A DNA stretch of 64,000 nucleotides from positions 930,001 through 994,000 of the forward strand of contig NZ_PTJC01000006.1 in NCBI RefSeq assembly GCF_002934605.1. The letters are read 5' to 3'. The notes under the pieces are model-generated. The model searched no databases and was not told the DNA's origin. It worked only from the letters and a program-made list of their open reading frames with translations. The stretch comes from Neolewinella xylanilytica. Its GTDB lineage: Bacteria; Bacteroidota; Bacteroidia; Chitinophagales; Saprospiraceae. Made by a program: the position numbers and the translations under genes. Shown here piece by piece: positions 1 to 64,000 of the stretch (its first letter is position 1; each line of letters opens with the position of its first letter).

Positions 1-180
1 TACCTGGACGAGCGCTTCCGGGTAAGCAGCGCCACCCAACTCCGCAATTTCCTGCAACGGACCATCGAAGCCTTCGATTTCGACCTGCTCGCGGAGGACG
101 TCCGCCCTTTTCTTTTTCACCTGGAAGACGTGGAGGCCATTCGGGCATTCCCGACCTACTGGCGTTCGGTCGAGCTATAA
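1..180 (+). CDS. C-terminal end of a protein, possibly AbiEii-type nucleotidyltransferase (partial)
   Basis: This reading frame is open from the window edge to a TAA stop and gives the last 59 residues of a protein that starts outside the window. The tail is acidic and aromatic, with the segment DVRPFLFHLEDVEAIRAF near the end. It resembles the helical C-terminal part of AbiEii/AbiGii-type nucleotidyltransferase toxins, but no catalytic motif is visible here, so the family call is a guess. The gene converges on the serine hydrolase that follows, with 2 bp between stops. Confidence 0.4.
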   Translation, partial: YLDERFRVSSATQLRNFLQRTIEAFDFDLLAEDVRPFLFHLEDVEAIRAFPTYWRSVEL

Positions 181-182
181 GC

Positions 183-1319
183 TTACCGACGGGTATCCAC
201 CAACTCGCGGACGATGCGGTGGACGGTCTGATTCAGTTTGCCCGCCGTTTTGGGGCCGCTGTGGTTGGAAATGACCGATACCGCCAGCTCGTGGTCCGGG
301 AAGACGTACAACCAGTTTTGCGTACCGGAAGTACCCCCGTGGTGGTTGTAGGACGTCCCGTACTTATCCCGCCACACGTTCCAGCAGTAGGCGATGTGCC
401 GGGATTTGCCATCCGTATAAAGGATTTCGTGGGATCGGCTTACCACCGGATCTTCCTTCCGGAGCTGCAGCGCGGCGTAGCGGAGCAGGTCGGGTAGGGT
501 AGCGGTGACGCCGACCCCGCCCCCCCACAGGGAATTAAAGCTACGCGGCGATGGCGCGTCATTCTCCATCCAGTATCCTTGTACCGCATCGCCGGTGCCC
601 CGTAGCTTCAGTTGAGTGTGCGCTAGTTTCTCCGGGCCGGTAAGGATCGTTTCAAGTTGTTGGTCCAGTGCCGCTTCGTTCACTTGCTCCAGAATGTAGG
701 CCAGTAACTCCGTCCCCGCACTGCTGTAGGCATAGGTACTTCCCGGCGGTTCGGAGAGACGTACCGTGGCGAGATCCTCCCAGAAATCATCCTTTCCGTA
801 CTGTTGCTCCAGGGCGTGAAAGCGGGCGGGCACATCGGGGGCGAAGGTCTCGAAAACGCCATTCCACGCCAGCGGGAGAAAGCCGGGCAGGCCGGACGTA
901 TGCGTAAGTAAATGCCGAATCCGGATCGGTTCGCCGTCGTACGCGAGATTCGGATAGGGAGCCGGCAGATAGGATCGGATATCCTCGTCGATATCCAGTT
1001 TGCCCGCCGCAACGGTCGCCGCCACCAGGTAGCCGACCAGGGTCTTGGTAACGGATGCGATCTCGAAGACGGTGCCGTCATCGGGCGGATTACCACCGCC
1101 GGGCGTGAGCTCCCCGAAATGGCGGGTGACCGTTTTACCGTCCACCACCACCCCGATGGATACGGAGCGAATATCCCGTGATCGCAGGACCTTCGCCGCT
1201 GCCCGCTCCACGACCTCCGCTACCACGGTGGTGTCGGTAACGACTTGCCCCCACAGCTGCTGACCGGACAGCAACAGGACCATCCATGCGGTGCACCACC
1301 CCGTCCAGCTATACCTCAT
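183..1319 (-). CDS. Exported serine hydrolase, class C beta-lactamase / DD-peptidase fold
   Basis: The 378-residue protein begins with a hydrophobic signal peptide (about residues 10-24) and should act in the periplasm. The nucleophile motif SxxK is present as SVTK at residues 89-92. The second motif reads YSS in AYSSAG instead of the usual YxN, and the third motif is HGG in HHGGTSG near the C-terminus. These are the marks of the beta-lactamase-related serine hydrolase family (Pfam Beta-lactamase), which covers esterases, DD-peptidases and D-aminopeptidases; the real substrate cannot be told. YSS in place of YxN argues against a classic AmpC enzyme. The gene stands alone, with a 270-bp spacer to the divergent M14 gene. 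Confidence 0.85.
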   Translation of the reverse strand: MRYSWTGWCTAWMVLLLSGQQLWGQVVTDTTVVAEVVERAAAKVLRSRDIRSVSIGVVVDGKTVTRHFGELTPGGGNPPDDGTVFEIASVTKTLVGYLVAATVAAGKLDIDEDIRSYLPAPYPNLAYDGEPIRIRHLLTHTSGLPGFLPLAWNGVFETFAPDVPARFHALEQQYGKDDFWEDLATVRLSEPPGSTYAYSSAGTELLAYILEQVNEAALDQQLETILTGPEKLAHTQLKLRGTGDAVQGYWMENDAPSPRSFNSLWGGGVGVTATLPDLLRYAALQLRKEDPVVSRSHEILYTDGKSRHIAYCWNVWRDKYGTSYNHHGGTSGTQNWLYVFPDHELAVSVISNHSGPKTAGKLNQTVHRIVRELVDTRR

Positions 1320-1429
1320 TCAACAAGAATAGGTCCCCCGCCTCACAACTTAGGTTAAGAATCTTATAAATTGGGCGACGGAGCGCAGGATCACCAACAA
1401 GGCCGCCGAGCGAACTAACCGGTGAAGGC

Positions 1430-1578
1430 GACGAACAGACTAAGAACTACCCGACTAACGAACTACCCGACTAAAAGACTAACAGACTAACAGACTACCC
1501 GACTAACGAACTACCCGACTAAAAGACTAACAGACTAACGAACTACCCGACTAAAAGACTAACAGACTAACGAACTAC
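1430..1578. repeat. Tandem octamer repeat (NNGACTAA-type) upstream of the M14 peptidase gene
   Basis: About 150 bp are built from 8-bp words such as CCGACTAA, AAGACTAA, CAGACTAA and CGAACTAC. They are arranged in a higher-order 32-bp unit that begins at 1507, 1539 and 1571, with an expanded copy starting at 1459. The array ends 13 bp before the TTG start of the M14 peptidase, so it would form the 5' leader of that gene. The rest of the 1320-1591 spacer shows no gene. Confidence 0.9.
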
Positions 1579-1591
1579 AACCCCCCGACCA

Positions 1592-4165
1592 TTGAACAAA
1601 ACTTACTCCTCCCTACTCCTCCTTGCCGTATTGCTCTGCACCCGCGCTCCGGCGCAAATGTTACCCGAGCCGCTGACCGACGGCCCCACCGCTAACAGTG
1701 ACGAAGGGAGACCCCTGACCTACTACCTGCCCGATCTGGAATACGACCCCAATATTCCGACCCCGGAAGAATTCCTGGGCTGGCAGATCGGCGACTGGCA
1801 CATCAGCCACGACCTGCAGCAGGCCTACATGCGCGCCCTGGCCGCGAGCAGCGACCGCATCACCCTGGAAGTGATTGGTCACACCTACGAGCAGCGCCCC
1901 CTGCTGAACCTGATCTATACGACGCCAGAGAATCACGGCCGCCTGGAAGAACTCCGGGAAATGCACGTCAATTGGAGCAGCCCCAACGGCGGCATGAGCG
2001 ACGGGGATCTGGCCGACGTACCCGGCGTACTCTACCAGGGCTACAGCATCCACGGGAACGAAGCCAGCGGGGGAAACGCCGCGGTGATGGCGGCCTACTA
2101 CCTGGCCGCGGCTCCCATGAGCGAGGTGGGGGAACTGCTGACCAACAATATTATCGTTTTTGACCCCTGCTACAATCCCGATGGCTTCAACCGCTTCGCC
2201 AGCTGGGCCAACACCCACAAGAATAAGAACATGACGGCCGACGGCCAGGACCGGGAGTACAGCGAGGCCTACCCCCGTGGCCGGAGCAACCACTACTGGT
2301 TCGACCTCAACCGCGACTGGCTGCCCGTACAACACCCCGAGAGCCAGGCCCGCATCGCTCAGTTCCACCGCTGGAAACCCAATATCCTTACCGACCACCA
2401 CGAGATGGGTACCGACGCTACCTTTTTCTTCATGCCCGGCGAATCGACCCGCGTGCACCCGATGACGGCCCCCGTAAACCAGGAGCTGACGGCCCGGATC
2501 GGCGAATACCACTCCGCCGCACTGGACCGGATAGGATCCCTCTACTACAGCGGGGAGGGCTACGACGATTTCTATTACGGCAAAGGCAGTACCTATCCGG
2601 ATATCTTCGGTACGGTGGGCATCCTCTTCGAGCAGGCCAGTTCCCGCGGCCACCTGCAGGAATCCGAAAACGGCATCCTGACTTTCCCCTTCACCATCCG
2701 CAATCAGGTCACCACGGCCCTGAGCACCTACGAGGCCCTGGAAAACCTCCACGACGACTTACTCAGCTACCAACGGGAATTCAACCTGGAGGGAGTGACT
2801 TCGGACGGCTACGTCATCGACGCCGACGGCGATCCCGGGAGGTCCCGCGAACTGGCCGATATCCTGGCGCGGCACGGATTGCCCGTCCAGCACGGTACCA
2901 GTGAGGAAGGCGAAGCCTACTACGTGCCGAAAACCCCCTTCAGCGAAGCGGCCTTCGAACCGATTCTCGAATTTGAGGACAGCCTGTTCTACGACGTGTC
3001 TACCTTCTCCCTGCCGATGGCCTTCAACCTGCCCTATCGCCAGGTGAGTGGCGGTACCCCGACCGATATGCGCTGGACGTCCTACCAGATGGGCGAAGCC
3101 ACCGCTCCGTTCGATCGCTCCCGCGCGGAATACGCCTACTTCATCCCATCGAACGATTACTATTCGGTTCGTGCCATCTACGAACTGCAGGATGCCGGCG
3201 TACGGGTGAAGGTCAGCGACCAGTCCTTTTCCATCAACGACGGCGCGACCGAATTCGGCCGGGGTACCGCCATGGTGCCGGTATACGGCCAGGAAATGAG
3301 CGCCGAAGAACTTCACCGTATCGTCACCGAGGTAGAAGACGAAACCGGCATCGACATCCTGACGACCAACAGCGGAACGGTGGATGCCGGCGGACTCATG
3401 CTCGGCTCCCGCTCCGCCTACCAGACGCTGCGTAAGCCGGAAATTGCCCTGCTTATCGAGGGAAGCACCAGCAGCCTCGACGCCGGAGAGACCTGGCACC
3501 TGCTGGATCAGCGATTTGGTATCCCCATCACGAAGCTGCCGATCGACGAAGTGGGTAGCTCGGACCTGAGCCGCTACAATACCATCATCATGCCCGATGG
3601 CTACTACAACCGCCTCGACGAATCCGTAGCCACCGCGCTCAAGGAATGGATGGGCCGCGACAAGGTCTTCATCACCGTAGAGCGGGCCGGCACTTGGGCG
3701 GCGAAGAACGGCCTGGCCAACCTTACCGAACGCAAAACCAGCGACCCCGACAGCGCCATTACCCAGCGCCCCTACGAAAAGGCCGAGCGGGACCGCGGCG
3801 GGCAGGTGCTGGGCGGATCCATCTACCGCACCGTAGCCGACCTGACGCACCCGCTGCTCTTCGGCATGAAGCGGGAGGAGATCCCCGTCTTCCGCAGCGG
3901 CACCCTCCTCTACGAGCCCGCCGAGAACATCTACGCCACCCCCGTCCGCTACGCCGATGAGCCCCTCATCAGCGGCTACAGCCCCCGTGGCTTCGCCCAG
4001 AAGGCCGCCGGCAGCGCCGCCGTCATCGTCAGCGGCAGCCGCGGCGGACGGACGATTTCCTTTGCCAGTAACCCCAACTTTCGGGGCTTCTGGTACGGTA
4101 CGAACCGGCTGTTCATGAATGCCATCATGTTCGGGACTACGATTAACGGTTCCACGGTGGAGTAG
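1592..4165 (+). CDS. Secreted M14-family zinc carboxypeptidase
   Basis: The 857-residue protein has a signal peptide (residues 1-21, ending APA) and an N-terminal M14 metallocarboxypeptidase domain. The zinc motif HxxE is in SIHGNEASGG (about residues 153-162). A substrate-binding Arg is in FDLNRDW, the third zinc His is in ILTDHHEMGTD, and the catalytic Glu lies in GILFEQASSRG. The C-terminal half (about 400-850) has a glutamine-amidotransferase-like beta/alpha layout common in Bacteroidota M14 proteins. No type IX sorting tail is seen. Start is TTG at 1592, supported by the signal peptide directly after it. It likely trims extracellular peptides for nutrition. Confidence 0.9.
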   Translation: MNKTYSSLLLLAVLLCTRAPAQMLPEPLTDGPTANSDEGRPLTYYLPDLEYDPNIPTPEEFLGWQIGDWHISHDLQQAYMRALAASSDRITLEVIGHTYEQRPLLNLIYTTPENHGRLEELREMHVNWSSPNGGMSDGDLADVPGVLYQGYSIHGNEASGGNAAVMAAYYLAAAPMSEVGELLTNNIIVFDPCYNPDGFNRFASWANTHKNKNMTADGQDREYSEAYPRGRSNHYWFDLNRDWLPVQHPESQARIAQFHRWKPNILTDHHEMGTDATFFFMPGESTRVHPMTAPVNQELTARIGEYHSAALDRIGSLYYSGEGYDDFYYGKGSTYPDIFGTVGILFEQASSRGHLQESENGILTFPFTIRNQVTTALSTYEALENLHDDLLSYQREFNLEGVTSDGYVIDADGDPGRSRELADILARHGLPVQHGTSEEGEAYYVPKTPFSEAAFEPILEFEDSLFYDVSTFSLPMAFNLPYRQVSGGTPTDMRWTSYQMGEATAPFDRSRAEYAYFIPSNDYYSVRAIYELQDAGVRVKVSDQSFSINDGATEFGRGTAMVPVYGQEMSAEELHRIVTEVEDETGIDILTTNSGTVDAGGLMLGSRSAYQTLRKPEIALLIEGSTSSLDAGETWHLLDQRFGIPITKLPIDEVGSSDLSRYNTIIMPDGYYNRLDESVATALKEWMGRDKVFITVERAGTWAAKNGLANLTERKTSDPDSAITQRPYEKAERDRGGQVLGGSIYRTVADLTHPLLFGMKREEIPVFRSGTLLYEPAENIYATPVRYADEPLISGYSPRGFAQKAAGSAAVIVSGSRGGRTISFASNPNFRGFWYGTNRLFMNAIMFGTTINGSTVE

Positions 4166-4168
4166 GGC

Positions 4169-4207
4169 CCAACTGGTCTGCCGAGCGAAGCTCGTCCGCC
4201 CAGTTGG
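4169..4207. terminator. Hairpin after the M14 peptidase gene
   Basis: The arms CCCAACTGG and CCAGTTGGG flank a short loop containing a second small palindrome (GAGCGAAGCTC), directly after the peptidase stop. There is no strong T-tract, so it may be an mRNA-stabilising or weak termination structure. Confidence 0.5.
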
Positions 4208-4216
4208 GTACTCGTT

Positions 4217-4288
4217 GAATTAGTGAATTACTGAATGCGTGCATCCGATGACGCAGTCACGTGTTGCCATTCAGTAATTCATTAATTC
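4217..4288. repeat. Long inverted repeat, 21-bp arms, before the rRNA methyltransferase gene
   Basis: The left arm (4217-4237) and right arm (4268-4288) are reverse complements with a single mismatch that would be a G-U pair in RNA. They flank a 30-bp loop. The arms are AT-rich, unlike the neighbourhood. It ends 13 bp before the TTG start of the next gene. Confidence 0.85.
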
Positions 4289-4301
4289 AAACCTTCACCA
4301 A

Positions 4302-5504
4302 TTGAAATTCTACGCCGCCCAAATCCAAGCCATCGCCGAAGCCCTCCAGAACATCTTCCGGGAGGGGGCCTACGCCGACAAGGAGATCGCCCGGGTCCTC
4401 AAGGCCGACAAGCGGCGGGGCAGCCAGGACCGGGCCTTCATTGCCGAGCATACCTACGGCATCGTCCGCTACTACCGGCTGTACACCCACCTGGCCGGTG
4501 GCGAGCCCCAGTCCAAGAGCGACTGGTGGCGGTTGATCGGCATTCACCTGCTGGCTTCCGGGTATACCTTACCGGAATGGCGGGAATTTGCCGGTCTGGA
4601 CGCGGAAACGCTCGGGGCACAATTGGCGGAGGCCCGCGAGCAGCGCGTCCTCCGGGAGAGCATCCCCGACTGGATGGATGCGGTCGGGACCGAGCAGCTC
4701 GGCGAAGCGTGGCCGGCCACCATCGCCGCGCTCAACGACCAGGCACCGGTGGTGCTGCGGGTGAATCGCTTGCAGGCCGATCCGGATAGGGTGACCCGGG
4801 AGCTGGCCAAGGACGGCATCAAGGTGAAACCCCTCGCCGAAGATGCCCTGATCGTCACCGAGCGGAAGAATTTGTTCCGTACCCACGCGTTCCGAAACGG
4901 CCTTTTTGAAGTCCAGGACTACAGCAGCCAGCAGGCGGCCCCCGCCCTCCAGGTCGAACCCGGCCAGCTGGTGATCGATGCCTGCGCGGGAGCCGGCGGA
5001 AAGAGCCTGCACCTGGCCGCCCTGATGGAAAATAAGGGGCGCTTGCTGAGTATGGACATCCACGGCTGGAAGCTGGACGAGCTCAAGCGCCGCGCCCGCC
5101 GCAACGGGGTAACCAACCTGGAAACCCGGCCCATCACGACCACCAAAATCATCAAGCGGCTGACCGGCAAAGCAGACCGCGTGCTGCTCGACGTACCCTG
5201 TACCGGGCTCGGGGTTCTGCGCCGTAACCCCGATGCCAAGTGGAAACTCTCGCCGGAGACCATCGACCGGGTGGTGGCGGAGCAGGATGGAATCCTGTCC
5301 AGCTATTCCCGGATGGTCCGCCCGGAAGGTAAGCTGGTCTACGCTACCTGTAGCATACTTCCCCGAGAGAACAGTGAGCGGGTCGACCATTTTCTGAATT
5401 CGGAAGAAGGCAAAGACTGGGTGTTGGAAGAAAGCAAAAGCTTTTTGCCCCAGCGGGACGGCTACGACGGATTTTTTGTCAGCCGGCTGCTCCGGACTCG
5501 GTAA
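4302..5504 (+). CDS. RsmB/NOP2-family rRNA (cytosine-C5) methyltransferase
   Basis: The 400-residue protein has the features of SAM-dependent m5C RNA methyltransferases: the SAM-binding segment IDACAGAGGKSLHLA, motif IV DVPCTGLGVLRRNPD and motif VI ATCSILPRENSE. The cysteines in PC and TCS are the release and catalytic residues in this family. The N-terminal 150 residues match the helical NusB-like/N1 region of RsmB-type enzymes. The length is close to that of E. coli RsmB (429). Start TTG at 4302. The 3' end overlaps the convergent cyclase gene by 43 bp. Probable target is 16S rRNA, but the exact cytosine cannot be assigned. Confidence 0.9.
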   Translation: MKFYAAQIQAIAEALQNIFREGAYADKEIARVLKADKRRGSQDRAFIAEHTYGIVRYYRLYTHLAGGEPQSKSDWWRLIGIHLLASGYTLPEWREFAGLDAETLGAQLAEAREQRVLRESIPDWMDAVGTEQLGEAWPATIAALNDQAPVVLRVNRLQADPDRVTRELAKDGIKVKPLAEDALIVTERKNLFRTHAFRNGLFEVQDYSSQQAAPALQVEPGQLVIDACAGAGGKSLHLAALMENKGRLLSMDIHGWKLDELKRRARRNGVTNLETRPITTTKIIKRLTGKADRVLLDVPCTGLGVLRRNPDAKWKLSPETIDRVVAEQDGILSSYSRMVRPEGKLVYATCSILPRENSERVDHFLNSEEGKDWVLEESKSFLPQRDGYDGFFVSRLLRTR

Positions 5505-6853
5505 CGATCCATTTCACCGATATTCTTAGCCGTAAAGGTGCCGATGAGCTCGCAGTCGAAGTCATCGCCCAATAGCTCACAGGTGATGCGGCTGAGGGTC
5601 ACTTCGCCCGGCTTGCCGGCCGCTTCCAGCCGTGCTGCCTGATTGACCGTATCCCCCCAGATGTCGTAGGCGAACTTGTCGCGGCCCACTACGCCGGCCA
5701 CTACCGGTCCGCTGTGGATGCCGATCCTGGCCCGGAATTTATCCTGGGTACTTAAATAGTCCTGAATCTCGATGGCGGCCCGAACGGCGCGGGCGGCGTT
5801 GTCCGGGTCGGCCTCCGGTACGCCACCGACGCACATGTAGGCGTCACCGATCGTCTTGATTTTCTCCAGCCCGTGCCGCTCTACGATCTCGTCGAAGGCC
5901 CGGAAGGTGCGATCTAGGTCGGCCACCAGTTGCTCCGGATCGAGCGAGCTGGCGATCCGGCTGAAGCCCTCAAAGTCGGAAAACATGACGGTGGCCTGCT
6001 CGTACCGGCGGGCGGTAGCCTTTCCGGTATCCTTTAGTTCCCGGGCCACGGACTGGGGTAGGATGTTTAGGAGCAGTTCGTCAGACCGTTGCTGGGCGTC
6101 CCGGATCCGCACCTGGTAGCGCTGGGAGGAACGGTACCGCAGGTAAAGCAACGCCAGGGCCACCAGGATACCGAGCGCCAGCACAATGAAGAAATTGCGG
6201 CGCTGCACCTCCTCCCGGGTCAGAGACCGCTGTTCCTCCAGTTGCATTTGCTGTCGCATGAGCCGGAAGCTGTCGTTCAGCACCTGGAATTTGAAGGAAT
6301 CGAGGGCTATATCTTGTTGCTGGATCCGCAGCAGTTGCCGAAGCTGGCTGTCGTTGAGCGCTTCGATCTCCGCGCTTTGCAACGCCACGATGGCGTTGAG
6401 GGCCGTTTCGTCGAGGGCTTCCGGGGTAGGGGTGACCAGGGGCACGCTGCCGGCGGGAAGGGCGGGAACCGAGTAGTCCCCGGGGTTGGCCGCGACAAGC
6501 CGCTCGAGCGTCACCGAGATGCTGTCCACCAGCGCGACCTGGCCGGCGGCACCAAAGCGGCGGGAAGCGAGACGCAATTCCTGGATGCCTTCCACGCGCG
6601 ATTTCGAGCTCGCGTCGGGGTTTTGCAACAGCACGCGTCCGAGCAAGTAGTGCCCGTACCCTTCCACCTCGTCGAGTCGTTGTTGACGACCGGCTTCGAT
6701 GAGGGCTTCGCTCTGTATCCTGGCCTGGGTATACTGCCGGCGCTCAATCATGTCGCGGATGACGGTGATCTGACCTTCGTAGGTGGATTGGGCTCGTGCC
6801 AGTCCCGGAATAAGCGCGTAGAGTAAAAGAAGCAATAGGCCGGTTCGGTGCAT
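5462..6853 (-). CDS. Membrane-bound class III adenylate cyclase with periplasmic sensor region
   Basis: The 463-residue protein has a signal peptide (1-21), an alpha-helical periplasmic region with TPR-like character (about 25-210), one membrane helix (221-240), a short coiled linker and a class III cyclase domain (285-455). Metal-binding aspartates are D293 in FSDFEGF and D337 in KTIGDAYM. The base-selecting pair is Lys333 and the Asp of YDIWG, which predicts ATP as substrate, so cAMP is the expected product. The transition-state Asn and Arg lie in NQAARLE. The 43-bp antisense overlap with the methyltransferase gene covers its last 13 codons. The inducing signal is unknown. Confidence 0.9.
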   Translation of the reverse strand: MHRTGLLLLLLYALIPGLARAQSTYEGQITVIRDMIERRQYTQARIQSEALIEAGRQQRLDEVEGYGHYLLGRVLLQNPDASSKSRVEGIQELRLASRRFGAAGQVALVDSISVTLERLVAANPGDYSVPALPAGSVPLVTPTPEALDETALNAIVALQSAEIEALNDSQLRQLLRIQQQDIALDSFKFQVLNDSFRLMRQQMQLEEQRSLTREEVQRRNFFIVLALGILVALALLYLRYRSSQRYQVRIRDAQQRSDELLLNILPQSVARELKDTGKATARRYEQATVMFSDFEGFSRIASSLDPEQLVADLDRTFRAFDEIVERHGLEKIKTIGDAYMCVGGVPEADPDNAARAVRAAIEIQDYLSTQDKFRARIGIHSGPVVAGVVGRDKFAYDIWGDTVNQAARLEAAGKPGEVTLSRITCELLGDDFDCELIGTFTAKNIGEMDRYRVRSSRLTKNPS

Positions 6854-6888
6854 AGTAGGGAGAGCGGGGATAGGGCGAAGGCTAAAGG

Positions 6889-7218
6889 CTAATTCGTAGG
6901 ATCGTGGCCCCAGTTCTTGAGGCTATAGGTCCACTTAGTGTCCGCAACGTCTCCGTCCGGCCGCTGAGCGAGGTGGCGGTGGACGTAGCCGATTACCTTT
7001 TCCATATGATCGTAATCGGCCCCGCTAAGGTCGTCCTTTTTCTTACGCTTGATCCGGACGATCTTCCGGCCGCTTTGGTGACCGGTACTTTCTCCGGAAT
7101 CGCTGTCGCCGACCGACTTGCTTTCCTCCGTGTCGAGCCATTCTTCCAGCTCCTTAGGCGCCATGTTGACGGCACCCCGGAATTCTTGATAAATGTCCTC
7201 CTTTGTTTTGTCGGCCAT
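6889..7218 (-). CDS. DUF3140 family protein
   Basis: This 109-residue protein, read from the internal ATG at 7218, matches the DUF3140 pattern: YQEFRGAVNMAPKELEEWL near the N-terminus, a charged SGRKIVRIKRKKKDDL middle, and DYDHMEKVIGYVHRHLAQRP plus TKWTYSLKNWGHDP at the end. An upstream in-frame ATG at 7269 would add 17 residues that do not fit the family. Function is unknown; family members are small soluble proteins often found near stress or DNA-related genes. Confidence 0.8.
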   Translation of the reverse strand: MADKTKEDIYQEFRGAVNMAPKELEEWLDTEESKSVGDSDSGESTGHQSGRKIVRIKRKKKDDLSGADYDHMEKVIGYVHRHLAQRPDGDVADTKWTYSLKNWGHDPTN

Positions 7219-7570
7219 CGGTTCGCGCTGTTTTCCTGGTATATGTCGGTCGCCGGGCACCGGGTTCATAAATCGTAAGGGAAGGAGGTAGGGCTAAAGG
7301 AGCTATCGTTTGCTTGCCGGACGGAACCGGGCCCGCCTTTGTCACCTTCGGAGAAAACAATGGTCTGAAAAATCGGGGGGAGGGGTAGGGCGCCGGGGCG
7401 CGGGAGTCTCAGCCATCCCCTGACGTTTACCCCGGTCGGACTGCCAAACACCTTGCCCGCTGCCGTGGCCGTAGTCTCCGAAGACCGCTTCCTCATTAAC
7501 GATAGTAACACGACCGGACCTCAGGGGAATAGAATGGGAATCTTCCATCATTCGCCCTATTTTCATTCCC
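7219..7570. other. Gene-free spacer with one copy of a dispersed GC-rich element
   Basis: No convincing ORF is seen in 352 bp between the DUF3140 gene and the divergent membrane protein gene. A partial copy of the dispersed element seen at 42118, 49250, 61206 and 63303 lies at 7388-7404, oriented toward the DUF3140 gene. The spacer probably holds the promoters of both genes. Confidence 0.5.
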
Positions 7571-8725
7571 ATGTTGAAACGAGAAAATCTGGAGATCGAT
7601 CGGCGGTCCAACCAGCTTTACATCCGATACCGCTGGCGCGGCACCGCAGCTTACTTCCTGCTGCTCTTCGCCGCGGTCTGGAACGGAATACTGCTGTTGT
7701 CGCTCCTCGGGGGAGCCGGACTGGCGATCAGCGTGCATTTACTCATCGGCCTGGGCGTAGTGTACTACGGCTTATGCCTTTTGCTTAACCGGACCGAAAT
7801 CACGGTGGACAGTCACCAGCTGGTCGTTCAGCACGGCCCGCTACCCACCTTCCGGACTAACGAAAACATCAGCAGCCGGGAAGTCGAACAGCTTTATCTC
7901 CAAAGCGCGGGCACGATGAAATCGGGAAACAAGGTCACGCAGTTGTACGCCCTTCAACTCCGTACCCGGGCCCAGGAAGCGTTTAAGTTGATTGGGGGAA
8001 TCTCCGATAGGGCAGTGGGGGAGGAAATCGAACGAACCATTGAAGATTACCTCCAAATCAGGGATGCTCCCGTCGAGGAACGCTTTGAATTGCCGGATCT
8101 CGGCCTACTGAAGAAAATCATTCCCGCCGACGTACGGCAGCAGATGGAGCAAGTGGGAAAGGAAGCGTACGGTACCGCCGATTCCACGCAGCTACCGACT
8201 CCCGCGCCGGTTTTCACGGAGGAACATCATTCGGACCACTTGGCCTACGGTTTTGCGCTTTGCCACGCCCCGGTCGGTGCCCTGTTTCGGGTGAAGGACG
8301 TACCCTACCGCCTGGCGGATGTTGAACGCTTCGAGTGGACCGGGGCAGGGGAGCAGCGACCGTCCAGGGTATTGACCGCGACACCACAGGAGAAAGGGGC
8401 ATCACGGCAGTTTTACACCCACCCGGACGGAAACCAGTGGATCTACTTCGCGGAGCGCCCCCTCGACGCGGACGAGCGGAAAATGCTGGGATTTCAGGCC
8501 TTCGAACCGCCGGCTTCGCTCCGGAACGGCGAGGAACGGTATTACCAGCTATCCCACGCACGGGGACTGCGGCAGTCGGCTTCCGGTGAAACACCCGTGG
8601 AGGAATGGGTTTACTTCAGCTCCCGCGCCACTACGCGGTTCCGGGCGGTGCGGGATACTAGGGGAAGCTGGGAGGTTACGGTCCAGGAGCCGCTCGACAG
8701 CAGCTACATCGAGGCGGTAGGCTGA
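7571..8725 (+). CDS. Two-helix membrane protein of unknown function
   Basis: The 384-residue protein has two adjacent membrane helices (about residues 27-48 and 55-76). They are followed by a beta-rich segment (80-170) that resembles the PH-like domains of DUF3592/DUF304-type membrane proteins. The C-terminal 180 residues (WVYFSSRATTRFRAV and similar stretches) look like a DUF4178-type beta domain. No catalytic motif is visible. ATG at 7571 leads directly into a charged stretch and the first helix. Family assignment is tentative. Confidence 0.7.
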   Translation: MLKRENLEIDRRSNQLYIRYRWRGTAAYFLLLFAAVWNGILLLSLLGGAGLAISVHLLIGLGVVYYGLCLLLNRTEITVDSHQLVVQHGPLPTFRTNENISSREVEQLYLQSAGTMKSGNKVTQLYALQLRTRAQEAFKLIGGISDRAVGEEIERTIEDYLQIRDAPVEERFELPDLGLLKKIIPADVRQQMEQVGKEAYGTADSTQLPTPAPVFTEEHHSDHLAYGFALCHAPVGALFRVKDVPYRLADVERFEWTGAGEQRPSRVLTATPQEKGASRQFYTHPDGNQWIYFAERPLDADERKMLGFQAFEPPASLRNGEERYYQLSHARGLRQSASGETPVEEWVYFSSRATTRFRAVRDTRGSWEVTVQEPLDSSYIEAVG

Positions 8726-8728
8726 TCG

Positions 8729-9154
8729 TTACGTATCCGTCGGCGTATCCTTCGCTTCGTCCATGCGAGATTCAAAGGTCTCCCGGTCTCCACTGCGAAC
8801 AGCTTCTACTTCCTGGTCGATTTCCCGTTGAAGAAAGTAATTCAGGACGGTGCGGATGGTGGCAATGGAAGCCAGTTTGCCGATCTGATCCCAGTCGGGA
8901 GCGATGGCCGTGCTGATGATATCGGCCGCGAGCTGAAATTCCAGCGCTACGATGAGGTAACGGGCCAGGGTGAGCCGCAGCGCGACGAAGTCCTGTTCCG
9001 CCCGGGTAAAGATGCGGGAGGCGTACAACCAGAGGGAAGCCAGCACACCCCAGGCGATGACCAGTACGCCGCACAGTTCCACGCCCAACTTGATCCATTC
9101 GGCGAAATGGTAGATGAACGTTTCCGAAATGTCGTACAGGCCAGCCTCCTCCAT
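8729..9154 (-). CDS. DUF1622 family membrane protein
   Basis: This 141-residue protein has a periplasmic N-terminus and three predicted membrane helices. It contains the segment LRLTLARYLIVALEFQLAAD followed by WDQIGKLASIATIRTVLNYF, typical of DUF1622. The family has no assigned activity. It converges on the preceding gene with 3 bp between stops and starts 3 bp after the stop of the SDR gene on the same strand, so the two may be co-transcribed. Confidence 0.85.
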   Translation of the reverse strand: MEEAGLYDISETFIYHFAEWIKLGVELCGVLVIAWGVLASLWLYASRIFTRAEQDFVALRLTLARYLIVALEFQLAADIISTAIAPDWDQIGKLASIATIRTVLNYFLQREIDQEVEAVRSGDRETFESRMDEAKDTPTDT

Positions 9155-9157
9155 TAT

Positions 9158-9925
9158 TTAGTGAAGGTAACTTGCTCCGTTGAGATCGAGTACGGAGCCG
9201 GTGGTGAATACGGCCTCCGGACTGGCCAGGTAAAGGATAGCCCGGGCTACTTCTTCCACCGTCGCTACCCGGTTGAGCGGGCTTTGGGCCTTCACCGCCT
9301 CACCGGCTTCTCCCTGCAGGTGGGGTCGGGCCATGGCCGTTTCGATGAAGCCCGGCGCGACCGCGTGCACCGTGATATTGTCGGTGCCTACCTCCCGGGC
9401 CAGGGACTGGCTTAGGCTGTGCAGTCCCGCCTTCGCGGCGCCGTAGCCCACCTGCCCGGCCTCACCGCGGTAGGCACCCCGGCTGCCGACGTTAACGATC
9501 GTACCCCCGCCCTGGCCGCGCATATGCTGGATAGCCTGAAAGGATGCCGCCGCCGGGCCGACCAGGTTGGTGTTCAGCGTTCGTTGAAAGACGTTCAGCC
9601 AATCCTCGAATGCCAGGCTCCCGTCCACGGGGTGGGGGAGGAAAACGCCGGCGTTATTCACCAGGATGCTGAGTTGTCCGAATTGCGCTACCGCCCGGTC
9701 CACCAGTTCGCGGGCAGCGTGCGGGTCCGACATATCCGCCTGCAGCACGGCATGGCCACTACCCGGTAGCGAAGCCACTACTTCCTCCGCTTCCGCCAGG
9801 CCGCGGTAGTAGTGAACGCAAACGCGGGCTCCCGCTTCGGCCAGTATCCGGGCGGTGGCCCGGCCCACGCCGCGGCTACTCCCGGTGATCAATGCGGTGC
9901 GATTCGAAAAGTCGACTGTTATCAT
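9158..9925 (-). CDS. Short-chain dehydrogenase/reductase (SDR)
   Basis: Read from the ATG at 9925, this is a 255-residue classical SDR. It has the nucleotide-binding TGSSRGVG motif, the structural NNAG in ILVNNAGVF, a catalytic Ser in VNVGSRG and the YxxxK pair in YGAAKAGL. The Arg after the glycine motif suggests NADP(H). The C-terminal LASPEAVFTTGSVLDLNGA is typical of FabG-like members. The substrate is unknown. An upstream in-frame start (9970) would add 15 residues with no homology, so it was not used. Confidence 0.88.
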   Translation of the reverse strand: MITVDFSNRTALITGSSRGVGRATARILAEAGARVCVHYYRGLAEAEEVVASLPGSGHAVLQADMSDPHAARELVDRAVAQFGQLSILVNNAGVFLPHPVDGSLAFEDWLNVFQRTLNTNLVGPAAASFQAIQHMRGQGGGTIVNVGSRGAYRGEAGQVGYGAAKAGLHSLSQSLAREVGTDNITVHAVAPGFIETAMARPHLQGEAGEAVKAQSPLNRVATVEEVARAILYLASPEAVFTTGSVLDLNGASYLH

Positions 9926-9998
9926 ATTGCAAATGTAGGTGGCCGGGTCATACTTTCCGGGGGGCTGCAACGTCTTATAGCTGATTTACCGACTACCT

Positions 9999-10955
9999 AT
10001 GGACATGCTCAAACCGTTTTTCTTCGCCCTGCTGACGGCCTGGTTGGCCCCTGCCGTTTCGGCGCAATCCCTTACCGAATCCGACCGCGCGGCCATGGTC
10101 GAGGGAGAGTCGCGGATGGCCGATCTCCTACAGGTCGTCTATGCCGATAGTTCCCAGCAGGCACGCTTCCAGGCCACCCGCGACCTGATCAAGGAATTGG
10201 TCCAGACCCTCGATCGCCCCCATTCCTTCACCTACTCCTTCGCTGCCCTGCCCGGCCTGAGCATTCAGTACGCGCCGGATAGCACCTTTCGCGTCTTCAC
10301 CTGGGAGCTGAACATCGATCGCGACCAGTACCGCCACTTCGGAGCGATCCAGCGCCGGGCCGACACGCTGGCGTTAACCCCCTTGGTGGATCGCGGCGAC
10401 TCCTGGCTCGAAAATCCGGAAAACGCGGTGGTCGGTGCCGACAACTGGTTAGGATACGCCGTTTACGACGTGGTGCCCGGCGGTACCTACGAGGGCAAAC
10501 CTTATTACTTCGTTCTCGGGTACGATAGCTACGGGGCCTTCCGGCGACGCAAGATCCTGGACGTAGTGCGCTTCGATGCGGATGGGGCCCCCCGTTTTGG
10601 TTTGCCGGTCTTCACGACCTACACGGATTCGGGGCTGTTGCTCGCCGACCGGGCGCGCATCATTCTGGAGTATGCGGCCGAGGCTACCGTGGCGCTACGG
10701 GAGGATAGCGAACTGGGGGGGATTCTCTACGAAAACCTGATCATGATGCCGGGCAGCAACGGCGAGGGCCCGGTACAGGTTCCGGACGGCAGCTACCACC
10801 TGTTGGAAATGGACGACCGGGGACAGTGGCTGGAAAAAGAGCAGGTATTCACCCATAAATACGAAGAAGCCCCCCGCGAGGTACCTAAACCAAGCGAGGG
10901 GCGCGATATTTTCGGCCGGGGCAACAAAGGGGACGGTGGCTCCGGTGGCAGATAG
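9999..10955 (+). CDS. Exported protein of unknown function
   Basis: The 318-residue protein starts with a clear signal peptide (residues 1-22, cleavage after VSA). The body is mixed alpha/beta with many aromatic residues, for example DNWLGYAVYDVVPGG and KPYYFVLGYDSYG. The C-terminus is low-complexity and glycine/lysine-rich (GRGNKGDGGSGGR). I do not recognise a named family, though similar proteins of this size are common in Bacteroidota. No sorting domain or metal motif is seen. It converges on the DUF2911 gene. Confidence 0.75.
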   Translation: MDMLKPFFFALLTAWLAPAVSAQSLTESDRAAMVEGESRMADLLQVVYADSSQQARFQATRDLIKELVQTLDRPHSFTYSFAALPGLSIQYAPDSTFRVFTWELNIDRDQYRHFGAIQRRADTLALTPLVDRGDSWLENPENAVVGADNWLGYAVYDVVPGGTYEGKPYYFVLGYDSYGAFRRRKILDVVRFDADGAPRFGLPVFTTYTDSGLLLADRARIILEYAAEATVALREDSELGGILYENLIMMPGSNGEGPVQVPDGSYHLLEMDDRGQWLEKEQVFTHKYEEAPREVPKPSEGRDIFGRGNKGDGGSGGR

Positions 10956-10961
10956 GAAAAG

Positions 10962-11600
10962 CTAGCGGGCAGCGGGGTTAACCGGGAAACTGACGACCAG
11001 GTCGGACCACATCAGTTCGATCTCGCCACCATCGAGGGCAAAGTCCATGCGTTCGGCCGGCGTGGCGGCTGGTTCCGACATCCCCTTCACCCGTACCAGG
11101 TCGTCGCCCTCCGAGTAGTCGTAGGCGCCCCACTGGTCGGCCGTTTTATTCAGGATGATGGTCCAGTCTTCCTTGCTGTTCGGCAGGGTAAAGAGGGAAT
11201 AGGTGCCGGCGGGAACCGGGCTTTGCTCTTCACCGAACAATACGTCTTCGGAGAAAGTAATGCGCGTGGCTTCGTTGGCACCCGTGCGCCATACTTGTCC
11301 GTAGGGCACCAGATCACCGAAGATGGTCCGCTCGTTGACGGAGGGACTACCGTAGTTGATGGTGACCTGTACGCCATCAATGGTACCGGTCAGCTCCTTG
11401 CGGGGGCTTTTGATGGTCGTGTCGATGGTGGTAGTGGTGTACTGGCCGTTGCCCTGCATGTCCGCTTCACTGGTGGCTCCGCCCGGAGTCGTAGAAGGGG
11501 TGGTGGCAGTTTCCTCGCTCGATCCGTTAGAGGCGGTGTTGCAACCCACTGCGAAAAGGAGGCCGCAGAGCAGAAGGCTAGGAATGGTCTTAAATCGCAT
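10962..11600 (-). CDS. DUF2911 lipoprotein
   Basis: The 212-residue protein has a lipoprotein signal with lipobox FAVGC (Cys at about residue 20), then a serine/threonine-rich linker. The DUF2911 domain follows, marked by VNERTIFGDLVPYGQVWRTG, PAGTYSLFTLP and WTIILNK. DUF2911 proteins are widespread in Bacteroidota and act at the cell envelope, but their activity is not known. Separated by 6 bp from the convergent gene. Confidence 0.9.
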   Translation of the reverse strand: MRFKTIPSLLLCGLLFAVGCNTASNGSSEETATTPSTTPGGATSEADMQGNGQYTTTTIDTTIKSPRKELTGTIDGVQVTINYGSPSVNERTIFGDLVPYGQVWRTGANEATRITFSEDVLFGEEQSPVPAGTYSLFTLPNSKEDWTIILNKTADQWGAYDYSEGDDLVRVKGMSEPAATPAERMDFALDGGEIELMWSDLVVSFPVNPAAR

Positions 11601-11662
11601 AGTTGGCTTGAATTAGTGAGATGTTTCAAATGGGTGAACGTGTAAGGCCGTAAATTGTGAAG

Positions 11663-12481
11663 CTAGACCTCTTCTTTTTTATCCGCCTCCAGAATGGTGT
11701 CCACGAAGAAGGGCGAAGCGGAGTAGTTCGACCACCCTCCGTCCACCAGTATCTGTTGCCCGGTGATGTGTGCGGCGCCTGGCCCGAGGAAAAAGCCGAC
11801 CGCTGCGGCAACGTCCTTCGGAAGGCCTACCCGACCGTCGGGGTTGAGTTTAGACCATACCCCCGCGTAGTCGGGCTCCTCCTCCGCGGTCCGCTCGGTG
11901 AGGGTGGCGCCGGGAGAGACGGTATTGACGGTCACGCCCAGGGGAGCCAGCTCCAGCGTCAGCTGTTCCGCCAGCATAGCAATGCCCGCCTTTGACATCC
12001 CATAGGCCACCAGATTAGGGTACGCCCGGTTGCCCACCGTCGATCCGATGAGGACGATTCGCCCTCCGGAGCCCTGTTCGCGGAAGTAGCGGGCCGCGGC
12101 CTGGGTAAGGAAGAACGTGCCCTTGAGATTTAGGCCGACCACCTTATCGAAGCTCGCTTCCGAAAAGTCGAAAAAGCTGCCGAATTCGGTGAGCCCCGCA
12201 TTAGCCACCACCAGTTCCAGCCGGCTGTCCGGAATATTCGCGGCGTAGGCCACCATTTCCCGCACGAAATCAACCCGGCTGGCGTCACCGGCACACACCA
12301 CCGCCTTTCCCGGTCCGTTCCGGTTGAGCTTGGCTACCTCGCTTTCGGTGCGCTCGGCGTCGAGATCGTTCACCACGACCGTCGCGCCACGGCAAATGAG
12401 GTACTCGGCGATGGCCAGCCCGATCCCGGTTGCCGCTCCGGTAACAATGGCCGTTTTGCCGGAAAATATATTGGGGTTCAT
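11663..12481 (-). CDS. Short-chain dehydrogenase/reductase (SDR), FabG-like
   Basis: This 272-residue classical SDR has TGAATGIG at the cofactor site, NDLD at the end of beta-2 (favouring NAD(H)), and VANAG in place of the usual NNAG. The catalytic Ser is in IGSTVGN and the YxxxK pair is YGMSK. The C-terminal [11 protein letters not shown] is a family hallmark. The last ten residues (LEADKKEEV) form an acidic/lysine tail. Its ATG overlaps, base for base, an in-frame ATG of the divergent thyA frame, so the two genes share a very tight divergent promoter region. Confidence 0.88.
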
Positions 12482-12581
12482 GTTGCGTCAATTGTACAAA
12501 CAAGCTCTTAAAGCAGGAATCCGCCACGATAGTTTTACCTTTCCGGCTCATTCCGCGGCGGGGTGGCATAAACACGAAGCC

Positions 12582-13487
12582 ATGCAGGCATACCTCGATC
12601 TCCTGGGTCATATTTTGCGGGAAGGCGTCGGAAAGGGCGATCGCACGGGCACGGGCACCCGCTCGGTATTCGGCTACCAAACCCGGTACGACCTACGGGA
12701 CGGCTTTCCCCTGGTAACCACCAAAAAGGTGCACTGGAGGAGCATCGTGCACGAACTACTATGGTTTATCCGCGGGGATACCAATATCCGGTACCTCGTG
12801 CGTCATGGCGTGCGCATCTGGAACGAATGGCCCTTTCAGCATTATCTCGAAGCGACCGGCAGGGCAGCCGACATTCCTAAACACAGTGCGGAATGGAAAG
12901 CGGAAATGAAGGCCTTCACCGCCCGGATCGCGGAAGACGAGGCCTTTGCCGACGAGTGGGGCGAGCTCGGTCCGGTCTACGGCAGACAGTGGCGCAACTT
13001 CAACGGCGTCGACCAGTTGCGGGAGGTAGTAGCGAATATCCGTAAGAATCCCGATAGCCGCCGCCACATCGTTACGGCCTGGAACCCGGCCGAAATTCCC
13101 GAAATGGTCAAGGCCGGCCTCCCCCCCTGCCATACGTTGTTTCAGTTCTACGTAGCCGAAGGCCGCCTAAGCTGCCAGATGTACCAGCGTTCGGCCGATG
13201 TCTTCCTGGGCGTTCCCTTCAATATTGCCAGCTACGCCTTGCTGACGCACCTCGTAGCGCGGGAATGCGGGTTGGAGGTAGGTGATTTCGTGCATACCCT
13301 GGGCGATGCCCATCTTTACCAAAATCACCTGGAGCAGGCCGAACTGCAACGCTCCCGCGCCCCGCGCGCCCTACCCCGGCTACGGATCGCCGAAGCAGCC
13401 CCTTCGATGTTCGCTATTCAGTTCGATGACATCGAGCTGCTCGATTACGACCCCTGGCCCGCGATCCGGGCCCCGATCGCCGTGTAA
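12582..13487 (+). CDS. thyA: Thymidylate synthase
   Basis: The 301-residue enzyme converts dUMP to dTMP with 5,10-methylenetetrahydrofolate. It contains the N-terminal [13 protein letters not shown], the nucleophile Cys in [23 protein letters not shown] for phosphate binding, and PFNIASYA. It is longer than the E. coli enzyme (264) because of an insertion of about 40 residues before WGELGPVYG, as in the Lactobacillus casei type. ATG at 12582 gives the usual N-terminus [12 protein letters not shown]; an upstream in-frame ATG at 12480 would add 34 residues and is less likely. It forms an operon with the next gene. Confidence 0.95.
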
Positions 13488-13489
13488 TC

Positions 13490-13969
13490 ATGGAGGTAAC
13501 CAAAGCACTCGAACGGGCCGGCCACGCGTATAAGGCCAACAAGAAGTGGGTGTCCCGGACCCGTGCCCGGCCCCCTAAGGACCTCGACGAACGGGTGCAC
13601 GACGAACACCACCGGGCCTTCGCGGAGATCGACTGCCTGGAGTGCGCCAACTGCTGTAAAACGACCAGCCCGATCTTCCGCGATATCGATATCGACCGAC
13701 TGGCCCGCCACCTCAGTATCCGGCCGGCGGAACTGGTGGAACAACACCTGCATTTGGACGGAGAGGGGGATTACGTGCTGAATACCGCTCCCTGTCCCTT
13801 CCTGGGTGCCGATAACTACTGCTCCGTGTACGAAGCGCGTCCACGAGCCTGCCGGGAGTACCCGCACACCGACCGGAAAAACATGTTGTCCATCCTTCCG
13901 TTGACGCTGAGGAACACCCTGATCTGCCCGGCCGTGGCAGACATTCTCCGCGCGCTGCGGGAAACATAA
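13490..13969 (+). CDS. YkgJ-family cysteine cluster protein
   Basis: The 159-residue protein carries the CxxCxxCC motif in CLECANCCKT, followed by CPFL, CSVYEARPRACREYP and a late Cys in LICPAV. These form the zinc/iron-chelating domain of the YkgJ (CxxCxxCC) family. The exact role is unknown. It starts 2 bp after the thyA stop, so the two are almost surely co-transcribed. Confidence 0.88.
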   Translation: MEVTKALERAGHAYKANKKWVSRTRARPPKDLDERVHDEHHRAFAEIDCLECANCCKTTSPIFRDIDIDRLARHLSIRPAELVEQHLHLDGEGDYVLNTAPCPFLGADNYCSVYEARPRACREYPHTDRKNMLSILPLTLRNTLICPAVADILRALRET

Positions 13970-13980
13970 ACGAACGGAGC

Positions 13981-15363
13981 GTGAAGCATCCCGGCATAAA
14001 AAAATTATACCGCACCCTGGAGAATTACGGGAAGGAAGCCGTGCGCAGCGTAGCCTTTCTGCCCGTACCCATGATCTTCACTGCCGTGGTCTTCGGCTAC
14101 GTCTTCTTTTGGCTGGAGAATAACACGAACGTCAGCGACCTCACCGGCGAATGGCTGCCCGCGCTCGCGATTACGAGCCAGGACACTGCGCGTACCATTT
14201 TGGGAATGTTCGTGGGGGGGCTGATTACCCTGACGGTGTTCACTTTTTCCCAGATCATGATCCTGCTCAACCAGGTAGCCAGTAGCTATAGCCCCCGCCT
14301 GCTACCCAAGCTGACCGGCGATCGCTCCCTGCAGTTCGTCATGGGCCTCAACCTGGCCACGATTGTACTGACGATCACCGTCTTGTTGTCTATCCGTAGC
14401 AATGAGGGGTATTCAATTCCGAATTTTTCCATCCTGGTATGCGTGTTTTTCGGGGTTGTATGCCTGTGTCTATTCGTCTACTTCGTAACGGCGATCACTA
14501 AAAAAATTCAGGTAGATAGCATCATTGATGCCTCCGCCCGGGATGCCATGGAAAGTCTGGAGAGCCAGTGCAAGCTTGGGGATCGCGGCTACTCGGAGCA
14601 GGGGGTGCCGGAAGACGTGGCGGAATGGTTCGTCATCCCTTCGCCGATCAGCGGCTACGTCGGCTCCGTCGATCACGACACCCTGGCTAAGCTAGCCCAG
14701 GAGAATGCAACCCGCTTTTACATCGGCGTTAGCAAGGGGCAGTACGTACCCAAAGGCTTACCCCTCCTGCAATCGCAGCATGTACTGGATGACGAGAAGG
14801 TGGAAGACGTGCTTTCGGCGGTGGAACCCATTCGTGACCAGTTTGATGACTGGTATTTACCCAACTTAAAGCAACTGACCGAGATCGCCCTGAAAGCGCT
14901 TTCCCCGGGGATCAACGACCCCGGTACCGCTTTGATGGTCATCGATCGGCAGACCGAGGTACTGGGAAAGATGATGCACGTACCCCTTTACAATTATTAC
15001 CGTTGCGAGGAAGGTGGCGAAATCTGGTTTTCGCGGCACAGCTATGAGGAGGTGCTCCGTACCCTGATGTCGGAAATGCGGTGCTACGCGAAGGAGGATC
15101 CGCTGGTCGTGCGTCGGCTATTCCAAATGCTGTACCATTTACTGGAGATGGCGGCCGCCAGCCTGAGTTACCGCTTGTTTGTCCAGCGGGAAATAGCTGC
15201 CCTGTTGCGGGATGCGCGCCGGCACATCGAAAACCCGCACGACCGGTCGCAGATCGCCCGCGACATCTTCGGCCACCGGCGGGCGATCAAGCACGCATCC
15301 CGCCTGCTGCAAAAGAAGAATATCTACGAAGTGGAACCCGAGCCGGCCACGGAGGCGGATTAA
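13981..15363 (+). CDS. DUF2254 family membrane protein
   Basis: The 460-residue protein has four membrane helices in its first 170 residues: about 27-45, 72-95, 120-140 and 150-172. A large soluble domain follows with GYVGSVDHDTLAKLA and the conserved ALSPGINDPGTAL. This is the DUF2254 layout. The family is widespread and uncharacterised; a transport or mechanosensing role has not been shown. Start GTG at 13981, 11 bp after the preceding gene, suggesting one transcript with thyA. The last 4 bp overlap the convergent LOG-family gene. Confidence 0.88.
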   Translation: MKHPGIKKLYRTLENYGKEAVRSVAFLPVPMIFTAVVFGYVFFWLENNTNVSDLTGEWLPALAITSQDTARTILGMFVGGLITLTVFTFSQIMILLNQVASSYSPRLLPKLTGDRSLQFVMGLNLATIVLTITVLLSIRSNEGYSIPNFSILVCVFFGVVCLCLFVYFVTAITKKIQVDSIIDASARDAMESLESQCKLGDRGYSEQGVPEDVAEWFVIPSPISGYVGSVDHDTLAKLAQENATRFYIGVSKGQYVPKGLPLLQSQHVLDDEKVEDVLSAVEPIRDQFDDWYLPNLKQLTEIALKALSPGINDPGTALMVIDRQTEVLGKMMHVPLYNYYRCEEGGEIWFSRHSYEEVLRTLMSEMRCYAKEDPLVVRRLFQMLYHLLEMAAASLSYRLFVQREIAALLRDARRHIENPHDRSQIARDIFGHRRAIKHASRLLQKKNIYEVEPEPATEAD

Positions 15364-16079
15364 AGTTTGTAATTCGGCTCCAGCCGCCCGCCCTTTTCGT
15401 CGTAAAATTCCTGGATGATCGCCAGCACCTCCTCCGGCGTATCGACGATCGGGATCAGGTCCATGTCTTCCGGGCTGATGGTCTTCTCCCGCTCGGACAT
15501 CGTGTTGAAGATCCAGTCGCGCAGGCCCGACCAGTACTCCGTTCCCACCAGAATCACCGGTACGGGGCTGATCTTCTTCGTCTGGATGAGGGTCAGCACC
15601 TCGAAGAGTTCGTCCATCGTACCGAAGCCGCCGGGGCAACAAACGAAAGCCTGAGCGTACTTGACAAACATGACCTTGCGGACGAAAAAGTAGCGGAAAT
15701 CGATGTCCTTATCGTGATCGACGTACGCATTGCTGCTCTGTTCGAACGGCAGGTCGATGTTCAGGCCGATGCTGGCCCCCTTGCTGTCGTGGGCGCCTTT
15801 GTTGCCGGCTTCCATGATACCGGGGCCTCCGCCGGTGATGATGCCGTAGCCCTCGCGTACGAGCAGCCGGCCGATCTCGGTCGCGACCTTATAGTATTTG
15901 TGGTCGGGCTTGGTACGGGCGGAACCAAAGATGCTTACACAGGGACCGATGCGGTTCATTACTTCGAAACCTTCCACGAATTCGCTGATGACCTTGAACA
16001 TGGTCCAGCTATTTTCGCCGAAGGGCTCGGTATTCCATCGGCGGGGGGCTTGACGTTCCAGCCCGGCAAAATCACTCAT
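15360..16079 (-). CDS. LOG-family (TIGR00730) nucleoside monophosphate phosphoribohydrolase
   Basis: The 239-residue Rossmann-type protein has the LOG-family motifs GGGPGIMEAGNKGA and PGGFGTMDELFE; the latter is the PGGxGTxxE active-site signature. Characterised homologues release free bases (for example cytokinins) from nucleoside 5'-monophosphates; in non-plant bacteria the usual substrates are probably purine monophosphates. It is soluble and cytoplasmic. The spacer to the divergent ACP-like gene (176 bp) shows only a weak hairpin. Confidence 0.88.
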   Translation of the reverse strand: MSDFAGLERQAPRRWNTEPFGENSWTMFKVISEFVEGFEVMNRIGPCVSIFGSARTKPDHKYYKVATEIGRLLVREGYGIITGGGPGIMEAGNKGAHDSKGASIGLNIDLPFEQSSNAYVDHDKDIDFRYFFVRKVMFVKYAQAFVCCPGGFGTMDELFEVLTLIQTKKISPVPVILVGTEYWSGLRDWIFNTMSEREKTISPEDMDLIPIVDTPEEVLAIIQEFYDEKGGRLEPNYKL

Positions 16080-16255
16080 AATAACATTCGATTATCGGCT
16101 TCAGGGACAACCCATTCGCCCGAAGGGAATGCGTGAAGACACTTAACGGTTTGATTCGGAAGAAATTTTAGAGTCGAGGCAACGCTTCATTACCCGCCTG
16201 CGTTCTCTCCAGCGAATATTCGCTTAACTACCCGAAAGCCGCGCTACGGCCCTAA

Positions 16256-16525
16256 ATGATTGCTATGAACGCCTCCGCCCTACCGGCCGTGTCCCAACCT
16301 CACCGCACCGCCACCAACCTGATGCATAAACTGAGCAGCGAGTTGCGGTTACCCAATAACCGCCTCCACTCCTTTACCCGCTTGCGGGAAGATCTTTTCC
16401 TCGATACGATGGATATCGAGCTCCTGCTTGCCAGCCTGGAAAGCGGGCTGGAATACTACCTCACCGAGGAAGAAGCCAACCAGATCGAGACGGTAGGCGA
16501 CCTCCAGCATTACTTTTTGCGCTAG
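16256..16525 (+). CDS. Acyl-carrier-protein-like small protein lacking the phosphopantetheine serine
   Basis: The 89-residue protein looks like an ACP from about residue 25 on. It has the segment FLDTMDIELLLASLESGL, a TEEEANQIETVGDLQHYF end and the expected four-helix spacing. In true ACPs the motif is DSL(D/E), with Ser carrying 4'-phosphopantetheine; here it reads D50-T51-M52-D53. The protein may therefore not carry an acyl arm. An alternative start is the ATG at 16265. It ends directly against the stop of the convergent lipoprotein gene (0 bp). Confidence 0.7.
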   Translation: MIAMNASALPAVSQPHRTATNLMHKLSSELRLPNNRLHSFTRLREDLFLDTMDIELLLASLESGLEYYLTEEEANQIETVGDLQHYFLR

Positions 16526-16924
16526 TTACTCCTCCGTAGCCGGATCCGCCGGATCCGGCCCGGCCCGTTCCAAATCGAAGTCGAAAAGAAAGCCCTGGTA
16601 GCGCGACCGCAGCAGTAGCCGGTTTCCTTCCAGGGCTACTATTTCGTAGGTGAGGGCCGGATCCACTTCGCTGGTGGTAATCTCTTCTCCTTCCCGCTGG
16701 TAGGAGCCGGACTGGGTGTCCTCGGCCAAAAGATTGGTTTCGAAGGCAGCGTCGGCCCCGAAGTCGAAGTACAGGCCTTCCAGCACCCCGGTCTTGACGT
16801 TGTCGCGGCGAGCTTCCACCAATTCCCAACGCCCCTCCAGGGCGGAGACTTGTGCGTCGGTCAGCGCTGGATCCGAGCCACAGGCAGTAAGGACGAGGAG
16901 GAGCAAAGCAGAAAAAATACGCAT
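16526..16924 (-). CDS. Small lipoprotein, lipocalin-like
   Basis: Read from the ATG at 16924, this 132-residue protein starts MRIFSALLLLVLTAC, a strong lipoprotein signal with lipobox LTAC. The mature part starts with a segment like GRWELVEA, then beta-strand-rich sequence with a GNRLLLRSRYQGFLFDFDL end. This is typical of small lipocalin-like Bacteroidota lipoproteins. The C-terminus is Asp/Pro-rich. Function is unknown. Confidence 0.75.
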   Translation of the reverse strand: MRIFSALLLLVLTACGSDPALTDAQVSALEGRWELVEARRDNVKTGVLEGLYFDFGADAAFETNLLAEDTQSGSYQREGEEITTSEVDPALTYEIVALEGNRLLLRSRYQGFLFDFDLERAGPDPADPATEE

Positions 16925-16982
16925 AGTACGGTCGGTTGCAATTCCCAAAACGCGGCAACGGGTGGATTGTTAAGGCAATTCG

Positions 16983-17927
16983 CTACCGCGCCGCGCGGCG
17001 CAGTCGATCGTTAATCGCCAGGCCCAGCCCGCGCTCCGGCACCGTTTGTACGACAGCCTCCCCGAAGCCGGCCGCGTCCAGTTGCCGTAGGGTATGAAAA
17101 AGGCGATGGGCGGCCTCTTCGAGATTGCCGGATTCCGAAAGCGAGTATTCGTAGGCGTTCTTCGCGGCTTCCCCGAAGCGGACTACCGCGCGCTCCGGCG
17201 TGCCGGGTCCGGGGGACGATTCCACCAGGAGAAGGCTTAGCCCCGGAGCATAGTGTCGCAGTAGCATCCCGGGGGCTTCGGGGCGGCTACTACCGTGGGT
17301 CCGCACGGTCACGGGCCGTTGCAGTAGGGCTTCCAGGGCCTCCACCGGCGTTCCGCCCTTGCGTAACACTACGGGTGTTCCGTCCGGAGCGAAGGTCACG
17401 ATGGTGCTTTCGAGGCCGACGGCGCACGGCCCCCCATCCAGGATGTAATCTACCCGTTCACCGAGTTGATCGGCGACGTGGGTGGCCGTCACGGGACTGA
17501 CGTAGCCGAAGGGGTTGGCGCTTGGTGCCGCCACCGGAAAGTCGAGCCGTCCGAGTACCTCGCGGGTAAGCGGGTGGTCCGGCACGCGCAAGGCAACGGT
17601 ATCCAGGCCGGAGGTGACCAGGTCGGGGATGGTCTTTACCCTTTCCAGCACCAGGGTGAGCGGCCCCGGCCAGCAGGCATCGGCCAGGAGCCGCGCGGCG
17701 GCGGGCACGTGGCGGGCGTAGCGCAGGATCCGGTCGGCATCCGACTGATGCAGAATGAGGGGGTCGAAACGGGGCCGGTTTTTGGCCTGGAAGATATTGG
17801 CTACGGCGGTCTGGTCCAGCGCGTTACCGCCGAGGCCGTATACTGTTTCGGTGGGAAGGGCCACGAGCTCGCCGGCGGCGAGGCGTCGTGCGGCCTCGGC
17901 GGGGTCGGTTCCGATTATCGCTTGCAC
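16983..17927 (-). CDS. L-threonylcarbamoyladenylate synthase (TsaC/Sua5)
   Basis: The 314-residue enzyme makes threonylcarbamoyl-AMP from threonine, bicarbonate and ATP for t6A37 in ANN-decoding tRNAs. The YrdC domain (1-200) shows ALPTETVYGLGG, KNRPRFDPL and SANPFGYVSPV. A linker and C-terminal Sua5 domain (205-314) follow, with PGMLLRHYAPG, the segment that covers the active site. The length places it with two-domain Sua5 proteins instead of short TsaC. It lies 18 bp downstream of the outer-membrane-protein gene on the same strand. Confidence 0.92.
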   Translation of the reverse strand: MQAIIGTDPAEAARRLAAGELVALPTETVYGLGGNALDQTAVANIFQAKNRPRFDPLILHQSDADRILRYARHVPAAARLLADACWPGPLTLVLERVKTIPDLVTSGLDTVALRVPDHPLTREVLGRLDFPVAAPSANPFGYVSPVTATHVADQLGERVDYILDGGPCAVGLESTIVTFAPDGTPVVLRKGGTPVEALEALLQRPVTVRTHGSSRPEAPGMLLRHYAPGLSLLLVESSPGPGTPERAVVRFGEAAKNAYEYSLSESGNLEEAAHRLFHTLRQLDAAGFGEAVVQTVPERGLGLAINDRLRRAAR

Positions 17928-17945
17928 GGCCGCAAAGCTAGTGTG

Positions 17946-18842
17946 CTAATGGTAGACGGTGTAACTGATGTACGGAATCGGTACGGCGGGGTTAAATTCG
18001 GAATCGAGAAAGACGCTCATGATCCCGTACGACCAGCGGTGCCGCCGTTTGGCAACGGCTACGTTCAGGGACGGCAGGAGACCAAAGCCGTCGAAGGGGT
18101 CGAAGTAGCCCAGCATTTCCCCGTACAGGTGGACGCGCCGGCTTACCCGTACTCCCGCGCCCACCCGGTAATTGTAGGTGGGGCCATCATTGCCCCCGCC
18201 ACCGTAGAAAAGTCCGACGCCGGCATTGAAGAACTGGGTGGCATTGCCCACCGTCAGCAGGGTAGTGAGGTCACCCACCACCGGGAAATCCGCGCTGCTG
18301 CCGATGAGGGGAAACAGTAACAGCTCGTTGCTTAAGCCCACGTGTAAATAGGGTGTTAGCGACGTTCGGTACCGTTGGTTGAAGAGGACGCCCAGCGGAC
18401 CGGCAATGCCCGTACCGATCTCGAAGTGTTCTCCGAACCGCCATTCGATGGCATTGTAGGCGAGCATCACCGTTTGGAAGCGCCGATCGGTGGCAAAGGG
18501 TAGGGCGGTCCGCACCAGCGTCAGGTCGTCCAGATCGGCAATTTCGCGCGCGGGGCGGGGCGATACGAGCTCCGGCGAGCGCTCCGGCCGGTACAGGCCG
18601 AGGTGTCGCAGCGCGTCGGTAGGTATGGCCAGGGATTCCGGCACGGAAGCCACCTTAAGGAAGAAGCTGTCGCTGCGTACCTCGGTTACCGTTCCCCGCA
18701 AACGACTGTAGTCGCGCAGGATGACCTGGTGGGTTTGGGTGGTATCGCCGATCACTACCTCCCGGTTGATTCGATCTTCATAATTTTGGCCCCGCAGCGT
18801 ACAAACCGAGATCAGCAGGGAGAAAAAAAGGGCGTGGCGCAT
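17946..18842 (-). CDS. Exported, probably outer-membrane beta-barrel protein
   Basis: Read from the ATG at 18842, the protein is 298 residues long with a signal peptide (MRHALFFSLLISVCTLRGQ). After a small N-terminal domain that includes DSFFLKV and DALRHLGLY, the rest alternates short strands and turns rich in Gly, Tyr and Phe (NAGVGLFYGGGG, YNYRVGAGVRVSRRVHLYGE). It ends on aromatic residues (YISYTVYH), as in porin-like barrels. I recognise no named family. It may be co-transcribed with the Sua5 gene. Confidence 0.75.
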   Translation of the reverse strand: MRHALFFSLLISVCTLRGQNYEDRINREVVIGDTTQTHQVILRDYSRLRGTVTEVRSDSFFLKVASVPESLAIPTDALRHLGLYRPERSPELVSPRPAREIADLDDLTLVRTALPFATDRRFQTVMLAYNAIEWRFGEHFEIGTGIAGPLGVLFNQRYRTSLTPYLHVGLSNELLLFPLIGSSADFPVVGDLTTLLTVGNATQFFNAGVGLFYGGGGNDGPTYNYRVGAGVRVSRRVHLYGEMLGYFDPFDGFGLLPSLNVAVAKRRHRWSYGIMSVFLDSEFNPAVPIPYISYTVYH

Positions 18843-18917
18843 GCGGGAAGAATCTACCTTAACAGACGGCAAGTTACCCTCCAGGCGTTTGCCCGTCGTC
18901 CTTAATCCCTCAATCCT

Positions 18918-19706
18918 TTGGAACTAGTTCGCGATGTTGTCGACCGCCGCTCCAGCCGGCTTTACGTCTATCTGGCGGGGTTTTTCGTGGCCAATGCCCT
19001 GGTCGCCGAGCTCATCGGGGTAAAGATTTTCGCCCTCGAAACCACCCTCGGGCTTTCGCCCTGGAACTTCAATCTCTTCGGGGAGATCGGGGCCCTGCAG
19101 TTCAGCGCGGGGGTACTGCTGTGGCCGGTGGTTTTCGTCATTACCGATCTGCTCAATGAATACTACGGCGAACGCGGCGTCCGCTTGCTGAGCTACTTTA
19201 CGGTGGTGCTCATCGGTTACGCCTTCCTGATGATCTTCCTGGCGATCCAGCTGGAGCCGGCGGAATGGTGGCGCGCCGGAGCGCAGGAGCAGGGCATTCC
19301 CGATAACCAGGCGGCCTTCCGGGTAACCTTCGGTCAGGGGCTCTTCATCATCGTAGGCTCGCTAACGGCCTTTCTGGTGGCCCAGCTGACCGACGTATTC
19401 GTTTTTCACCGGATCCGGGAGCGGACGGGGAACGGCCGCTTATGGTTACGGGCTACCGGCTCTACCCTGGTGAGCCAACTGGTCGATAGCTTTATCGTGC
19501 TCTACATCGCCTTTATGCTCGGGCCCCAGCTATTCGGGGGAGTGGCGGAACCGTGGCCCTGGTCGCGGCTGCTGGCGGTAGCCACCGTACAGTACGCCTT
19601 CAAGTTCTTTATGGCCGTCGTGCTCACCCCGGTGATTTACTGGGGCCATACCCTCATCGACCGCTACCTCGGGATCGAGCGCGGGGAGCAGGAAATTAGC
19701 GGATAA
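18918..19706 (+). CDS. Queuosine precursor transporter (YhhQ/COG1738 family)
   Basis: The 262-residue membrane protein has six predicted helices. It contains family signatures VFVITDLLNEYYGERGVR, an internal SLTAFLVAQLTDVFVFHRIR, and WLRATGSTLVSQLVDSF. Characterised YhhQ proteins import preQ0/preQ1, precursors of queuosine in tRNA. No other queuosine genes are near, so the role rests on family knowledge. Start is TTG at 18918. Its 3' end overlaps the convergent GDYxxLxY gene by 11 bp. Confidence 0.9.
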   Translation: MELVRDVVDRRSSRLYVYLAGFFVANALVAELIGVKIFALETTLGLSPWNFNLFGEIGALQFSAGVLLWPVVFVITDLLNEYYGERGVRLLSYFTVVLIGYAFLMIFLAIQLEPAEWWRAGAQEQGIPDNQAAFRVTFGQGLFIIVGSLTAFLVAQLTDVFVFHRIRERTGNGRLWLRATGSTLVSQLVDSFIVLYIAFMLGPQLFGGVAEPWPWSRLLAVATVQYAFKFFMAVVLTPVIYWGHTLIDRYLGIERGEQEISG

Positions 19707-20199
19707 GTTGCCGATCCTCATCCCATAACCCGACGAGCACCGCCCGGCCCCGGCCGTCGATGCGCATGCCGCCGTACTGCGCCCGGGCGAACCGATCCCC
19801 GCTGCCCTCCTCGAAGAAGTAACTCTCCGCACCGAGCCGAATGGTTCCGTTGCGGATCGATCCTGCGCGCCGGCGCCGAAATTGAATCAGCCCTTCCGCC
19901 TCTCGTAGCGGTGTCAGCTTGCTTTGGATCCGCCGGAAGCGGGCAACGCCCGTGTCGTCCAGCGTATACACCAGGTATCCGCCGGGGGGTAAGGTTTCCC
20001 GACTCAGCCCGGCGTCGATCTCGTAAGCCAGGCGCATGTAATCGCCCTGGAGCAGGGAGCGGGGGTCGACCGGCGCCAGTTCGAACAGCACCAGTTCCCC
20101 TTCGGCCAGGATCCGCTCTTTGTCGTAGACGAACCAGGCGGTGTAACCCAGCACGGCCAGGATGCCGAAGATCAACGTACCGCGTCTCAGGCTAGTCAT
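19696..20199 (-). CDS. GDYxxLxY-domain membrane-anchored protein
   Basis: The 167-residue protein has one N-terminal membrane helix (residues 8-25). Its periplasmic domain carries the defining GDYMRLAY motif in SLLQGDYMRLAYEI. The family is nearly always encoded next to DUF2157 and DUF4401 proteins, as here. It overlaps the upstream DUF4401 gene by 8 bp. Function of the trio is unknown. Confidence 0.9.
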   Translation of the reverse strand: MTSLRRGTLIFGILAVLGYTAWFVYDKERILAEGELVLFELAPVDPRSLLQGDYMRLAYEIDAGLSRETLPPGGYLVYTLDDTGVARFRRIQSKLTPLREAEGLIQFRRRRAGSIRNGTIRLGAESYFFEEGSGDRFARAQYGGMRIDGRGRAVLVGLWDEDRQLIR

Positions 20200-21106
20200 G
20201 CTGGTGGATATTCATGCGGTGCAGCACCCCATAGGCGGCTAGTAGGACGGCTCCCGTACCCATCAGGAATACGGATTTGTTCAGCAGATCCCACCGCAGG
20301 TCGTAATAATACTGGACCGTGAAGTAAAACAGCCCCGCCACGGCAAGGCCGACGCCGAGGAGGTGTTGATTGCGGAAGCTCACCAGGAGCAGCAACAGGC
20401 AGCCACCGAAGAGGGGCAGCACCGTGGCCATTCCTCCGATCGCCGGAAAGAGCACCCCCGCCCACCGGAACCAGATCAGGGTCAGCAAAAAGCCGATGGC
20501 CAGGCCGGAACGCAGTGGCGAAAACCGCCGATCGTGGATCATCCGGTGCTCGCCCAACGCCAGTAACAAGAGCCCCGCCGCGCAAACGGCGAGGGCAAGC
20601 CACGTCCAAAGCGGTTGCCGAAGGACGTAATGCAAAAAGATCAGGCAACCCGGAACGGATACCGTAGCCAAAAGAATGAGATAGTAGTTGCGGGTGAACA
20701 GGCCGGTCGCCAGCGCGATGATCAGCACCGGCACCACCAGGTAAGCCGTAGGTATGGAAGGAGGTAACCCCACCATGATCAATCCCACGCCAACTAGGTA
20801 GCCGCATACCGTGGCCGTGGCCAGAAATGCCTGCCGCCGGGTGCGGCCGAGCAGGATGGTGGCTACGATCAGCACCACCCCCAGCAACACCGAGACCACC
20901 GGGCGGGCGAGCAGGTCGGCCAGCCAGAGGAACAGCAGGAACAGCAGGCTGGACAAAACGCCCCCCATTCCCGACAACACCCGCAGCGCCTGGTCGCTGT
21001 TTTCGGTGGTCTGCCATTCGGCCTCGTCGGCGGCCAGCGCTTCCATCCGCACCGTAAAAGGTACCCTGGCCCGTGCCTGCAATGCGGTGATCAGCTCCTT
21101 ATCCAT
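20192..21106 (-). CDS. DUF4401 polytopic membrane protein
   Basis: The 304-residue protein has a short cytoplasmic N-terminus and about ten membrane helices spread over the rest of its length. It sits in the fixed order DUF2157 - DUF4401 - GDYxxLxY, with 8-bp overlaps on both sides (21099-21106 and 20192-20199), so the three proteins are translated from one message and probably form one membrane complex. Confidence 0.88.
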   Translation of the reverse strand: MDKELITALQARARVPFTVRMEALAADEAEWQTTENSDQALRVLSGMGGVLSSLLFLLFLWLADLLARPVVSVLLGVVLIVATILLGRTRRQAFLATATVCGYLVGVGLIMVGLPPSIPTAYLVVPVLIIALATGLFTRNYYLILLATVSVPGCLIFLHYVLRQPLWTWLALAVCAAGLLLLALGEHRMIHDRRFSPLRSGLAIGFLLTLIWFRWAGVLFPAIGGMATVLPLFGGCLLLLLVSFRNQHLLGVGLAVAGLFYFTVQYYYDLRWDLLNKSVFLMGTGAVLLAAYGVLHRMNIHQHD

Positions 21107-22040
21107 TCCAGCTGCTGTTTAGGCGATTGAGGTAGTGCACGAGGGCGGTCACGCCGAGCAGGATCAACAGCCCTGCAAGGAAAAAGCTGTTGAGGAAATC
21201 CGCCCAGCGGAGCAGCAGGAAGGTGAGGGTCACCAGGCTTCCCCCACCCACTAGGGCCAGGTAATAGATTGACCGTTGCCGCAATGCCAGCAATACCCAT
21301 CCCGCGTAGGCAAGCACGGCGAACAGCGCCGTAAACAACAGTTGACGCGGGTAATCGTCGTAGGCCCCCGCGCTCACGTTCACGGTAGCGACAATGACCG
21401 CCCAGAAGGCAACCAGCTGCAACAGCCACCGAAAACTCGGCTTAGACCGGAACCCCGACCAAAGCAACAACCAACACAGCAGGTTAAACCCGAAGAGCAG
21501 CATGCCGGTCACTAGAAAGGTCAGCTCTATCCCGATCTGCTGGGTGTAGGTAATGAAGGTCACGTTCATCAGCGTGATGGCGACCAGGTACAGCGGGGCG
21601 AACGGGAGGGCAACCACCCACGGGATACAAAGCAGACTCCACACCAAAAACAGGTCGAAGGCGTTCGCGCCGGTTTGGTACACCTGGCCCAGTACCGCCA
21701 GGATGGCACCGATGAGGACGGCCGCCGCAGTGTGGAGCACCGATCGGCCCAAACGGGGCATGGGAGCAATCACCGCCGGCACCGCCGCCGCGAGGAAGCA
21801 GCCTACGGCGATGCCGATTTTTACCCCGGCGGTGAGTGCCGCCCAGTTGTAGGCGAAGAAAAAGAATACGCCACTGAGTAAAAAAGAGGCGCCGGCGCCC
21901 AGTAAGAGGTATTCCGTTAGTTTCCGCCAGTCCCGGCCCGAAGCGTACACATCCGATTGGAGGGTGCGGTGAATGTCCTCCTGCCGCCAGTCACTGTTGC
22001 GGGCAATCAGGTGAATATCCTCACGAACGGGCTTTTGCAT
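21099..22040 (-). CDS. DUF2157 polytopic membrane protein
   Basis: The 313-residue protein is the first gene of the three-gene operon. It begins with a soluble segment of about 45 residues ending DWRKLTEYLLLGAGA, typical of DUF2157, followed by about eight to ten membrane helices. The extreme C-terminus overlaps the next gene. DUF2157 proteins have no proven function. Confidence 0.88.
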   Translation of the reverse strand: MQKPVREDIHLIARNSDWRQEDIHRTLQSDVYASGRDWRKLTEYLLLGAGASFLLSGVFFFFAYNWAALTAGVKIGIAVGCFLAAAVPAVIAPMPRLGRSVLHTAAAVLIGAILAVLGQVYQTGANAFDLFLVWSLLCIPWVVALPFAPLYLVAITLMNVTFITYTQQIGIELTFLVTGMLLFGFNLLCWLLLWSGFRSKPSFRWLLQLVAFWAVIVATVNVSAGAYDDYPRQLLFTALFAVLAYAGWVLLALRQRSIYYLALVGGGSLVTLTFLLLRWADFLNSFFLAGLLILLGVTALVHYLNRLNSSWNG

Positions 22041-22070
22041 ACCGGCAATTTACGACCTCTGACGGGGTGC

Positions 22071-22946
22071 TTAATCGCGTTCGCACACCGACCGCAGGAA
22101 GAGGCGTAACCTGCGGAAGTACGTTTCCCCCCCGATTTCGGTGATGTCGTCGTGACCGGCCCCGGGAATGACATACAACTCCTTGTCCGTACTGGCCAGG
22201 GCCGCGTAGAGGCGGCGACCGTTGTCGACGTCGATGCTGCGATCTTCTTCGCCGTGGATGACCAGCACCGGCTGCCAGACGGCGACCGCGGCACGTTCCG
22301 GCTCGACTTCGCGGTGCCGGAATTCGGCGATCCGCTCGGCCCGGTCGAGCAGGGCATCGGTGACCGGCCGGGGGAGGGAAACACCCGTTTCCCGACAAGC
22401 GTAAGCGTGGGTGATGTCGCCGAGGTGGGCAAAGGCGCTTTCGACGATGCCGAAGTCGATCTCCCCGGTGCGGGCCATGGCCTGTAGCGCTACGGCGCCC
22501 CCCATGCTGTGGCCGAAGACGCCGGTGGGCAAGCCCGGAGAGAGGTACCTGAGGTAGCGGACGGCCTCGACCACGTCCTGCCATTCGTGGTAGCCGAAGG
22601 TGGTCATCCGGCCGCCACTCCGGCCGTGGGCGCGGGCATCGTAGAGCAGCACGTTGTAGCCGTAGGGGACCAGCTGGGGGAGGTATTCCAGGTAGAGTTC
22701 CTTCGCGCTGTCCTTGCCGTGCAGGATGACTAGGTTGCCACGAGCCGGTACGGTAGCCGGCACGTAAAAGGAAGACAGCATCAGTCCGTTAGCGGTGGCG
22801 ATGTGGCCTTCCTCGAACTTATAGCCCAAGTCGCCCGGGTCTAAGTTGATGAGCCGGCGGCGGGGTTGCACGATCCGCTTCGGCAGCCAACTGAAGCAGG
22901 CAAAAATCAGTAGAAGGCCGAGAAAGAGCAGAAATAACCACAGCAT
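22071..22946 (-). CDS. Membrane-anchored alpha/beta hydrolase
   Basis: Read from the ATG at 22946, the protein has 291 residues: an N-terminal membrane helix (MLWLFLLFLGLLLIFACF) and an alpha/beta-hydrolase domain. The nucleophile Ser is in GHSMGG, the acid in VIHGEEDRSI, and the His in VIPGAGHDDI, so the triad is complete. The closest general type is the S33/BAAT-like FrsA-YtaP group of membrane-associated esterases; the substrate is unknown. An upstream ATG at 22985 would add 13 residues. Confidence 0.85.
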   Translation of the reverse strand: MLWLFLLFLGLLLIFACFSWLPKRIVQPRRRLINLDPGDLGYKFEEGHIATANGLMLSSFYVPATVPARGNLVILHGKDSAKELYLEYLPQLVPYGYNVLLYDARAHGRSGGRMTTFGYHEWQDVVEAVRYLRYLSPGLPTGVFGHSMGGAVALQAMARTGEIDFGIVESAFAHLGDITHAYACRETGVSLPRPVTDALLDRAERIAEFRHREVEPERAAVAVWQPVLVIHGEEDRSIDVDNGRRLYAALASTDKELYVIPGAGHDDITEIGGETYFRRLRLFLRSVCERD

Positions 22947-23049
22947 GTCGAAAGATAAGCTACCTGCGAAAGGAGGAAAGGGCAATTCGTCGAAAGCCGG
23001 TTAAGGCAAGCTCACGAAAAGCCTAACTTCCGAGCTAAAGTTTATCTCC

Positions 23050-24744
23050 GTGCCGCGTATTTTTCTCCTTATCGCTTGCCTCTTCGCCGCCCTTCTCCCC
23101 GCCCAGGAGCGGTTTACCGACTGGACGGCGCAAATCACCCCCCGGGCCGATCGGTCCGTCGATGTCACCGAAACCCTGACCGTTGTAAGTGAGGGAGACG
23201 TCGTCAAACGGGGGATCACCCGCACCCTGCCGGAAACCGACCGACACCCGCTTCGGATCCTTTCCGTACAACGCGATGGCCGGGAAGCCGATTATCACAC
23301 GGAAAACAAGCGCGGGGCCACCACCATTTACGCCGGCAAGGCGGATGCGTTCCTGTCGCCCGGCACGTATACCTACGAAATCCGGTACACGATCGGGAAC
23401 GCAGTCACCTCCCTGGAGGAAGTGGACGAACTGCAGGTGGAAATTGTCGGGCCGGACGTCAGCCTGCCCGTCGAACGTGCCCGGGCCGTTTTACAACTAC
23501 CGACCGGGCTGGAGGCCACTCAGTATGCGTGTTACACCGGGCGGAGCGGAAGCTCAAAAAAGGATTGTACCATCGCCGCTCCCGAAGGCGGCCAGCTGAG
23601 TTTCACGAGCACGGGTACGCTGGGGAACGGAGAGGGACTGTCGGTGGCCGTGGGATTCGAGCCCGGTTACTTTGCCGAAGCAAGTGCGGTCGCCCCGGCC
23701 GGCCGGCGGGAACCGGTGACCTGGTGGCAGGGGGAGGGCAGCCTGTTAGCGGTCGTGCTGGGTACGATCGCCGGCCTGCTATACGGTTATCGCAGCTGGA
23801 AACAATACGGCGTCGATCCGGAGGCTCCCCGGGTAGGCACGGTATTTACCCCACCGGACGGGCTTTCCCCGGCCGCGCTGACTTACCTGAATAGTGCCAC
23901 CGCAGATGCCGGTACCGCCGGCTTTACCGGAACCATTCTCTACCTCGCCACCCGGGGCTACCTGCGAATCGCGGAAGAGGAAGAGTCGGGGATATTCTCG
24001 ACGAACTACACCTACGTATTGCAGGCGCTGGAAACGGCACCTTCCCGTTCCGAGCTGGCCCCCGAGCAGCGGGAGCTCTTTGAGCAACTGTTTGCCGAAG
24101 GCCGGGAGCTTCGCCTCGAGGGGAAGTATGACCAGCGGATCCAAAAAATCGCCAAGCGCCACGGTGAGGCCGTAAAGGAGCATTACCAGGACCGGCGCGA
24201 CATTGAGACGAACGGGTGGAAGGTGCTTCCACTCGTCGGAATTTATGCCGCCACGCTGTTGCCGGCCGTTCTGTTAGTCAAAATGGATACCACGGGCTTC
24301 GCCATTCCGGCCCTGATCGCTTTTTTCGTACTGGGGCTCATCGGGCTGATCGTGTACGCCTGGCTGATTCGAAAACCTTCCCCCGGCTTGGTCCGGCTAC
24401 GCACCGAAATCCGTTCGCTTAAGGAGTACCTGGGACTGTCGGAGGGGAAACGCAAGCAACTGATCAACGCTCCCTCCATGGACCGTGACCATTACGAAGC
24501 CCTGCTGCCCTACGCCGTCGCCCTGGGCATCAATACCCAGTGGTCGAATTACTTTGGCGACCTGCTGACGCAACAGCACTACCATCCGGTTTGGATTGCG
24601 GGGGGGACCATTTTTCGGGCCGATCGGTTCAATGATTCCTTCTCCAGCGTCATCGGGGCAAGCAGCACCCCTCCCGGATCGGCATCGGGCGGCGGCGGAT
24701 CGGTGGGCGGCGGAGTGGGCGGCGGCGGCGCGGGTGGATGGTGA
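23050..24744 (+). CDS. DUF2207 family membrane protein
   Basis: The 564-residue protein has a signal peptide (1-18), an extracytoplasmic beta domain (ITPRADRSVDVTETLTV onward), a membrane helix near 230-250, a cytoplasmic domain and two further helices near 400-450. A cytoplasmic region containing MDRDHYEALLPYAVALGI follows. The protein ends in a glycine-rich tail (GGGVGGGGAGGW). This is the DUF2207 architecture. Start GTG at 23050. Role unknown; family members are membrane proteins with long Gly/Ser-rich ends. Confidence 0.9.
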   Translation: MPRIFLLIACLFAALLPAQERFTDWTAQITPRADRSVDVTETLTVVSEGDVVKRGITRTLPETDRHPLRILSVQRDGREADYHTENKRGATTIYAGKADAFLSPGTYTYEIRYTIGNAVTSLEEVDELQVEIVGPDVSLPVERARAVLQLPTGLEATQYACYTGRSGSSKKDCTIAAPEGGQLSFTSTGTLGNGEGLSVAVGFEPGYFAEASAVAPAGRREPVTWWQGEGSLLAVVLGTIAGLLYGYRSWKQYGVDPEAPRVGTVFTPPDGLSPAALTYLNSATADAGTAGFTGTILYLATRGYLRIAEEEESGIFSTNYTYVLQALETAPSRSELAPEQRELFEQLFAEGRELRLEGKYDQRIQKIAKRHGEAVKEHYQDRRDIETNGWKVLPLVGIYAATLLPAVLLVKMDTTGFAIPALIAFFVLGLIGLIVYAWLIRKPSPGLVRLRTEIRSLKEYLGLSEGKRKQLINAPSMDRDHYEALLPYAVALGINTQWSNYFGDLLTQQHYHPVWIAGGTIFRADRFNDSFSSVIGASSTPPGSASGGGGSVGGGVGGGGAGGW

Positions 24745-24751
24745 TACTGTT

Positions 24752-24759
24752 TACCTTCG
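24752..24759 (+). promoter_or_regulatory. Candidate -7 element TACCTTCG before rocD
   Basis: TACCTTCG differs from the Bacteroidota -7 consensus TAnnTTTG by one base and ends 15 bp before the rocD ATG. No clear -33 element is visible. Confidence 0.4.
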
Positions 24760-24774
24760 TGCTAAATACTGACC

Positions 24775-26049
24775 ATGACTCCTCGCCAATACATCGACCT
24801 GGAAGACCGCCACGGCGCCCACAATTACCACCCCCTGCCGGTCGTGCTCAGCGAAGGCCGGGGAGTGTACCTGTACGACATCGAGGGAAAGCAGTATTTC
24901 GACTTCCTTTCAGCTTACTCCGCGGTCAATCAGGGCCACTGCCATCCTCGCATCGTGCGGGTCATGCAGGCGCAAACCGAGCGCCTGACCCTCACGAGCC
25001 GGGCCTTTTACAACGATCAGCTGGGGCCCTACGAGGCTTACCTAACAGCTTACTTCTCCTTCGACAAAGTGCTACCGATGAACACGGGGGCCGAGGCCGT
25101 GGAAACGGCGATCAAGATCTGCAGGAAGTGGGGCTACGAGGTGAAGGGAATTCCCGCGGATCGTGCCCGCATCATCGTCTGCGGACAAAATTTCCACGGT
25201 CGCACTACCACCATCATCAGTTTTAGCTCCGATCCGAACGCAAAGGGCAATTTCGGGCCCTACACCCCCGGCTTCGAATCCGTGCCCTACGGTAATGTCG
25301 ACGCGCTACGGGCCCAATTGGATCGGGATCCGGATACGATAGCCGGGGTGCTCGTAGAACCCATTCAGGGAGAGGCCGGGGTCTTCGTGCCCGACGATAA
25401 TTATATCCCCGCGGTTGCCAAGGCCTGCCGTGACCGAAACGTGCTCTTTATCGCCGACGAAATTCAGACCGGCATCGGCCGCACCGGTGCCCTCTTGCGG
25501 GTGTGCGGCGACTGTAGCTGCCCCGGCCACTGCGAACGGCGGGAAACCTACACCCGGCCGGACATCCTCATTTTGGGTAAGGCGCTCAGTGGCGGGACCT
25601 ACCCCGTTTCGGCCGTACTCGCCGACGATGCGGTGATGCACGTTATCCAACCCGGACAGCACGGCAGTACCTTCGGCGGGAACCCGGTTGCTTGCGCCGT
25701 GGCGCGGGAAGCTTTGGAAGTCGTACGCGATGAGAAACTCACCCAGAATGCCCGTCTACTCGGCCATCTTTTCCGTGAACGCATGCAAGGACTGGTCGAT
25801 AAATTCCCCGAGCGGCTTTCCGGGGTGCGGGGAAAGGGACTACTGAATGCGCTGGTCATTAACGATACGCCCGAAGGCGACACCGCCTGGAAGCTCTGCC
25901 TTTCCCTCGCCGATCGTGGGGTACTGGCAAAGCCGACCCACGGGAACATCATCCGCTTCGCTCCCCCCCTGGTCGTTTCCGAGGCCGAGCTGGAGGAGGC
26001 TTGCCGCATCATCGGGGAAGCGGTGGAAGCTATGTTCGCCGCCGGCTGA
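24775..26049 (+). CDS. rocD: Ornithine--oxo-acid aminotransferase
   Basis: The 424-residue class III PLP aminotransferase converts ornithine to glutamate semialdehyde. Family segments are MNTGAEAVETAIK, FHGRTTTIISFSSD, EPIQGEAGV, ADEIQTGIGRTG and the PLP lysine K269 in LGKALSGG. Compared with standard OAT there is an insertion just before this lysine with four cysteines (C244, C247, C249, C253, as CGDCSCPGHC) that could bind a metal. The N-terminus TPRQYIDLEDRHGAHNYHPL fits OAT well. A candidate promoter lies just upstream. Confidence 0.92.
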   Translation: MTPRQYIDLEDRHGAHNYHPLPVVLSEGRGVYLYDIEGKQYFDFLSAYSAVNQGHCHPRIVRVMQAQTERLTLTSRAFYNDQLGPYEAYLTAYFSFDKVLPMNTGAEAVETAIKICRKWGYEVKGIPADRARIIVCGQNFHGRTTTIISFSSDPNAKGNFGPYTPGFESVPYGNVDALRAQLDRDPDTIAGVLVEPIQGEAGVFVPDDNYIPAVAKACRDRNVLFIADEIQTGIGRTGALLRVCGDCSCPGHCERRETYTRPDILILGKALSGGTYPVSAVLADDAVMHVIQPGQHGSTFGGNPVACAVAREALEVVRDEKLTQNARLLGHLFRERMQGLVDKFPERLSGVRGKGLLNALVINDTPEGDTAWKLCLSLADRGVLAKPTHGNIIRFAPPLVVSEAELEEACRIIGEAVEAMFAAG

Positions 26050-26050
26050 G

Positions 26051-26097
26051 TTAACCGCGACTGGGCACCGACCGTCGTCGGACCTCCTAGCGGTTAA
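26051..26097. terminator. Inverted repeat after rocD
   Basis: TTAACCGC (26051-26058) pairs with GCGGTTAA (26090-26097), with a smaller palindrome CCGAC/GTCGG inside. It lies directly after the rocD stop. There is no clear T-tract, so termination strength is uncertain. Confidence 0.5.
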
Positions 26098-26276
26098 ATC
26101 CATTCCCTTCGTCCCTACTATCCTGTCAAGTTTGCACGTGCAGGGTATTCGCGGTCTCCTTCGGCGCGATGCTTCGTTACAAGAAATCTTCTGGAGCGTT
26201 GCGCCTCTACCGTAGGGGACCATAGGGCCGGCAAATTCCACCTTTCGTTCCTCGCCTGCCAATAATCTCACAACCA

Positions 26277-26420
26277 CGCACCCAAATCCTCCAGGTTTAC
26301 GAGCGATTCAGGATCGCAACGCCGTCCATCCCACGTTTCCCGCACCAAAATCCTCCAGGCTTGCCCGGAGTAAAACTCCGGGTATGTAGAGGTAAAGCAC
26401 CATCGACTGCAGCGCAGTCG
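26277..26420. repeat. REP-like cluster: 19-bp direct repeats with three small hairpins
   Basis: A 19-bp sequence occurs at 26277-26295 and 26341-26359 with one mismatch. Each copy is followed by a different hairpin: GCGAT/ATCGC at 26303-26317 and CCCGGAGT/ACTCCGGG at 26364-26382. A third hairpin, CGACTGC/GCAGTCG, lies at 26404-26420. Different stem sequences after the same repeat suggest that structure is conserved. The rest of 26050-26569 holds no gene. Confidence 0.75.
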
Positions 26421-26569
26421 AACCCCAACGCCCGAACTAGGGGGATCGAACCGGGACAGTATGCTATTGATTAGTGATTTTGTTAGCCTAGCATGTAAAG
26501 CGCGTCCGCGGCAATTTTGGCGGCCAATCAAGACTTCAAACTTGGCCGATCATCAGCGGATTCGTAAGC

Positions 26570-27628
26570 TCATCCTTTGGGTAGGTGCCGGTACCTGTCC
26601 AGCCGATCGGTGCCGATGTACTGGCTATCCGTCAGTTCGGCCGAAGCGGGCAATTGGGGAGCTGCTAGTCCCTTTCCGAAGCGGCCCGGTCCCGTAAACA
26701 CGCAGGCTTCGTCCCAGAAACCGTACTGCAGGAATGCGTTCAGGATGACCGCCCCGCCCTCGACGGTAACGTGGCCGAATTTCAGGTCGTGGAGATGCTT
26801 GAGGATCTTTTTGAGCGCCTTTTTATTCAGCTCTTTTTCCTTAATCTCAACGGTATCGGCTTTTAGCTTGGCGGCTTTACGCCCCGTGAAGACAAGCGGT
26901 TTATGACCCGCGGTAGCGAAGATTTTCTCCTTTCCGGTTAGCCGATCCCGCAGGTCGATGATCACCGGGCGGGGATCGGGGCCGGGAAAGAGACGGGCGT
27001 TCAGCTTCGGATCGTCTTCGATAACGGTCCGGGCGCCGATGATGAGGGCATTCGTGTGCGTGCGCCAGCGATGGACCAGCCGCCGGGAGATGTCGTTGGT
27101 GATCCAGTATTTCTTGCTGCGATCACGGGGGCGCAGCAAACCGTCGGCGGATTGCGCGTACTTCAGCAAGATAAAGGGCCGCTGTTCCGTGGTGTAGACG
27201 AACCGGTTGGCGTTGGTGGCCGCGGTAGGGGTAAAGTTCGGGTACTCCTTGACGCGCACTCCCGCCTCCCGTAGAATGCCAGCCCCCCGACCGGACACCT
27301 CATCGCTAGTGTCGCGCTGGGCAAATACCACTTTCTTGATTTGCTGCTTGAGGATGAGCCCGGTGCAGGCCGGGGTGCGCCCCTTGATGCAACAGGGTTC
27401 CAGGCTGACAAAGAGGGTCGACTCGGGAATCAATTCCCGGTCCTCCTCCCGTACAGATGCGAGGCAATTTACTTCCGCGTGGGCCCGCCCGGCCTGTTGG
27501 TGATAGCCCTCCCCGATCACGCGGCCGTCGTGCAGGAGCACGGCCCCGACCCGCGGGTTGTCACAAACTCGGGAATCGGCAAGTCGGGCCAATTGGGCGG
27601 TACGGGATAAAATGTCAATGTTTTTCAC
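26570..27628 (-). CDS. ribD: Bifunctional riboflavin biosynthesis deaminase/reductase RibD
   Basis: The 352-residue protein joins a pyrimidine deaminase domain (1-145) and a reductase domain (150-350) for two successive steps of riboflavin synthesis. The zinc-binding deaminase motif is HAEVNCLA plus PCCIKGRTPAC. The reductase part shows LKYAQSADG, an ALIIGARTVIEDDPKLNARL stretch and VEGGAVILNAFLQ. No FMN riboswitch is visible in the short region upstream of the start. No other rib gene is in the window. Confidence 0.93.
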   Translation of the reverse strand: MKNIDILSRTAQLARLADSRVCDNPRVGAVLLHDGRVIGEGYHQQAGRAHAEVNCLASVREEDRELIPESTLFVSLEPCCIKGRTPACTGLILKQQIKKVVFAQRDTSDEVSGRGAGILREAGVRVKEYPNFTPTAATNANRFVYTTEQRPFILLKYAQSADGLLRPRDRSKKYWITNDISRRLVHRWRTHTNALIIGARTVIEDDPKLNARLFPGPDPRPVIIDLRDRLTGKEKIFATAGHKPLVFTGRKAAKLKADTVEIKEKELNKKALKKILKHLHDLKFGHVTVEGGAVILNAFLQYGFWDEACVFTGPGRFGKGLAAPQLPASAELTDSQYIGTDRLDRYRHLPKG

Positions 27629-27717
27629 AAAAGGGGATTAAATGCCGGTTATGTTATTATAGGTCATAAAATATGCTAGTTATCGACGGATAATGGGGGG
27701 TTAAAAGCATTTTATGC

Positions 27718-27725
27718 TAAATTTG
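27718..27725 (+). promoter_or_regulatory. -7 promoter element TAAATTTG for the HNH-AP2 gene
   Basis: TAAATTTG matches the Bacteroidota consensus TAnnTTTG exactly. It follows an AT-rich stretch with a small palindrome (AGCAT/ATGCT around 27705-27717). Transcription starting about 7 bp downstream would leave a 75-nt leader before the ATG at 27809, which argues against the GTG at 27737 as start. Confidence 0.55.
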
Positions 27726-27808
27726 AGAGAGAGGACGTGAACAGTTTCAACAAATGTTCTTCCTCCTTTTATTTGCAATTTTCAAACACTACAGCAACAC
27801 TCGCACCC

Positions 27809-28378
27809 ATGGTACATCGCATACAATTGAAGAATGCTTCGGAAGAGGCAATTTTGGATGCCCCGATTTATGAGGAGCTCTCCAAGGATGCCTACCTCCG
27901 CGAACTGGATATGCTGAACAACCTTCGTTTACATTCTTCGGGATGCGTTGTATTTCAAAAGACCTTCAAGTGCGATCAGGCAAAGAAAGGCTACCGGACC
28001 GAAACGATCTACTTGCATAAGCTGATTGCCGAGCGGTACTTAGCGCATAAGTGCGTCGGCGAGCGTACACTCGTAGGTTGCATCAATGGTAACAAGCTGG
28101 ATTGCCGGTTGGAAAACCTGGAGTACCGCAGTCGATCGGTAGCGAGCCGCAAGCGCCGTTCCTCGAGCAAGATCGGCTATACGGGGGTATACAAGGAGAA
28201 CAATCGTTACCGTGCGGTAATTTCCGTCAACCGGCGCAGCGTGCACATCGGTATGTTCAGCACCGCGGAGGAAGCCGCTCTGGCGTACAACGAGAAATCC
28301 AGGGAGCTATACGGTAAGTTAGGCAAGATTAACAAGATTCGCCCGCGTAATCTCTCGCTTCCCGATCGGGCCCGGTAA
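27809..28378 (+). CDS. HNH-AP2 domain protein (homing-endonuclease-like, lone gene)
   Basis: The 189-residue protein has an HNH-like part (about residues 70-107), with LHKLIAERYL and a GCINGNKLDCRLENLEYRS segment. A basic linker leads into an AP2/ERF-type DNA-binding domain (121-176; GYTGVYKENNRYRAVISV and EEAALAYNEKSRELYG). AP2-HNH combinations occur in phage and homing endonucleases and as domesticated lone genes. The region is less GC-rich than its neighbours, suggesting transfer. Its last 60 bp overlap the convergent mnmD gene. An upstream GTG (27737) would add 24 residues. Confidence 0.82.
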   Translation: MVHRIQLKNASEEAILDAPIYEELSKDAYLRELDMLNNLRLHSSGCVVFQKTFKCDQAKKGYRTETIYLHKLIAERYLAHKCVGERTLVGCINGNKLDCRLENLEYRSRSVASRKRRSSSKIGYTGVYKENNRYRAVISVNRRSVHIGMFSTAEEAALAYNEKSRELYGKLGKINKIRPRNLSLPDRAR

Positions 28379-28996
28379 AGCTTCCACTTGAAATCCCGCC
28401 GCGCGCAAATTTCGTTTGAATTGCCCCTTGGCGCAGTAAGTCACTAACGTCCCGCCCGGTTTTAGCCAACGGGCACAGTGCGCCATTGCTTCGACCGTCC
28501 ACAGTTCCGGTTGCTGCTCCGGTGCGAAGGCATCGTAGTAGATCAGGTCGAAGTCGGGAGTCGGTGACGCAGCCAGGAAATCCTGCCGGTACTTGGTAAA
28601 GCAAAACTGCTCCCCTAGGGAAAGGACTTTACCGAATTCGGCCCGGTGCAGGGCGAGAAATGGGTCACGGGGAATTTTCAGCAGCTCGGGGTAATTGAGC
28701 TGCTCCGCCTGCTCGGCACTGATCGGGAAGCTTTCGAAAGCCGTATAATCTACGCGTATGGTAGGAAATTTCCTTAGGTGGTTCCAGCTTAATAGCGCAT
28801 TCAGTCCGGTCCCCAGGCCCATCTCCAAGACCCGGATCGCGGCTTGCCCGCGCTCCAGGTAAGGAAGCAGGCCGGATTCGATGTAGATATGCCGGCTTTC
28901 GTTAATCGCGCCGTGGGTACTGTGGTAGGCCGCCGAAAATTGGGGCGAGCGCAGGCTGTGACTGCCATCGGCGGTGGTGAATAACTCCGGCTCCAT
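28319..28996 (-). CDS. mnmD: tRNA U34 methyltransferase MnmD
   Basis: The 225-residue protein matches stand-alone MnmD (the methyltransferase half of MnmC), which methylates 5-aminomethyl-2-thiouridine at tRNA position 34. It shows the N-terminal TTADGSHSLRSPQF, HGAINESRHIYIE, the SAM motif VLEMGLGTGLNALL and DLIYYDAFAPEQQPELWT. The C-terminal GPIGKREITRANL is also typical. There is no fused FAD domain. Its start overlaps the ytxJ stop by one base (TGATG), so the two are translationally coupled. Confidence 0.92.
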   Translation of the reverse strand: MEPELFTTADGSHSLRSPQFSAAYHSTHGAINESRHIYIESGLLPYLERGQAAIRVLEMGLGTGLNALLSWNHLRKFPTIRVDYTAFESFPISAEQAEQLNYPELLKIPRDPFLALHRAEFGKVLSLGEQFCFTKYRQDFLAASPTPDFDLIYYDAFAPEQQPELWTVEAMAHCARWLKPGGTLVTYCAKGQFKRNLRAAGFQVEALPGPIGKREITRANLVNLA

Positions 28997-29328
28997 CAGG
29001 CCGTTTGCCGCAACTCGTCTACCCGGATATCGAGGTGACTGGCGTCATAGATACACTTTCCATCCTTGATCAATAACACCTGGGGCGACTCGTGGCGAAC
29101 GCCGAAGGTGGAAGCGATGTGATGGCTGACCTCGCGGTGGCGCAGGAGATCCAGATAATACGGGGCAATGGCGACTTCCTGCAGATCCCATTGCTTTTCC
29201 AGCCGGTGTTTGGCCAGGCTGCTGATGGGGCAGGTCGTACTGTGCTTGAGAATCAGGCAGGGAGTCTGGCTGCTCCGCTCGATGATAGCTTCTACGTCGT
29301 GCAGGTGGTCGATCGAAGTCCAGTTCAT
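28996..29328 (-). CDS. ytxJ: YtxJ, bacillithiol-system thioredoxin-like protein
   Basis: The 110-residue thioredoxin-fold protein has KHSTTCPISSLAKHRLE with a single active-site Cys, and ESPQVLLIKDGKCIYDASH near the end. These are hallmarks of YtxJ, a monothiol bacilliredoxin-like protein thought to remove bacillithiol from proteins. Presence implies a bacillithiol-using cell, in line with Bacteroidota. It is co-transcribed with mnmD. Confidence 0.9.
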   Translation of the reverse strand: MNWTSIDHLHDVEAIIERSSQTPCLILKHSTTCPISSLAKHRLEKQWDLQEVAIAPYYLDLLRHREVSHHIASTFGVRHESPQVLLIKDGKCIYDASHLDIRVDELRQTA

Positions 29329-29356
29329 GTGGGGTAGGTTGGGGCTTGAGGCTGCG

Positions 29357-29500
29357 TTAGACGAGCAGCGTAATTAGCGCGGAAACAAAGTCGTCGACGG
29401 AAAAGTTGGAGCCCGGGCAACCGTAACCCCGATTGCAGGAGGACAGCAGAAGGATAGTGGACGCGGCAAGGAGGGTAGCGGGGCGCTTGAGGTACTTCAT
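29357..29500 (-). CDS. Small lipoprotein, 47 residues
   Basis: This short frame encodes a lipoprotein signal (MKYLKRPATLLAASTILLLSSC, lipobox LSSC at residues 19-22). A 25-residue mature part follows, starting NRGYGCPGSNFSVDDFVSAL, with a second Cys. The mature part could be a short amphipathic helix anchored to the membrane. It lies between ytxJ and pdhB. Function is unknown; very small lipoproteins of this type are frequent in Bacteroidota. Confidence 0.7.
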   Translation of the reverse strand: MKYLKRPATLLAASTILLLSSCNRGYGCPGSNFSVDDFVSALITLLV

Positions 29501-29578
29501 AGTAGGTAACTGGTCTTAACGGGAACCCTTCCCGCCCGTTACGGGTTGAACGCATTAGGGCAATTAACCGCTGTAGCG

Positions 29579-29586
29579 TACTTTTG
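29579..29586 (+). promoter_or_regulatory. -7 promoter element TACTTTTG for pdhB
   Basis: TACTTTTG matches TAnnTTTG exactly and lies 47 bp before the pdhB ATG. A TTG occurs 31 bp upstream, which is farther than the usual -33 spacing. Confidence 0.6.
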
Positions 29587-29633
29587 CCCGCTCCCGCCGC
29601 CGGCGGCCAGCTCAAGCTAAACCAAAACCGAAC

Positions 29634-30617
29634 ATGGCCAGAAAGATTGCCCTACGTGACGCCCTGCGCGAAGCAATGATCGAAGAAATGCGTCGCGACG
29701 ACACCGTCTTCCTGATGGGAGAGGAAGTTGCCCAGTATAATGGCGCCTATAAAGTAAGTAAGGGAATGTTGGACGAGTTCGGACCCGAGCGCGTTATCGA
29801 TACCCCCATTGCCGAACTGGGATTCGCGGGAATCGGCGTAGGCGCGGCGATGAACGGCCTGAAGCCCATCGTCGAGTTCATGACCTGGAACTTCGCCATC
29901 CTGGCTTTCGACCAGATCATCAACAATGCCGCCAAAACGCTCAGCCAGTCGGCCGGACAGTACAGTTGCCCCATCGTTTTCCGCGGTCCGAGTGGAAGCG
30001 CCGGTCAGCTGGCCCAACAACACAGCCAGACCTTCGAGAGCTGGATGGCGAATACCCCCGGCCTGAAGGTGATCTCCTGTACCGACCCCGCCGACGCCAA
30101 AGGGTTGCTGAAGAGCGCGATCCGCGATCCCGATCCGGTCTGCGTCATGGAATCCGAGTTGCTGTATGGCTACGAAGGCGAAGTGCCCGAAGGAGAATAC
30201 TTGGTGGAAATCGGGAAGGCCGCTATCCGCCGGGAAGGAACCGACGTGACTTTGGTGAGTTACAATAAGATGATGTTGCCCACCATGGAAGCCGCCAAAA
30301 TACTGGAAGGAGAGGGCATCAGCGCCGAGGTGATCGACTTGCGGACTATCCGGCCCATGGACCGCAAGACCATTGTCGAATCCGTCAAAAAGACCAACCG
30401 CTGTGTCGTGATCGACGAAAGCTGGCCCTTCGCCGGTGTCAGCTCGGAGATCGCCTACGAAATACAGAAGTCGGCCTTCGATTACCTCGACGCGCCGGTC
30501 ATTCGGGTCAATTCCGCCGATGTTAGCCTCGGCTACGCCGCCAGCTTCGTGGAGGAGTTCCTGCCCAACGCCGAAAAGATCGTCCGCGCCGTCAAGCAGG
30601 TAGCTTACGTAAAGTAA
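29634..30617 (+). CDS. pdhB: Pyruvate dehydrogenase E1 component, beta subunit
   Basis: The 327-residue transketolase-like protein matches PdhB: the N-terminal ALREAMIEEMRRDDTVFLMG, the thiamine-site EEVAQYNGAYKVSKG, the TPIAELGFAGIGVGAAM stretch, and a C-terminal domain with VIDLRTIRPMD and VDIDE-like CVVIDESWPFAGV. With an alpha subunit (not in this window) it decarboxylates pyruvate and passes acetyl to E2. The gene is monocistronic, with its own promoter and a strong terminator, so the complex is encoded at scattered loci. Confidence 0.95.
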   Translation: MARKIALRDALREAMIEEMRRDDTVFLMGEEVAQYNGAYKVSKGMLDEFGPERVIDTPIAELGFAGIGVGAAMNGLKPIVEFMTWNFAILAFDQIINNAAKTLSQSAGQYSCPIVFRGPSGSAGQLAQQHSQTFESWMANTPGLKVISCTDPADAKGLLKSAIRDPDPVCVMESELLYGYEGEVPEGEYLVEIGKAAIRREGTDVTLVSYNKMMLPTMEAAKILEGEGISAEVIDLRTIRPMDRKTIVESVKKTNRCVVIDESWPFAGVSSEIAYEIQKSAFDYLDAPVIRVNSADVSLGYAASFVEEFLPNAEKIVRAVKQVAYVK

Positions 30618-30647
30618 GCCATAGCCTGTTTTCGCCCTTCGCCGGAA

Positions 30648-30688
30648 CGTAAATGCGGGAGATAGCAGCGCTATCTCCCGCATTACGT
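30648..30688. terminator. Strong hairpin terminator after pdhB
   Basis: A perfect 15-bp stem (30652-30666 with 30670-30684) has a 3-base loop AGC, and the pairing extends to ACGT ends with a single bulge. It lies 30 bp after the pdhB stop and precedes a convergent gene, so it may act in both directions. Confidence 0.8.
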
Positions 30689-30759
30689 TTCAGGCATGTG
30701 GTACCCTGGAAGCAGGCTCGGACAGACTAAGCAAGCGCTACACCAGCCGCGCCCCGCGC

Positions 30760-31701
30760 CTACGGGATAAAGACGCACTTGCCCGCCGGGCCGCCCGTTT
30801 CCTCCAGTTCCCGGTAGGCTTTCGCGTACTCCATCAGCGCAAATTCCCGGCCGATCTTGACCTTCAGGCCGTGTTCCTCTACCAGATCGTACAATTGGTG
30901 CAAGCTATGGTGGGTGATGTCCGTCAGCATCGGAACGTGCTTTTTGTCGTTCAGCTTGTTGTTGACGAAGCTGGAGATGTAGCTCGTCATACCCGGTTGC
31001 AAATTGATGTAGGTGCCATGTTCGTTCAGTAAATGCTTTGCTTTCGACCACGGAAGGGTGCCGGCGGTGTCGAGGATTACGTCGTAGCGATGGTCCTCGG
31101 TGGTCACGTCCGTCGTTTCGTAGTTGACCGTGCGACTGGCTCCCAGTTCGCGCATGATCTCCTGGTGGTGCGGACCGGCCACCGCCGTCACCGTGGCATT
31201 GTCCATACGAGCCAGCTGAATGGCCATATTTCCGACGCCGCCGCTCCCGCCGTTGATCAGCACTTCCTGACCGCGCAGATCTACCTTCTCCCGCAATGCC
31301 TGGTAGGCTGTTGCTCCGATTAGCGGCAGGCCACCGGCTTCACTCATACTCAGCGAGGGGGGTTTGATGTGAATCTGATCGGCCGTGACGAGCATGGCAT
31401 CGGCCATGGCACCCATCACCTTGAGGCTTACTGCGCCGAACACCTCGTCTCCCGCTTCGAAGTTGGTCACCCTGGACCCCACTTTACGAACCACGCCCGC
31501 GAATTCCAGTCCCATCCGACGGGGCCACAGGTGGCCGTCCGCCATTTTCATGTGGGCGTTGCGGATCTTCCAATCAATGGGGTTGATACCGGCCGCCTTT
31601 ACCTCCACCAGGATTTCTTCCGGGCTGGGTTCGGGGGTTTCGACCTCCGCCAGGTACATTTTGTCAATTCCGCCGTAGTCGTTGTAGCGTAGTTGTTTCA
31701 T
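30760..31701 (-). CDS. Zinc-independent alcohol dehydrogenase / quinone oxidoreductase (MDR family)
   Basis: Read from the ATG at 31701, the enzyme has 313 residues. The N-terminal GroES-like domain shows AAGINPIDWKIRNAHMK and GLEFAGVVRKVGSRV. The NADP-binding domain shows LINGGSGGVGNMAIQLAR. No catalytic zinc ligands are seen, so it fits the quinone reductase-like branch (DUF-type NADP-dependent alcohol dehydrogenase). It lies 64 bp downstream of the TIM-barrel/serine-hydrolase gene on the same strand. Substrate unknown. Confidence 0.88.
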   Translation of the reverse strand: MKQLRYNDYGGIDKMYLAEVETPEPSPEEILVEVKAAGINPIDWKIRNAHMKMADGHLWPRRMGLEFAGVVRKVGSRVTNFEAGDEVFGAVSLKVMGAMADAMLVTADQIHIKPPSLSMSEAGGLPLIGATAYQALREKVDLRGQEVLINGGSGGVGNMAIQLARMDNATVTAVAGPHHQEIMRELGASRTVNYETTDVTTEDHRYDVILDTAGTLPWSKAKHLLNEHGTYINLQPGMTSYISSFVNNKLNDKKHVPMLTDITHHSLHQLYDLVEEHGLKVKIGREFALMEYAKAYRELEETGGPAGKCVFIP

Positions 31702-31765
31702 AGTATTGGGTTTCTTGCTGTATGTCGGCGCGGGGTCGGCAGGTTCGGTGGTAGCCGGCGCGTGG

Positions 31766-33889
31766 CTACCTGGCCGCTTCGGGTAAGGGTACGAAAGGTC
31801 CGTAGATGGCACGCCGGAAGTCGTGGTGGAGTCCGATCTGGTCGAAGGGGAAAAGCTGGACGAAGAGAACCGCAGCCAGTTCGTTCGCCGGATCTACCCA
31901 GAAGAGGGTACTCGCCGCCCCGTCCCAGAAGAATTCGCCCACCTTCCCGGGGTTCTCCGCTGCGGTGGCCGGCGGGCGCTGGCGTACGGCGAAGTCGATG
32001 CCGAAGCCGACCTGCCCCTTGCTCGGCAGCCATAGCCGCTCGGTAACTTCGTCGGAGAGCTGGTTGGTGCGCATCAGGCGGACCGTTTCCGGTTGCAGAA
32101 TGCGGACGCCGTCAAGCGATCCGCCGTTGAGCAGCATGCGGGCGAAGGTCATGTAATCGTCGAGGGTGGAGGTGAGCCCGAAGCCACCCGGCGTCAGGGG
32201 CCACTGCCGGAGATTAAATTCGTGGGCTTCCGCGCTCGGCAGTTGGGTTAGCGTACCGTCCGCGTCCCGGCGGTAGGCGGCAGAAAAGCGGTCGCGATCC
32301 GCTTCCGGAACTACGTAGCGGGTATCGTTCATGCCGAGCGGAGTGAAAATGTGCTCTCGCAGGTAGGCATCGAAGGCTTGGCCGGATAGGCGTTCTACCA
32401 GTAACGCCTGGACGTCAACCGACGGACCATAGTGCCATTCCGTTCCCGGATCGGAGCGCAGGGGCAATTGGCCGAGTTTCTCCCCCATGGTGGTCAGGGT
32501 ATTTTCGTAGCTGCGCAGGTCCGCCGCAACGAAGGCCTGCTGGAGCCCGTCGGGATCGCCGCCAGTGTAAAAGCCAGCCGTGTGTCGGGTGATGTCGCGT
32601 ACCAGGATAGGTCGGCTCGTTGCCCGGGTTTGCATGGTACCTGCGCTGCCGCCGCCCGAAACGTACACCCGCACATCGCGGAACTCGGGGAGGTGATCGG
32701 CTAGCGGGTCGTCCAGTTCGAACTTGTCCTGCTCGTACAGTTGCATCAGGGCGACGCCGGTGATGGGCTTGGTCATGGAATAAATCTGGACGATCGTATT
32801 CCGTTGCATGGGGATGTCGGCTTCCCGGTCGGACTGGCCGAAGGCCCCGAAGTAGGCTTCGTCTCCTTTTTCGAAAACCAGGGCGGATACTCCGGCGATG
32901 TCGCCCGCGGAAACGAATCCCCTTAGCGTGCTGTCGATACGCTCCCGGGCGGTTGGCGTTACTACCGTATTGCGGGGCCAGCTGCGTTCGGCCAGTGCCC
33001 GCGTTTTTTCCACGCCCTCCCGCGCCGGCAGGCTATCCCCCTCGTATTCGATACCGAGGTAGCCGTCGTAGCCGGAAGCGCGGATCGCGTCGAACAGGGT
33101 GCGGAAGTCCATGACCGTCTCCGCCCCGTCCGCGGTAAAGTTGAAGGCCTTGACGCTGACCCCACCGGCGTAGGGCATGAGTTCCTGCATTCCTTTATAG
33201 CGATCGTAGCGGGCGGTGCACTTGCCGCCCCACAACTGACCGTTGTCCCGCTGGTAACACCAGTTATCGAAATCCGCCACCGCGCCGACGGCCTCGGGCT
33301 CCAGGCGTTGCAGCAGGGTCGAGAGCCAGGTCCCATTGCTGCTCCAGCCACCATGATTTTCAATGAGGATGCGGACCCCGCTCTCCCGGGCGGCCCGCGC
33401 CAATTTGCCGACCCCGTCGGTGGCCGCATCGAGAACGGCTTCGTAGGTGCCCGCGCCGTGTGCGTTTATCCGCAGGTCACGGATGCCCAATCGCTCGGCC
33501 GCCGCTACCCACTCGAGGTGGCGGGCTACGGCGGAGTCGCGTGCGGCCGCATCCGGATCGCCTAGATTTCCGGCCCCGTCGATCAGGAGCATGGTCAGCG
33601 CCACCCCGGCATCGTCGGCCGCGGCGCGCAGACTATCCAGGAAAGCAGCATCGGTGGCGCGGTCGGCGAAGAATTGGTTGACGAGCTCGACGCCGTCGAA
33701 GTCCATTTCACCCGCCGTGGCGACGAAGTCAAAATTGTCCATCTCCCCGTCGAAAAGCGCCCGGTGGAAGGACCACTGGCCCAGGGAATACCGGGGGCCG
33801 CCCGGGCTATCCGTTGTTGGTGACGATACGGTAGCGGGGTCCGTTGCGGTACAGGCGAAGAATAGGAGCGAAACGATCAGATAGCGCAT
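31766..33889 (-). CDS. Lipoprotein fusing a sugar-isomerase-like TIM barrel to a serine hydrolase
   Basis: Read from the ATG at 33889, the protein has 707 residues with lipobox FFAC. Residues about 30-305 form a xylose-isomerase-like TIM barrel (SLGQWSFHRALF, ILIENHGGWSSNG, VADFDNW, YLGIEYEGD). Residues about 315-705 form a beta-lactamase-type serine hydrolase, with the nucleophile in SMTK at 371-374. Its later motifs are unusual: YGPS replaces YxN and WDGAAS replaces HGG. Both halves occur as separate lipoproteins in Bacteroidota; fused they may act on glycosylated envelope material, which is inference. Confidence 0.82.
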   Translation of the reverse strand: MRYLIVSLLFFACTATDPATVSSPTTDSPGGPRYSLGQWSFHRALFDGEMDNFDFVATAGEMDFDGVELVNQFFADRATDAAFLDSLRAAADDAGVALTMLLIDGAGNLGDPDAAARDSAVARHLEWVAAAERLGIRDLRINAHGAGTYEAVLDAATDGVGKLARAARESGVRILIENHGGWSSNGTWLSTLLQRLEPEAVGAVADFDNWCYQRDNGQLWGGKCTARYDRYKGMQELMPYAGGVSVKAFNFTADGAETVMDFRTLFDAIRASGYDGYLGIEYEGDSLPAREGVEKTRALAERSWPRNTVVTPTARERIDSTLRGFVSAGDIAGVSALVFEKGDEAYFGAFGQSDREADIPMQRNTIVQIYSMTKPITGVALMQLYEQDKFELDDPLADHLPEFRDVRVYVSGGGSAGTMQTRATSRPILVRDITRHTAGFYTGGDPDGLQQAFVAADLRSYENTLTTMGEKLGQLPLRSDPGTEWHYGPSVDVQALLVERLSGQAFDAYLREHIFTPLGMNDTRYVVPEADRDRFSAAYRRDADGTLTQLPSAEAHEFNLRQWPLTPGGFGLTSTLDDYMTFARMLLNGGSLDGVRILQPETVRLMRTNQLSDEVTERLWLPSKGQVGFGIDFAVRQRPPATAAENPGKVGEFFWDGAASTLFWVDPANELAAVLFVQLFPFDQIGLHHDFRRAIYGPFVPLPEAAR

Positions 33890-33943
33890 AACCGGTGACT
33901 TTGGAGTAAGGTAACGGTCTTGCGCAAAGTGCCGCGTCAATCG

Positions 33944-35455
33944 TTACCGTGCTTCCGGCAATAGGTTCTCCAGCAGTAAAACGTCTGTCCGGCTCTCGCG
34001 CCACCGCCGCGCAAGGGTGTTGGGAACCGGGGCCGGATTGAGGGTGAACGACCCCAGCGCGATATCGTCGTCTCCGTCCTGGTCGTAATCGGCCGCTTCC
34101 AGGATGAGCCAGCGACCATCCAGGGCTTGGGGGACGGTGGAAGCGTGGAAGGAGAGGCCGGGGCCCGGGGTAAGTTGCTCCAGGTACACGAAGGCGGCCT
34201 GTGGTTGTCGGTCGAAGTCGGCGAAGTTGCTCGCGACGGCCAGGTCGAAGTCACCGTCTCGGTCGAAGTCCCTTGCCACCACCCGCGTTGCCCCGGGGAG
34301 TGGCTGGAAATAAGTTTCGCTGAAGTCATCATTACCGTCGTTGGTGTAGATACGGAGTCCGTGGTAGGGCTTGATCACGTTGGAGTAATCGGCATTATCG
34401 CCGTGGACCGTAATCAGGTCCTGGTCGCCGTCACCGTCGAAGTCGACCAGTTCGAACCAGCTCGTTCCCCAGACGGCGGGGAACTGCAGGAGGGGCTCCC
34501 GAAGGAAACTGCCGTCGGGTTGCTGGTAGAGGGCGTCGATCCCCTCGTCGCCCTGGGCGTGGAGGACTACGAGATCGGCCAACCCGTCGCGGTTCAGGTC
34601 GGCGGCCACGACCCGGGTGCAGCCGGCCGCGCCCAGGAGACGCCGGTAGGTAAAGCCGCCGCTGCCGTCGGGGTCGAGGAGGGAAAGGGCGCCGGAGAAG
34701 TTGCCGTACTCACAGATCACGATTTCCCGCGCTCCGTCGCCATCCAGATCCGCTGCCATATGGTAGACGGGGCGGTGGAGGCTGTCGTACAGAACGGCCG
34801 GTCCTGCCGAGGTAAGCCGGTACAACTTGCCGTTGCTGGCTTCGGTGGGGTAAATGTTGCCGATCTCAAGAAGAAGGGAATCTTCGCCCGTGGAGGTAAA
34901 GTGTACCAGGGGCAATTGCAGGTTCACGAGGGTATCGACGGCCCCGGCCGGGGAAACGCGGGTAAGCTGACCGTAACCGTCTCCGACGATCAGTCCGCTG
35001 GCGTCCTGGCCGATATAGGTAATCAGCGAGCCGTCTTGGTCGTCGAGCGTAAGCGGGCGTGCCACGAAGCCGGACAGCGAATCCAGGTGCAGTGGCCGGG
35101 GGAGGGGCAGGGTATCGGGTGCCCGGGTGAGTATGTACTGGCGGACCCGCTCCCACGCTTCCGGATCCAGTGTAGGGGCTTGCGGGTAGAAGCCGTGGGC
35201 AAGCGCCAGCTCGTACTCGCCCGGTGGGAGTTGGCGGGCCGGGTCGTAGCCGAAGGTGAGCATGCCCAGGCGGGCGCCCATTTCCGGCAACACCCGCTTT
35301 TCCCAGATGGATCGCGGCAAAAGCGCGGGAGCTACGAACCGGTGGCAGGAACTGCAAGTCTCCTTTACTAACGCTTCATCCCCCATTTTTGGAGAACAGG
35401 CCTTCAGGGCAATCAGGGCCAATCCGGCAAGCAGCAGGAAAAAAATGGAGCGCAT
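33944..35455 (-). CDS. Lipoprotein with c-type haem motif and FG-GAP/VCBS repeats
   Basis: The 503-residue protein starts with a lipoprotein signal (lipobox LKAC). A CxxCH haem-attachment motif follows in KETCSSCHRFVAPALL, with a Met in the later region that could be the sixth ligand (MGARLGMLTF). From about residue 230 there are repeated calcium-binding FG-GAP/VCBS units with D-x-D-x-D-G motifs (ADLDGDGAREI, ADLNRDGLADL, VDFDGDGDQDL, RDFDRDGDFDL, ADYDQDGDDDI). This architecture is known from Bacteroidota and Planctomycetes. It probably faces the outside of the outer membrane; its electron partner is unknown. Confidence 0.85.
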   Translation of the reverse strand: MRSIFFLLLAGLALIALKACSPKMGDEALVKETCSSCHRFVAPALLPRSIWEKRVLPEMGARLGMLTFGYDPARQLPPGEYELALAHGFYPQAPTLDPEAWERVRQYILTRAPDTLPLPRPLHLDSLSGFVARPLTLDDQDGSLITYIGQDASGLIVGDGYGQLTRVSPAGAVDTLVNLQLPLVHFTSTGEDSLLLEIGNIYPTEASNGKLYRLTSAGPAVLYDSLHRPVYHMAADLDGDGAREIVICEYGNFSGALSLLDPDGSGGFTYRRLLGAAGCTRVVAADLNRDGLADLVVLHAQGDEGIDALYQQPDGSFLREPLLQFPAVWGTSWFELVDFDGDGDQDLITVHGDNADYSNVIKPYHGLRIYTNDGNDDFSETYFQPLPGATRVVARDFDRDGDFDLAVASNFADFDRQPQAAFVYLEQLTPGPGLSFHASTVPQALDGRWLILEAADYDQDGDDDIALGSFTLNPAPVPNTLARRWRESRTDVLLLENLLPEAR

Positions 35456-35748
35456 AGGGAAAAAAAGAGATGTGCGAACATACGAATGCTACCGTTCCCG
35501 GCGGAAAGGGTACCGCTCCATCGAAAGCCTGAGAATTGTTAGGAACTGGCTTGAACACGCTCCTATCTTGGTATCACCCCCGATTGTCGCGGTAGCGGCC
35601 CGGAGTTATACATCACCTAAACTTAGCAAATCTTACCATACCGAATGGTACGCATGTGCGTCCAACGCGGGGAAGAGGAGCGGGCGGGAAGTGTATTTCG
35701 GTCCCAAGGATAAGCGGGGAATTTGCTTTTTTATTTCAGTTGTCTCTC

Positions 35749-36372
35749 ATGAAGTCTCGTAAACCTACACGCTTTTCGTATTCAAACCTTTTTACCATTT
35801 CGCGCATCTTGCGAAAACACCCCAAACGCATCGAGCTTACGTCGCAACTGCGGCGTAAGCTCGAACTCGCCGTCTTGGAAGGTGGGGTTGCCGACGGCAT
35901 CCTGACCAACCAGGCACTGGATGAGCTCCGCTTGGCGGAAGTGATGCGGTGCATCCGAACGTCTACTTGTCAGTATTGTCAGCGGGCGGGGCAATTGATG
36001 CCGTACAAGCGAAGGAAAGTTACCGCCCTTGTTTTCCGACAGCGGATCGAGGAACGTCCGGAGTTCGCTTGCCGCAGTTGCGCGCTCACCCGCCTGACGC
36101 TCAGCAGCCTGCATACGCTTTTTGCCGGCTGGTGGACGGTAGCCGGTGCGCGGGCCACCCCTTATGCGCTGTATTCCAATCTGAAAACGGTGGTGTTGGA
36201 GTTGTCCGAAGCAGAAATGCAGTGGCTGCTCGGTGCCATCGACCGGGTTCGGAGTTGGGTGGTGCGGATACTGCCGCCATCCACTGCCGGAGCTGGCAAG
36301 ACGGAGCATCCGATACCGTCCGCTTTTCTGCGTGATGACGACATCGATCTGATCACGCCGGTAGCTGGCTGA
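35749..36372 (+). CDS. Protein of unknown function with paired CxxC motifs
   Basis: The 207-residue protein starts with a basic stretch (MKSRKPTRFSYSN). It contains two CxxC pairs (C74/C77 in CQYCQRAG and C108/C111 in CRSCALTR) about 30 residues apart, which suggests a zinc ribbon. The remainder is helical. I recognise no named family; nucleic-acid binding is possible. An upstream in-frame ATG at 35656 would add 31 residues of unlikely composition. The 293-bp spacer before it shows no other gene. Confidence 0.65.
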   Translation: MKSRKPTRFSYSNLFTISRILRKHPKRIELTSQLRRKLELAVLEGGVADGILTNQALDELRLAEVMRCIRTSTCQYCQRAGQLMPYKRRKVTALVFRQRIEERPEFACRSCALTRLTLSSLHTLFAGWWTVAGARATPYALYSNLKTVVLELSEAEMQWLLGAIDRVRSWVVRILPPSTAGAGKTEHPIPSAFLRDDDIDLITPVAG

Positions 36373-36404
36373 TATCCGGACGGTCGAGGAGTGGCCGGCA
36401 GGGC

Positions 36405-36412
36405 TTACTTTG
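36405..36412 (+). promoter_or_regulatory. Candidate -7 element TTACTTTG before the HAD hydrolase gene
   Basis: TTACTTTG is one base away from TAnnTTTG and lies only 4 bp before the ATG, so transcripts would be nearly leaderless. This is a weak call. Confidence 0.3.
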
Positions 36413-36416
36413 CGGC

Positions 36417-37106
36417 ATGGACCGGATCCGTACCATTGCCTTCGACGCAGACGATACCCTGTGGGTCAACGAACCCTTCTTCCGCGAGGCGGAGGCGACA
36501 TTCTGTGGATTACTCGAAGACTACCTCCCGCACCACAGCGTGCATCGGGAGCTTTTCTCTACCGAAATTGCAAATTTGCCCCTCTACGGCTACGGCATCA
36601 AGGCCTTCACCCTCTCCATGGTGGAAACCATACTGCGCATAACGGATGGAAAAGCGCCGGGCCATATCGTAGATCGCGCACTCCAGATCGGAAAAGAAAT
36701 GCTGCAAAAACCCGTCGAACTACTGGCCGGGGTGGAGGAAACCCTCGAACGACTGGGGCCGGATTATCGGCTGGTACTGGCCACTAAGGGGGATCTCCTC
36801 GACCAGGAGCGAAAACTGGAGAAATCCGGGCTGGCCGGGTACTTTCACCACATCGAAGTGATGAGCGACAAACAAACGGGCAACTACGAGCGATTGATCG
36901 CCCACCTGGATTGCCGACCGGAGCAGTTCATGATGGTGGGGAATTCCGTAAAATCCGACATCATTCCCGTCCTACGCTTAGGCGGGTATGCCGTTCACGT
37001 CCCCTTTCATACGACCTGGGTGCACGAGGAAGCGACCTACGAGGAAGCCAATCCCCGCTTTCTCGAAGCCCGTTCGATTTCCGAAATATTCGATCTGCTC
37101 CCATGA
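36417..37106 (+). CDS. HAD-superfamily hydrolase
   Basis: The 229-residue protein has HAD motif I FDADDTLW with the nucleophile and acid Asp, motif II in VLATKGD, a motif III Lys in EVMSDKQTGNYE and motif IV region VGNSVKSDIIPVL. A helical cap lies between motifs I and II. It is probably a phosphatase of the YjjG/HAD-IA type acting on small phosphates. Its stop overlaps the start of the CAT-like gene (ATGA), so the two are coupled. Confidence 0.88.
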   Translation: MDRIRTIAFDADDTLWVNEPFFREAEATFCGLLEDYLPHHSVHRELFSTEIANLPLYGYGIKAFTLSMVETILRITDGKAPGHIVDRALQIGKEMLQKPVELLAGVEETLERLGPDYRLVLATKGDLLDQERKLEKSGLAGYFHHIEVMSDKQTGNYERLIAHLDCRPEQFMMVGNSVKSDIIPVLRLGGYAVHVPFHTTWVHEEATYEEANPRFLEARSISEIFDLLP

Positions 37107-37726
37107 GATTTCTCGACCTCCCTACCTGGAACCGACGGGAGCATTTTGCCTTCTTCCGTCAATTCGAAGAGCCCTTTTTCGGCTTAACGGTACGGGTGGA
37201 TTGTACGGAAGCCTACGCCCGAAGTAAGCAGACCGGCCATTCTTTCTTCCAGTGGTACCTACATAAAGTGCTGGTATCCGTCAACGAGGTCGAGGCATTT
37301 CGGTACCGGATCCGCGATGACCGGGTAGTGATCCACGATCGCATCCACGCGTCCGCTACCATCAATCGGGAAGACGGAACCTTCGATTTTTCCTACATCC
37401 CCTTCGTGCCCGAATTCACGGATTTTGCCGTGGGTGCCCGTCGCGAGATCGACCGTATCCGAACCACGTCTGGCCTCAACGTAGGCGTCGCCGGCGACGA
37501 CGTCATTCACTTTAGTGCCGCGCCCTGGCTCGACTTTACCGCCCTCAGCCATGCGCGGCAGTACCGGCATCCCGATAGCTGTCCGAAAATCAGCGTGGGA
37601 AAAGTAACCGAAAGGGACGGCCGCTTAGGCATGCCCGTTTCCATTCATGCCCACCATGCACTAATGGACGGTAGGGAAGTAGGCGCGTTCGTGCTTCGGC
37701 TGGAAGAACAACTGCGAGAAAAATGA
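37103..37726 (+). CDS. CatA-like acetyltransferase
   Basis: The 207-residue protein matches the chloramphenicol acetyltransferase (type A) family in length and motifs: the catalytic HHALMDG (HHxxxDG), FSAAPWLDFTALSHA corresponding to the family S-x-x-PW segment, and an SFFQWYLHKVL start. Most chromosomal CatA-like proteins in Bacteroidota are not proven resistance enzymes, so the acceptor is unknown. It overlaps the HAD gene by 4 bp. Confidence 0.85.
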   Translation: MRFLDLPTWNRREHFAFFRQFEEPFFGLTVRVDCTEAYARSKQTGHSFFQWYLHKVLVSVNEVEAFRYRIRDDRVVIHDRIHASATINREDGTFDFSYIPFVPEFTDFAVGARREIDRIRTTSGLNVGVAGDDVIHFSAAPWLDFTALSHARQYRHPDSCPKISVGKVTERDGRLGMPVSIHAHHALMDGREVGAFVLRLEEQLREK

Positions 37727-37758
37727 GAAAATAGGGTAACCTATCGGCGGAGCACGTC

Positions 37759-38682
37759 ATGAAAAGGCAGGGACCGGGTGGACTACTCCTCACCCCACCA
37801 CCTGGTTCCGGGCAATACAAAGCAAGCTACGCCATGCACCTTAACTTCAGTAACCCCGGCGGGGAAGACTCGAATCGTGATCCTTACGGCGGCGACCAAA
37901 GTCGGAGCGTGCGGGACGGAGACCCGGGTGGGCTATTGGATCGATCCGCCGCCTTCGTGTATTCGATTGACTACCGAACCCGCCGCTTTAAGTACTTAAG
38001 TCACGGAATTCAACGCATGCTCGGGTTTGGCCACGATTCCTGGAAGCGGCGGGGAGCGGAGGCCATCGCGGCGGCGATACACCCCGAGGACCAGGCCCTG
38101 TATCGAGCGATTTGGCAGCACATCGGCGACGTATTGCGTGAATCTCCCGCGAAACAGCGCACCAACGTTCATTTCACCTATTGCCTTCGACTACTCACGG
38201 CGGACGGCGTACCCGTTCACCTCGGTTTCCAAAAAACGATCATTGCGGTCGACGCAGCGGGAAATCCGGTTGCCGACGTAGTGGTGGTCACGGACATAAC
38301 GCCATTTCTTCGACCGCAGTCGGGTTTCCTGCACATCGGGGCCGTGGGAATGGGGAGCCACCAATCCTACAACGTGGACTTACCAGCTACCGGGGAAACC
38401 ATCCCTTTTTCGGCCCGTGAACGGGAAGTCCTGCAACTCGTAGCTCAGGGGATGAGTAGCCGGGAGATTGCCGGGGCGCTGTTTATCAGCAGGGATACCG
38501 TGTCTACGCACCGAAAGAACATGATGAAAAAGGCGGGCGTCAATCGGGCGATCGAATTGATCCGCTACGCCCGCGCGCACGGTTTGTTGGAAGAGCGGGG
38601 CCTACCGTCGGCCGTTGTGGTAAAGAAACCGGAAAAGGAAATAGCAGATCGCGAGGAAGGTAGCGACGGGGATCAGGAATAG
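37759..38682 (+). CDS. PAS-LuxR transcriptional regulator
   Basis: The 307-residue protein has a PAS-like sensor region (about residues 60-185, YSIDYRTRRFKYLSHGIQRM and IHPEDQALYRAIW). A LuxR-type helix-turn-helix follows (about 215-280, FSAREREVLQLVAQGMSSR and RDTVSTHRKNMMKKAG). It lacks a receiver domain, so it probably senses a ligand directly. The acidic/lysine tail after residue 280 is encoded opposite a small hydrophobic frame. ATG at 37834 (MHLNFSN) is a possible alternative start. Confidence 0.85.
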   Translation: MKRQGPGGLLLTPPPGSGQYKASYAMHLNFSNPGGEDSNRDPYGGDQSRSVRDGDPGGLLDRSAAFVYSIDYRTRRFKYLSHGIQRMLGFGHDSWKRRGAEAIAAAIHPEDQALYRAIWQHIGDVLRESPAKQRTNVHFTYCLRLLTADGVPVHLGFQKTIIAVDAAGNPVADVVVVTDITPFLRPQSGFLHIGAVGMGSHQSYNVDLPATGETIPFSAREREVLQLVAQGMSSREIAGALFISRDTVSTHRKNMMKKAGVNRAIELIRYARAHGLLEERGLPSAVVVKKPEKEIADREEGSDGDQE

Positions 38683-38712
38683 CAGGCCTTCGCCGAAGTT
38701 GAAGTCACTCAT
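38602..38712 (-). CDS. Possible 36-residue membrane peptide antisense to the LuxR gene end
   Basis: This frame encodes MSDFNFGEG followed by a long hydrophobic helix (LLFLIPVATFLAICYFLFRF) and a short HNGRR end, which is a complete small single-span membrane protein. 81 bp overlap the last codons of the PAS-LuxR gene on the other strand. Because antisense of a Lys/Glu-rich tail automatically reads as hydrophobic, it could be an artefact; the tidy start and positively charged end favour a real gene. Confidence 0.4.
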   Translation of the reverse strand: MSDFNFGEGLLFLIPVATFLAICYFLFRFLYHNGRR

Positions 38713-38897
38713 ACCAGTTGATTTGTTGGGTAGGCCGGTAAGCACCAGTAAGAAGCGGATGCACGGCTAATTGTTGCGTAGGGGAAAACCGCTGGGCAAC
38801 TGCCTTGCCTGCCTTGGTCGAATCGGGTAGCTTTCGCTATCCGGGTAAAAGGCCGCGGAGCGTCGGCCATTCAACATCCCGGGGGCAGCTGGATTAG

Positions 38898-38905
38898 TAA
38901 CTTTG
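38898..38905 (+). promoter_or_regulatory. -7 promoter element TAACTTTG for the metzincin gene
   Basis: TAACTTTG matches TAnnTTTG exactly and lies 24 bp before the ATG at 38930. Confidence 0.6.
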
Positions 38906-38929
38906 GTCCCGTTCACTAGCTAGTTTAGC

Positions 38930-39724
38930 ATGTTGCGAGCCTTCGTAATTATTTGGTTGGCGTGGCTGCTTGGCGGGGCGCTGCCCGGTCAGTCGGCGGG
39001 TAGTGAGCCGTTACCGATCGAAGTGATTCAACAACTGCCGGACACCACCTTGCGGCTGGCCTTCCACTTCGAGGCCCTGCCCGACGGTCGGAACTTCGTC
39101 ACCGACCCCAACGATAGTCTGCTAATCGCCCACGGCAACAACGAGAAATTACGGGCCGACATCCTTATCTATTACGTACTGCAGGAACTGAACCACCGCT
39201 TCCGCACCGGCATGGTGGACTACGCGCCGAGCCGGGATACGAAGATTCGGTTCGCTTTGGTCGAAACCCTGGATTCCGGGATCCGGGGGGCGTCCTTTTA
39301 CGCTCACGGCGAGCGACCGGTGCACGTTCCCGGGGCATTTAACGTGATATTCCGGTACCACCCCGGCCCCCGGGCACCGAACGGTTCGACGGGTGGGGTA
39401 GGGAGCACCACGATTTACATCTACAACGCTCTACAAACTTACCTGGCGGGGAGCCAGGACACCTGGTCGCTGGCCCGCAACATCGGCCACGAGATCGGGC
39501 ACGCCCTGTCCCTCGATCACACCTTTAAATGCGACAACCCCTGCGCCGGGCAGGGCTTCGACCCGTTGGAAGAATGCTACGGCGACTGCGTACCCCACAA
39601 CCACGGCAGCGACAAGATCAATTGCTTTGGGGGTAGTTCGCGGGAGCTGATGATGGGCTACGGGTCGCAGGTGTACTTGACGGTTTGTGAGGTGGAGCGG
39701 ATGTGGGGGTGGTTGTTGCGGTAG
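38930..39724 (+). CDS. Secreted M43-like zinc metalloprotease
   Basis: The 264-residue protein has a signal peptide (1-20) and the metzincin zinc motif HEIGHALSLDH (HExxHxxxxxH), followed by a Met-turn region in RELMMGYGSQ. Six cysteines in the C-terminal third (for example CDNPCAG and CYGDC) probably form disulfides. The layout resembles pappalysin-like M43 proteases, but the protein is short and lacks a type IX sorting domain. Function is probably digestion of extracellular protein. Confidence 0.82.
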   Translation: MLRAFVIIWLAWLLGGALPGQSAGSEPLPIEVIQQLPDTTLRLAFHFEALPDGRNFVTDPNDSLLIAHGNNEKLRADILIYYVLQELNHRFRTGMVDYAPSRDTKIRFALVETLDSGIRGASFYAHGERPVHVPGAFNVIFRYHPGPRAPNGSTGGVGSTTIYIYNALQTYLAGSQDTWSLARNIGHEIGHALSLDHTFKCDNPCAGQGFDPLEECYGDCVPHNHGSDKINCFGGSSRELMMGYGSQVYLTVCEVERMWGWLLR

Positions 39725-39739
39725 GCAATGGAGTAATAG

Positions 39740-39779
39740 GCGGTCTCCGACCGCGCTGTTCGAAGCAGTCTTTGACTGC
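39740..39779. repeat. Pair of REP-like hairpins
   Basis: Two 15-bp hairpins lie 10 bp apart: GCGGTC/GACCGC at 39740-39754 and GCAGTC/GACTGC at 39765-39779, each with a 6-bp stem and a 3-base loop. The second shares its stem core with the hairpin at 26404-26420. They follow the metzincin stop and may also end its transcript. Confidence 0.65.
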
Positions 39780-39902
39780 GATGGGGGCGGTAGGCAAGTT
39801 TTTTAAGGTTGGTTACATTAAACTGCTGGGAAACAACTTGGGTAGTATTCTCCAAAAATTTAGACTAGCGAATGAGACACTATTGAAATTATCGTACGAA
39901 AA

Positions 39903-40060
39903 ATGAAGGATCGTAAATTCAGTTTGGAGTTCAGATTTAAGGTTGCCGCGGAGGCCATTTAGGAACAATACTATTTAGCGGAGCTGACTGATCAACCCCA
40001 GTTGGCTCCGCACCAGATCAATAGCTGGAATCTGATCCTCGCTTAGCTAGCTATTCTTTA
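39903..40060 (+). pseudogene. Remnant of an IS3-type transposase orfA
   Basis: Translation from the ATG gives MKDRKFSLEFRFKVAAEAI, a stop, EQYYLAELTDQPQLAPHQIN, then SWNLILA and another stop. This follows the start of IS3-family OrfA (K-x-R-K-F-S-x-E-F-x-x-K-V-A-x-E-A, then Y-x-L-A-E-L and H-x-Q-I-x-x-W). Two internal stops and loss of similarity afterwards show it is dead. No orfB or terminal repeats were found. Confidence 0.75.
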
Positions 40061-40269
40061 CGACGACCAATTGCGTCTGGACCTGTGAGCGCGGCTGTCA
40101 ACGTATTTTCTGCCCAACTCCCCTTGGTGTTCTGCGGGGGCTTGACCGAAAAATTCTTCCGCTAGAAAATGCCGTGACACACTTTATGTAATACTCTCTC
40201 GCCGAGGTAGCGGGATGGTTGTTAAACTTTAGCTCCAACCTCAAAATAAAAACTACCGTAACAGCTGTC
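40061..40269. other. AT-rich gene-free stretch
   Basis: Together with the preceding REP hairpins and IS remnant this makes the 545-bp gap between the metzincin gene and the small-peptide operon. I see no ORF, tRNA or clear terminator. Base composition is visibly more AT-rich than the surrounding chromosome. Confidence 0.5.
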
Positions 40270-40437
40270 TCAATCTAATTTGTAGAATCGGATAACTGCT
40301 ATTGACAGTATGGTTAAAATAATAAAGAAACCAATATTGTCAAAATTATGGGTGCCCTTATAGATTTCAACACTGTTGAGTAGGAGATAAAGTACAACAA
40401 AGAAGACTACAGTCGCGAAATACTTATTCAAATACAT
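40270..40437 (-). CDS. Two-helix small membrane protein, candidate immunity protein
   Basis: The 55-residue protein has two membrane helices (about 7-20, TVVFFVVLYLLL, and 36-50, IGFFIILTILSIAVI). A short polar loop (NSVEIYKGTHNFDN) separates them, and the tail RFYKLD is basic. There is no Gly-Gly leader. As last gene of the small-peptide operon it is placed where bacteriocin immunity proteins usually are, so immunity is a reasonable inference but unproven. Codons are AT-rich. A 12-bp-stem hairpin lies between it and the preceding peptide gene. Confidence 0.65.
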   Translation of the reverse strand: MYLNKYFATVVFFVVLYLLLNSVEIYKGTHNFDNIGFFIILTILSIAVIRFYKLD

Positions 40438-40456
40438 GGCTCAACAATTATTTGTT

Positions 40457-40484
40457 GCTCCGAAGATACTTCTATCTTCGGAGC
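40457..40484 (-). terminator. 12-bp-stem hairpin inside the small-peptide operon
   Basis: GCTCCGAAGATA (40457-40468) pairs perfectly with 40473-40484 around a CTTC loop. In the direction of the operon it is followed by an A/T-rich but not T-only run. It could partly stop transcription after the third peptide and so lower expression of the 55-residue membrane protein, or protect the upstream mRNA. Confidence 0.6.
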
Positions 40485-40491
40485 ATACAAA

Positions 40492-40671
40492 CTACCGTGC
40501 CTGATGACGTGGTGAGGCACCATTGTATCCGTCGTAAAATCCTTCTCGGATATCCGGTAAATTGTCTAGTGCATCATAAAGGACACCAAGTAAGCCTGCT
40601 CGCTTGAGGAAGGACGATATGCCCCAGCCTCCTCGAATACAGGAAATTTGAGAATGATTGATGGGTTTCAT
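40492..40671 (-). CDS. Double-glycine leader peptide, bacteriocin-like (peptide C)
   Basis: The 59-residue precursor starts with MKPINHSQISCIRGG, a 15-residue leader with GG at the cleavage position. The 44-residue mature part starts WGISSFLKRAGLLGV, with an amphipathic helix and a glycine/tyrosine-rich DGYNGAS end. C39-type transporters cut after Gly-Gly during export. The gene is third in the peptide series, 36 bp after peptide B. Mature size and helix fit class II bacteriocins; a signalling role is also possible. Confidence 0.75.
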   Translation of the reverse strand: MKPINHSQISCIRGGWGISSFLKRAGLLGVLYDALDNLPDIREGFYDGYNGASPRHQAR

Positions 40672-40707
40672 AAAATTGCTATTTTGAAGTTGTAATTATT
40701 TGAGTTG

Positions 40708-40890
40708 TCAATATGGACGGGCAGGACTCCATTCGTATCTGCCAGGCTGAGACATTCGATCGATATCGCTTTGAATTCCTCTTGCTGTCCAACCTGCAGC
40801 ATATGCAATCCAATACCAAATACTCTCCCCTCCATTTAATACGGCCAATTCCTCGTGGGGAATGATTTCAACATTTTTTAAATTTTTCAT
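40708..40890 (-). CDS. Double-glycine leader peptide, bacteriocin-like (peptide B)
   Basis: The 60-residue precursor has a 21-residue leader ending EELAVLNGG, a very good double-glycine leader with the usual Glu/Leu pattern. The 39-residue mature part (ESIWYWIAYAAGWTARGIQS...) contains a hydrophobic aromatic helix like those of lactobin A/cerein 7B-type peptides and an Arg/Pro/Tyr-rich end. It is the strongest bacteriocin-like member of the set. A perfect -7 element lies 23 bp before its ATG. Confidence 0.82.
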   Translation of the reverse strand: MKNLKNVEIIPHEELAVLNGGESIWYWIAYAAGWTARGIQSDIDRMSQPGRYEWSPARPY

Positions 40891-40912
40891 AACTATAGAT
40901 TTATTGTGTGAA

Positions 40913-40920
40913 CAAAATTA
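40913..40920 (-). promoter_or_regulatory. -7 promoter element TAATTTTG between peptides A and B
   Basis: On the minus strand TAATTTTG matches TAnnTTTG exactly and ends 22 bp before the peptide B start. It could give peptides B and C extra transcription independent of the upstream genes. AT-rich sequence raises the chance of a random match. Confidence 0.4.
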
Positions 40921-40926
40921 TTGAGG

Positions 40927-41082
40927 TTAATTGATGAATCTATTGATTGAAAATCTCTCTATTGTTGGTATGATAATTTCACCAACCGGTCTTTTACATT
41001 GAATATCGTATGGTGTAGGAAACACACAACCAAGCTCAAAGCCAAACCCGCCGCTAACGGATCGAAGTTCTTGAATAGACAT
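40927..41082 (-). CDS. Double-glycine leader peptide with two cysteines (peptide A)
   Basis: The 51-residue precursor starts MSIQELRSVSGG, a short 12-residue leader with GG. The 39-residue mature part has two cysteines (C19 and C29, LGCVFPTPYDIQCKRP) that could form a disulfide loop, then an Ile-rich end. It follows the acidic gene by 22 bp and precedes peptide B by 36 bp. It shares no obvious mature sequence with B or C, so the three may be distinct products instead of copies. Confidence 0.72.
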   Translation of the reverse strand: MSIQELRSVSGGFGFELGCVFPTPYDIQCKRPVGEIIIPTIERFSINRFIN

Positions 41083-41104
41083 ACTATATAAATTGGTGAT
41101 TAAA

Positions 41105-41254
41105 TTAAGTGGCAGTATTGTTATTCTCGCTCTGCCCCTGCATGCGCTCGAGGTATTCCTCCAGGGAAAGGTCCTCGTTCCAGTCGAGGGGCAGGTGGGG
41201 GATGGAGAATTCATCGGTTTCGTAATCCTCCGGGAAAAAGTCGTAGTCGTTCAT
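41105..41254 (-). CDS. Acidic 49-residue protein, first gene of the peptide operon
   Basis: The protein starts MNDYDFFPEDYETDEFSI and contains DWNEDLSLEEYLERMQGQ; about a third of residues are Asp or Glu. There is no leader, membrane helix or Cys. Position suggests a regulatory, chaperone or anti-toxin-like role for the following peptides, but this is inference. A longer frame that begins in the 140-bp repeat (41464) reads through to the same end, with a start MTKAPERR copied in the next repeat. Confidence 0.6.
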   Translation of the reverse strand: MNDYDFFPEDYETDEFSIPHLPLDWNEDLSLEEYLERMQGQSENNNTAT

Positions 41255-41309
41255 GGGATTGGATTTTGGCCCCGACGGTGACAGGAGGAAATCATCCTTT
41301 TCGCGGGTG

Positions 41310-41960
41310 GGGCGCTGTGATAGGTAGGTAGTACAAGTAGTAGGGTGATTCCGCGCACCGGATGACCGAAAGGGTGAATCTTCGGTGCGACAGTAAATTC
41401 TGGCGTAGTGGATTATTAGTGGGAATGCTCCGGAAGCCATCCGGCGTTCCGGCGCTTTCGTCATTCAATAATGCAAGTATCGGGCGGGTCACTCTCACTG
41501 GGTGATAGTGGGGTTAAATCTTCCACTGCGGTAAATTATTTCCCGTTCTGCATTTTCAAGGGTAGTCATTGATCGCGATGCCGGCGTTCCGGCTCCGTCG
41601 TCGTTTCATAGTACAAGTATCGGGTCGGCCACTCTCAACGGGTGATAGTGGCGTTAAATCTTCGGCGGGCCGGTGATTTTTTTGTCGCTCCGATTTTCAG
41701 GGGCAGTCGACTTTTAGGGATACCGGCGTTCCGGCTCTTCTGTCATTCGATAGTACAAGTATCGGGTCAGCCACTCTCAGGGGGTGATAGTGGCGTTAAT
41801 TCTTCGGTGGGTCAGTGAATTTTTCCGTTGCGGGTTCCCGAGGACGACGGCTCGTAAGGAACCCGGCATTCCGGTTCTTTCGTCGTTCGATCAGGCAAGT
41901 TTTAGGTTGGTCAGGCGCAGCGGGTAAGCCGGGTGTGGGATCCTGGACACACTTTTACTT
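41310..41960. repeat. Five degenerate ~140-bp tandem repeats
   Basis: The word CAAGTA/CAAGTT recurs at 41334, 41474, 41614, 41756 and 41896, spaced 140, 140, 142 and 140 bp. The middle three units share long stretches, including GGCGTTCCGG, CAAGTATCGGG and an imperfect palindrome CACTCTCA-5 bp-TGATAGTG; the outer two are decayed. On the minus strand each of two units encodes a start like MTKAPERR or MTEEPERR. The array lies upstream of the small-peptide operon. The rest of 41255-42257 holds no gene. Confidence 0.88.
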
Positions 41961-42117
41961 CGGGGTTGGGTTAGTCCTCCAAAACGGGGAAGCTGCCGCG
42001 GGATGATCGGACCAATGCGGGTAGCGCAGCTTCTCCTTTCCCCCTTCCGCGGGCGGTACGTGGGGAGGGCAATGAACCGGGTTGCACGAAGGCCACGAGT
42101 GCAACGGTGTCCACACG

Positions 42118-42137
42118 GCACCCGCGCCCCGGCGCCC
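42118..42137 (+). repeat. Dispersed 20-bp GC-rich element, copy 1
   Basis: This 20-bp sequence (GCACCCGCGCCCCGGCGCCC) is identical to 61206-61225 and nearly identical, on the other strand, to 49250-49269 and 63303-63322. It lies 120 bp before the SGNH-protein gene, in the same orientation. Confidence 0.75.
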
Positions 42138-42257
42138 AAGCCCCTAGCCGCCTACGTGATTATTCGTCACAGGGAGGGGTAAAAAAGTGACACATATCGG
42201 AAGCTTTATATCTTCCCGGAACCGCCGGATTTTACGAGCGGCCAAAACACGTTGATC

Positions 42258-45251
42258 ATGGCTAGACTTTACTCCCGCTTCTTACCGCTCTTGGTGTGCC
42301 TGCTGGCTATTTCCTACCTCGGCGCGCAGGACACCGAGCAGGATACCATCCTCGTCGATTTCGGTACCCAACTTTCAACGGGGAACTGGAATAATTTGAC
42401 CAACTTCACCGACGGTGCGGTTCCGGTACTCCTGAACGCCGCGGGGGAACGGACGCGCTACGGCATCGAGGTGTCGGATACTTTTCGCGGGGTAAATACA
42501 GGCGGCACCACCGAGCCGGATGACTCCCTGGCACTGCCCGCTACCGCGACTGGCGACAGCTTCTTCGGCAACGGACAACCCTGGGGAGGAGCCACCGAGC
42601 CCAGCGGAGCGGTGACCCTCACCAATTTGCGGCAGGGAAAGAACTACAACCTGGCCCTGTACGCTTCCCGGGCCGGCACCGAAACGCGGCAAACGCGGCT
42701 CATCGTGATCGGAGCTACCCGCGACACCCTTCTATTGGAGGCCGGCGGCACCGGCGGTATGCGGGTGCGGACCTCCATGACCCCCGCGGCCGATAGCACC
42801 ATCGTGATCGAAGCCGCCGCCGGCCCCGACAACGATACCCCGGAAGCTTTCTTCTATCTCGGGGCTCTGGTGATGAACTACGACGCGGAAGCACCGCCGC
42901 CGGTTGTCGAGGTGGCAGCGGATACCTTTCTGGTCGATTTCGGTACCGTCCCGTCGCCGGCGCCCTGGAATAACGTCACCGATTTCGACTCCGGCGCCGT
43001 AGTCACCCTGGCGAATCAGGTCGGTACGCTAGCCAACGTCCGGCTGGTGGTCGTCGATTCCTTCCGGGGGGTGAATACACTGGGTACGTCCACGCCGGAC
43101 GCGGAACTCGGATTCCCCGCCTCCGCCACCGAAGATTCGTTCTTCGGGAATACCGGCCCGTTCAACGGCGCCATACAAGCCACCGGCGGAATCGAACTGA
43201 CCGGCCTCGATCCGCGCACGGGCTATACGCTCCGCATTTTCGGCTCCCGGAATACGGAGGAGAACCGGGAAGCGATGTACGTGGTGGAAGGGATCACGAC
43301 GGATACCCTTTACCTCAACTCGGCCAACAACACCGGCGAACTGGCGGTGACTACCGTATTCCCGACCCGGGATTCATCGATCGTGCTAACGGCCAGTCCG
43401 GGCCCCAACAACGTCAACAACCTCGGCTTCTACTACCTCAACGCCATGGAGGTGTTCGCCGAAGCAACGGCGGTAGCCCCCCTGGACACGGTGTTGGTCG
43501 ACTTCGGCGGATCCAACACCACGCCACCGCCCTACAACAACGTTACCGATCCCAACGCCGGAAAGGTGAGCGACCTGACCAATAGCGCCGGCTTTTATAC
43601 CGGCTACACCATCGCCGTGGTCGATTCTTTCAATAACACCAACGCGGACGGTACGCAGCGCCCCGCCGAGGAATTGGGACTGGCCGCTACGGCCACCGGC
43701 GACAGCTTTTTCGGGAATACCGGAGATTTTGGCGGACAGTCGCAACCGACCGGTGCCGTGGAACTGACCGGTCTGAACCCGGCGGTCACCTACACCGTCG
43801 AACTGTTTGCTTCGCGGACCACCAGCGAACGGCGGGAAACGCAGTATGTCGTCGAAGGGGCCGGGAGCGATACCGTTTACCTGACGGTCAGCTCGAACGA
43901 GAACCGCTCCGTCTTCGTGGAAATGCAGCCGGACGCCGAAGGCACCCTCCGGATAACGGCCAGTAGCGGACCGAATAACGAGAACAGCGACCTGTTCTAC
44001 TATCTCGGCGTACTGCGGCTCATCTATCCGGATATGGATCCCGTGGGCGACGTCTCGCTGGAACTCACCGATCCAACCGGCGGAGAATTTTGGCAGGCGG
44101 GAAAAACGGCGGATATCACCTGGAACGCCCGCAACCTCGGCCAGCTGGGGTTGGAATACTCCACGGACGCCGGGTCCACGTGGACGGTGATCGATACCGT
44201 GCCCGCCTTCAACGAATCGTATACCTGGACCCTCCCGGAAGTAGATACCGAGGAAGCCCTGGTACGCATCACCTCGGATACGCTGCTGGCTACCAGCGAT
44301 TCGACCTTTACCATCAGTACGGAGACGACCAGCTGTACGATCGTGGTACTGGGGTCTTCCACGGCGGAGGGAACGGGCGCCTCTACGCAGGATAGCAGCT
44401 GGGTAGGTCGCTACCAGGAATACCTGGCCGATGATACCCGCTACGACGTGGTCAACCTGGGGCGGAGCGGGTACAACACTTTCCGGATTTTGCCGACCGG
44501 CACCGACATCCCGGCGGGAGTGAACGAAACCATCGACCCGGCCCGCAACGTCACCCAGGCGCTCACCTACGATCCCTTTGCCATCATCATCAACATGCCG
44601 TCCAACGACGCCGCAGGTGGCTACGGGGTAGCGCAGCAGCTCGACAACTTCGAGACCGTCGTGGAGGCCGCCCGGGAAGCCGGGGTTTTAGTCTACGTAG
44701 CCACGACCCAGCCCCGCAATTTCACCAATCCAGCCCAGATTCAGATTCAGCGGGAGGTGCGCGACAGCATCCTGGCGATCTACGGCGAAATGGCCATCGA
44801 CTTCTGGACCGGCCTGGCCAGCGCGGATGGATTCATTGTCGATTCGCTGGATAGCGGCGATGGCATCCACGTCAATGACGACGGGCACGCTATTCTCTAC
44901 CAGCGGGTACTCAATTTACAACTGGACACCGTCGACTGTAGCGCTCCCAGCGCCGTCGGCAACCTCCCCCGGCGGGTTTCCGGACTGGTGAAAGCCTACC
45001 CGAACCCCGCCGAAAACGGCTTCCTGATGCTCGACTTCGGGGAGGGCCTGCGGGGAACGGCCGACGTACAAATCATCGACGTACTCGGACGGGTGCGGCT
45101 GCGCGATCGGGTGGAGATCACCGGCGGGGCCGATCACCGCATCGATATCAGCCAGCTTGGCCGTAGCAGTAGTAGCTACTTTTTCGTGGTCGTGACGCTG
45201 GAAAGTGCCGACGGATACGTGCGCGACATCCTGCCGGTCGTTATCCGGTAG
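42258..45251 (+). CDS. Type IX-secreted multidomain SGNH-hydrolase protein
   Basis: The 997-residue protein (ATG at 42258; TTG at 42252 possible) has a signal peptide and three repeats of about 190 residues, each opening with DTxLVDFG (near residues 27, 222 and 410). An Ig-like domain follows near 600-690 (TDPTGGEFWQAGKTADITW). The SGNH hydrolase domain spans about 692-895, with blocks GSSTAEG, GRSGYN, NMPSND and DGIHVNDDGH. A type IX sorting domain closes it (from KAYPNPAENGF, about 911). It is probably a cell-surface carbohydrate or ester hydrolase; the repeats may bind polysaccharide. Confidence 0.9.
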   Translation: MARLYSRFLPLLVCLLAISYLGAQDTEQDTILVDFGTQLSTGNWNNLTNFTDGAVPVLLNAAGERTRYGIEVSDTFRGVNTGGTTEPDDSLALPATATGDSFFGNGQPWGGATEPSGAVTLTNLRQGKNYNLALYASRAGTETRQTRLIVIGATRDTLLLEAGGTGGMRVRTSMTPAADSTIVIEAAAGPDNDTPEAFFYLGALVMNYDAEAPPPVVEVAADTFLVDFGTVPSPAPWNNVTDFDSGAVVTLANQVGTLANVRLVVVDSFRGVNTLGTSTPDAELGFPASATEDSFFGNTGPFNGAIQATGGIELTGLDPRTGYTLRIFGSRNTEENREAMYVVEGITTDTLYLNSANNTGELAVTTVFPTRDSSIVLTASPGPNNVNNLGFYYLNAMEVFAEATAVAPLDTVLVDFGGSNTTPPPYNNVTDPNAGKVSDLTNSAGFYTGYTIAVVDSFNNTNADGTQRPAEELGLAATATGDSFFGNTGDFGGQSQPTGAVELTGLNPAVTYTVELFASRTTSERRETQYVVEGAGSDTVYLTVSSNENRSVFVEMQPDAEGTLRITASSGPNNENSDLFYYLGVLRLIYPDMDPVGDVSLELTDPTGGEFWQAGKTADITWNARNLGQLGLEYSTDAGSTWTVIDTVPAFNESYTWTLPEVDTEEALVRITSDTLLATSDSTFTISTETTSCTIVVLGSSTAEGTGASTQDSSWVGRYQEYLADDTRYDVVNLGRSGYNTFRILPTGTDIPAGVNETIDPARNVTQALTYDPFAIIINMPSNDAAGGYGVAQQLDNFETVVEAAREAGVLVYVATTQPRNFTNPAQIQIQREVRDSILAIYGEMAIDFWTGLASADGFIVDSLDSGDGIHVNDDGHAILYQRVLNLQLDTVDCSAPSAVGNLPRRVSGLVKAYPNPAENGFLMLDFGEGLRGTADVQIIDVLGRVRLRDRVEITGGADHRIDISQLGRSSSSYFFVVVTLESADGYVRDILPVVIR

Positions 45252-45284
45252 CGTTCGCCGAAAGTAAAAGGGGCTACTAGACAG

Positions 45285-45324
45285 ACCGGGACGTGTGCTG
45301 CACAGGCGCACGTCCCGGTTTTTT
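45285..45324. terminator. Intrinsic terminator between the SGNH gene and the export operon
   Basis: ACCGGGACGTG (45285-45295) pairs perfectly with CACGTCCCGGT (45309-45319), followed by TTTTTT on the plus strand. It stops transcription of the SGNH gene just at the 3' end of the convergent small membrane-protein gene. Confidence 0.9.
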
Positions 45325-45502
45325 ACTGACGGATCCAGGTGTACAGCGATGCAAGCAGCCAGTACAGCAGGCGGTATATTCCATAGAGGATGGCGATCCC
45401 GGAGAGGTAAACCAGCCAGAAAGCGATATCGCCTACGTAAGGGAGCCACCAGAGTTCACCGCACTGGTTGGCCTGCAGCAGGGGTAGGGTAGGGAAGTAC
45501 AT
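45323..45502 (-). CDS. Small membrane protein, 59 residues
   Basis: The protein starts MYFPTLPLLQANQCGELWW and contains a long hydrophobic stretch (about residues 26-55, IAFWLVYLSGIAILYGIYRLL then YWLLASLY), enough for one long or two short helices, with TWIRQ at the end. There is no Gly-Gly leader. It starts 1 bp from the stop of the HTH gene, as the last gene of the export operon. A role in immunity or transporter function is possible. Confidence 0.65.
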   Translation of the reverse strand: MYFPTLPLLQANQCGELWWLPYVGDIAFWLVYLSGIAILYGIYRLLYWLLASLYTWIRQ

Positions 45503-45503
45503 A

Positions 45504-45833
45504 TCAGGAAACGGCTGCGGTGGAGGAAACGGCGGGTGGGACGAGTTTACGCACCTTGGCCGGTCCGTCGAAGGAGGTTGCTTCGCCAGGTTGCTCCGAC
45601 TGAACGCGTACGAAATCGATGCGCAATTCCACGCTCTCGTAGTACGCATAGCTCTGGCGCTGCTGGCAGAAGTGGATCGGCGCGCCCAACGCTTTCATCT
45701 GCGATAGCAGTCGGTACAGGCCGGGTTGGGATATACCGAGCCGCCCCGCGAATTCTTCCGGGGTGCCGGTGCGGTGGAACTTGATGAAGGTATGCATGCG
45801 CCGGAGGCGCTCTACTTGTTTTAGTACGGACAT
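45504..45833 (-). CDS. Helix-turn-helix regulator of the export operon
   Basis: The 109-residue protein has an N-terminal winged helix-turn-helix of the HTH_11/DeoR type (about residues 5-65), with LRRMHTFIKFHRTGTPEEFA and LGISQPGLYRLLSQMKALGA. A short beta wing follows (HFCQQRQSYAYYESVELRIDF). The C-terminal 35 residues are polar and proline-rich. It sits between the ABC transporter and the small membrane protein, so it probably controls this locus or the peptide operon. Confidence 0.8.
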   Translation of the reverse strand: MSVLKQVERLRRMHTFIKFHRTGTPEEFAGRLGISQPGLYRLLSQMKALGAPIHFCQQRQSYAYYESVELRIDFVRVQSEQPGEATSFDGPAKVRKLVPPAVSSTAAVS

Positions 45834-45869
45834 GGCTCAGGGAGTTTAGGGAGTGGGATGTAGGATTTA

Positions 45870-48047
45870 TTAAGCCGCCAATCGCCGGACGACCCGGCTG
45901 GGAAACTGCTTGTTCCAGAGCTCGCGGTACGCACCGGCCCCCGCCAACAGTTCATCGTGGGTACCTTCCTGGATAAGCTTACCTTCCTCCAGTACGGCGA
46001 TCTTGTCGGCGTCCATGATGGTGCTCAGCCGGTGGGCGATGATAATGATGGTTTTACCGGCGGCGCGTAAGCGGTGGATGGTGCGCTGCACGAATTCCTC
46101 GCTGGCGCTGTCCAGCGCCGAGGTAGCCTCGTCCAGGATAAGGATGTCGGGGTCCCGGTAAAGCGCCCGGGCAATCGCCAGTCGCTGGCGCTGACCGCCG
46201 CTCAGGGTAGCGCCGTGCTCGCCGACGTAGGTCGCGAATCCTTCCGGCAGGGTTTCGATGAAGGGAAGGAGACCGAGTTCCTTGCAAATGGACAGGATGC
46301 GCTGCATATCCGGCGCGTAGTCTCCGACGGCGATGTTCTCGATCAGGTTGCCGGCGAAGAGGCTCAGTTCCTGGGGGACTACCCCGATGCGGGCCCGCAG
46401 GCTCTGATTGGTGACGTAGGCCAGGTCGGCGTCGCCGATCACGACCTTTCCGGCGGTGGGCGGGTAGAGCTTCTGCAGCAGGGCGGCGAGGGTAGATTTT
46501 CCCGAGCCGCTTCCCCCTACCAGCCCGGTTATCTGGCCGGCAGGGATGGTCAGGTCAAACCCTTCGAATACGTTCTTTCGGGAACCGTAGCTGAATGCCA
46601 GCCCACGGAAGCGTATATCTCCGATCATTTCTCGCTTGAGCTCCATCCCTTGGATGGCCTCTTCCTCGCTTTCCAGGTCGATGATTTCGAAAAGTCTATC
46701 CGCCGCGATGAGGGCGTTCTGTATGGTCTTGTTCATGCCGATCAGCCCCCTGGCCGGCCCGGTGAAGTAGCCGATCAGGGCGTAAAAGCCCAGCAGCTCC
46801 CCGGGGGAGATGGCGCCTTCGATCACGTAGTAGCTGCCCACCCACAGCAGGATGATCGTGAAGAGCCGGCTTACCAGTTCCGAGGCATTGCCACTGAAGA
46901 TGCCCGTCATGCCGGAACGGTAGGTGGTCTGCAGTAACTTCACGAAGCGGGTTTCGGTCTTCCGGTTGGCGTGGTCCTCCAGGCCTAGTTGCTTGATCGT
47001 CCGCACGGCGTTGACGCTCTCTACCAGCTGGCTCTCCAGGTCGGCCGCCCGTTCCATGAGCTCCCGTTCCCGACTGCGATTCATGCGGTTGGTGACCCAG
47101 TAGATCGCCACGTAACAGGGGATGACGATCAGCAACACCAGCGCCAGTTTCCAGTAGTAGGTGAACATCAGTCCGAAGCTGAACACCACGATGAAGACAT
47201 TGACCAGCAGGTTGATCGCCACGTCGTTGATGAAGGCGCGGATCTTGACGGCATCCCCGATGCGGCTGATGATCTCCCCCGTCCGCATGGTGTCGAAGAA
47301 GCGCTGCGGCAAGCGAAGCAGGTGTTTGTAGTAGCCCAGGATCAGCCGGGCGTCGATGAGTTGACCGGACTTCATGACCATCACCGATTTCGCCGTGCCG
47401 ATGAAGATGCTCATGCCCAGCAGCGCCACCATCGCTATGCTCAACAGATTGAGTAAGCGGGTATTCTGGTTGATCAATACGAAGTCGGTGATCTTCTGCA
47501 GGTAGATCGAGGTGCTGAGTCCGAGTACGGTATAGACCACCGCCCCCACCAGCGCCTGCAGTAAGGTAGACCGGTGCGGCTGCAGTAGCGCCCGGAAGCG
47601 CGCGAAGGTCGATACCCGCCGGTCACCGGCCTTGAAGTCATCGCCCGGGGCAATCAGCAGCAGCACCCCCGTCCACTCCTCCCGCCACGTTTTCCAGCTT
47701 TTCTTCTGCATGCGCCCGTTGGCCGGGTCCATGACCTGGACGTACTTGTCCGTCACCCGGTACACGACCACGAAGTGGTGCAGCCGCTTATTGACGATGA
47801 CGTGAGCGACGGCGGGAAAGGGTGCCTCGTTTTTAAAGGCATCTTCCTCCGCCCGCACCCCCTGGCAGGTAAATCCGAGTTTCTCGGCCGCCTGGATCAT
47901 CCCCAGCAGATTCGTACCCTTCTGGTCCGTGCTGGCCATTTGCCGGATGCGGGCGATCGGAAGCGCCAGCTGGTAATGCGCCGCGATGGAGGCCAGGCAG
48001 GCCGCGCCACAGTCCGTGATGTCGTGTTGCTTGATCGTCTTTTTCAT
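45870..48047 (-). CDS. C39-peptidase ABC exporter (PCAT) for double-glycine peptides
   Basis: The 725-residue protein has an N-terminal C39 cysteine peptidase (1-150), with Cys13 in TDCGAAC, His91 in LHHFVVV and Asp107 in VMDPANG. A six-helix membrane domain (160-450) and an ATPase domain follow: Walker A GGSGSGKST, signature LSGGQRQRLAIARAL, Walker B ILILDEATSAL and H-loop AHRLST. All catalytic residues are intact. Such transporters cut leaders after Gly-Gly and export the mature peptide. Likely substrates are the three GG peptides at 40.5-41.1 kb. It starts 3 bp after the HlyD gene ends. Confidence 0.95.
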   Translation of the reverse strand: MKKTIKQHDITDCGAACLASIAAHYQLALPIARIRQMASTDQKGTNLLGMIQAAEKLGFTCQGVRAEEDAFKNEAPFPAVAHVIVNKRLHHFVVVYRVTDKYVQVMDPANGRMQKKSWKTWREEWTGVLLLIAPGDDFKAGDRRVSTFARFRALLQPHRSTLLQALVGAVVYTVLGLSTSIYLQKITDFVLINQNTRLLNLLSIAMVALLGMSIFIGTAKSVMVMKSGQLIDARLILGYYKHLLRLPQRFFDTMRTGEIISRIGDAVKIRAFINDVAINLLVNVFIVVFSFGLMFTYYWKLALVLLIVIPCYVAIYWVTNRMNRSRERELMERAADLESQLVESVNAVRTIKQLGLEDHANRKTETRFVKLLQTTYRSGMTGIFSGNASELVSRLFTIILLWVGSYYVIEGAISPGELLGFYALIGYFTGPARGLIGMNKTIQNALIAADRLFEIIDLESEEEAIQGMELKREMIGDIRFRGLAFSYGSRKNVFEGFDLTIPAGQITGLVGGSGSGKSTLAALLQKLYPPTAGKVVIGDADLAYVTNQSLRARIGVVPQELSLFAGNLIENIAVGDYAPDMQRILSICKELGLLPFIETLPEGFATYVGEHGATLSGGQRQRLAIARALYRDPDILILDEATSALDSASEEFVQRTIHRLRAAGKTIIIIAHRLSTIMDADKIAVLEEGKLIQEGTHDELLAGAGAYRELWNKQFPSRVVRRLAA

Positions 48048-48050
48048 GGC

Positions 48051-49208
48051 TTAGTGGTATACGGGATTGAACCAGTCGTCGAGTTTGTCGTGGAGGAGTT
48101 GGAAGAGGCTGCGTCGGGTAAGGGTGAAGTGGGCGGTCAGCGTCATGCCCTTTCGCAAACCGCCAACGTAGCCATTCTGCAACCGCAGCTCGGTATCGTG
48201 CAGCGTGCACAGCACCCGGAAGGCGGCCTGGCCCTCCACCTCGGTGACGTCCCGGCTGATCTCCGTGAGGGTGGCGCGGGCCAGTCCCCACTGGTTGTAG
48301 TTAAAGGCGTCGAGCTGCAGGCGTACCGGCAGCCCTTCCCGGAGCAGCCCGATATCCGAGGGACTCACGAAGGCCTCCACCCGCAGGTCGCCGTCGGGGC
48401 TGATCTGCCCCAGGGACTGGCCGGCCGAGGTGTACGCTCCCGCCTGTAGTCCGTCCGTCTGCGTCAGGTGGCCGTCCACGGGGGCGGTTACGACGTGCTG
48501 TTTGGAGCGTTCGGCCGTCTGTCGGAGACTGCGGTCCAGCTCCGCGGTTTCCCGGCGAATACGTTGCAGATCCTGCGTCCACTGGTGCCGCTGCCGCTCG
48601 GTAAGTTGCCGCAGCTGCCCCTCCAGCAGCTCCACTTCGAAGGCGGCCTGCTCGTGGTCCATACGGGCTACGGAGCCGGTTTCCAACAGTTCCGTCTGCC
48701 GTCCGAGGTGGCGACGGGCGTGGTCGAGCTTGAGTTCGAGCTCGTCGCGGCGGCGCAGGTATTCGCGGTGATCGCGCTGGTAGACCGCCGTGCGCAGTTC
48801 GGCTAGGGCCGTACCGTTGCTGGCGGTTAGGGTACCCAGATCCGCCAGGGCCAGCCTGCGCTCCCGACGTTGGGCAACGAGGTGATCGGTTTCGCCGTCC
48901 AGCTCGGCGGTGGAGACGATCAGTAGCGTATCGCCGGCACAGACCGCCCGGTCATCCTGTAGCCGGGCCAGGGTTCCCCGGCCGCCCACCGGACTGGATA
49001 CCGGGATCAGTTTCATGGCCGGACGCAGGATACCCCGGCTCTGGCTGTTCACTTCCACCTCGACGAGCGGCAGTACGCATACCGCCAGCAGCAGGCCGGC
49101 AACGATGGTTAGGTAAATGGCCCGTCCCGTGCGGGAGTGGCGGGCGTAGAGGCCCTCGACCCCCTCCACGAGCGGAAAGGGGAAGAGCCGGGGCGCTTCG
49201 GTTGGCAT
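48051..49208 (-). CDS. HlyD-family membrane fusion adaptor for the PCAT exporter
   Basis: The 385-residue protein has one N-terminal membrane helix (about 30-48, AIYLTIVAGLLLAVCVLPLV), then a biotinyl-lipoyl-like domain (PVGGRGTLARLQDDRAVCAG), a long helical hairpin (about 110-230) and a barrel domain (APVDGHLTQTDGLQAGAYTS). It links the ABC transporter to an outer membrane channel (TolC-type, not in this window). It is co-transcribed with the transporter gene, 3 bp apart. Confidence 0.93.
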   Translation of the reverse strand: MPTEAPRLFPFPLVEGVEGLYARHSRTGRAIYLTIVAGLLLAVCVLPLVEVEVNSQSRGILRPAMKLIPVSSPVGGRGTLARLQDDRAVCAGDTLLIVSTAELDGETDHLVAQRRERRLALADLGTLTASNGTALAELRTAVYQRDHREYLRRRDELELKLDHARRHLGRQTELLETGSVARMDHEQAAFEVELLEGQLRQLTERQRHQWTQDLQRIRRETAELDRSLRQTAERSKQHVVTAPVDGHLTQTDGLQAGAYTSAGQSLGQISPDGDLRVEAFVSPSDIGLLREGLPVRLQLDAFNYNQWGLARATLTEISRDVTEVEGQAAFRVLCTLHDTELRLQNGYVGGLRKGMTLTAHFTLTRRSLFQLLHDKLDDWFNPVYH

Positions 49209-49249
49209 ATCAAAGGTGTTAGGTGTCGTTCCGGACCGCTAAGGGGGGG

Positions 49250-49269
49250 GGGCGCCGGAGCGCAGGTGC
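49250..49269 (-). repeat. Dispersed 20-bp GC-rich element, copy 2
   Basis: The reverse complement differs from the 42118 copy at two positions. It lies 41 bp upstream of the HlyD gene in the same orientation as that gene, next to a run of eleven G. Confidence 0.7.
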
Positions 49270-49289
49270 AAAGAATTTCAATAAAACCG

Positions 49290-49754
49290 TCAGGCCACCT
49301 TGGTAGCGGCCGGTAAGCAGCGAACCACCGGGATGGCCAGGCGGCAGGAAACGAGCAGCGTGTCTTCGCCTCCGAGCACCGGGTAACGGCCCGGCACGAT
49401 GATATTGTCGCGCTCGGTCAACGCCAGTCGGCGCGCCACGTCGGACGGCAACCGGAAGGGGTCCTGCAGCTGCAGATAGCCACTCGCGAAATGATGGTCG
49501 AAACTGCGTTCCGAAACCGTCGATCGGACGAAGTGGAGCAGCAGCCGGCCGGTCGGTTCGTCCACGCTTAGGTACGCCTGGCACCAATCCCGGCAGTGGG
49601 CGTGGGCGGCCGGAATGCCGTCGAGCAGGATAGCGCAAATGCCGACTCCCCGGCAGTCGGAGAACCGCGGCGAACCCAGGCGTACGTCCGCCTGGAGTCC
49701 GGCGCGGCATGCTCGAAAATAAATGAAATAATGGGTGTTCAGGTGTTTATACAT
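49290..49754 (-). CDS. Protein of unknown function, first gene of the export operon
   Basis: Read from the ATG at 49754 the protein has 154 residues. It starts MYKHLNTHYFIYF and carries four cysteines in the first third (RACRAG, SDCRGVGICAIL, HCRDWC). A beta-rich remainder includes GRLLLHFVRSTVSERSFDHHF and DNIIVPGRYPVLGGEDTLLVS. No signal peptide or membrane helix is clear. Its place ahead of the adaptor and transporter suggests a part in peptide export or modification, but I recognise no family. Confidence 0.65.
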   Translation of the reverse strand: MYKHLNTHYFIYFRACRAGLQADVRLGSPRFSDCRGVGICAILLDGIPAAHAHCRDWCQAYLSVDEPTGRLLLHFVRSTVSERSFDHHFASGYLQLQDPFRLPSDVARRLALTERDNIIVPGRYPVLGGEDTLLVSCRLAIPVVRCLPAATKVA

Positions 49755-49807
49755 ACTGTTGGTGTTGCCGGGAGGAAATGCGCTCCCTTTCGTATACACC
49801 AAATATC

Positions 49808-49885
49808 TATTCACCTTTCTGGATCTCCCGGGACGATTTGCCCGCTTCCGTTCCTGCCTGCGACGGCCGTTTAGACAGGTGAATA
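49808..49885. promoter_or_regulatory. Inverted repeat upstream of the export operon, candidate operator
   Basis: TATTCACCT (49808-49816) and AGGTGAATA (49877-49885) form a perfect 9-bp inverted repeat with 60 bp between arms, in the spacer before the first gene of the export operon. A dimeric regulator such as the HTH protein of the operon could bind there; this is speculation. Confidence 0.35.
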
Positions 49886-49908
49886 CAGCATGGATTGCTG
49901 ACAATCAG

Positions 49909-50697
49909 CTAGTTGTCGTTCTGGAGGCCCGCTGCCTTTCGGGTTAGCGCCGCAAAATCATCGAGGCTCACCTGTTCCGGGCGGCGCTCGAACAGTGCGT
50001 CGTCGGCCATCGCCTCGGCCGGGAAAATGGATTTGAGGCTGTTGCGGAGCATTTTCCGCCGCTTGCCGAAGGCGGATTTGACCACGTGCTTGAAGAGTCC
50101 GTAGTGTTCGTCGGCGATCAGGGGCTCTTCCCGGCGCACCAAGCGGATCACGGCACTTTCCACCCGGGGGGGCGGGGCGAAGTTCCCCCGGCTCACGTTG
50201 AGCAGCAGGGAGGGCTCGTAGCGCGACTGCACCAGCACGCCGATCACGCCATAGGTCTTGGTACCGTGCCCGACGATCACCCGGTCGGCCACTTCTTTCT
50301 GGAACATGCCGACCATCTCCGGGATCAGCGTATAATTGTCGAGCAGCTTGATGAGGATCTGGCTGGAGATATTGTAGGGGAAGTTGCCGATCAGCCCGAA
50401 GGCTTGTCCGGCGAACACCTCCTGCAGCCGCAACTTTAGGAAATCTCCTTCTAGGATGTCATCGGCCAGCTGCGGGTAGTGGGTGTTCAGGTACGCTACC
50501 ATGTCGCGGTCCGCTTCGGCTACCTTGAGGTGGAAGGCGCTCTCCCGTTCCAGTAAGTACTTGGTGAGCATGCCCTGGCCGGGGCCGACTTCCAGGGCAT
50601 GATCGTACGTATCGGTGAGGGTGAGCGCTTCGGCGATCTGCCGGGCGTAGTGCTCGTTGGTAAGGAAATGTTGACCGTAGGACTTCTTGGCGCGCAT
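49909..50697 (-). CDS. rsmA: 16S rRNA dimethyladenosine transferase RsmA (KsgA)
   Basis: Read from the ATG at 50697 the enzyme has 262 residues, the normal KsgA length. It dimethylates A1518 and A1519 of 16S rRNA late in 30S assembly. Motifs are KSYGQHFLTNEHYARQIAEA, EVGPGQGMLTKYLL and the catalytic NFPYNIS. Upstream in-frame codons to 50811 encode arginine-rich non-conserved sequence and overlap the divergent gene, so they were not used. Confidence 0.94.
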   Translation of the reverse strand: MRAKKSYGQHFLTNEHYARQIAEALTLTDTYDHALEVGPGQGMLTKYLLERESAFHLKVAEADRDMVAYLNTHYPQLADDILEGDFLKLRLQEVFAGQAFGLIGNFPYNISSQILIKLLDNYTLIPEMVGMFQKEVADRVIVGHGTKTYGVIGVLVQSRYEPSLLLNVSRGNFAPPPRVESAVIRLVRREEPLIADEHYGLFKHVVKSAFGKRRKMLRNSLKSIFPAEAMADDALFERRPEQVSLDDFAALTRKAAGLQNDN

Positions 50698-50791
50698 CTT
50701 GCGAAGGTACAATGGAGGAAGTTCGTGGGCTTTATCCCCTCCCGCGCCCCGACGCAACGAACCTCTGCCGCGTCCCGCTCTATTTAGCAGT

Positions 50792-51724
50792 ATGAAGGAT
50801 ACGTATTTCATTCCCTGCGACGCCCACGAGGGCTGCGTGTGGGTCGCCAGCCAGCACCGCCTCTATTTTTCCACCACCAAAAAGCTGGAGGAAACCCGCG
50901 TCGACCTGATGTACCTGGATTTCAGCGCCTTCGACCTGGCGCGCGACGGCGATTGGTCGGCCCGCCTCGATAGGCAATCCGTGCAGGGGTTGGAAGCCCA
51001 AACCTGGATCCGCGACGCGAACATGGCCAACAGCCTTTGCCTGACCAACGACGGGCTGGCCCTCCTCGTTGCCGAACAGGGTAGTCAGGAGCGGGCGGCC
51101 TGCATCTCCCGCATCGAGTTCGCGGACCGGCAGCGCACCGTGGTCTTCGACCAGTACGGCGGCATGCCGCTCAACAGTCCGAATAAGGTGATCCAGAGCC
51201 GGGTGGGCCACGTGATCGTCAGCGACCCCGACTATGGCTTTCGGCAGGGCTTCCGGCCGCCGCCTTCCCTCGAGCCCCAGCTTTACGTATTACCTAAGAA
51301 CGGCGATCCGGTAGCCTACCGGGGGGAGCTGGAAATGCCCCACGGCCTGGCGCTCAGTCCCGACGAACGTACTCTTTTCGTAACGGATACCAGCGACGAC
51401 GGTGCCCACGACGCCGTCGACCTCGATCGCCGCCACCGGGTGTACGCCCTCGATTTCGACCCCGCTAAGGGGACCATTCTGGGCAACCACCGCTATGCCT
51501 TCTCCACCGACGAGGGGGTGCCGGACGGTAGCCAAACCACCGAGGATTCGCTACTGGTCGGCGGCGGAGACGGCGTCTACGTTGCCGATCTAGACGGACA
51601 GTTGCGTGGCAAGATCAAACTGGACCGCACGGCGGTAAACCTGGCGGTCGTCTACGATCACCTGTTCGTTACGGCCGACGAAGGGGTTTACCTCATTTTG
51701 AATTGGAAGCAGCGGGTTGGCTGA
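50792..51724 (+). CDS. SMP-30/gluconolactonase-like beta-propeller protein
   Basis: Read from the ATG at 50792 the protein has 310 residues. It shows repeated propeller strands and the SMP-30 type segments SPNKVIQSRVGHVIVSDPDYG (like N-D-x-x-x-x-G-x-x-W-F-T-D), MPHGLALSPDERTLFVTDT and GVPDGSQTTEDSLLVGGGDGV. Family members are metal-dependent lactonases. No signal peptide, so cytoplasmic. It diverges from rsmA with 94 bp between starts and overlaps the convergent M20 gene by 32 bp. Confidence 0.85.
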   Translation: MKDTYFIPCDAHEGCVWVASQHRLYFSTTKKLEETRVDLMYLDFSAFDLARDGDWSARLDRQSVQGLEAQTWIRDANMANSLCLTNDGLALLVAEQGSQERAACISRIEFADRQRTVVFDQYGGMPLNSPNKVIQSRVGHVIVSDPDYGFRQGFRPPPSLEPQLYVLPKNGDPVAYRGELEMPHGLALSPDERTLFVTDTSDDGAHDAVDLDRRHRVYALDFDPAKGTILGNHRYAFSTDEGVPDGSQTTEDSLLVGGGDGVYVADLDGQLRGKIKLDRTAVNLAVVYDHLFVTADEGVYLILNWKQRVG

Positions 51725-52889
51725 GTCGCTCCATCGCCAGCCACGCCAGTAAGGAACTGCCCGTCTGGAGACAGGCTTCGTCCACGTCGAAGGTATCCGT
51801 ATGCACGGGGGAGGGGCTGCCGACCCCCAAGCGGTAAAAACAGGCGGGCACGTGGTGGGTGTAAAAGGCGAAGTCTTCCCCCGTCATGCGGATGGGTAGA
51901 TCAACCACTTTTTCGGCCCCGAGTAACTCCCGGGCCGCCGACTGCGCCCAGTGGGTGAGGGGTTCGTCGTTTTTCAGGAAGGGGTAGCCGTGGCGTATTT
52001 CCAGTTCCGCGCTTCCCCCCAGGGCGGCGGCAATGCCTTCGACGGTGCGCCGTAGTCGTTGGTGCAGTTCCTTCCGCCAGCTTTCATCGAGGGTCCGGAG
52101 AGTTCCCTCTAAGCGGACGGCGTTCGGGATGACGTTTGTTGCCCCGCCCTCGCTTTCGATCTTGCCGAAAGTGAGCACCACCGGCAGGGTAGGGTCGCTC
52201 TCGCGGCTGATCAGCTGCTGTAGGGCGGTGATCGCCTGGGCGGTAATGACGATGGGGTCGACCGACTGATGCGGCATGGCACCGTGCCCGCCGCGGCCGC
52301 GCACCGTCAGGAAGAGTTCGTCGGTACTGGCCATATAGATCCCCGGTCGGAAGCCGACGGTGCCGGCCGGCAGGGGAGGATGCACGTGCTGACCGAAGAT
52401 GGCGGCCGGAACGGGATCCTGGAGAGCGCCGTCGCGGATCATCAGCGTAGCGCCGCCGGGCAATTTCTCTTCGCCGGGCTGAAAGAGCAGCCGGACCGTT
52501 CCCTTCAGTTCGTCACGCACGCCGGCAAGGATGCGTGCCGCACCCAGCAGGGATGCCGTGTGGACGTCGTGGCCGCAGGCGTGCATGATTCCGGCTTTGG
52601 TAGACCGGTAGGCCACGTCGTTGGCCTCCTGAATGGGGAGGGCGTCCATGTCGGCGCGCAGGGCCAGGGTGGGGCCGGAGCCGCCCCCGATTTCCGCCAC
52701 GAGGCCGGTACCCGCCACGCTGCGGTAGGGGATGCCCATCTCTCCGAGCCGCCCGGCTACGTAGGCCACCGTTTCGTGCTCCTCAAAGCTGAGCTCGGGG
52801 TGAGCGTGCAGGTGACGGCGATCCGTCAGGGTGGCGGGGGCATGTTCTTCGGCCAGGTCGCGAACACGGGAGCGGAGTTCTTTGGACAC
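51693..52889 (-). CDS. M20-family amidohydrolase (N-acyl amino acid amidohydrolase)
   Basis: Read from the GTG at 52889 the enzyme has 398 residues. Metal-binding motifs are ALRADMDALPIQE and HACGHDVHTASLLGAA; the catalytic base lies in LFQPGEEKLPGGATLMI. It matches the hippurate hydrolase/AmiD-like (IAA-Leu hydrolase) branch, which removes acyl groups from amino acids. An open frame reaches 53249, but the added residues are not conserved. Its end overlaps the SMP-30-like gene by 32 bp. Confidence 0.9.
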   Translation of the reverse strand: MSKELRSRVRDLAEEHAPATLTDRRHLHAHPELSFEEHETVAYVAGRLGEMGIPYRSVAGTGLVAEIGGGSGPTLALRADMDALPIQEANDVAYRSTKAGIMHACGHDVHTASLLGAARILAGVRDELKGTVRLLFQPGEEKLPGGATLMIRDGALQDPVPAAIFGQHVHPPLPAGTVGFRPGIYMASTDELFLTVRGRGGHGAMPHQSVDPIVITAQAITALQQLISRESDPTLPVVLTFGKIESEGGATNVIPNAVRLEGTLRTLDESWRKELHQRLRRTVEGIAAALGGSAELEIRHGYPFLKNDEPLTHWAQSAARELLGAEKVVDLPIRMTGEDFAFYTHHVPACFYRLGVGSPSPVHTDTFDVDEACLQTGSSLLAWLAMERLSQPAASNSK

Positions 52890-52987
52890 GGTTAGCGGGG
52901 GATTAATTCGGGCGGTAAACCTACGCAATGCATACGTGGCGGATCGGCGTTGATCCGGGCGAGCCTGTCTCAGATCGCTGTAATCGC

Positions 52988-52995
52988 TTATTTTG
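52988..52995 (+). promoter_or_regulatory. Candidate -7 element TTATTTTG before the sorted protein gene
   Basis: TTATTTTG resembles TAnnTTTG with one mismatch, 21 bp before the ATG at 53017. Confidence 0.35.
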
Positions 52996-53016
52996 TATGG
53001 AATACACCGTAGCGTA

Positions 53017-53964
53017 ATGCCTAAACCCAGCCTGTTTTTCTTCCTTTTCGCCCTGCTATCGACGAGCCTGGCTGCCCAGTCTTCGCAAGCCGACAGTTTG
53101 CATGCTGCCAATGTGGCGTTTCTCGATACGTCCGCTGTCTGGAGTATCGGGGGTACGATAGATGAGTACCGCAGTGGAGTGACCCGCATTCGCATAGCAC
53201 CGGACAGTAACGAGATCAATGGCGTCTGGTACCAAAATATACAGGTCAACGTCCTGGAGGATAGTGTTGGCTACGTCGGCAGCGCCTACTTTCTACGGGA
53301 AGCCGACGGCCGGGTTTTCATCGTGGATACTACTCCCGAAGCCGGCATGCCCAGCGGGCAGGAACAAGTATTCTACGATTTTTCTGTAACCGCGGGGGAT
53401 ACGATCCCCCACCCTGAATTGTACGCCGATTTTGGTAGATACTCCAATAGTGGATACGTAGAAAGCATTGATTCCGTCCGGCTAGCGGATGGGACATGGC
53501 GGAAACGCTACCAACTTCTTTGTAAACAGCCGGGGTCGGCACCTAGAAGCAGAATCGATACCTGGATCGAGGGTATCGGGAGTGTCTATGGATTTATGAA
53601 ACCGGCCTGGAGTTGCGTTGTAGATGCGGGCCCCGCGGTCCTGATATGTTATGCCCGAGGCGGAGAGGTCTTGTTCCGAAGCCTAGATGACTGCAATGAG
53701 TTTACTGTATCCGTGGCCTCTGGTGAAGCTCCTTCCCCCATCAGGCTATACCCCAATCCAACCACCGGGGTCATTGAATTCCCCGCTTTGTCAGCCGGGA
53801 GGGTGGCGGTATCGGTTTTCGACGGTCAGGGCCGCCTGGTTGTGCAGGAAACCATACGGGAGAATCGATTGGACCTGAGCGGCCTGCGACCGGGACTCTA
53901 CCACCTTTATCTACTTACGGATGCCGGGGAGCGCTCAACCGGTAGGGTTATCCTCATCCGATGA
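53017..53964 (+). CDS. Type IX-sorted secreted protein of unknown function
   Basis: Read from the ATG at 53017 the protein has 315 residues: a signal peptide (MPKPSLFFFLFALLSTSLAAQ), a beta-rich central part with few motifs, and a type IX sorting domain starting IRLYPNPTTGVIEFPA and ending RSTGRVILIR. Such proteins are exported across the outer membrane and often attached to the surface. No catalytic motif was seen. The last 30 bp overlap the convergent endonuclease V gene. Confidence 0.85.
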   Translation: MPKPSLFFFLFALLSTSLAAQSSQADSLHAANVAFLDTSAVWSIGGTIDEYRSGVTRIRIAPDSNEINGVWYQNIQVNVLEDSVGYVGSAYFLREADGRVFIVDTTPEAGMPSGQEQVFYDFSVTAGDTIPHPELYADFGRYSNSGYVESIDSVRLADGTWRKRYQLLCKQPGSAPRSRIDTWIEGIGSVYGFMKPAWSCVVDAGPAVLICYARGGEVLFRSLDDCNEFTVSVASGEAPSPIRLYPNPTTGVIEFPALSAGRVAVSVFDGQGRLVVQETIRENRLDLSGLRPGLYHLYLLTDAGERSTGRVILIR

Positions 53965-54645
53965 TTCGGCGGTTTCCCTACGCCGAAATTCATTGACCAC
54001 TTCGTGCGCCCGTCGCGTCGGCTCCGGTAGTTTGTAGCCCCGCAGGCAGTGGCGGGCGATCGCCAGGGCGCTTTCCGGATCCAGCAGGTGGCCCGGTGAG
54101 ATGTAAACCGGGTTGCTCCGTAGCCGGGAGCGCAGCGCGTAGCCCAGCAATTCTTCTTTATCCATGATGGGGCTCACGGATCCCGCTTCCTTACCTACCG
54201 GCGCAATCCGACCGGTCAGTACCTTTTTCGCGCAGCCCAGGGTAGGGGAGTCGGTCACCAGCCCGAAGTGGGTGGCAATGCCCATGCGGCGGGGGTGGGC
54301 GATACCGTGGCCGTCGACCATCGTGACGTCCGGTTTGGTTGCCAGCTTGGCCCAGGCCTTCAGCAGGGTAGGGATTTCGCGAAAGGAGAGCAGGCCGGGA
54401 ATGTAGGGAAAGGTGACGGTTTCGGTGTGGAAGGCCGTTTCCACGACTTCCAAGGTGGCATAGTCCAGCACCACAATTCCGGCATAGAATACATCGGAGT
54501 ACAGATTGAAGGAGATGTCCGCTCCCCCGATGAACCGAATCGGTTTATCGAGTGGCTGCAACCGGATACGGGTGCGCAACTCGCGCTGCAGCTCGACGGC
54601 GTCTTTCGGATCAAGTTGCCAGGAGTGTTCGAGCGACTCGGCCAT
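53935..54645 (-). CDS. nfi: Endonuclease V
   Basis: The enzyme (236 residues from the ATG at 54645; GTG at 54651 also possible) cuts DNA one nucleotide 3' of deoxyinosine. Motifs are IGGADISFNL with the catalytic Asp, FPYIPGLLSFREIPTLL and VDGHGIAHPRRMGIATHFG, all typical of Nfi. It lies 6 bp after the end of the HEAT-cyclophilin gene on the same strand. C-terminal YKLPEPTRRAHEVVNEFRR is also conserved. Confidence 0.94.
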   Translation of the reverse strand: MAESLEHSWQLDPKDAVELQRELRTRIRLQPLDKPIRFIGGADISFNLYSDVFYAGIVVLDYATLEVVETAFHTETVTFPYIPGLLSFREIPTLLKAWAKLATKPDVTMVDGHGIAHPRRMGIATHFGLVTDSPTLGCAKKVLTGRIAPVGKEAGSVSPIMDKEELLGYALRSRLRSNPVYISPGHLLDPESALAIARHCLRGYKLPEPTRRAHEVVNEFRRRETAESSDEDNPTG

Positions 54646-54651
54646 GGGCAC

Positions 54652-56649
54652 TTATCGAAGGCTGATGCGGTTGATGGGACTGCCGGGCACCAGCCGGTCC
54701 ACGACTTCCTGTCCTTCGATCACCTCGCCGAAGATGGTGTATTTCCCGTCCAGGTGAGGGGTGGGGCGATGGGTGATGAAAAATTGAACCCCTTCGGTGT
54801 CCTTTCCCGCGCTGGCCATGCCGACCAAGCCGGGCCGGTCCCAGTGCACCATAGGCGTTTCGGTCCGAACGGTAAAGTCTTCGGCGCCCATCCCATCGCC
54901 GCGGGGCCCGCCGCCCTGGGCTACGAAATTGGGGACGACCCGGTGGAAGCGCTTATCGTCGTAGTAGCCGCCTTCGACCAGTTCGAGAAAACTGGAGACG
55001 GTAGCGGGTGCCTCCTTCGGCCAAAGGCGGATGCGAATGTCGCCTTCGGAAGTAGCCACGTTGACCACCAATTCCGCATCGCCCGAAATGCGGGCCCATT
55101 CTATTTGTCGGACCGATCCGCTTCCTACTTCGGGGACAGCGCCCTCGGTTTGCCGGAGCGCATTCCGGGCGGCCACGACTTCCCGGTAAGCTTCGATCTG
55201 TCGGGGCAGAGTGAAACTTTCGGTAGCGGTATCGAGCCAATCGCTATCGGTGTATACCGGTCGGTAGGTATCCGCCGCGGAAGCGATGGCCAGGGCGGCG
55301 TGGTAGGCCGGACCGTCGTCGGCGCTTGCGATCATTTCCCGGAAATAATTGGCCAGTTCGGAGCGTACCCGCCGGGCACTTCCCCGGAAGAATGCGTCGA
55401 AATCGTCCCGCTCGCTAATGGTCCGCAAGGCTTCCGCGGTCGCCGTACGCTCGACGGGCGATTCCGCTTCGCGGTAGTAAGTATACAGCACGCGGTACAT
55501 CCAGGGAAACTCACCCAGGGCCCGTATGATTTCCGCTCTTGCGTAGGAGTCTACGGCCTGACCATAAGCCGTGCGGAGGGCATTGTTCATCCGGTCGCGG
55601 TAATCGGTAAGGAAAGGGGCCAGGTGGCGGTTAGCCGCGCGGTACATCAGCGTACTAACTTCGTCGGTCAGCTGATCCTCCGCTAGCTGCAGGTAGAAAG
55701 GCGCGTCGGCGGTTTCACCCTGGCTAATAAAATACTCCGCGGCGGTGCGGGCTACCAGGGGGTGTCGGTCCCGCAGGGCTTCGAGCACCGATTCCCTTAC
55801 CGCCGCGTATTCAAACCCCTCCAATGCCCGGAGTACTTCTACCCGCTGGCGCCAATCTTCCGCGGTCTCGTAGTGCCGCAGCAGCCCCGCCCGGGCGGTG
55901 GCGTTGCCGGTACGGCCCAGACTTCGGATGATGCCCATATTGACCTCCGGGTCCGTTTCCCGCCGGAGCAACTCCAGGAGCCGACCCTCGGTGGCGGTAT
56001 CCAACGGGACATCGATGCGGTACAGGTAGTGGGCGGCCGGGCGCCGGAGCGCGGGTGCGGCGAGGGGATCCGTTAGCACGTCCACCACGGTGGCATCGGC
56101 GGCCGGTCCGTGGTGCCCGCGCAGGGCGGCGTAATAGATGCCCCACAGTCTGCCCGCCATCAGGGCGGTGTCGGCAACCGTATAGGTGGTGATCTCGGCC
56201 AGTTGCCGCGCGGTGGCGGCGTCCGCCGATTTCCCGACGGCGGCGAGCACGGTGGCATTAAACGCCGGATAGCGGCCGGTGCGGTCGAAGGCGCGGGCCA
56301 GTGAGCCTGCGGCCCGGGCCGCCCCCGATTGTCCCAGTGCGTAGGCCGCCTCGATCCGCACGGCCATATCGTCGTTGAGGTGGGCGGCAAGGCTGTCGAG
56401 GGTGGCCGGTTGGAGGCTTGGAAAACTACCCAGGGCGCGGGCGGCGAGGTAGCGGTGGCTGGCTTCGGGTGCCGACAGGTAGTGGCGCAGGCTATCTTCC
56501 GCCCGCTCGTTCTGCAGCTCGTAGATTTGTTGCAGCCGGGGATCGGCGAGGTCGATGACCACGGGTTGCTCGACCACCTTCTCGGAGGGGGGGATGCAGG
56601 CGAACAGGCCGTAGGTGAGAACTATTGCGGCTACAAAACGGTAAAGCAT
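54652..56649 (-). CDS. Lipoprotein with HEAT repeats and a C-terminal cyclophilin domain
   Basis: Read from the ATG at 56649 the protein has 665 residues. A lipoprotein signal (MLYRFVAAIVLTYGLFAC) is followed by about 450 residues of HEAT-type helical repeats (ALGSFPSLQPATLDSLAAHL, AAYALGQSGAARAAGSLARA, SLGRTGNATARAGLL). The cyclophilin-type peptidyl-prolyl isomerase domain spans about 515-665, with FHRVVPNFVAQGGGPRGDG and VQFFITHRPTPHLDGKYTIF. It probably assists folding of envelope proteins, with the HEAT part as client or partner platform. The endonuclease V gene follows on the same strand. Confidence 0.9.
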   Translation of the reverse strand: MLYRFVAAIVLTYGLFACIPPSEKVVEQPVVIDLADPRLQQIYELQNERAEDSLRHYLSAPEASHRYLAARALGSFPSLQPATLDSLAAHLNDDMAVRIEAAYALGQSGAARAAGSLARAFDRTGRYPAFNATVLAAVGKSADAATARQLAEITTYTVADTALMAGRLWGIYYAALRGHHGPAADATVVDVLTDPLAAPALRRPAAHYLYRIDVPLDTATEGRLLELLRRETDPEVNMGIIRSLGRTGNATARAGLLRHYETAEDWRQRVEVLRALEGFEYAAVRESVLEALRDRHPLVARTAAEYFISQGETADAPFYLQLAEDQLTDEVSTLMYRAANRHLAPFLTDYRDRMNNALRTAYGQAVDSYARAEIIRALGEFPWMYRVLYTYYREAESPVERTATAEALRTISERDDFDAFFRGSARRVRSELANYFREMIASADDGPAYHAALAIASAADTYRPVYTDSDWLDTATESFTLPRQIEAYREVVAARNALRQTEGAVPEVGSGSVRQIEWARISGDAELVVNVATSEGDIRIRLWPKEAPATVSSFLELVEGGYYDDKRFHRVVPNFVAQGGGPRGDGMGAEDFTVRTETPMVHWDRPGLVGMASAGKDTEGVQFFITHRPTPHLDGKYTIFGEVIEGQEVVDRLVPGSPINRISLR

Positions 56650-56688
56650 GCGGGCTAAGGAATAGATTTCAGAGAAGCTGTAAGATAA

Positions 56689-56696
56689 TACCTTTG
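56689..56696 (+). promoter_or_regulatory. -7 promoter element TACCTTTG for the DUF4293 gene
   Basis: TACCTTTG matches TAnnTTTG exactly and lies 20 bp before the ATG at 56717, in a 67-bp divergent spacer. Confidence 0.65.
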
Positions 56697-56716
56697 CCGC
56701 CCCCAAACCCGCAACG

Positions 56717-57148
56717 ATGATTCAACGCATTCAATCCATTTTTCTGGCGCTCGCCGCTATCTGTTCCTTCGGGCTCTTCGGAACCGACGTCGCCGAGACG
56801 GCCGCCCCGGTGGTATCCAGCGAGGTCTTCGCCGACGCCCAGTTCGACGTATACGACAGCCCGATCCTCATTGGCGGGGTAATCGGCGCGGGTATCGTAC
56901 TATTTCTGGCTATTTTCCTCTTTCGCAACCGTAAATTGCAGATGAATTTGTGCTACGTGGGCATTTTTCTCACGATGGCCTACGCCATTTACGGAGCGCT
57001 GCTGTGGATTCAGGACACCGCCGCCGAGGAAGCCGGCGTGGAACCAGGTGTGACTTTACCCATTTTGGCCGTCTTATTTTCCGTCCTGGCCTCCCGTTAT
57101 ATCCGCAAAGACGAAAAGCTGGTCCGTAGTGCCGATCGATTGCGGTAA
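56717..57148 (+). CDS. DUF4293 family membrane protein
   Basis: The 143-residue protein has four membrane helices and begins with the DUF4293 signature MIQRIQSIFLALAAI. It ends LASRYIRKDEKLVRSADRLR, also conserved in the family. DUF4293 is found almost only in Bacteroidota and has no known activity. It is followed at 66 bp by mscL. Confidence 0.92.
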   Translation: MIQRIQSIFLALAAICSFGLFGTDVAETAAPVVSSEVFADAQFDVYDSPILIGGVIGAGIVLFLAIFLFRNRKLQMNLCYVGIFLTMAYAIYGALLWIQDTAAEEAGVEPGVTLPILAVLFSVLASRYIRKDEKLVRSADRLR

Positions 57149-57214
57149 ACACCGGGTGAAGCAGGGCACATTTTCTCACCCGGAGCCCACCGTGGTTCCA
57201 TCACACCCTGCTTG

Positions 57215-57634
57215 ATGTTAAAAGAGTTTAAGGCCTTCATTATGAAGGGCAACGTGCTCGAACTGGCTACCGCCGTTATTATCGCCGGAGCTTTCGGCGC
57301 CATCGTAACCTCCTTCACCAATGACGTGCTCATGCCCCCGATCGGCTTAGCCCTCGGAGGAGCTGATTTTTCCGAGCTCGCCATCGAGTTATCGGAACCT
57401 GTGATCGACGCTCAGGGAAATGTATTGGAAGAAGGTGCCGCAATCCGCTATGGCCGTTTTATCCAGACCGTCATCGACTTTCTGATTATCGCCTTCATCA
57501 TCTTCATTCTCCTACGCAGCTACAACCGGTTGACCGCCGTGCCCGTACCCAAAGCACCCGCACCCGATCCAGGCCCTTCGGAGAAGGACATCCTCATCCA
57601 GATTCGCGATCAGCTGGCCAAGCGTCCGTTGTAA
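57215..57634 (+). CDS. mscL: Large-conductance mechanosensitive channel MscL
   Basis: The 139-residue protein has the MscL layout: an N-terminal amphipathic MLKEFKAFIMKGNVLELATA, TM1 with VIIAGAFGAIVTSFTNDVLMPP, a periplasmic loop (about 55-85), TM2 (FIQTVIDFLIIAFIIFILLR) and a cytoplasmic helix (SEKDILIQIRDQLAKR). It opens under osmotic down-shock. Start ATG at 57215 is preferred to TTG at 57212. A proline-rich linker precedes the final helix. Confidence 0.95.
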   Translation: MLKEFKAFIMKGNVLELATAVIIAGAFGAIVTSFTNDVLMPPIGLALGGADFSELAIELSEPVIDAQGNVLEEGAAIRYGRFIQTVIDFLIIAFIIFILLRSYNRLTAVPVPKAPAPDPGPSEKDILIQIRDQLAKRPL

Positions 57635-57636
57635 GT

Positions 57637-57693
57637 GGGTAGTGTGGAGGGGGTAGTCGTACGTACTACGAACTACCCCCTTCCATACTACCC
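57637..57693. terminator. Bidirectional hairpin terminator between mscL and the RNase G gene
   Basis: Arms of about 21 bp (57637-57657 and 57672-57693) pair with one bulge and one mismatch around a palindromic loop (CGTACGTACTACGA). It lies between the stops of two convergent genes and could act for both. Confidence 0.8.
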
Positions 57694-57694
57694 C

Positions 57695-59248
57695 CTAACT
57701 CTGCAGCTTAATCTCATCGTCCTTGCTGTCGTAGAACTTGAAGGTGGTGATGGGGAAGTCGTTGTCGGATTGAATGTCCAGCCAGCGGTAATGTTTCATG
57801 TACCACTTCATCTGGGCGCTCGGTAGTCCCCGCTTGAGGTAAGCGGAAATGTAGGGGTGAACCTTTAGCTTCAGTTTGGCCTTGGGCCGCGCTTCCATGA
57901 TGAAATTCAGGTCGCGCTCGATCTCGTCCGTCAGGAGGATGGTGGCATTGACTTTACCCGTACCGTTACAGGTGGGGCATTTCTCCGCGGTGGTGATCTT
58001 GACCTCGGGGCGGACGCGCTGACGGGTTATCTGCATCAGCCCGAACTTGCTCAATGGCAGGATGGTGTGCTGGGCGCGATCGTTCTTCATCGCGTTCCGC
58101 ATCGTTTGCGCGAGCTTTTTGCGGTGCTCGGCGTCGCGCATATCGATGAAGTCGATCACGATGATGCCACCGATGTCGCGTAGCCGGAGCTGCCGGGCGA
58201 TTTCTTCGGCCGCTTCCAGGTTGATCTTGAGTACCGCCTCCGTTTGGTTCTGGCTGGGCATTTTATTGCCGCTATTCACGTCGATGGTGTGCATGGCCTC
58301 GGTGTGCTCGATCACGATGTAGGCCCCACTGGCCATGGTCGCGGTCTTGCCGAAGCTGCTTTTAATCTGCTTGGTTACACCGTGGGTGTCGAAAATCGGC
58401 TTGCTAGACTTATGGAACTGAACCAGATTAGGCCGGTCCTTAGCGATATCCTTGACGTAGTCCTTGATCGTTTCGTACAGACTTTTGTCGTCCACTACGA
58501 TCTTGGTGAAGTCGGGGGTCAGTAAGTCCCGCAGCAGCCCGGTGGTTTTGTCTACCTCACTGAGCAGTTTTGCCGGCGGGGTGGCGTCCTTTGCACCGTC
58601 GACGATGGTTTGCCACTTTTCGAGCAGGTTATCCATCTCCTCCAGCAGCTCACCGACGCCCTTTCCTTCTGCGGCGGTACGTACAATGACGCCGAAGTTC
58701 TCGGGCCGGATACTTTCCACGAGGAGCTGCAAGCGCTTGCGCTCCTCGCTGGTGCTGATCTTCTTGGATACCGCGACCGCTTCGCTAAAGGGCGTAATCA
58801 CCAGGTAGCGCCCGGGAATGGTGATTTCACAACTCAGGCGGGGTCCCTTGGTGCTGATGGGTTCCTTCAGCACCTGGGTGAGCACCACCTGCTTTTTCGT
58901 GAAGACCTCGTCGATCTTTCCGGTCTTGACGATCTCCGGCTCGTGGGATACGTTCTCGAGCTTATGGGTCTTCAACTTTCCCTTGACGGCCTGTTCGGCG
59001 TATTTCTGGAGGGTCTTCACTTTCGGGCCGAGATCCGTATAGTGTAGGAAGGCGTCTTTTTTATGGCCTATGTCAACAAAGGCGGCATTAAGGGGAGCCG
59101 TGACGCGCTTGACACGCCCTAGGAACACATCCCCTACGGTGAATTGGTCGGTGGATCGCTGTCGATGAATTTCCACCAGTTTTCCGTCTTCCAGCAGGGC
59201 AACTTCAACTTCCTTGCCCGTGCTCGAGACGATCATTTCTTTTTCCAC
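57695..59248 (-). CDS. rng: Ribonuclease E/G family endoribonuclease
   Basis: The 517-residue protein is of RNase G size and lacks the long RNase E scaffold tail. An S1 domain (about 38-125; VGDVFLGRVKRVTAPLNAAF and DAFLHYTDLG) precedes the RNase H-like catalytic region with the metal-binding Asp in DVNSGNK and IIVIDFIDMRDAEHRKK. CPTCNGTGKV is the zinc-link. It takes part in rRNA maturation and mRNA decay. It has the 31-residue COX24-like gene 410 bp upstream on the same strand. Confidence 0.93.
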   Translation of the reverse strand: MEKEMIVSSTGKEVEVALLEDGKLVEIHRQRSTDQFTVGDVFLGRVKRVTAPLNAAFVDIGHKKDAFLHYTDLGPKVKTLQKYAEQAVKGKLKTHKLENVSHEPEIVKTGKIDEVFTKKQVVLTQVLKEPISTKGPRLSCEITIPGRYLVITPFSEAVAVSKKISTSEERKRLQLLVESIRPENFGVIVRTAAEGKGVGELLEEMDNLLEKWQTIVDGAKDATPPAKLLSEVDKTTGLLRDLLTPDFTKIVVDDKSLYETIKDYVKDIAKDRPNLVQFHKSSKPIFDTHGVTKQIKSSFGKTATMASGAYIVIEHTEAMHTIDVNSGNKMPSQNQTEAVLKINLEAAEEIARQLRLRDIGGIIVIDFIDMRDAEHRKKLAQTMRNAMKNDRAQHTILPLSKFGLMQITRQRVRPEVKITTAEKCPTCNGTGKVNATILLTDEIERDLNFIMEARPKAKLKLKVHPYISAYLKRGLPSAQMKWYMKHYRWLDIQSDNDFPITTFKFYDSKDDEIKLQS

Positions 59249-59319
59249 TGTTCAACAGGGTTACGTAGATACACGAATTCCCCCCGCCGGGTATTGTTGG
59301 CGGAGGGATGCGGGTGCAT

Positions 59320-59430
59320 CCGGTCAATTAAGACATACCACTATTCAGGAATAGAAAGGTTTTGCATGGCCTGCATCCCGGAAGGGAGTAGAAAAGGTGC
59401 TCTGCTCGGTCGATCGCGCCACTACGTGTG
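59320..59430 (+). ncRNA. ffs: Possible small SRP RNA (4.5S), boundaries approximate
   Basis: The segment around 59361-59405 can fold into an SRP-like tip: TCCC-GGAA-GGGA with a GGAA tetraloop, an inner loop with GCA on one side and GTAGAAA on the other, then CCT/AGG and GCA/TGC pairs. The GGAA loop with AG-A-G nearby recalls SRP domain IV, but the lower stem does not pair well by eye. The rest of the 59249-59657 spacer shows no gene. Confidence 0.35.
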
Positions 59431-59657
59431 GCGGAAATGTCTTGGCGGCAACATCGGGCTTAAGGCCATCAATGCGACAACTAAAATGGGTTAACCCTCA
59501 GGCAGGCGGGTGATTGAACGGCCAAAAGAGACAGGCCGTTAGTTTAGCATAAGGGGGAACAGACAGAAATTGCAAATGCGGCTTTCTATACCGGGCGCGG
59601 CCGGCAGCACCATCAGTGGAATGCTACCGGCCGCAGGGTATGATGCTAGACTAAAGA

Positions 59658-59753
59658 CTAGCGATTTTTCTTCTTGTGGCGGTTCTTGCGCAGGCGCTTT
59701 TTCCGCTTGTGGGTTGCAATTTTATGACGTTTCCGTTTTTTTCCACACGGCAT
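59658..59753 (-). CDS. AURKAIP1/COX24-domain small basic protein, 31 residues
   Basis: The frame starts MPCGKKRKRHKIATHKRKKR and ends with RLRKNRHKKKNR; 20 of 31 residues are Lys, Arg or His. It is typical of the tiny AURKAIP1/COX24 proteins of Bacteroidota, related to mitochondrial ribosomal protein mS38. It probably binds rRNA in the small subunit. It is shorter than most gene finders report. It lies in a spacer between RNase G and the TPR gene. Confidence 0.85.
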   Translation of the reverse strand: MPCGKKRKRHKIATHKRKKRLRKNRHKKKNR

Positions 59754-59905
59754 AGTAATTCGTTTTTATGTTAGTAAAATTGAGTACAGCACTCACCAAT
59801 TAATACAAATTGGGAAGGGTATAAGTTGTCCATCCGAAGGCTTCGGGCGGGCATTAGTGTGCAAAGGTAAGGTAAAAAGGAATACCAGCTTCAAAAAGAC
59901 CGTCG

Positions 59906-60727
59906 TCAACCGCTGACGGAACCGGTACCCGCGTCGCTGGCCCGCTCCAGCAGCTCGCCGCACTTTCGGGCGTAAATCGCCGACGCCTCGGCTTGTCCTA
60001 GATTCTCGTACACTTTCGCCAGGGGGCAAACCACGTCGGGGTTGCCGGGCTGGAGCTCGTCCGCCTTCCGCAGCCGCTCGGCGGCGCGGTCGAGCTGATT
60101 GGTGCGGATGGCCAACTGTGCCAGGGTGATGTACACCTGCGGATTGTCAGGATACCGTTCCTCCAGTTCGCGTAGCATCAGGATACCTTTCATAGGATTG
60201 TCCTGCGGTGGATTATCGGTGTACGTCACCGCCAGATTGATGCGGTGCTCGGGGTTGTCGGGGTTGAGACTGATAGCCGCCTGGTAAGCCGCTTCCGCCT
60301 CGGCACTGCAGAATTGCCGGGCCTTATCGTCGATGCCTTCCTGTTTCAAGCAAAGGCTGAACGTGGTGGCGGTGATGGCCCAGGCGTCTTCCGTATTTTT
60401 GATTTCGGCGATGCGTGCCGCGTAGGCACCGGAAATGGCCGGCTGCCCCGCCCGGTACCACTCTCCGGCGAGCTGCTGTAACAGGTCGACGCGTAGGCTA
60501 TCGTCGTCCTGCCCCTCCAGCCGGCTTTCCAGGGTACTGATCGTGGCCGCCGCCGCCGGGGAAAGATCGGCGTGGGCTTCGCGAATCAGCGACTCGATGC
60601 CGGTAGCCTGCACGGGCCCCCGCTGGAACCCGTCTTCCATCTCGGGCGGACGTACCGGACACCCCCAATAGGTGACGAGCAGGAGTACGAAGGCGATACC
60701 GGCGGCAATCCACTGTGTTTTTCGCAT
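59906..60727 (-). CDS. Membrane-anchored TPR protein
   Basis: The 273-residue protein has an N-terminal membrane helix (residues 6-21) and tetratricopeptide repeats in its C-terminal half (EAAYQAAISLNPDNPEHRIN, RELEERYPDNPQVYITLAQL, RLRKADELQPGNPDVVCPLA). It serves as a protein-binding scaffold. A Cys after the helix (YWGC) is not a convincing lipobox. It lies directly after the HU gene (1 bp) on the same strand, so they share a transcript. Confidence 0.85.
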   Translation of the reverse strand: MRKTQWIAAGIAFVLLLVTYWGCPVRPPEMEDGFQRGPVQATGIESLIREAHADLSPAAAATISTLESRLEGQDDDSLRVDLLQQLAGEWYRAGQPAISGAYAARIAEIKNTEDAWAITATTFSLCLKQEGIDDKARQFCSAEAEAAYQAAISLNPDNPEHRINLAVTYTDNPPQDNPMKGILMLRELEERYPDNPQVYITLAQLAIRTNQLDRAAERLRKADELQPGNPDVVCPLAKVYENLGQAEASAIYARKCGELLERASDAGTGSVSG

Positions 60728-61042
60728 CTAGTCGTAGTCGCTTTCATCATCGGGCAGGTCGGAAACCTTATCCTTGACCTGTTCGACGAATATTTTGGCC
60801 GGTTTAAAGGCCGGAATAAAGTGCTCCGGGATTTCGATGGCCCGGTTTTCCTGAATGTGGCGGCCGATCTTTTTGGCGCGCTTCTTAACCACAAAGGAGC
60901 CAAAACCCCGGATGTAGACGTTTTCCCCCTCGGCCAAGCTACCCTTCACTTCCTTGAAGAAACTTTCCAGCGAGACCAGCACATCGACTTTCGCGATGCC
61001 GGTCTTGTCGGCAATATTTGCCACTAAATCAGCTTTTCTCAT
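60728..61042 (-). CDS. HU/IHF-family DNA-binding protein
   Basis: Read from the ATG at 61042 the protein has 104 residues. It starts MRKADLVANIADKTGIAKVD and contains the HU arm region GFGSFVVKKRAKKIGRHIQE and FKPAKIFVEQV. It bends DNA and compacts the nucleoid. The C-terminus is acidic (SDLPDDESDYD), which is longer than E. coli HU (90). An upstream in-frame start (61150) would add unrelated residues. It diverges from yicC. Confidence 0.93.
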   Translation of the reverse strand: MRKADLVANIADKTGIAKVDVLVSLESFFKEVKGSLAEGENVYIRGFGSFVVKKRAKKIGRHIQENRAIEIPEHFIPAFKPAKIFVEQVKDKVSDLPDDESDYD

Positions 61043-61205
61043 TCTGTAGTTTTTGTTCCCGTTACCCGGGTTATCAAAAGCGGTGCAAATATCTGCTTTT
61101 TCCGCCGGTTCTGCCCAATGCCAGGAACTATTTCTTTTAAAATCAGTCACTTATAGAGGTGTCGGTCGTTCTGCGGTCCTTCGTATTCCCGGATTTACGG
61201 CCTTC

Positions 61206-61225
61206 GCACCCGCGCCCCGGCGCCC
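61206..61225 (+). repeat. Dispersed 20-bp GC-rich element, copy 3
   Basis: Identical to the copy at 42118-42137. It lies 47 bp before the yicC ATG and points toward the gene. Confidence 0.75.
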
Positions 61226-61241
61226 CCTGGCCTTTTCCGCC

Positions 61242-61249
61242 TATCTTCG
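61242..61249 (+). promoter_or_regulatory. Candidate -7 element TATCTTCG before yicC
   Basis: TATCTTCG differs by one base from TAnnTTTG and lies 23 bp before the ATG at 61273. A similar element (TACCTTCG) precedes rocD. Confidence 0.45.
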
Positions 61250-61272
61250 CACCTTCCGAAAACGACCCCTCC

Positions 61273-62166
61273 ATGCTCCTTTCCATGACCGGCTACGGTC
61301 GCGCTACCCGCACCGATGGCGGCAAAACCTACACCGCCGAACTTCGGGCGCTCAATAGCAAACAGAGCGACCTTCGGCTGCGCACCAACCTGAATCTACA
61401 AGCCCACGAATTGGAACTGCGCAAGTCGGTGCTCGCCGCCACCAAGCGCGGTAAGGTGGAAATGTCCGTTGACATCGACGACGAAGCCGGCTCCGGTAAA
61501 GTGAAGGTCGACCTGCCCCTGCTCGCCGCCATTAGCCACGAAGTCTATTTCCGCCTCAACACCTACGGCAGCCGCCCCTTGCCCGAGCATACCATGGACG
61601 GCCTCGTACCCGCCCTGCTGCGTACCCCCGGGATCATCGAAACGGGTGCCGGACAGCTGGCCGCCAACGACTGGGAGAACATCCAGGCCACGGTGGAAGA
61701 TGCCCTCCAACGGCTGCTCGCATACCGGCAGCAGGAAGGGCAGGTGCTATCCGAAGACCTCAGCGGCAGCGTCCGGAGTATTCTGGAACTCCTGGCCCGC
61801 GTGGATGATTACAGCGAGCAGCGGATCGACGCCGTACGCGAGCGCATGGAGCGCCACCTGGCCGAATACCTGGGCCGCGCCAACGTGGATAAGAACCGCT
61901 ACGAGCAGGAGGTGCTCTTCTACCTCGAGAAGATGGACATCAACGAGGAAAAGGTCCGTCTCGCCCAGAACTGCGATTATTTCCTCGAAATCCTCGAGAA
62001 CGAAGACGACGTTAAAGGAAGGAAGCTCACCTTCATCAGCCAGGAACTGGGCCGGGAAATCAATACCCTCGGCGCCAAATCGTACTCCGCCGACCTGCAA
62101 CGGTTGGTCGTCAACATGAAGGAGCACCTCGAGATGATCAAAGAACAGCTTGCCAATGTTGCCTGA
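61273..62166 (+). CDS. yicC: YicC-family endoribonuclease
   Basis: Read from the ATG at 61273 the protein has 297 residues. It matches YicC/YloC: N-terminal MLLSMTGYGRAT, AELRALNSKQSDLRLRTN, and the C-terminal DUF1732 part with LTFISQELGREINTLGAKS. YicC acts as an endoribonuclease in E. coli. The gmk gene begins inside its last codons (ATG at 62156), a coupling that is conserved in many bacteria. Confidence 0.93.
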   Translation: MLLSMTGYGRATRTDGGKTYTAELRALNSKQSDLRLRTNLNLQAHELELRKSVLAATKRGKVEMSVDIDDEAGSGKVKVDLPLLAAISHEVYFRLNTYGSRPLPEHTMDGLVPALLRTPGIIETGAGQLAANDWENIQATVEDALQRLLAYRQQEGQVLSEDLSGSVRSILELLARVDDYSEQRIDAVRERMERHLAEYLGRANVDKNRYEQEVLFYLEKMDINEEKVRLAQNCDYFLEILENEDDVKGRKLTFISQELGREINTLGAKSYSADLQRLVVNMKEHLEMIKEQLANVA

Positions 62167-62737
62167 GCCCCCCCAAGGAAAACTGCTCATCTTTACCGCT
62201 CCTTCCGGTGCCGGCAAGACCACGATCGTCCGACACCTTCTCGGGAAATTCGGCGAACTCGCCTTCAGTGTCTCCGCCACCACCCGCCCGCCCCGGCGGG
62301 GAGAGGAACACGGCGTCGACTACTACTTTTTGAGTAAAGAAGCCTTCGCACGGGAGGTGGAAGCGGGCGCCTTCGTGGAATACGAGGAGGTTTACCCCGG
62401 TCGGTTTTACGGCACCCTCCACTCCGAAGTGCACCGCATCTGGGCCGCGGGCCGTACGGTCGTTTTCGATATCGAAGTGAAGGGGGCTACCACCATTAAG
62501 CGGCATTATCCCCACGACAGCCTCGCCGTTTTCGTGGCGCCGCCCACCCGGGAGGTACTTTTTCAGCGGCTTCGCGATCGAAGCACCGAAGACGAGGAAA
62601 GCCTGAAAGTCCGCATCGAGCGGGCGGGGGAGGAACTGGCGTATGCCACCTCCTTCGACCGGGTACTGGTCAACGACGATCTGAAAACCGCCCTGGCGGA
62701 GGCCGAGCTGATCACGCGCGACTTCCTGGCCGACTAG
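62156..62737 (+). CDS. gmk: Guanylate kinase
   Basis: The 193-residue enzyme (ATG at 62156) phosphorylates GMP to GDP. It has the P-loop APSGAGKTT, the GMP-binding FSVSATTRPPRRGE and GVDYYFLS, and FDIEVKGATTIK. Its start lies 11 bp before the yicC stop. The last 4 bp overlap the convergent lipoprotein gene. Length is usual for the family. Confidence 0.95.
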   Translation: MLPEPPQGKLLIFTAPSGAGKTTIVRHLLGKFGELAFSVSATTRPPRRGEEHGVDYYFLSKEAFAREVEAGAFVEYEEVYPGRFYGTLHSEVHRIWAAGRTVVFDIEVKGATTIKRHYPHDSLAVFVAPPTREVLFQRLRDRSTEDEESLKVRIERAGEELAYATSFDRVLVNDDLKTALAEAELITRDFLAD

Positions 62738-63267
62738 ATTTTACGCCCGCCGACCACCCGGCCCCGGCGGTCTTCCTCCCGGAGCCGCTTGAGGGGGATC
62801 AACAAGCTCGCGAAGGCATCCGCGCTGCTCACTTTCCAATCCCGCCCCGCGTAGGTGATCGTCCCGTTGTCGCGTTCCCAGTCGCTGGCCAGCAGGGTGT
62901 ACCGATCGCCGTTTTTGGGGTTGGGGCCGAAAACCAGGAAGTTGTCGTTGTCGTCTTCGAAGGAGATCGCCACCCGTTGCGTTTTCGGACTGAAGATGAA
63001 GACGCCAGGGGTGTTGCGCCGAAAAACCACCTGTTCGACGTCCCGGCCGTTGATCACCCGCACCGTTCCGTTGCGGATCTGGGAGTTGCCGCTGCGCAGC
63101 TCCCGTTGCAGCACCACGTCTTCGGAAAGATAGAACTGGATGCGGCGCAGGTCCTGTTCTTCCCAACCCTGCTCCTCGTAGAGGCGCTGGGTGAAGGGGC
63201 TGAGTTTAGGACCGCAGGAGCTCAGAGCCAGAACGGTAAGGGAAAGTAGGGTGAGGATACGGATCAT
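62734..63267 (-). CDS. Lipoprotein of unknown function
   Basis: The 177-residue protein has a lipoprotein signal (MIRILTLLSLTVLALSSC). The body starts GPKLSPFTQRLYEEQGWEEQ and continues as a mainly beta domain with RRIQFYLSEDVVLQREL and RVAISFEDDNDNFLVFGP. Proteins with this start and the IQFYLS motif are common in Bacteroidota, without known activity. A dispersed GC-rich element lies 35 bp upstream of the start. Confidence 0.82.
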   Translation of the reverse strand: MIRILTLLSLTVLALSSCGPKLSPFTQRLYEEQGWEEQDLRRIQFYLSEDVVLQRELRSGNSQIRNGTVRVINGRDVEQVVFRRNTPGVFIFSPKTQRVAISFEDDNDNFLVFGPNPKNGDRYTLLASDWERDNGTITYAGRDWKVSSADAFASLLIPLKRLREEDRRGRVVGGRKI

Positions 63268-63290
63268 AAATAGCCATCTCTGCTGGGAAT

Positions 63291-63298
63291 CAATAATA
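63291..63298 (-). promoter_or_regulatory. Candidate -7 element TATTATTG before the lipoprotein gene
   Basis: On the minus strand TATTATTG is one mismatch from TAnnTTTG, 23 bp before the start at 63267 and 4 bp after the dispersed element. Confidence 0.4.
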
Positions 63299-63302
63299 CG
63301 TC

Positions 63303-63322
63303 GGGCGCCGGGGCGCAGGTGC
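63303..63322 (-). repeat. Dispersed 20-bp GC-rich element, copy 4
   Basis: The reverse complement differs from the 42118 and 61206 copies at one position. It points toward the lipoprotein gene that starts at 63267. Confidence 0.75.
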
Positions 63323-63347
63323 GGTGGCCGGTCGGATTAAGCCAAGT

Positions 63348-63791
63348 TTAACGCCGACCCCGGAAAAACCCGGTCATGAGTTCCGCACAGTCGTCGTGCA
63401 AAATCCCGAACTCGAGTTTTGTCTTCGGGTGCAGCAATTCCCGGCCGAAACGCATAAAGCCCCGCTTGTCATCGCTGGCGCCGTACACCAGCCGACTGAG
63501 TTGGGCCCAGGCCAGCGCTCCGGCGCACATCGGACAGGGTTCCAACGTGACGTATAGGGTGCAGTCGCGCAAATACTTGTCGCCCAGATGGTTGGCCGCG
63601 GCCGTGAGGGCGATGATCTCGGCGTGGGCCGTCACGTCGTTCAGCCGCTCGGTCTGGTTGTGGCCCCGCGCGATGATACGTCCGTGCGATACGACCACCG
63701 CACCAACGGGAATTTCTCCGATGGTGGCGGCCAGTCGGGCCTGGGCCAGGGCCTGCCGCATAAAGTAGGCATCGTCGTATATCTCAAGCAT
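63348..63791 (-). CDS. tadA: tRNA adenosine(34) deaminase TadA
   Basis: The 147-residue enzyme makes inosine at the wobble position of tRNA-Arg(ACG). The zinc-binding deaminase motif is TAHAEIIAL with LEPCPMCAGAL. GEIPVGAVVV and YGASDDKRGF are TadA-typical. Its start overlaps the end of the upstream glycosyltransferase gene by 8 bp. Length is normal. Confidence 0.93.
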   Translation of the reverse strand: MLEIYDDAYFMRQALAQARLAATIGEIPVGAVVVSHGRIIARGHNQTERLNDVTAHAEIIALTAAANHLGDKYLRDCTLYVTLEPCPMCAGALAWAQLSRLVYGASDDKRGFMRFGRELLHPKTKLEFGILHDDCAELMTGFFRGRR

Positions 63792-64000
63792 CCAGTACGG
63801 TTTCTACCAGGTAGTGGTTGCGATCGGGGTTGGAGCGGGCGACCAGTTCGGCCAGGAAGCCGGTCACGAAGAGGATCGTTCCCATCACCATCGTGGTCAG
63901 GCTGATGTAGAACCAGGGGTTGTTGGTGACCAGCACCATGGGCATGTTATTCGCCAGGGCGTACACCTTGGTGGTGCCGATCACGATGGAAGCGACGAAG
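63784..64000 (-). CDS. C-terminal part of a family 2 glycosyltransferase (partial)
   Basis: This frame is open to the window edge and gives the last 71 residues of a protein that starts outside. It shows two membrane helices (FVASIVIGTTKVYAL region and FYISLTTMVMGTILFVTGFL), then ELVARSNPDRNHYLVETVLDA. The PDRNHYLVE end after two helices is typical of membrane-bound GT2 enzymes of the DPM1/GtrB type. The catalytic domain lies beyond the window. Confidence 0.7.
   Translation of the reverse strand, partial: FVASIVIGTTKVYALANNMPMVLVTNNPWFYISLTTMVMGTILFVTGFLAELVARSNPDRNHYLVETVLDA

Follow-up and report, generated by a model that had tools for sequence, protein, structure and literature searches.

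Five small genes on the minus strand of the window, i.e., the whole 64-kb stretch of DNA, form a variable cassette that is linked to an exporter and turns over between species. Furthermore, one promoter-like element ties such peptide operons to genes for Y1-like transposases, for GxxExxY proteins and for a secreted lamin-tail protein. We read the operon, with a probability of roughly 0.6, as the variable cargo of a class II-type (double-glycine) bacteriocin system with unmodified peptides, within a regulon defined by this element. The cassette adds new members to a known kind, in a new arrangement; what is surprising is the co-evolving element that links the operons to these other genes. Descriptions of double-glycine peptides in Bacteroidota concern mainly the bacteroidetocins of gut species. 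The marine genus studied here has a multi-peptide version with exchangeable cassettes and an exporter of its own.

The operon and its exporter

The earlier note had listed five minus-strand ORFs with gaps of 22, 36, 36 and 54 bp, leaders ending in GG in three of them and AT-rich DNA in four of the five genes, all of which is confirmed by sequence, translation and per-gene G+C. The first gene (41105..41254) encodes an acidic protein of 49 aa with the core HLPLDWNEDLSLEEYL and without a leader. It is followed by the precursors of peptide 1 (51 aa, 40927..41082, leader MSIQELRSVSGG), peptide 2 (60 aa, 40708..40890, leader ending in LAVLNGG) and peptide 3 (59 aa, 40492..40671, leader MKPINHSQISCIRGG). 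The mature part of peptide 1 has two Cys, those of peptides 2 and 3 have none. The last gene (40270..40437) encodes a 55-aa membrane protein, our candidate immunity protein. In operon order, the G+C contents are 0.53, 0.37, 0.43, 0.47 and 0.31, compared to 0.596 for the whole window. For peptide 1, the frame is also open from an upstream ATG (41214); we placed the start at 41082 on the basis of the leader and of relatives.

Scanning the window on both strands with a strict leader pattern returned three ORFs, two of them in the operon; peptide 1 escaped it because of its longer frame. When the same scan was applied to Markov shuffles of the 985-bp segment, two ORFs were found in 0 of 3000 shuffles and one in 30. 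Within the profile searches, no small operon protein reached a curated Pfam or NCBIfam cut-off, and the leader of peptide 2 gave a sub-threshold match to the Lactococcin profile.

All five operon genes are under purifying selection. With regard to genome G001, pS/pN is 0.37/0.17 for the acidic gene and 0.54/0.38 for peptide 1. With regard to G012:C37, it is 0.84/0.26 for peptide 2, 0.81/0.37 for peptide 3 and 0.91/0.43 for the membrane protein, where pS is close to saturation and the safe information is the direction (pS>pN). The earlier note had named substitutions without synonymous bias as speaking against its reading; pS exceeds pN in 5/5 genes.

Beyond what was reported there, we find an exporter, an HTH gene and a promoter-like array (41464-41806). 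The exporter block lies on the operon's strand 4.6 kb upstream, with a GDSL-lipase-type gene on the opposite strand in between. It comprises an HlyD-family adaptor (385 aa, 48051..49208, PF13437), a C39 peptidase/ABC exporter (PCAT; 725 aa, 45870..48047, PF03412, PF00664, PF00005) and, directly behind the latter, a 109-aa HTH protein (45504..45833) with weak sub-threshold HTH profile matches, which is our candidate regulator. Behind the HTH gene, a translated ORF for a small membrane protein of 59 aa follows on the same strand (45323..45502), to which a similar ORF was seen by eye in G001. The exporter scores 527.7 bits against TIGR01193 (peptide cleavage/export ABC transporter), i.e., above the curated cut-off of 523.85. 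The locus thus combines three short GG-leader precursors with a linked C39 ABC exporter and adaptor, as expected for double-glycine export. Exporter score, HlyD adaptor and conserved frames support the multi-peptide double-glycine system proposed initially.

We compared the locus within a genus set of 21 genomes including its own, which contains Neolewinella/Lewinella strains and one Saprospiraceae MAG as relatives with a name. The acidic gene is present in 7/21 genomes, own included. In all seven loci, the exporter (80-100% identical) lies 1.0-4.6 kb upstream of the acidic gene on the same strand, preceded by HlyD and directly followed by the HTH gene; the latter is found behind the exporter in 8/8 genomes with a close exporter copy. 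With regard to the suggested recurrence of the five-gene order beside C39 transporters, the exporter linkage holds for these 7/7 loci, while the exact order was not found elsewhere.

The promoter-like element and the genes behind it

Upstream of the acidic gene, each of the seven loci carries one to six copies of a 61-bp element. In the window, three minus-strand copies (41464..41524, 41604..41664 and 41746..41806, each matched by both of our element models R1 and R2) form a tandem array (41441-41824) with units of about 140 bp, and the A at column 56 of the nearest copy is located 215 bp before the ATG of the acidic gene. The element, AGATTTAAC, contains a dyad whose two 8-nt arms are separated by 5 nt as well as (A/T)nnTTTG with an A 5 nt later. 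Compared to the sigma-ABfr -7 box TAnnTTTG, the (A/T)nnTTTG-like box is rightly placed and its first T is mostly G. We infer that the element is a promoter. Since the dyad changes in concert within each genome, operators of different species can be paired with their regulators. Hence, both the identity of the regulator and the role of the RAYT-like and GxxExxY genes become accessible to direct tests.

Model R1 was built from 18 element copies, i.e., trained on 7 of the nine genomes (among the 21 of the genus) in which it yields 61 matches for E up to 0.1. Alignment A3 comprises 52 of these matches; outside are five near-duplicate array copies, two matches before truncated GxxExxY starts, G020:C54 and G016:C11. 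Model R2 was built from A3, thus from R1 matches on all nine genomes, and yields 71 matches therein (E up to 2), where E-values are not independent and the independent part of the R1/R2 evidence consists of the gene classes behind the matches only. Under stricter filters, R2 matches in 2 of 199 family genomes, both of this genus.

The genes downstream of all 71 R2 matches were inspected, where one representative per class was profile-typed and the others were assigned by eye. The main loci (arrays and the orphan peptide 1 of G012) account for 25 matches, other double-glycine operons for 6 and a 48-aa immunity-like gene for 1. The element furthermore precedes GxxExxY genes (10), a lamin-tail/T9SS gene (9, broken in G011), RAYT-like genes of type 1 (7, one frame broken) and type 2 (4) and IS200-like genes (2, one degenerate). 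None of these genes is intact behind the remaining 7 matches (two truncated GxxExxY, one without intact gene, four with short repeats or a repeat-rich frame). The GxxExxY representative, a PD-(D/E)XK protein, scores 141.8 bits against TIGR04256 (cut-off 35) and matches PF13366. An assignment as RAYT proper was rejected for two genes scoring 34.9 and 56.2 bits against NF047646, i.e., below the curated cut-off of 80, hence the name RAYT-like.

As a control, we examined 29 GxxExxY loci (TIGR04256 has 37 matches in the genus), of which 24 could be parsed. The element precedes 9/14 parsed genes in element-bearing genomes, with other upstream sequence in 5/14, which counts against our preferred reading, and 0/10 in the remaining genomes. 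This split implies that the element is not simply inherited with the GxxExxY family. A PD-(D/E)XK family of unknown function is now tied to peptide operons by a promoter-like signature. The element-less genes (L218, L219, L202, L210, L222) often show another upstream sequence around AAAACAnTTTGT. At G012:C39 (L089:1626-2457), three tandem element copies are present, two of them before truncated GxxExxY starts. At L137, L138, L139 and L107, the element is followed by short tandem repeats with no clear gene, perhaps a small RNA; by eye, three of these four sites are located between trmD-like and metallo-beta-lactamase-like genes.

The common element suggests an undescribed coordinated programme. 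Alternatively, the dyad could be a repressor operator that silences costly or selfish genes (peptides, Y1 transposases), i.e., the element would reflect silencing instead of joint activation. With its centre about 31 nt ahead of the conserved A, the dyad covers the position of a -33 box, which fits such a function, as does the fact that Y1-type genes are typically mobile or domesticated mobile genes. The lamin-tail/T9SS gene behind nine matches is, however, not mobile by its domains, and a repressor and an inducible programme are compatible with each other. We thus consider silencing in place of joint activation somewhat unlikely.

With regard to the factor acting on the dyad, the HTH gene (at E<1e-20) and the element (at E<1e-7) are found in the identical eight genomes. 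R1 was trained on seven of these, which leaves G004 as the one independent positive; the negatives do carry information. In three further genomes, the exporter is orthologous (65-73%), but there is no element, peptide operon or adjoining HTH gene within the stretch examined, which in the case of G006 stops with the contig 0.6 kb behind the exporter. Placed by eye, the probable recognition helix has the sequence S(Q/P)(P/A)GLYR in the own genome and G001, which have mostly TCA/TGA-type arms, and S-x-S-x-L-(F/Y)-(R/K) in the other six. On the other hand, G008 counts against the HTH protein as regulator, since the element is present, a close exporter copy is absent and the HTH relative is only 33% identical. 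The eight genomes may form one clade, such that the co-occurrence may be a single event. Diverged HTH relatives are also found near other C39 exporters in G002 and G011. Given these observations, we assign the HTH protein slightly less than even odds of regulating the element.

Cassette turnover and peptide function

Among 298 sampled family genomes, the acidic gene was found in two, both of this genus. In a large protein set, its profile retrieves 52 proteins, own included, and the 17 that we read have the core HLPLDWNE-x-(LIM)-(ST)LE(ED)YL in common. Peptide 1 belongs to a diverged family (seven aligned members with invariant M, GG, C and P; seen in seven genomes). In G012 and G016, it occurs by itself behind the HTH gene; it was not seen in G020 and is present in G004, where the acidic gene is not recognisable. 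Peptide 2 has a 57% identical relative in G012 (genome search) and two further relatives besides itself in the large protein set. At G012:C37, a peptide 3 relative adjoins the peptide 2 relative, and a relative of the 55-aa membrane protein takes the corresponding position. In G012, peptide 2, peptide 3 and the membrane protein recur as a unit at a separate place and without the acidic gene.

The other main loci have the acidic gene in common, some also a diverged peptide 1, and differ in the double-glycine precursors behind the acidic gene, with families common to G001/G016 and to G011/G017. We counted 43 precursors in nine genomes (own 3, G001 6, G004 8, G008 2, G011 6, G012 7, G016 4, G017 5, G020 2), where one G011 leader ends in AG and one further G017 candidate is excluded. 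The main loci of G001 and G016 share a homologous trio, which G004 carries at a separate place; a pair with a 48-aa protein, 86-90% identical, occupies separate places in G004 and G012. The sets comprise 2-6 unrelated precursors that vary from species to species and are followed by membrane proteins that are either small or about 250 aa long.

This bears on the possibility that all peptides are signals or other extracellular factors instead of toxins and that the membrane protein is no immunity protein. Pheromones are exported by C39 exporters as well, and peptide 1, as a recurring family found alone behind the HTH gene in two genomes, is in line with a signal. The species-variable precursor sets with their membrane proteins, however, look like toxin/immunity turnover, and one 48-aa membrane protein matches the C-terminal half of the peptide beside it at 15/24 aligned positions; signals throughout are thus distinctly unlikely. 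The 48-aa protein (G004:C30, G012:C12, G016:C11) shows the motif G-H-x-F-G-H-W-x-Y-G as in the adjoining peptide's C-terminal half, and in G016:C11 it occurs without a peptide, i.e., as an orphan immunity-like gene. The own 55-aa protein showed no resemblance to the own peptides on comparison, which counts against the bacteriocin reading that we prefer.

For the preferred bacteriocin cassette, transcription would start from the tandem copies of the regulon promoter, and the acidic protein would be made first and remain intracellular. The three precursors would be cleaved after the GG and leave the cell through the nearby C39 exporter and its HlyD adaptor. Mature peptides 2 and 3 may jointly form a bacteriocin against related bacteria, with the last gene probably providing immunity, while peptide 1, recurring near the exporter, would more likely be a signal or a common partner. 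Through a dyad-binding factor, possibly the HTH protein, the cassette would be co-regulated with transposase-like, GxxExxY and lamin-tail genes at other sites in the genome.

Comparison with known systems

According to PMC6671954, bacteroidetocins of Bacteroides and Prevotella combine a small double-glycine precursor with an adjacent C39 exporter; their loci encode one Cys-bearing peptide, a TM protein and mostly a thiol oxidoreductase, no immunity gene was found, and the mature peptides have at least two Cys and are alike across members. A bacteriocin-like double-glycine precursor near a C39 exporter in Bacteroidota is common to both. In contrast, the system here comprises several unrelated peptides along with an acidic protein, and the locus adds an HlyD adaptor, an HTH gene and a recurring promoter-like element; neither the TM protein nor the thiol oxidoreductase of that type is among the Pfam-scanned neighbours. 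Class IIb bacteriocins (lactococcin G) resemble our system in the peptide 2 leader and in short amphipathic or hydrophobic mature parts, by sub-threshold matches only; they differ in that no curated cut-off is reached here and that operons hold up to six precursors.

Streptococcal blp/com-type loci possess an exporter with adaptor, interchangeable bacteriocin/immunity cassettes, a small double-glycine peptide and a scattered promoter motif. All of this has a counterpart here, i.e., exporter and adaptor, swappable cassettes, a recurring small peptide and a scattered promoter-like motif. However, the element is a dyad, while direct repeats serve the blp/com regulators, and the co-regulated candidates are Y1-like, GxxExxY and lamin-tail genes. 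Nor did we identify a two-component regulator at the locus. It is conceivable, if doubtful, that the operon is part of a peptide-controlled predation-and-DNA-processing programme. In this case, a single signal, perhaps peptide 1, would act with a single dyad-binding factor to switch on a changeable set of multi-peptide bacteriocins, along with enzymes of the Y1 type (single-strand DNA), a PD-(D/E)XK protein and a lamin-tail protein that is secreted. If true, this would be an independently evolved Bacteroidota counterpart of streptococcal bacteriocin-competence coupling; the absence of any recognisable core competence gene downstream of the 71 matches counts against it.

For Bacteroidetes SOS (LexA-like) regulons, PMC8565304 gives the motifs CTAA-N5-TTAG and GGA-N5-TCC before DNA-repair genes. 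Both systems share a dyad operator that occurs at several promoters, in some cases in more than one copy each. Given the different dyad and that no DNA-repair gene was recognised behind the 71 matches, we rejected a SOS regulon.

The element could also be a REP-like repeat recognised or spread by the RAYT-like transposases and no promoter, since it is palindromic and precedes RAYT-like genes, and RAYTs are known to be linked to REP palindromes. This is very unlikely, given merely 5-11 matches per genome, their orientation in the sense of the downstream gene wherever one follows, the -7-like box, and an ATG at column 56 or 57 in 17/17 RAYT-1 and GxxExxY cases (starts taken as the first ATG by our choice, in one case a later one). 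Finally, C39 exporters also serve lanthipeptides and other RiPPs, but precursors modified by enzymes encoded elsewhere are highly improbable, with no modifying enzyme among the ten larger neighbours scanned with Pfam and none evident by eye in the seven compared loci.

Downstream of the cassette, the plus strand of the window encodes a PAS-LuxR regulator (37759-38682), with relatives only near the G001 and G020 loci, and an M43 (pappalysin-like) metallopeptidase (38930-39724), a relative of which is near 5/7 acidic-gene loci, own included. A broken plus-strand frame beginning MKDRKFSLEFRFKVAAEAI (39880-40260), by eye an IS3-type transposase remnant, sits at the downstream edge of the AT-rich region.
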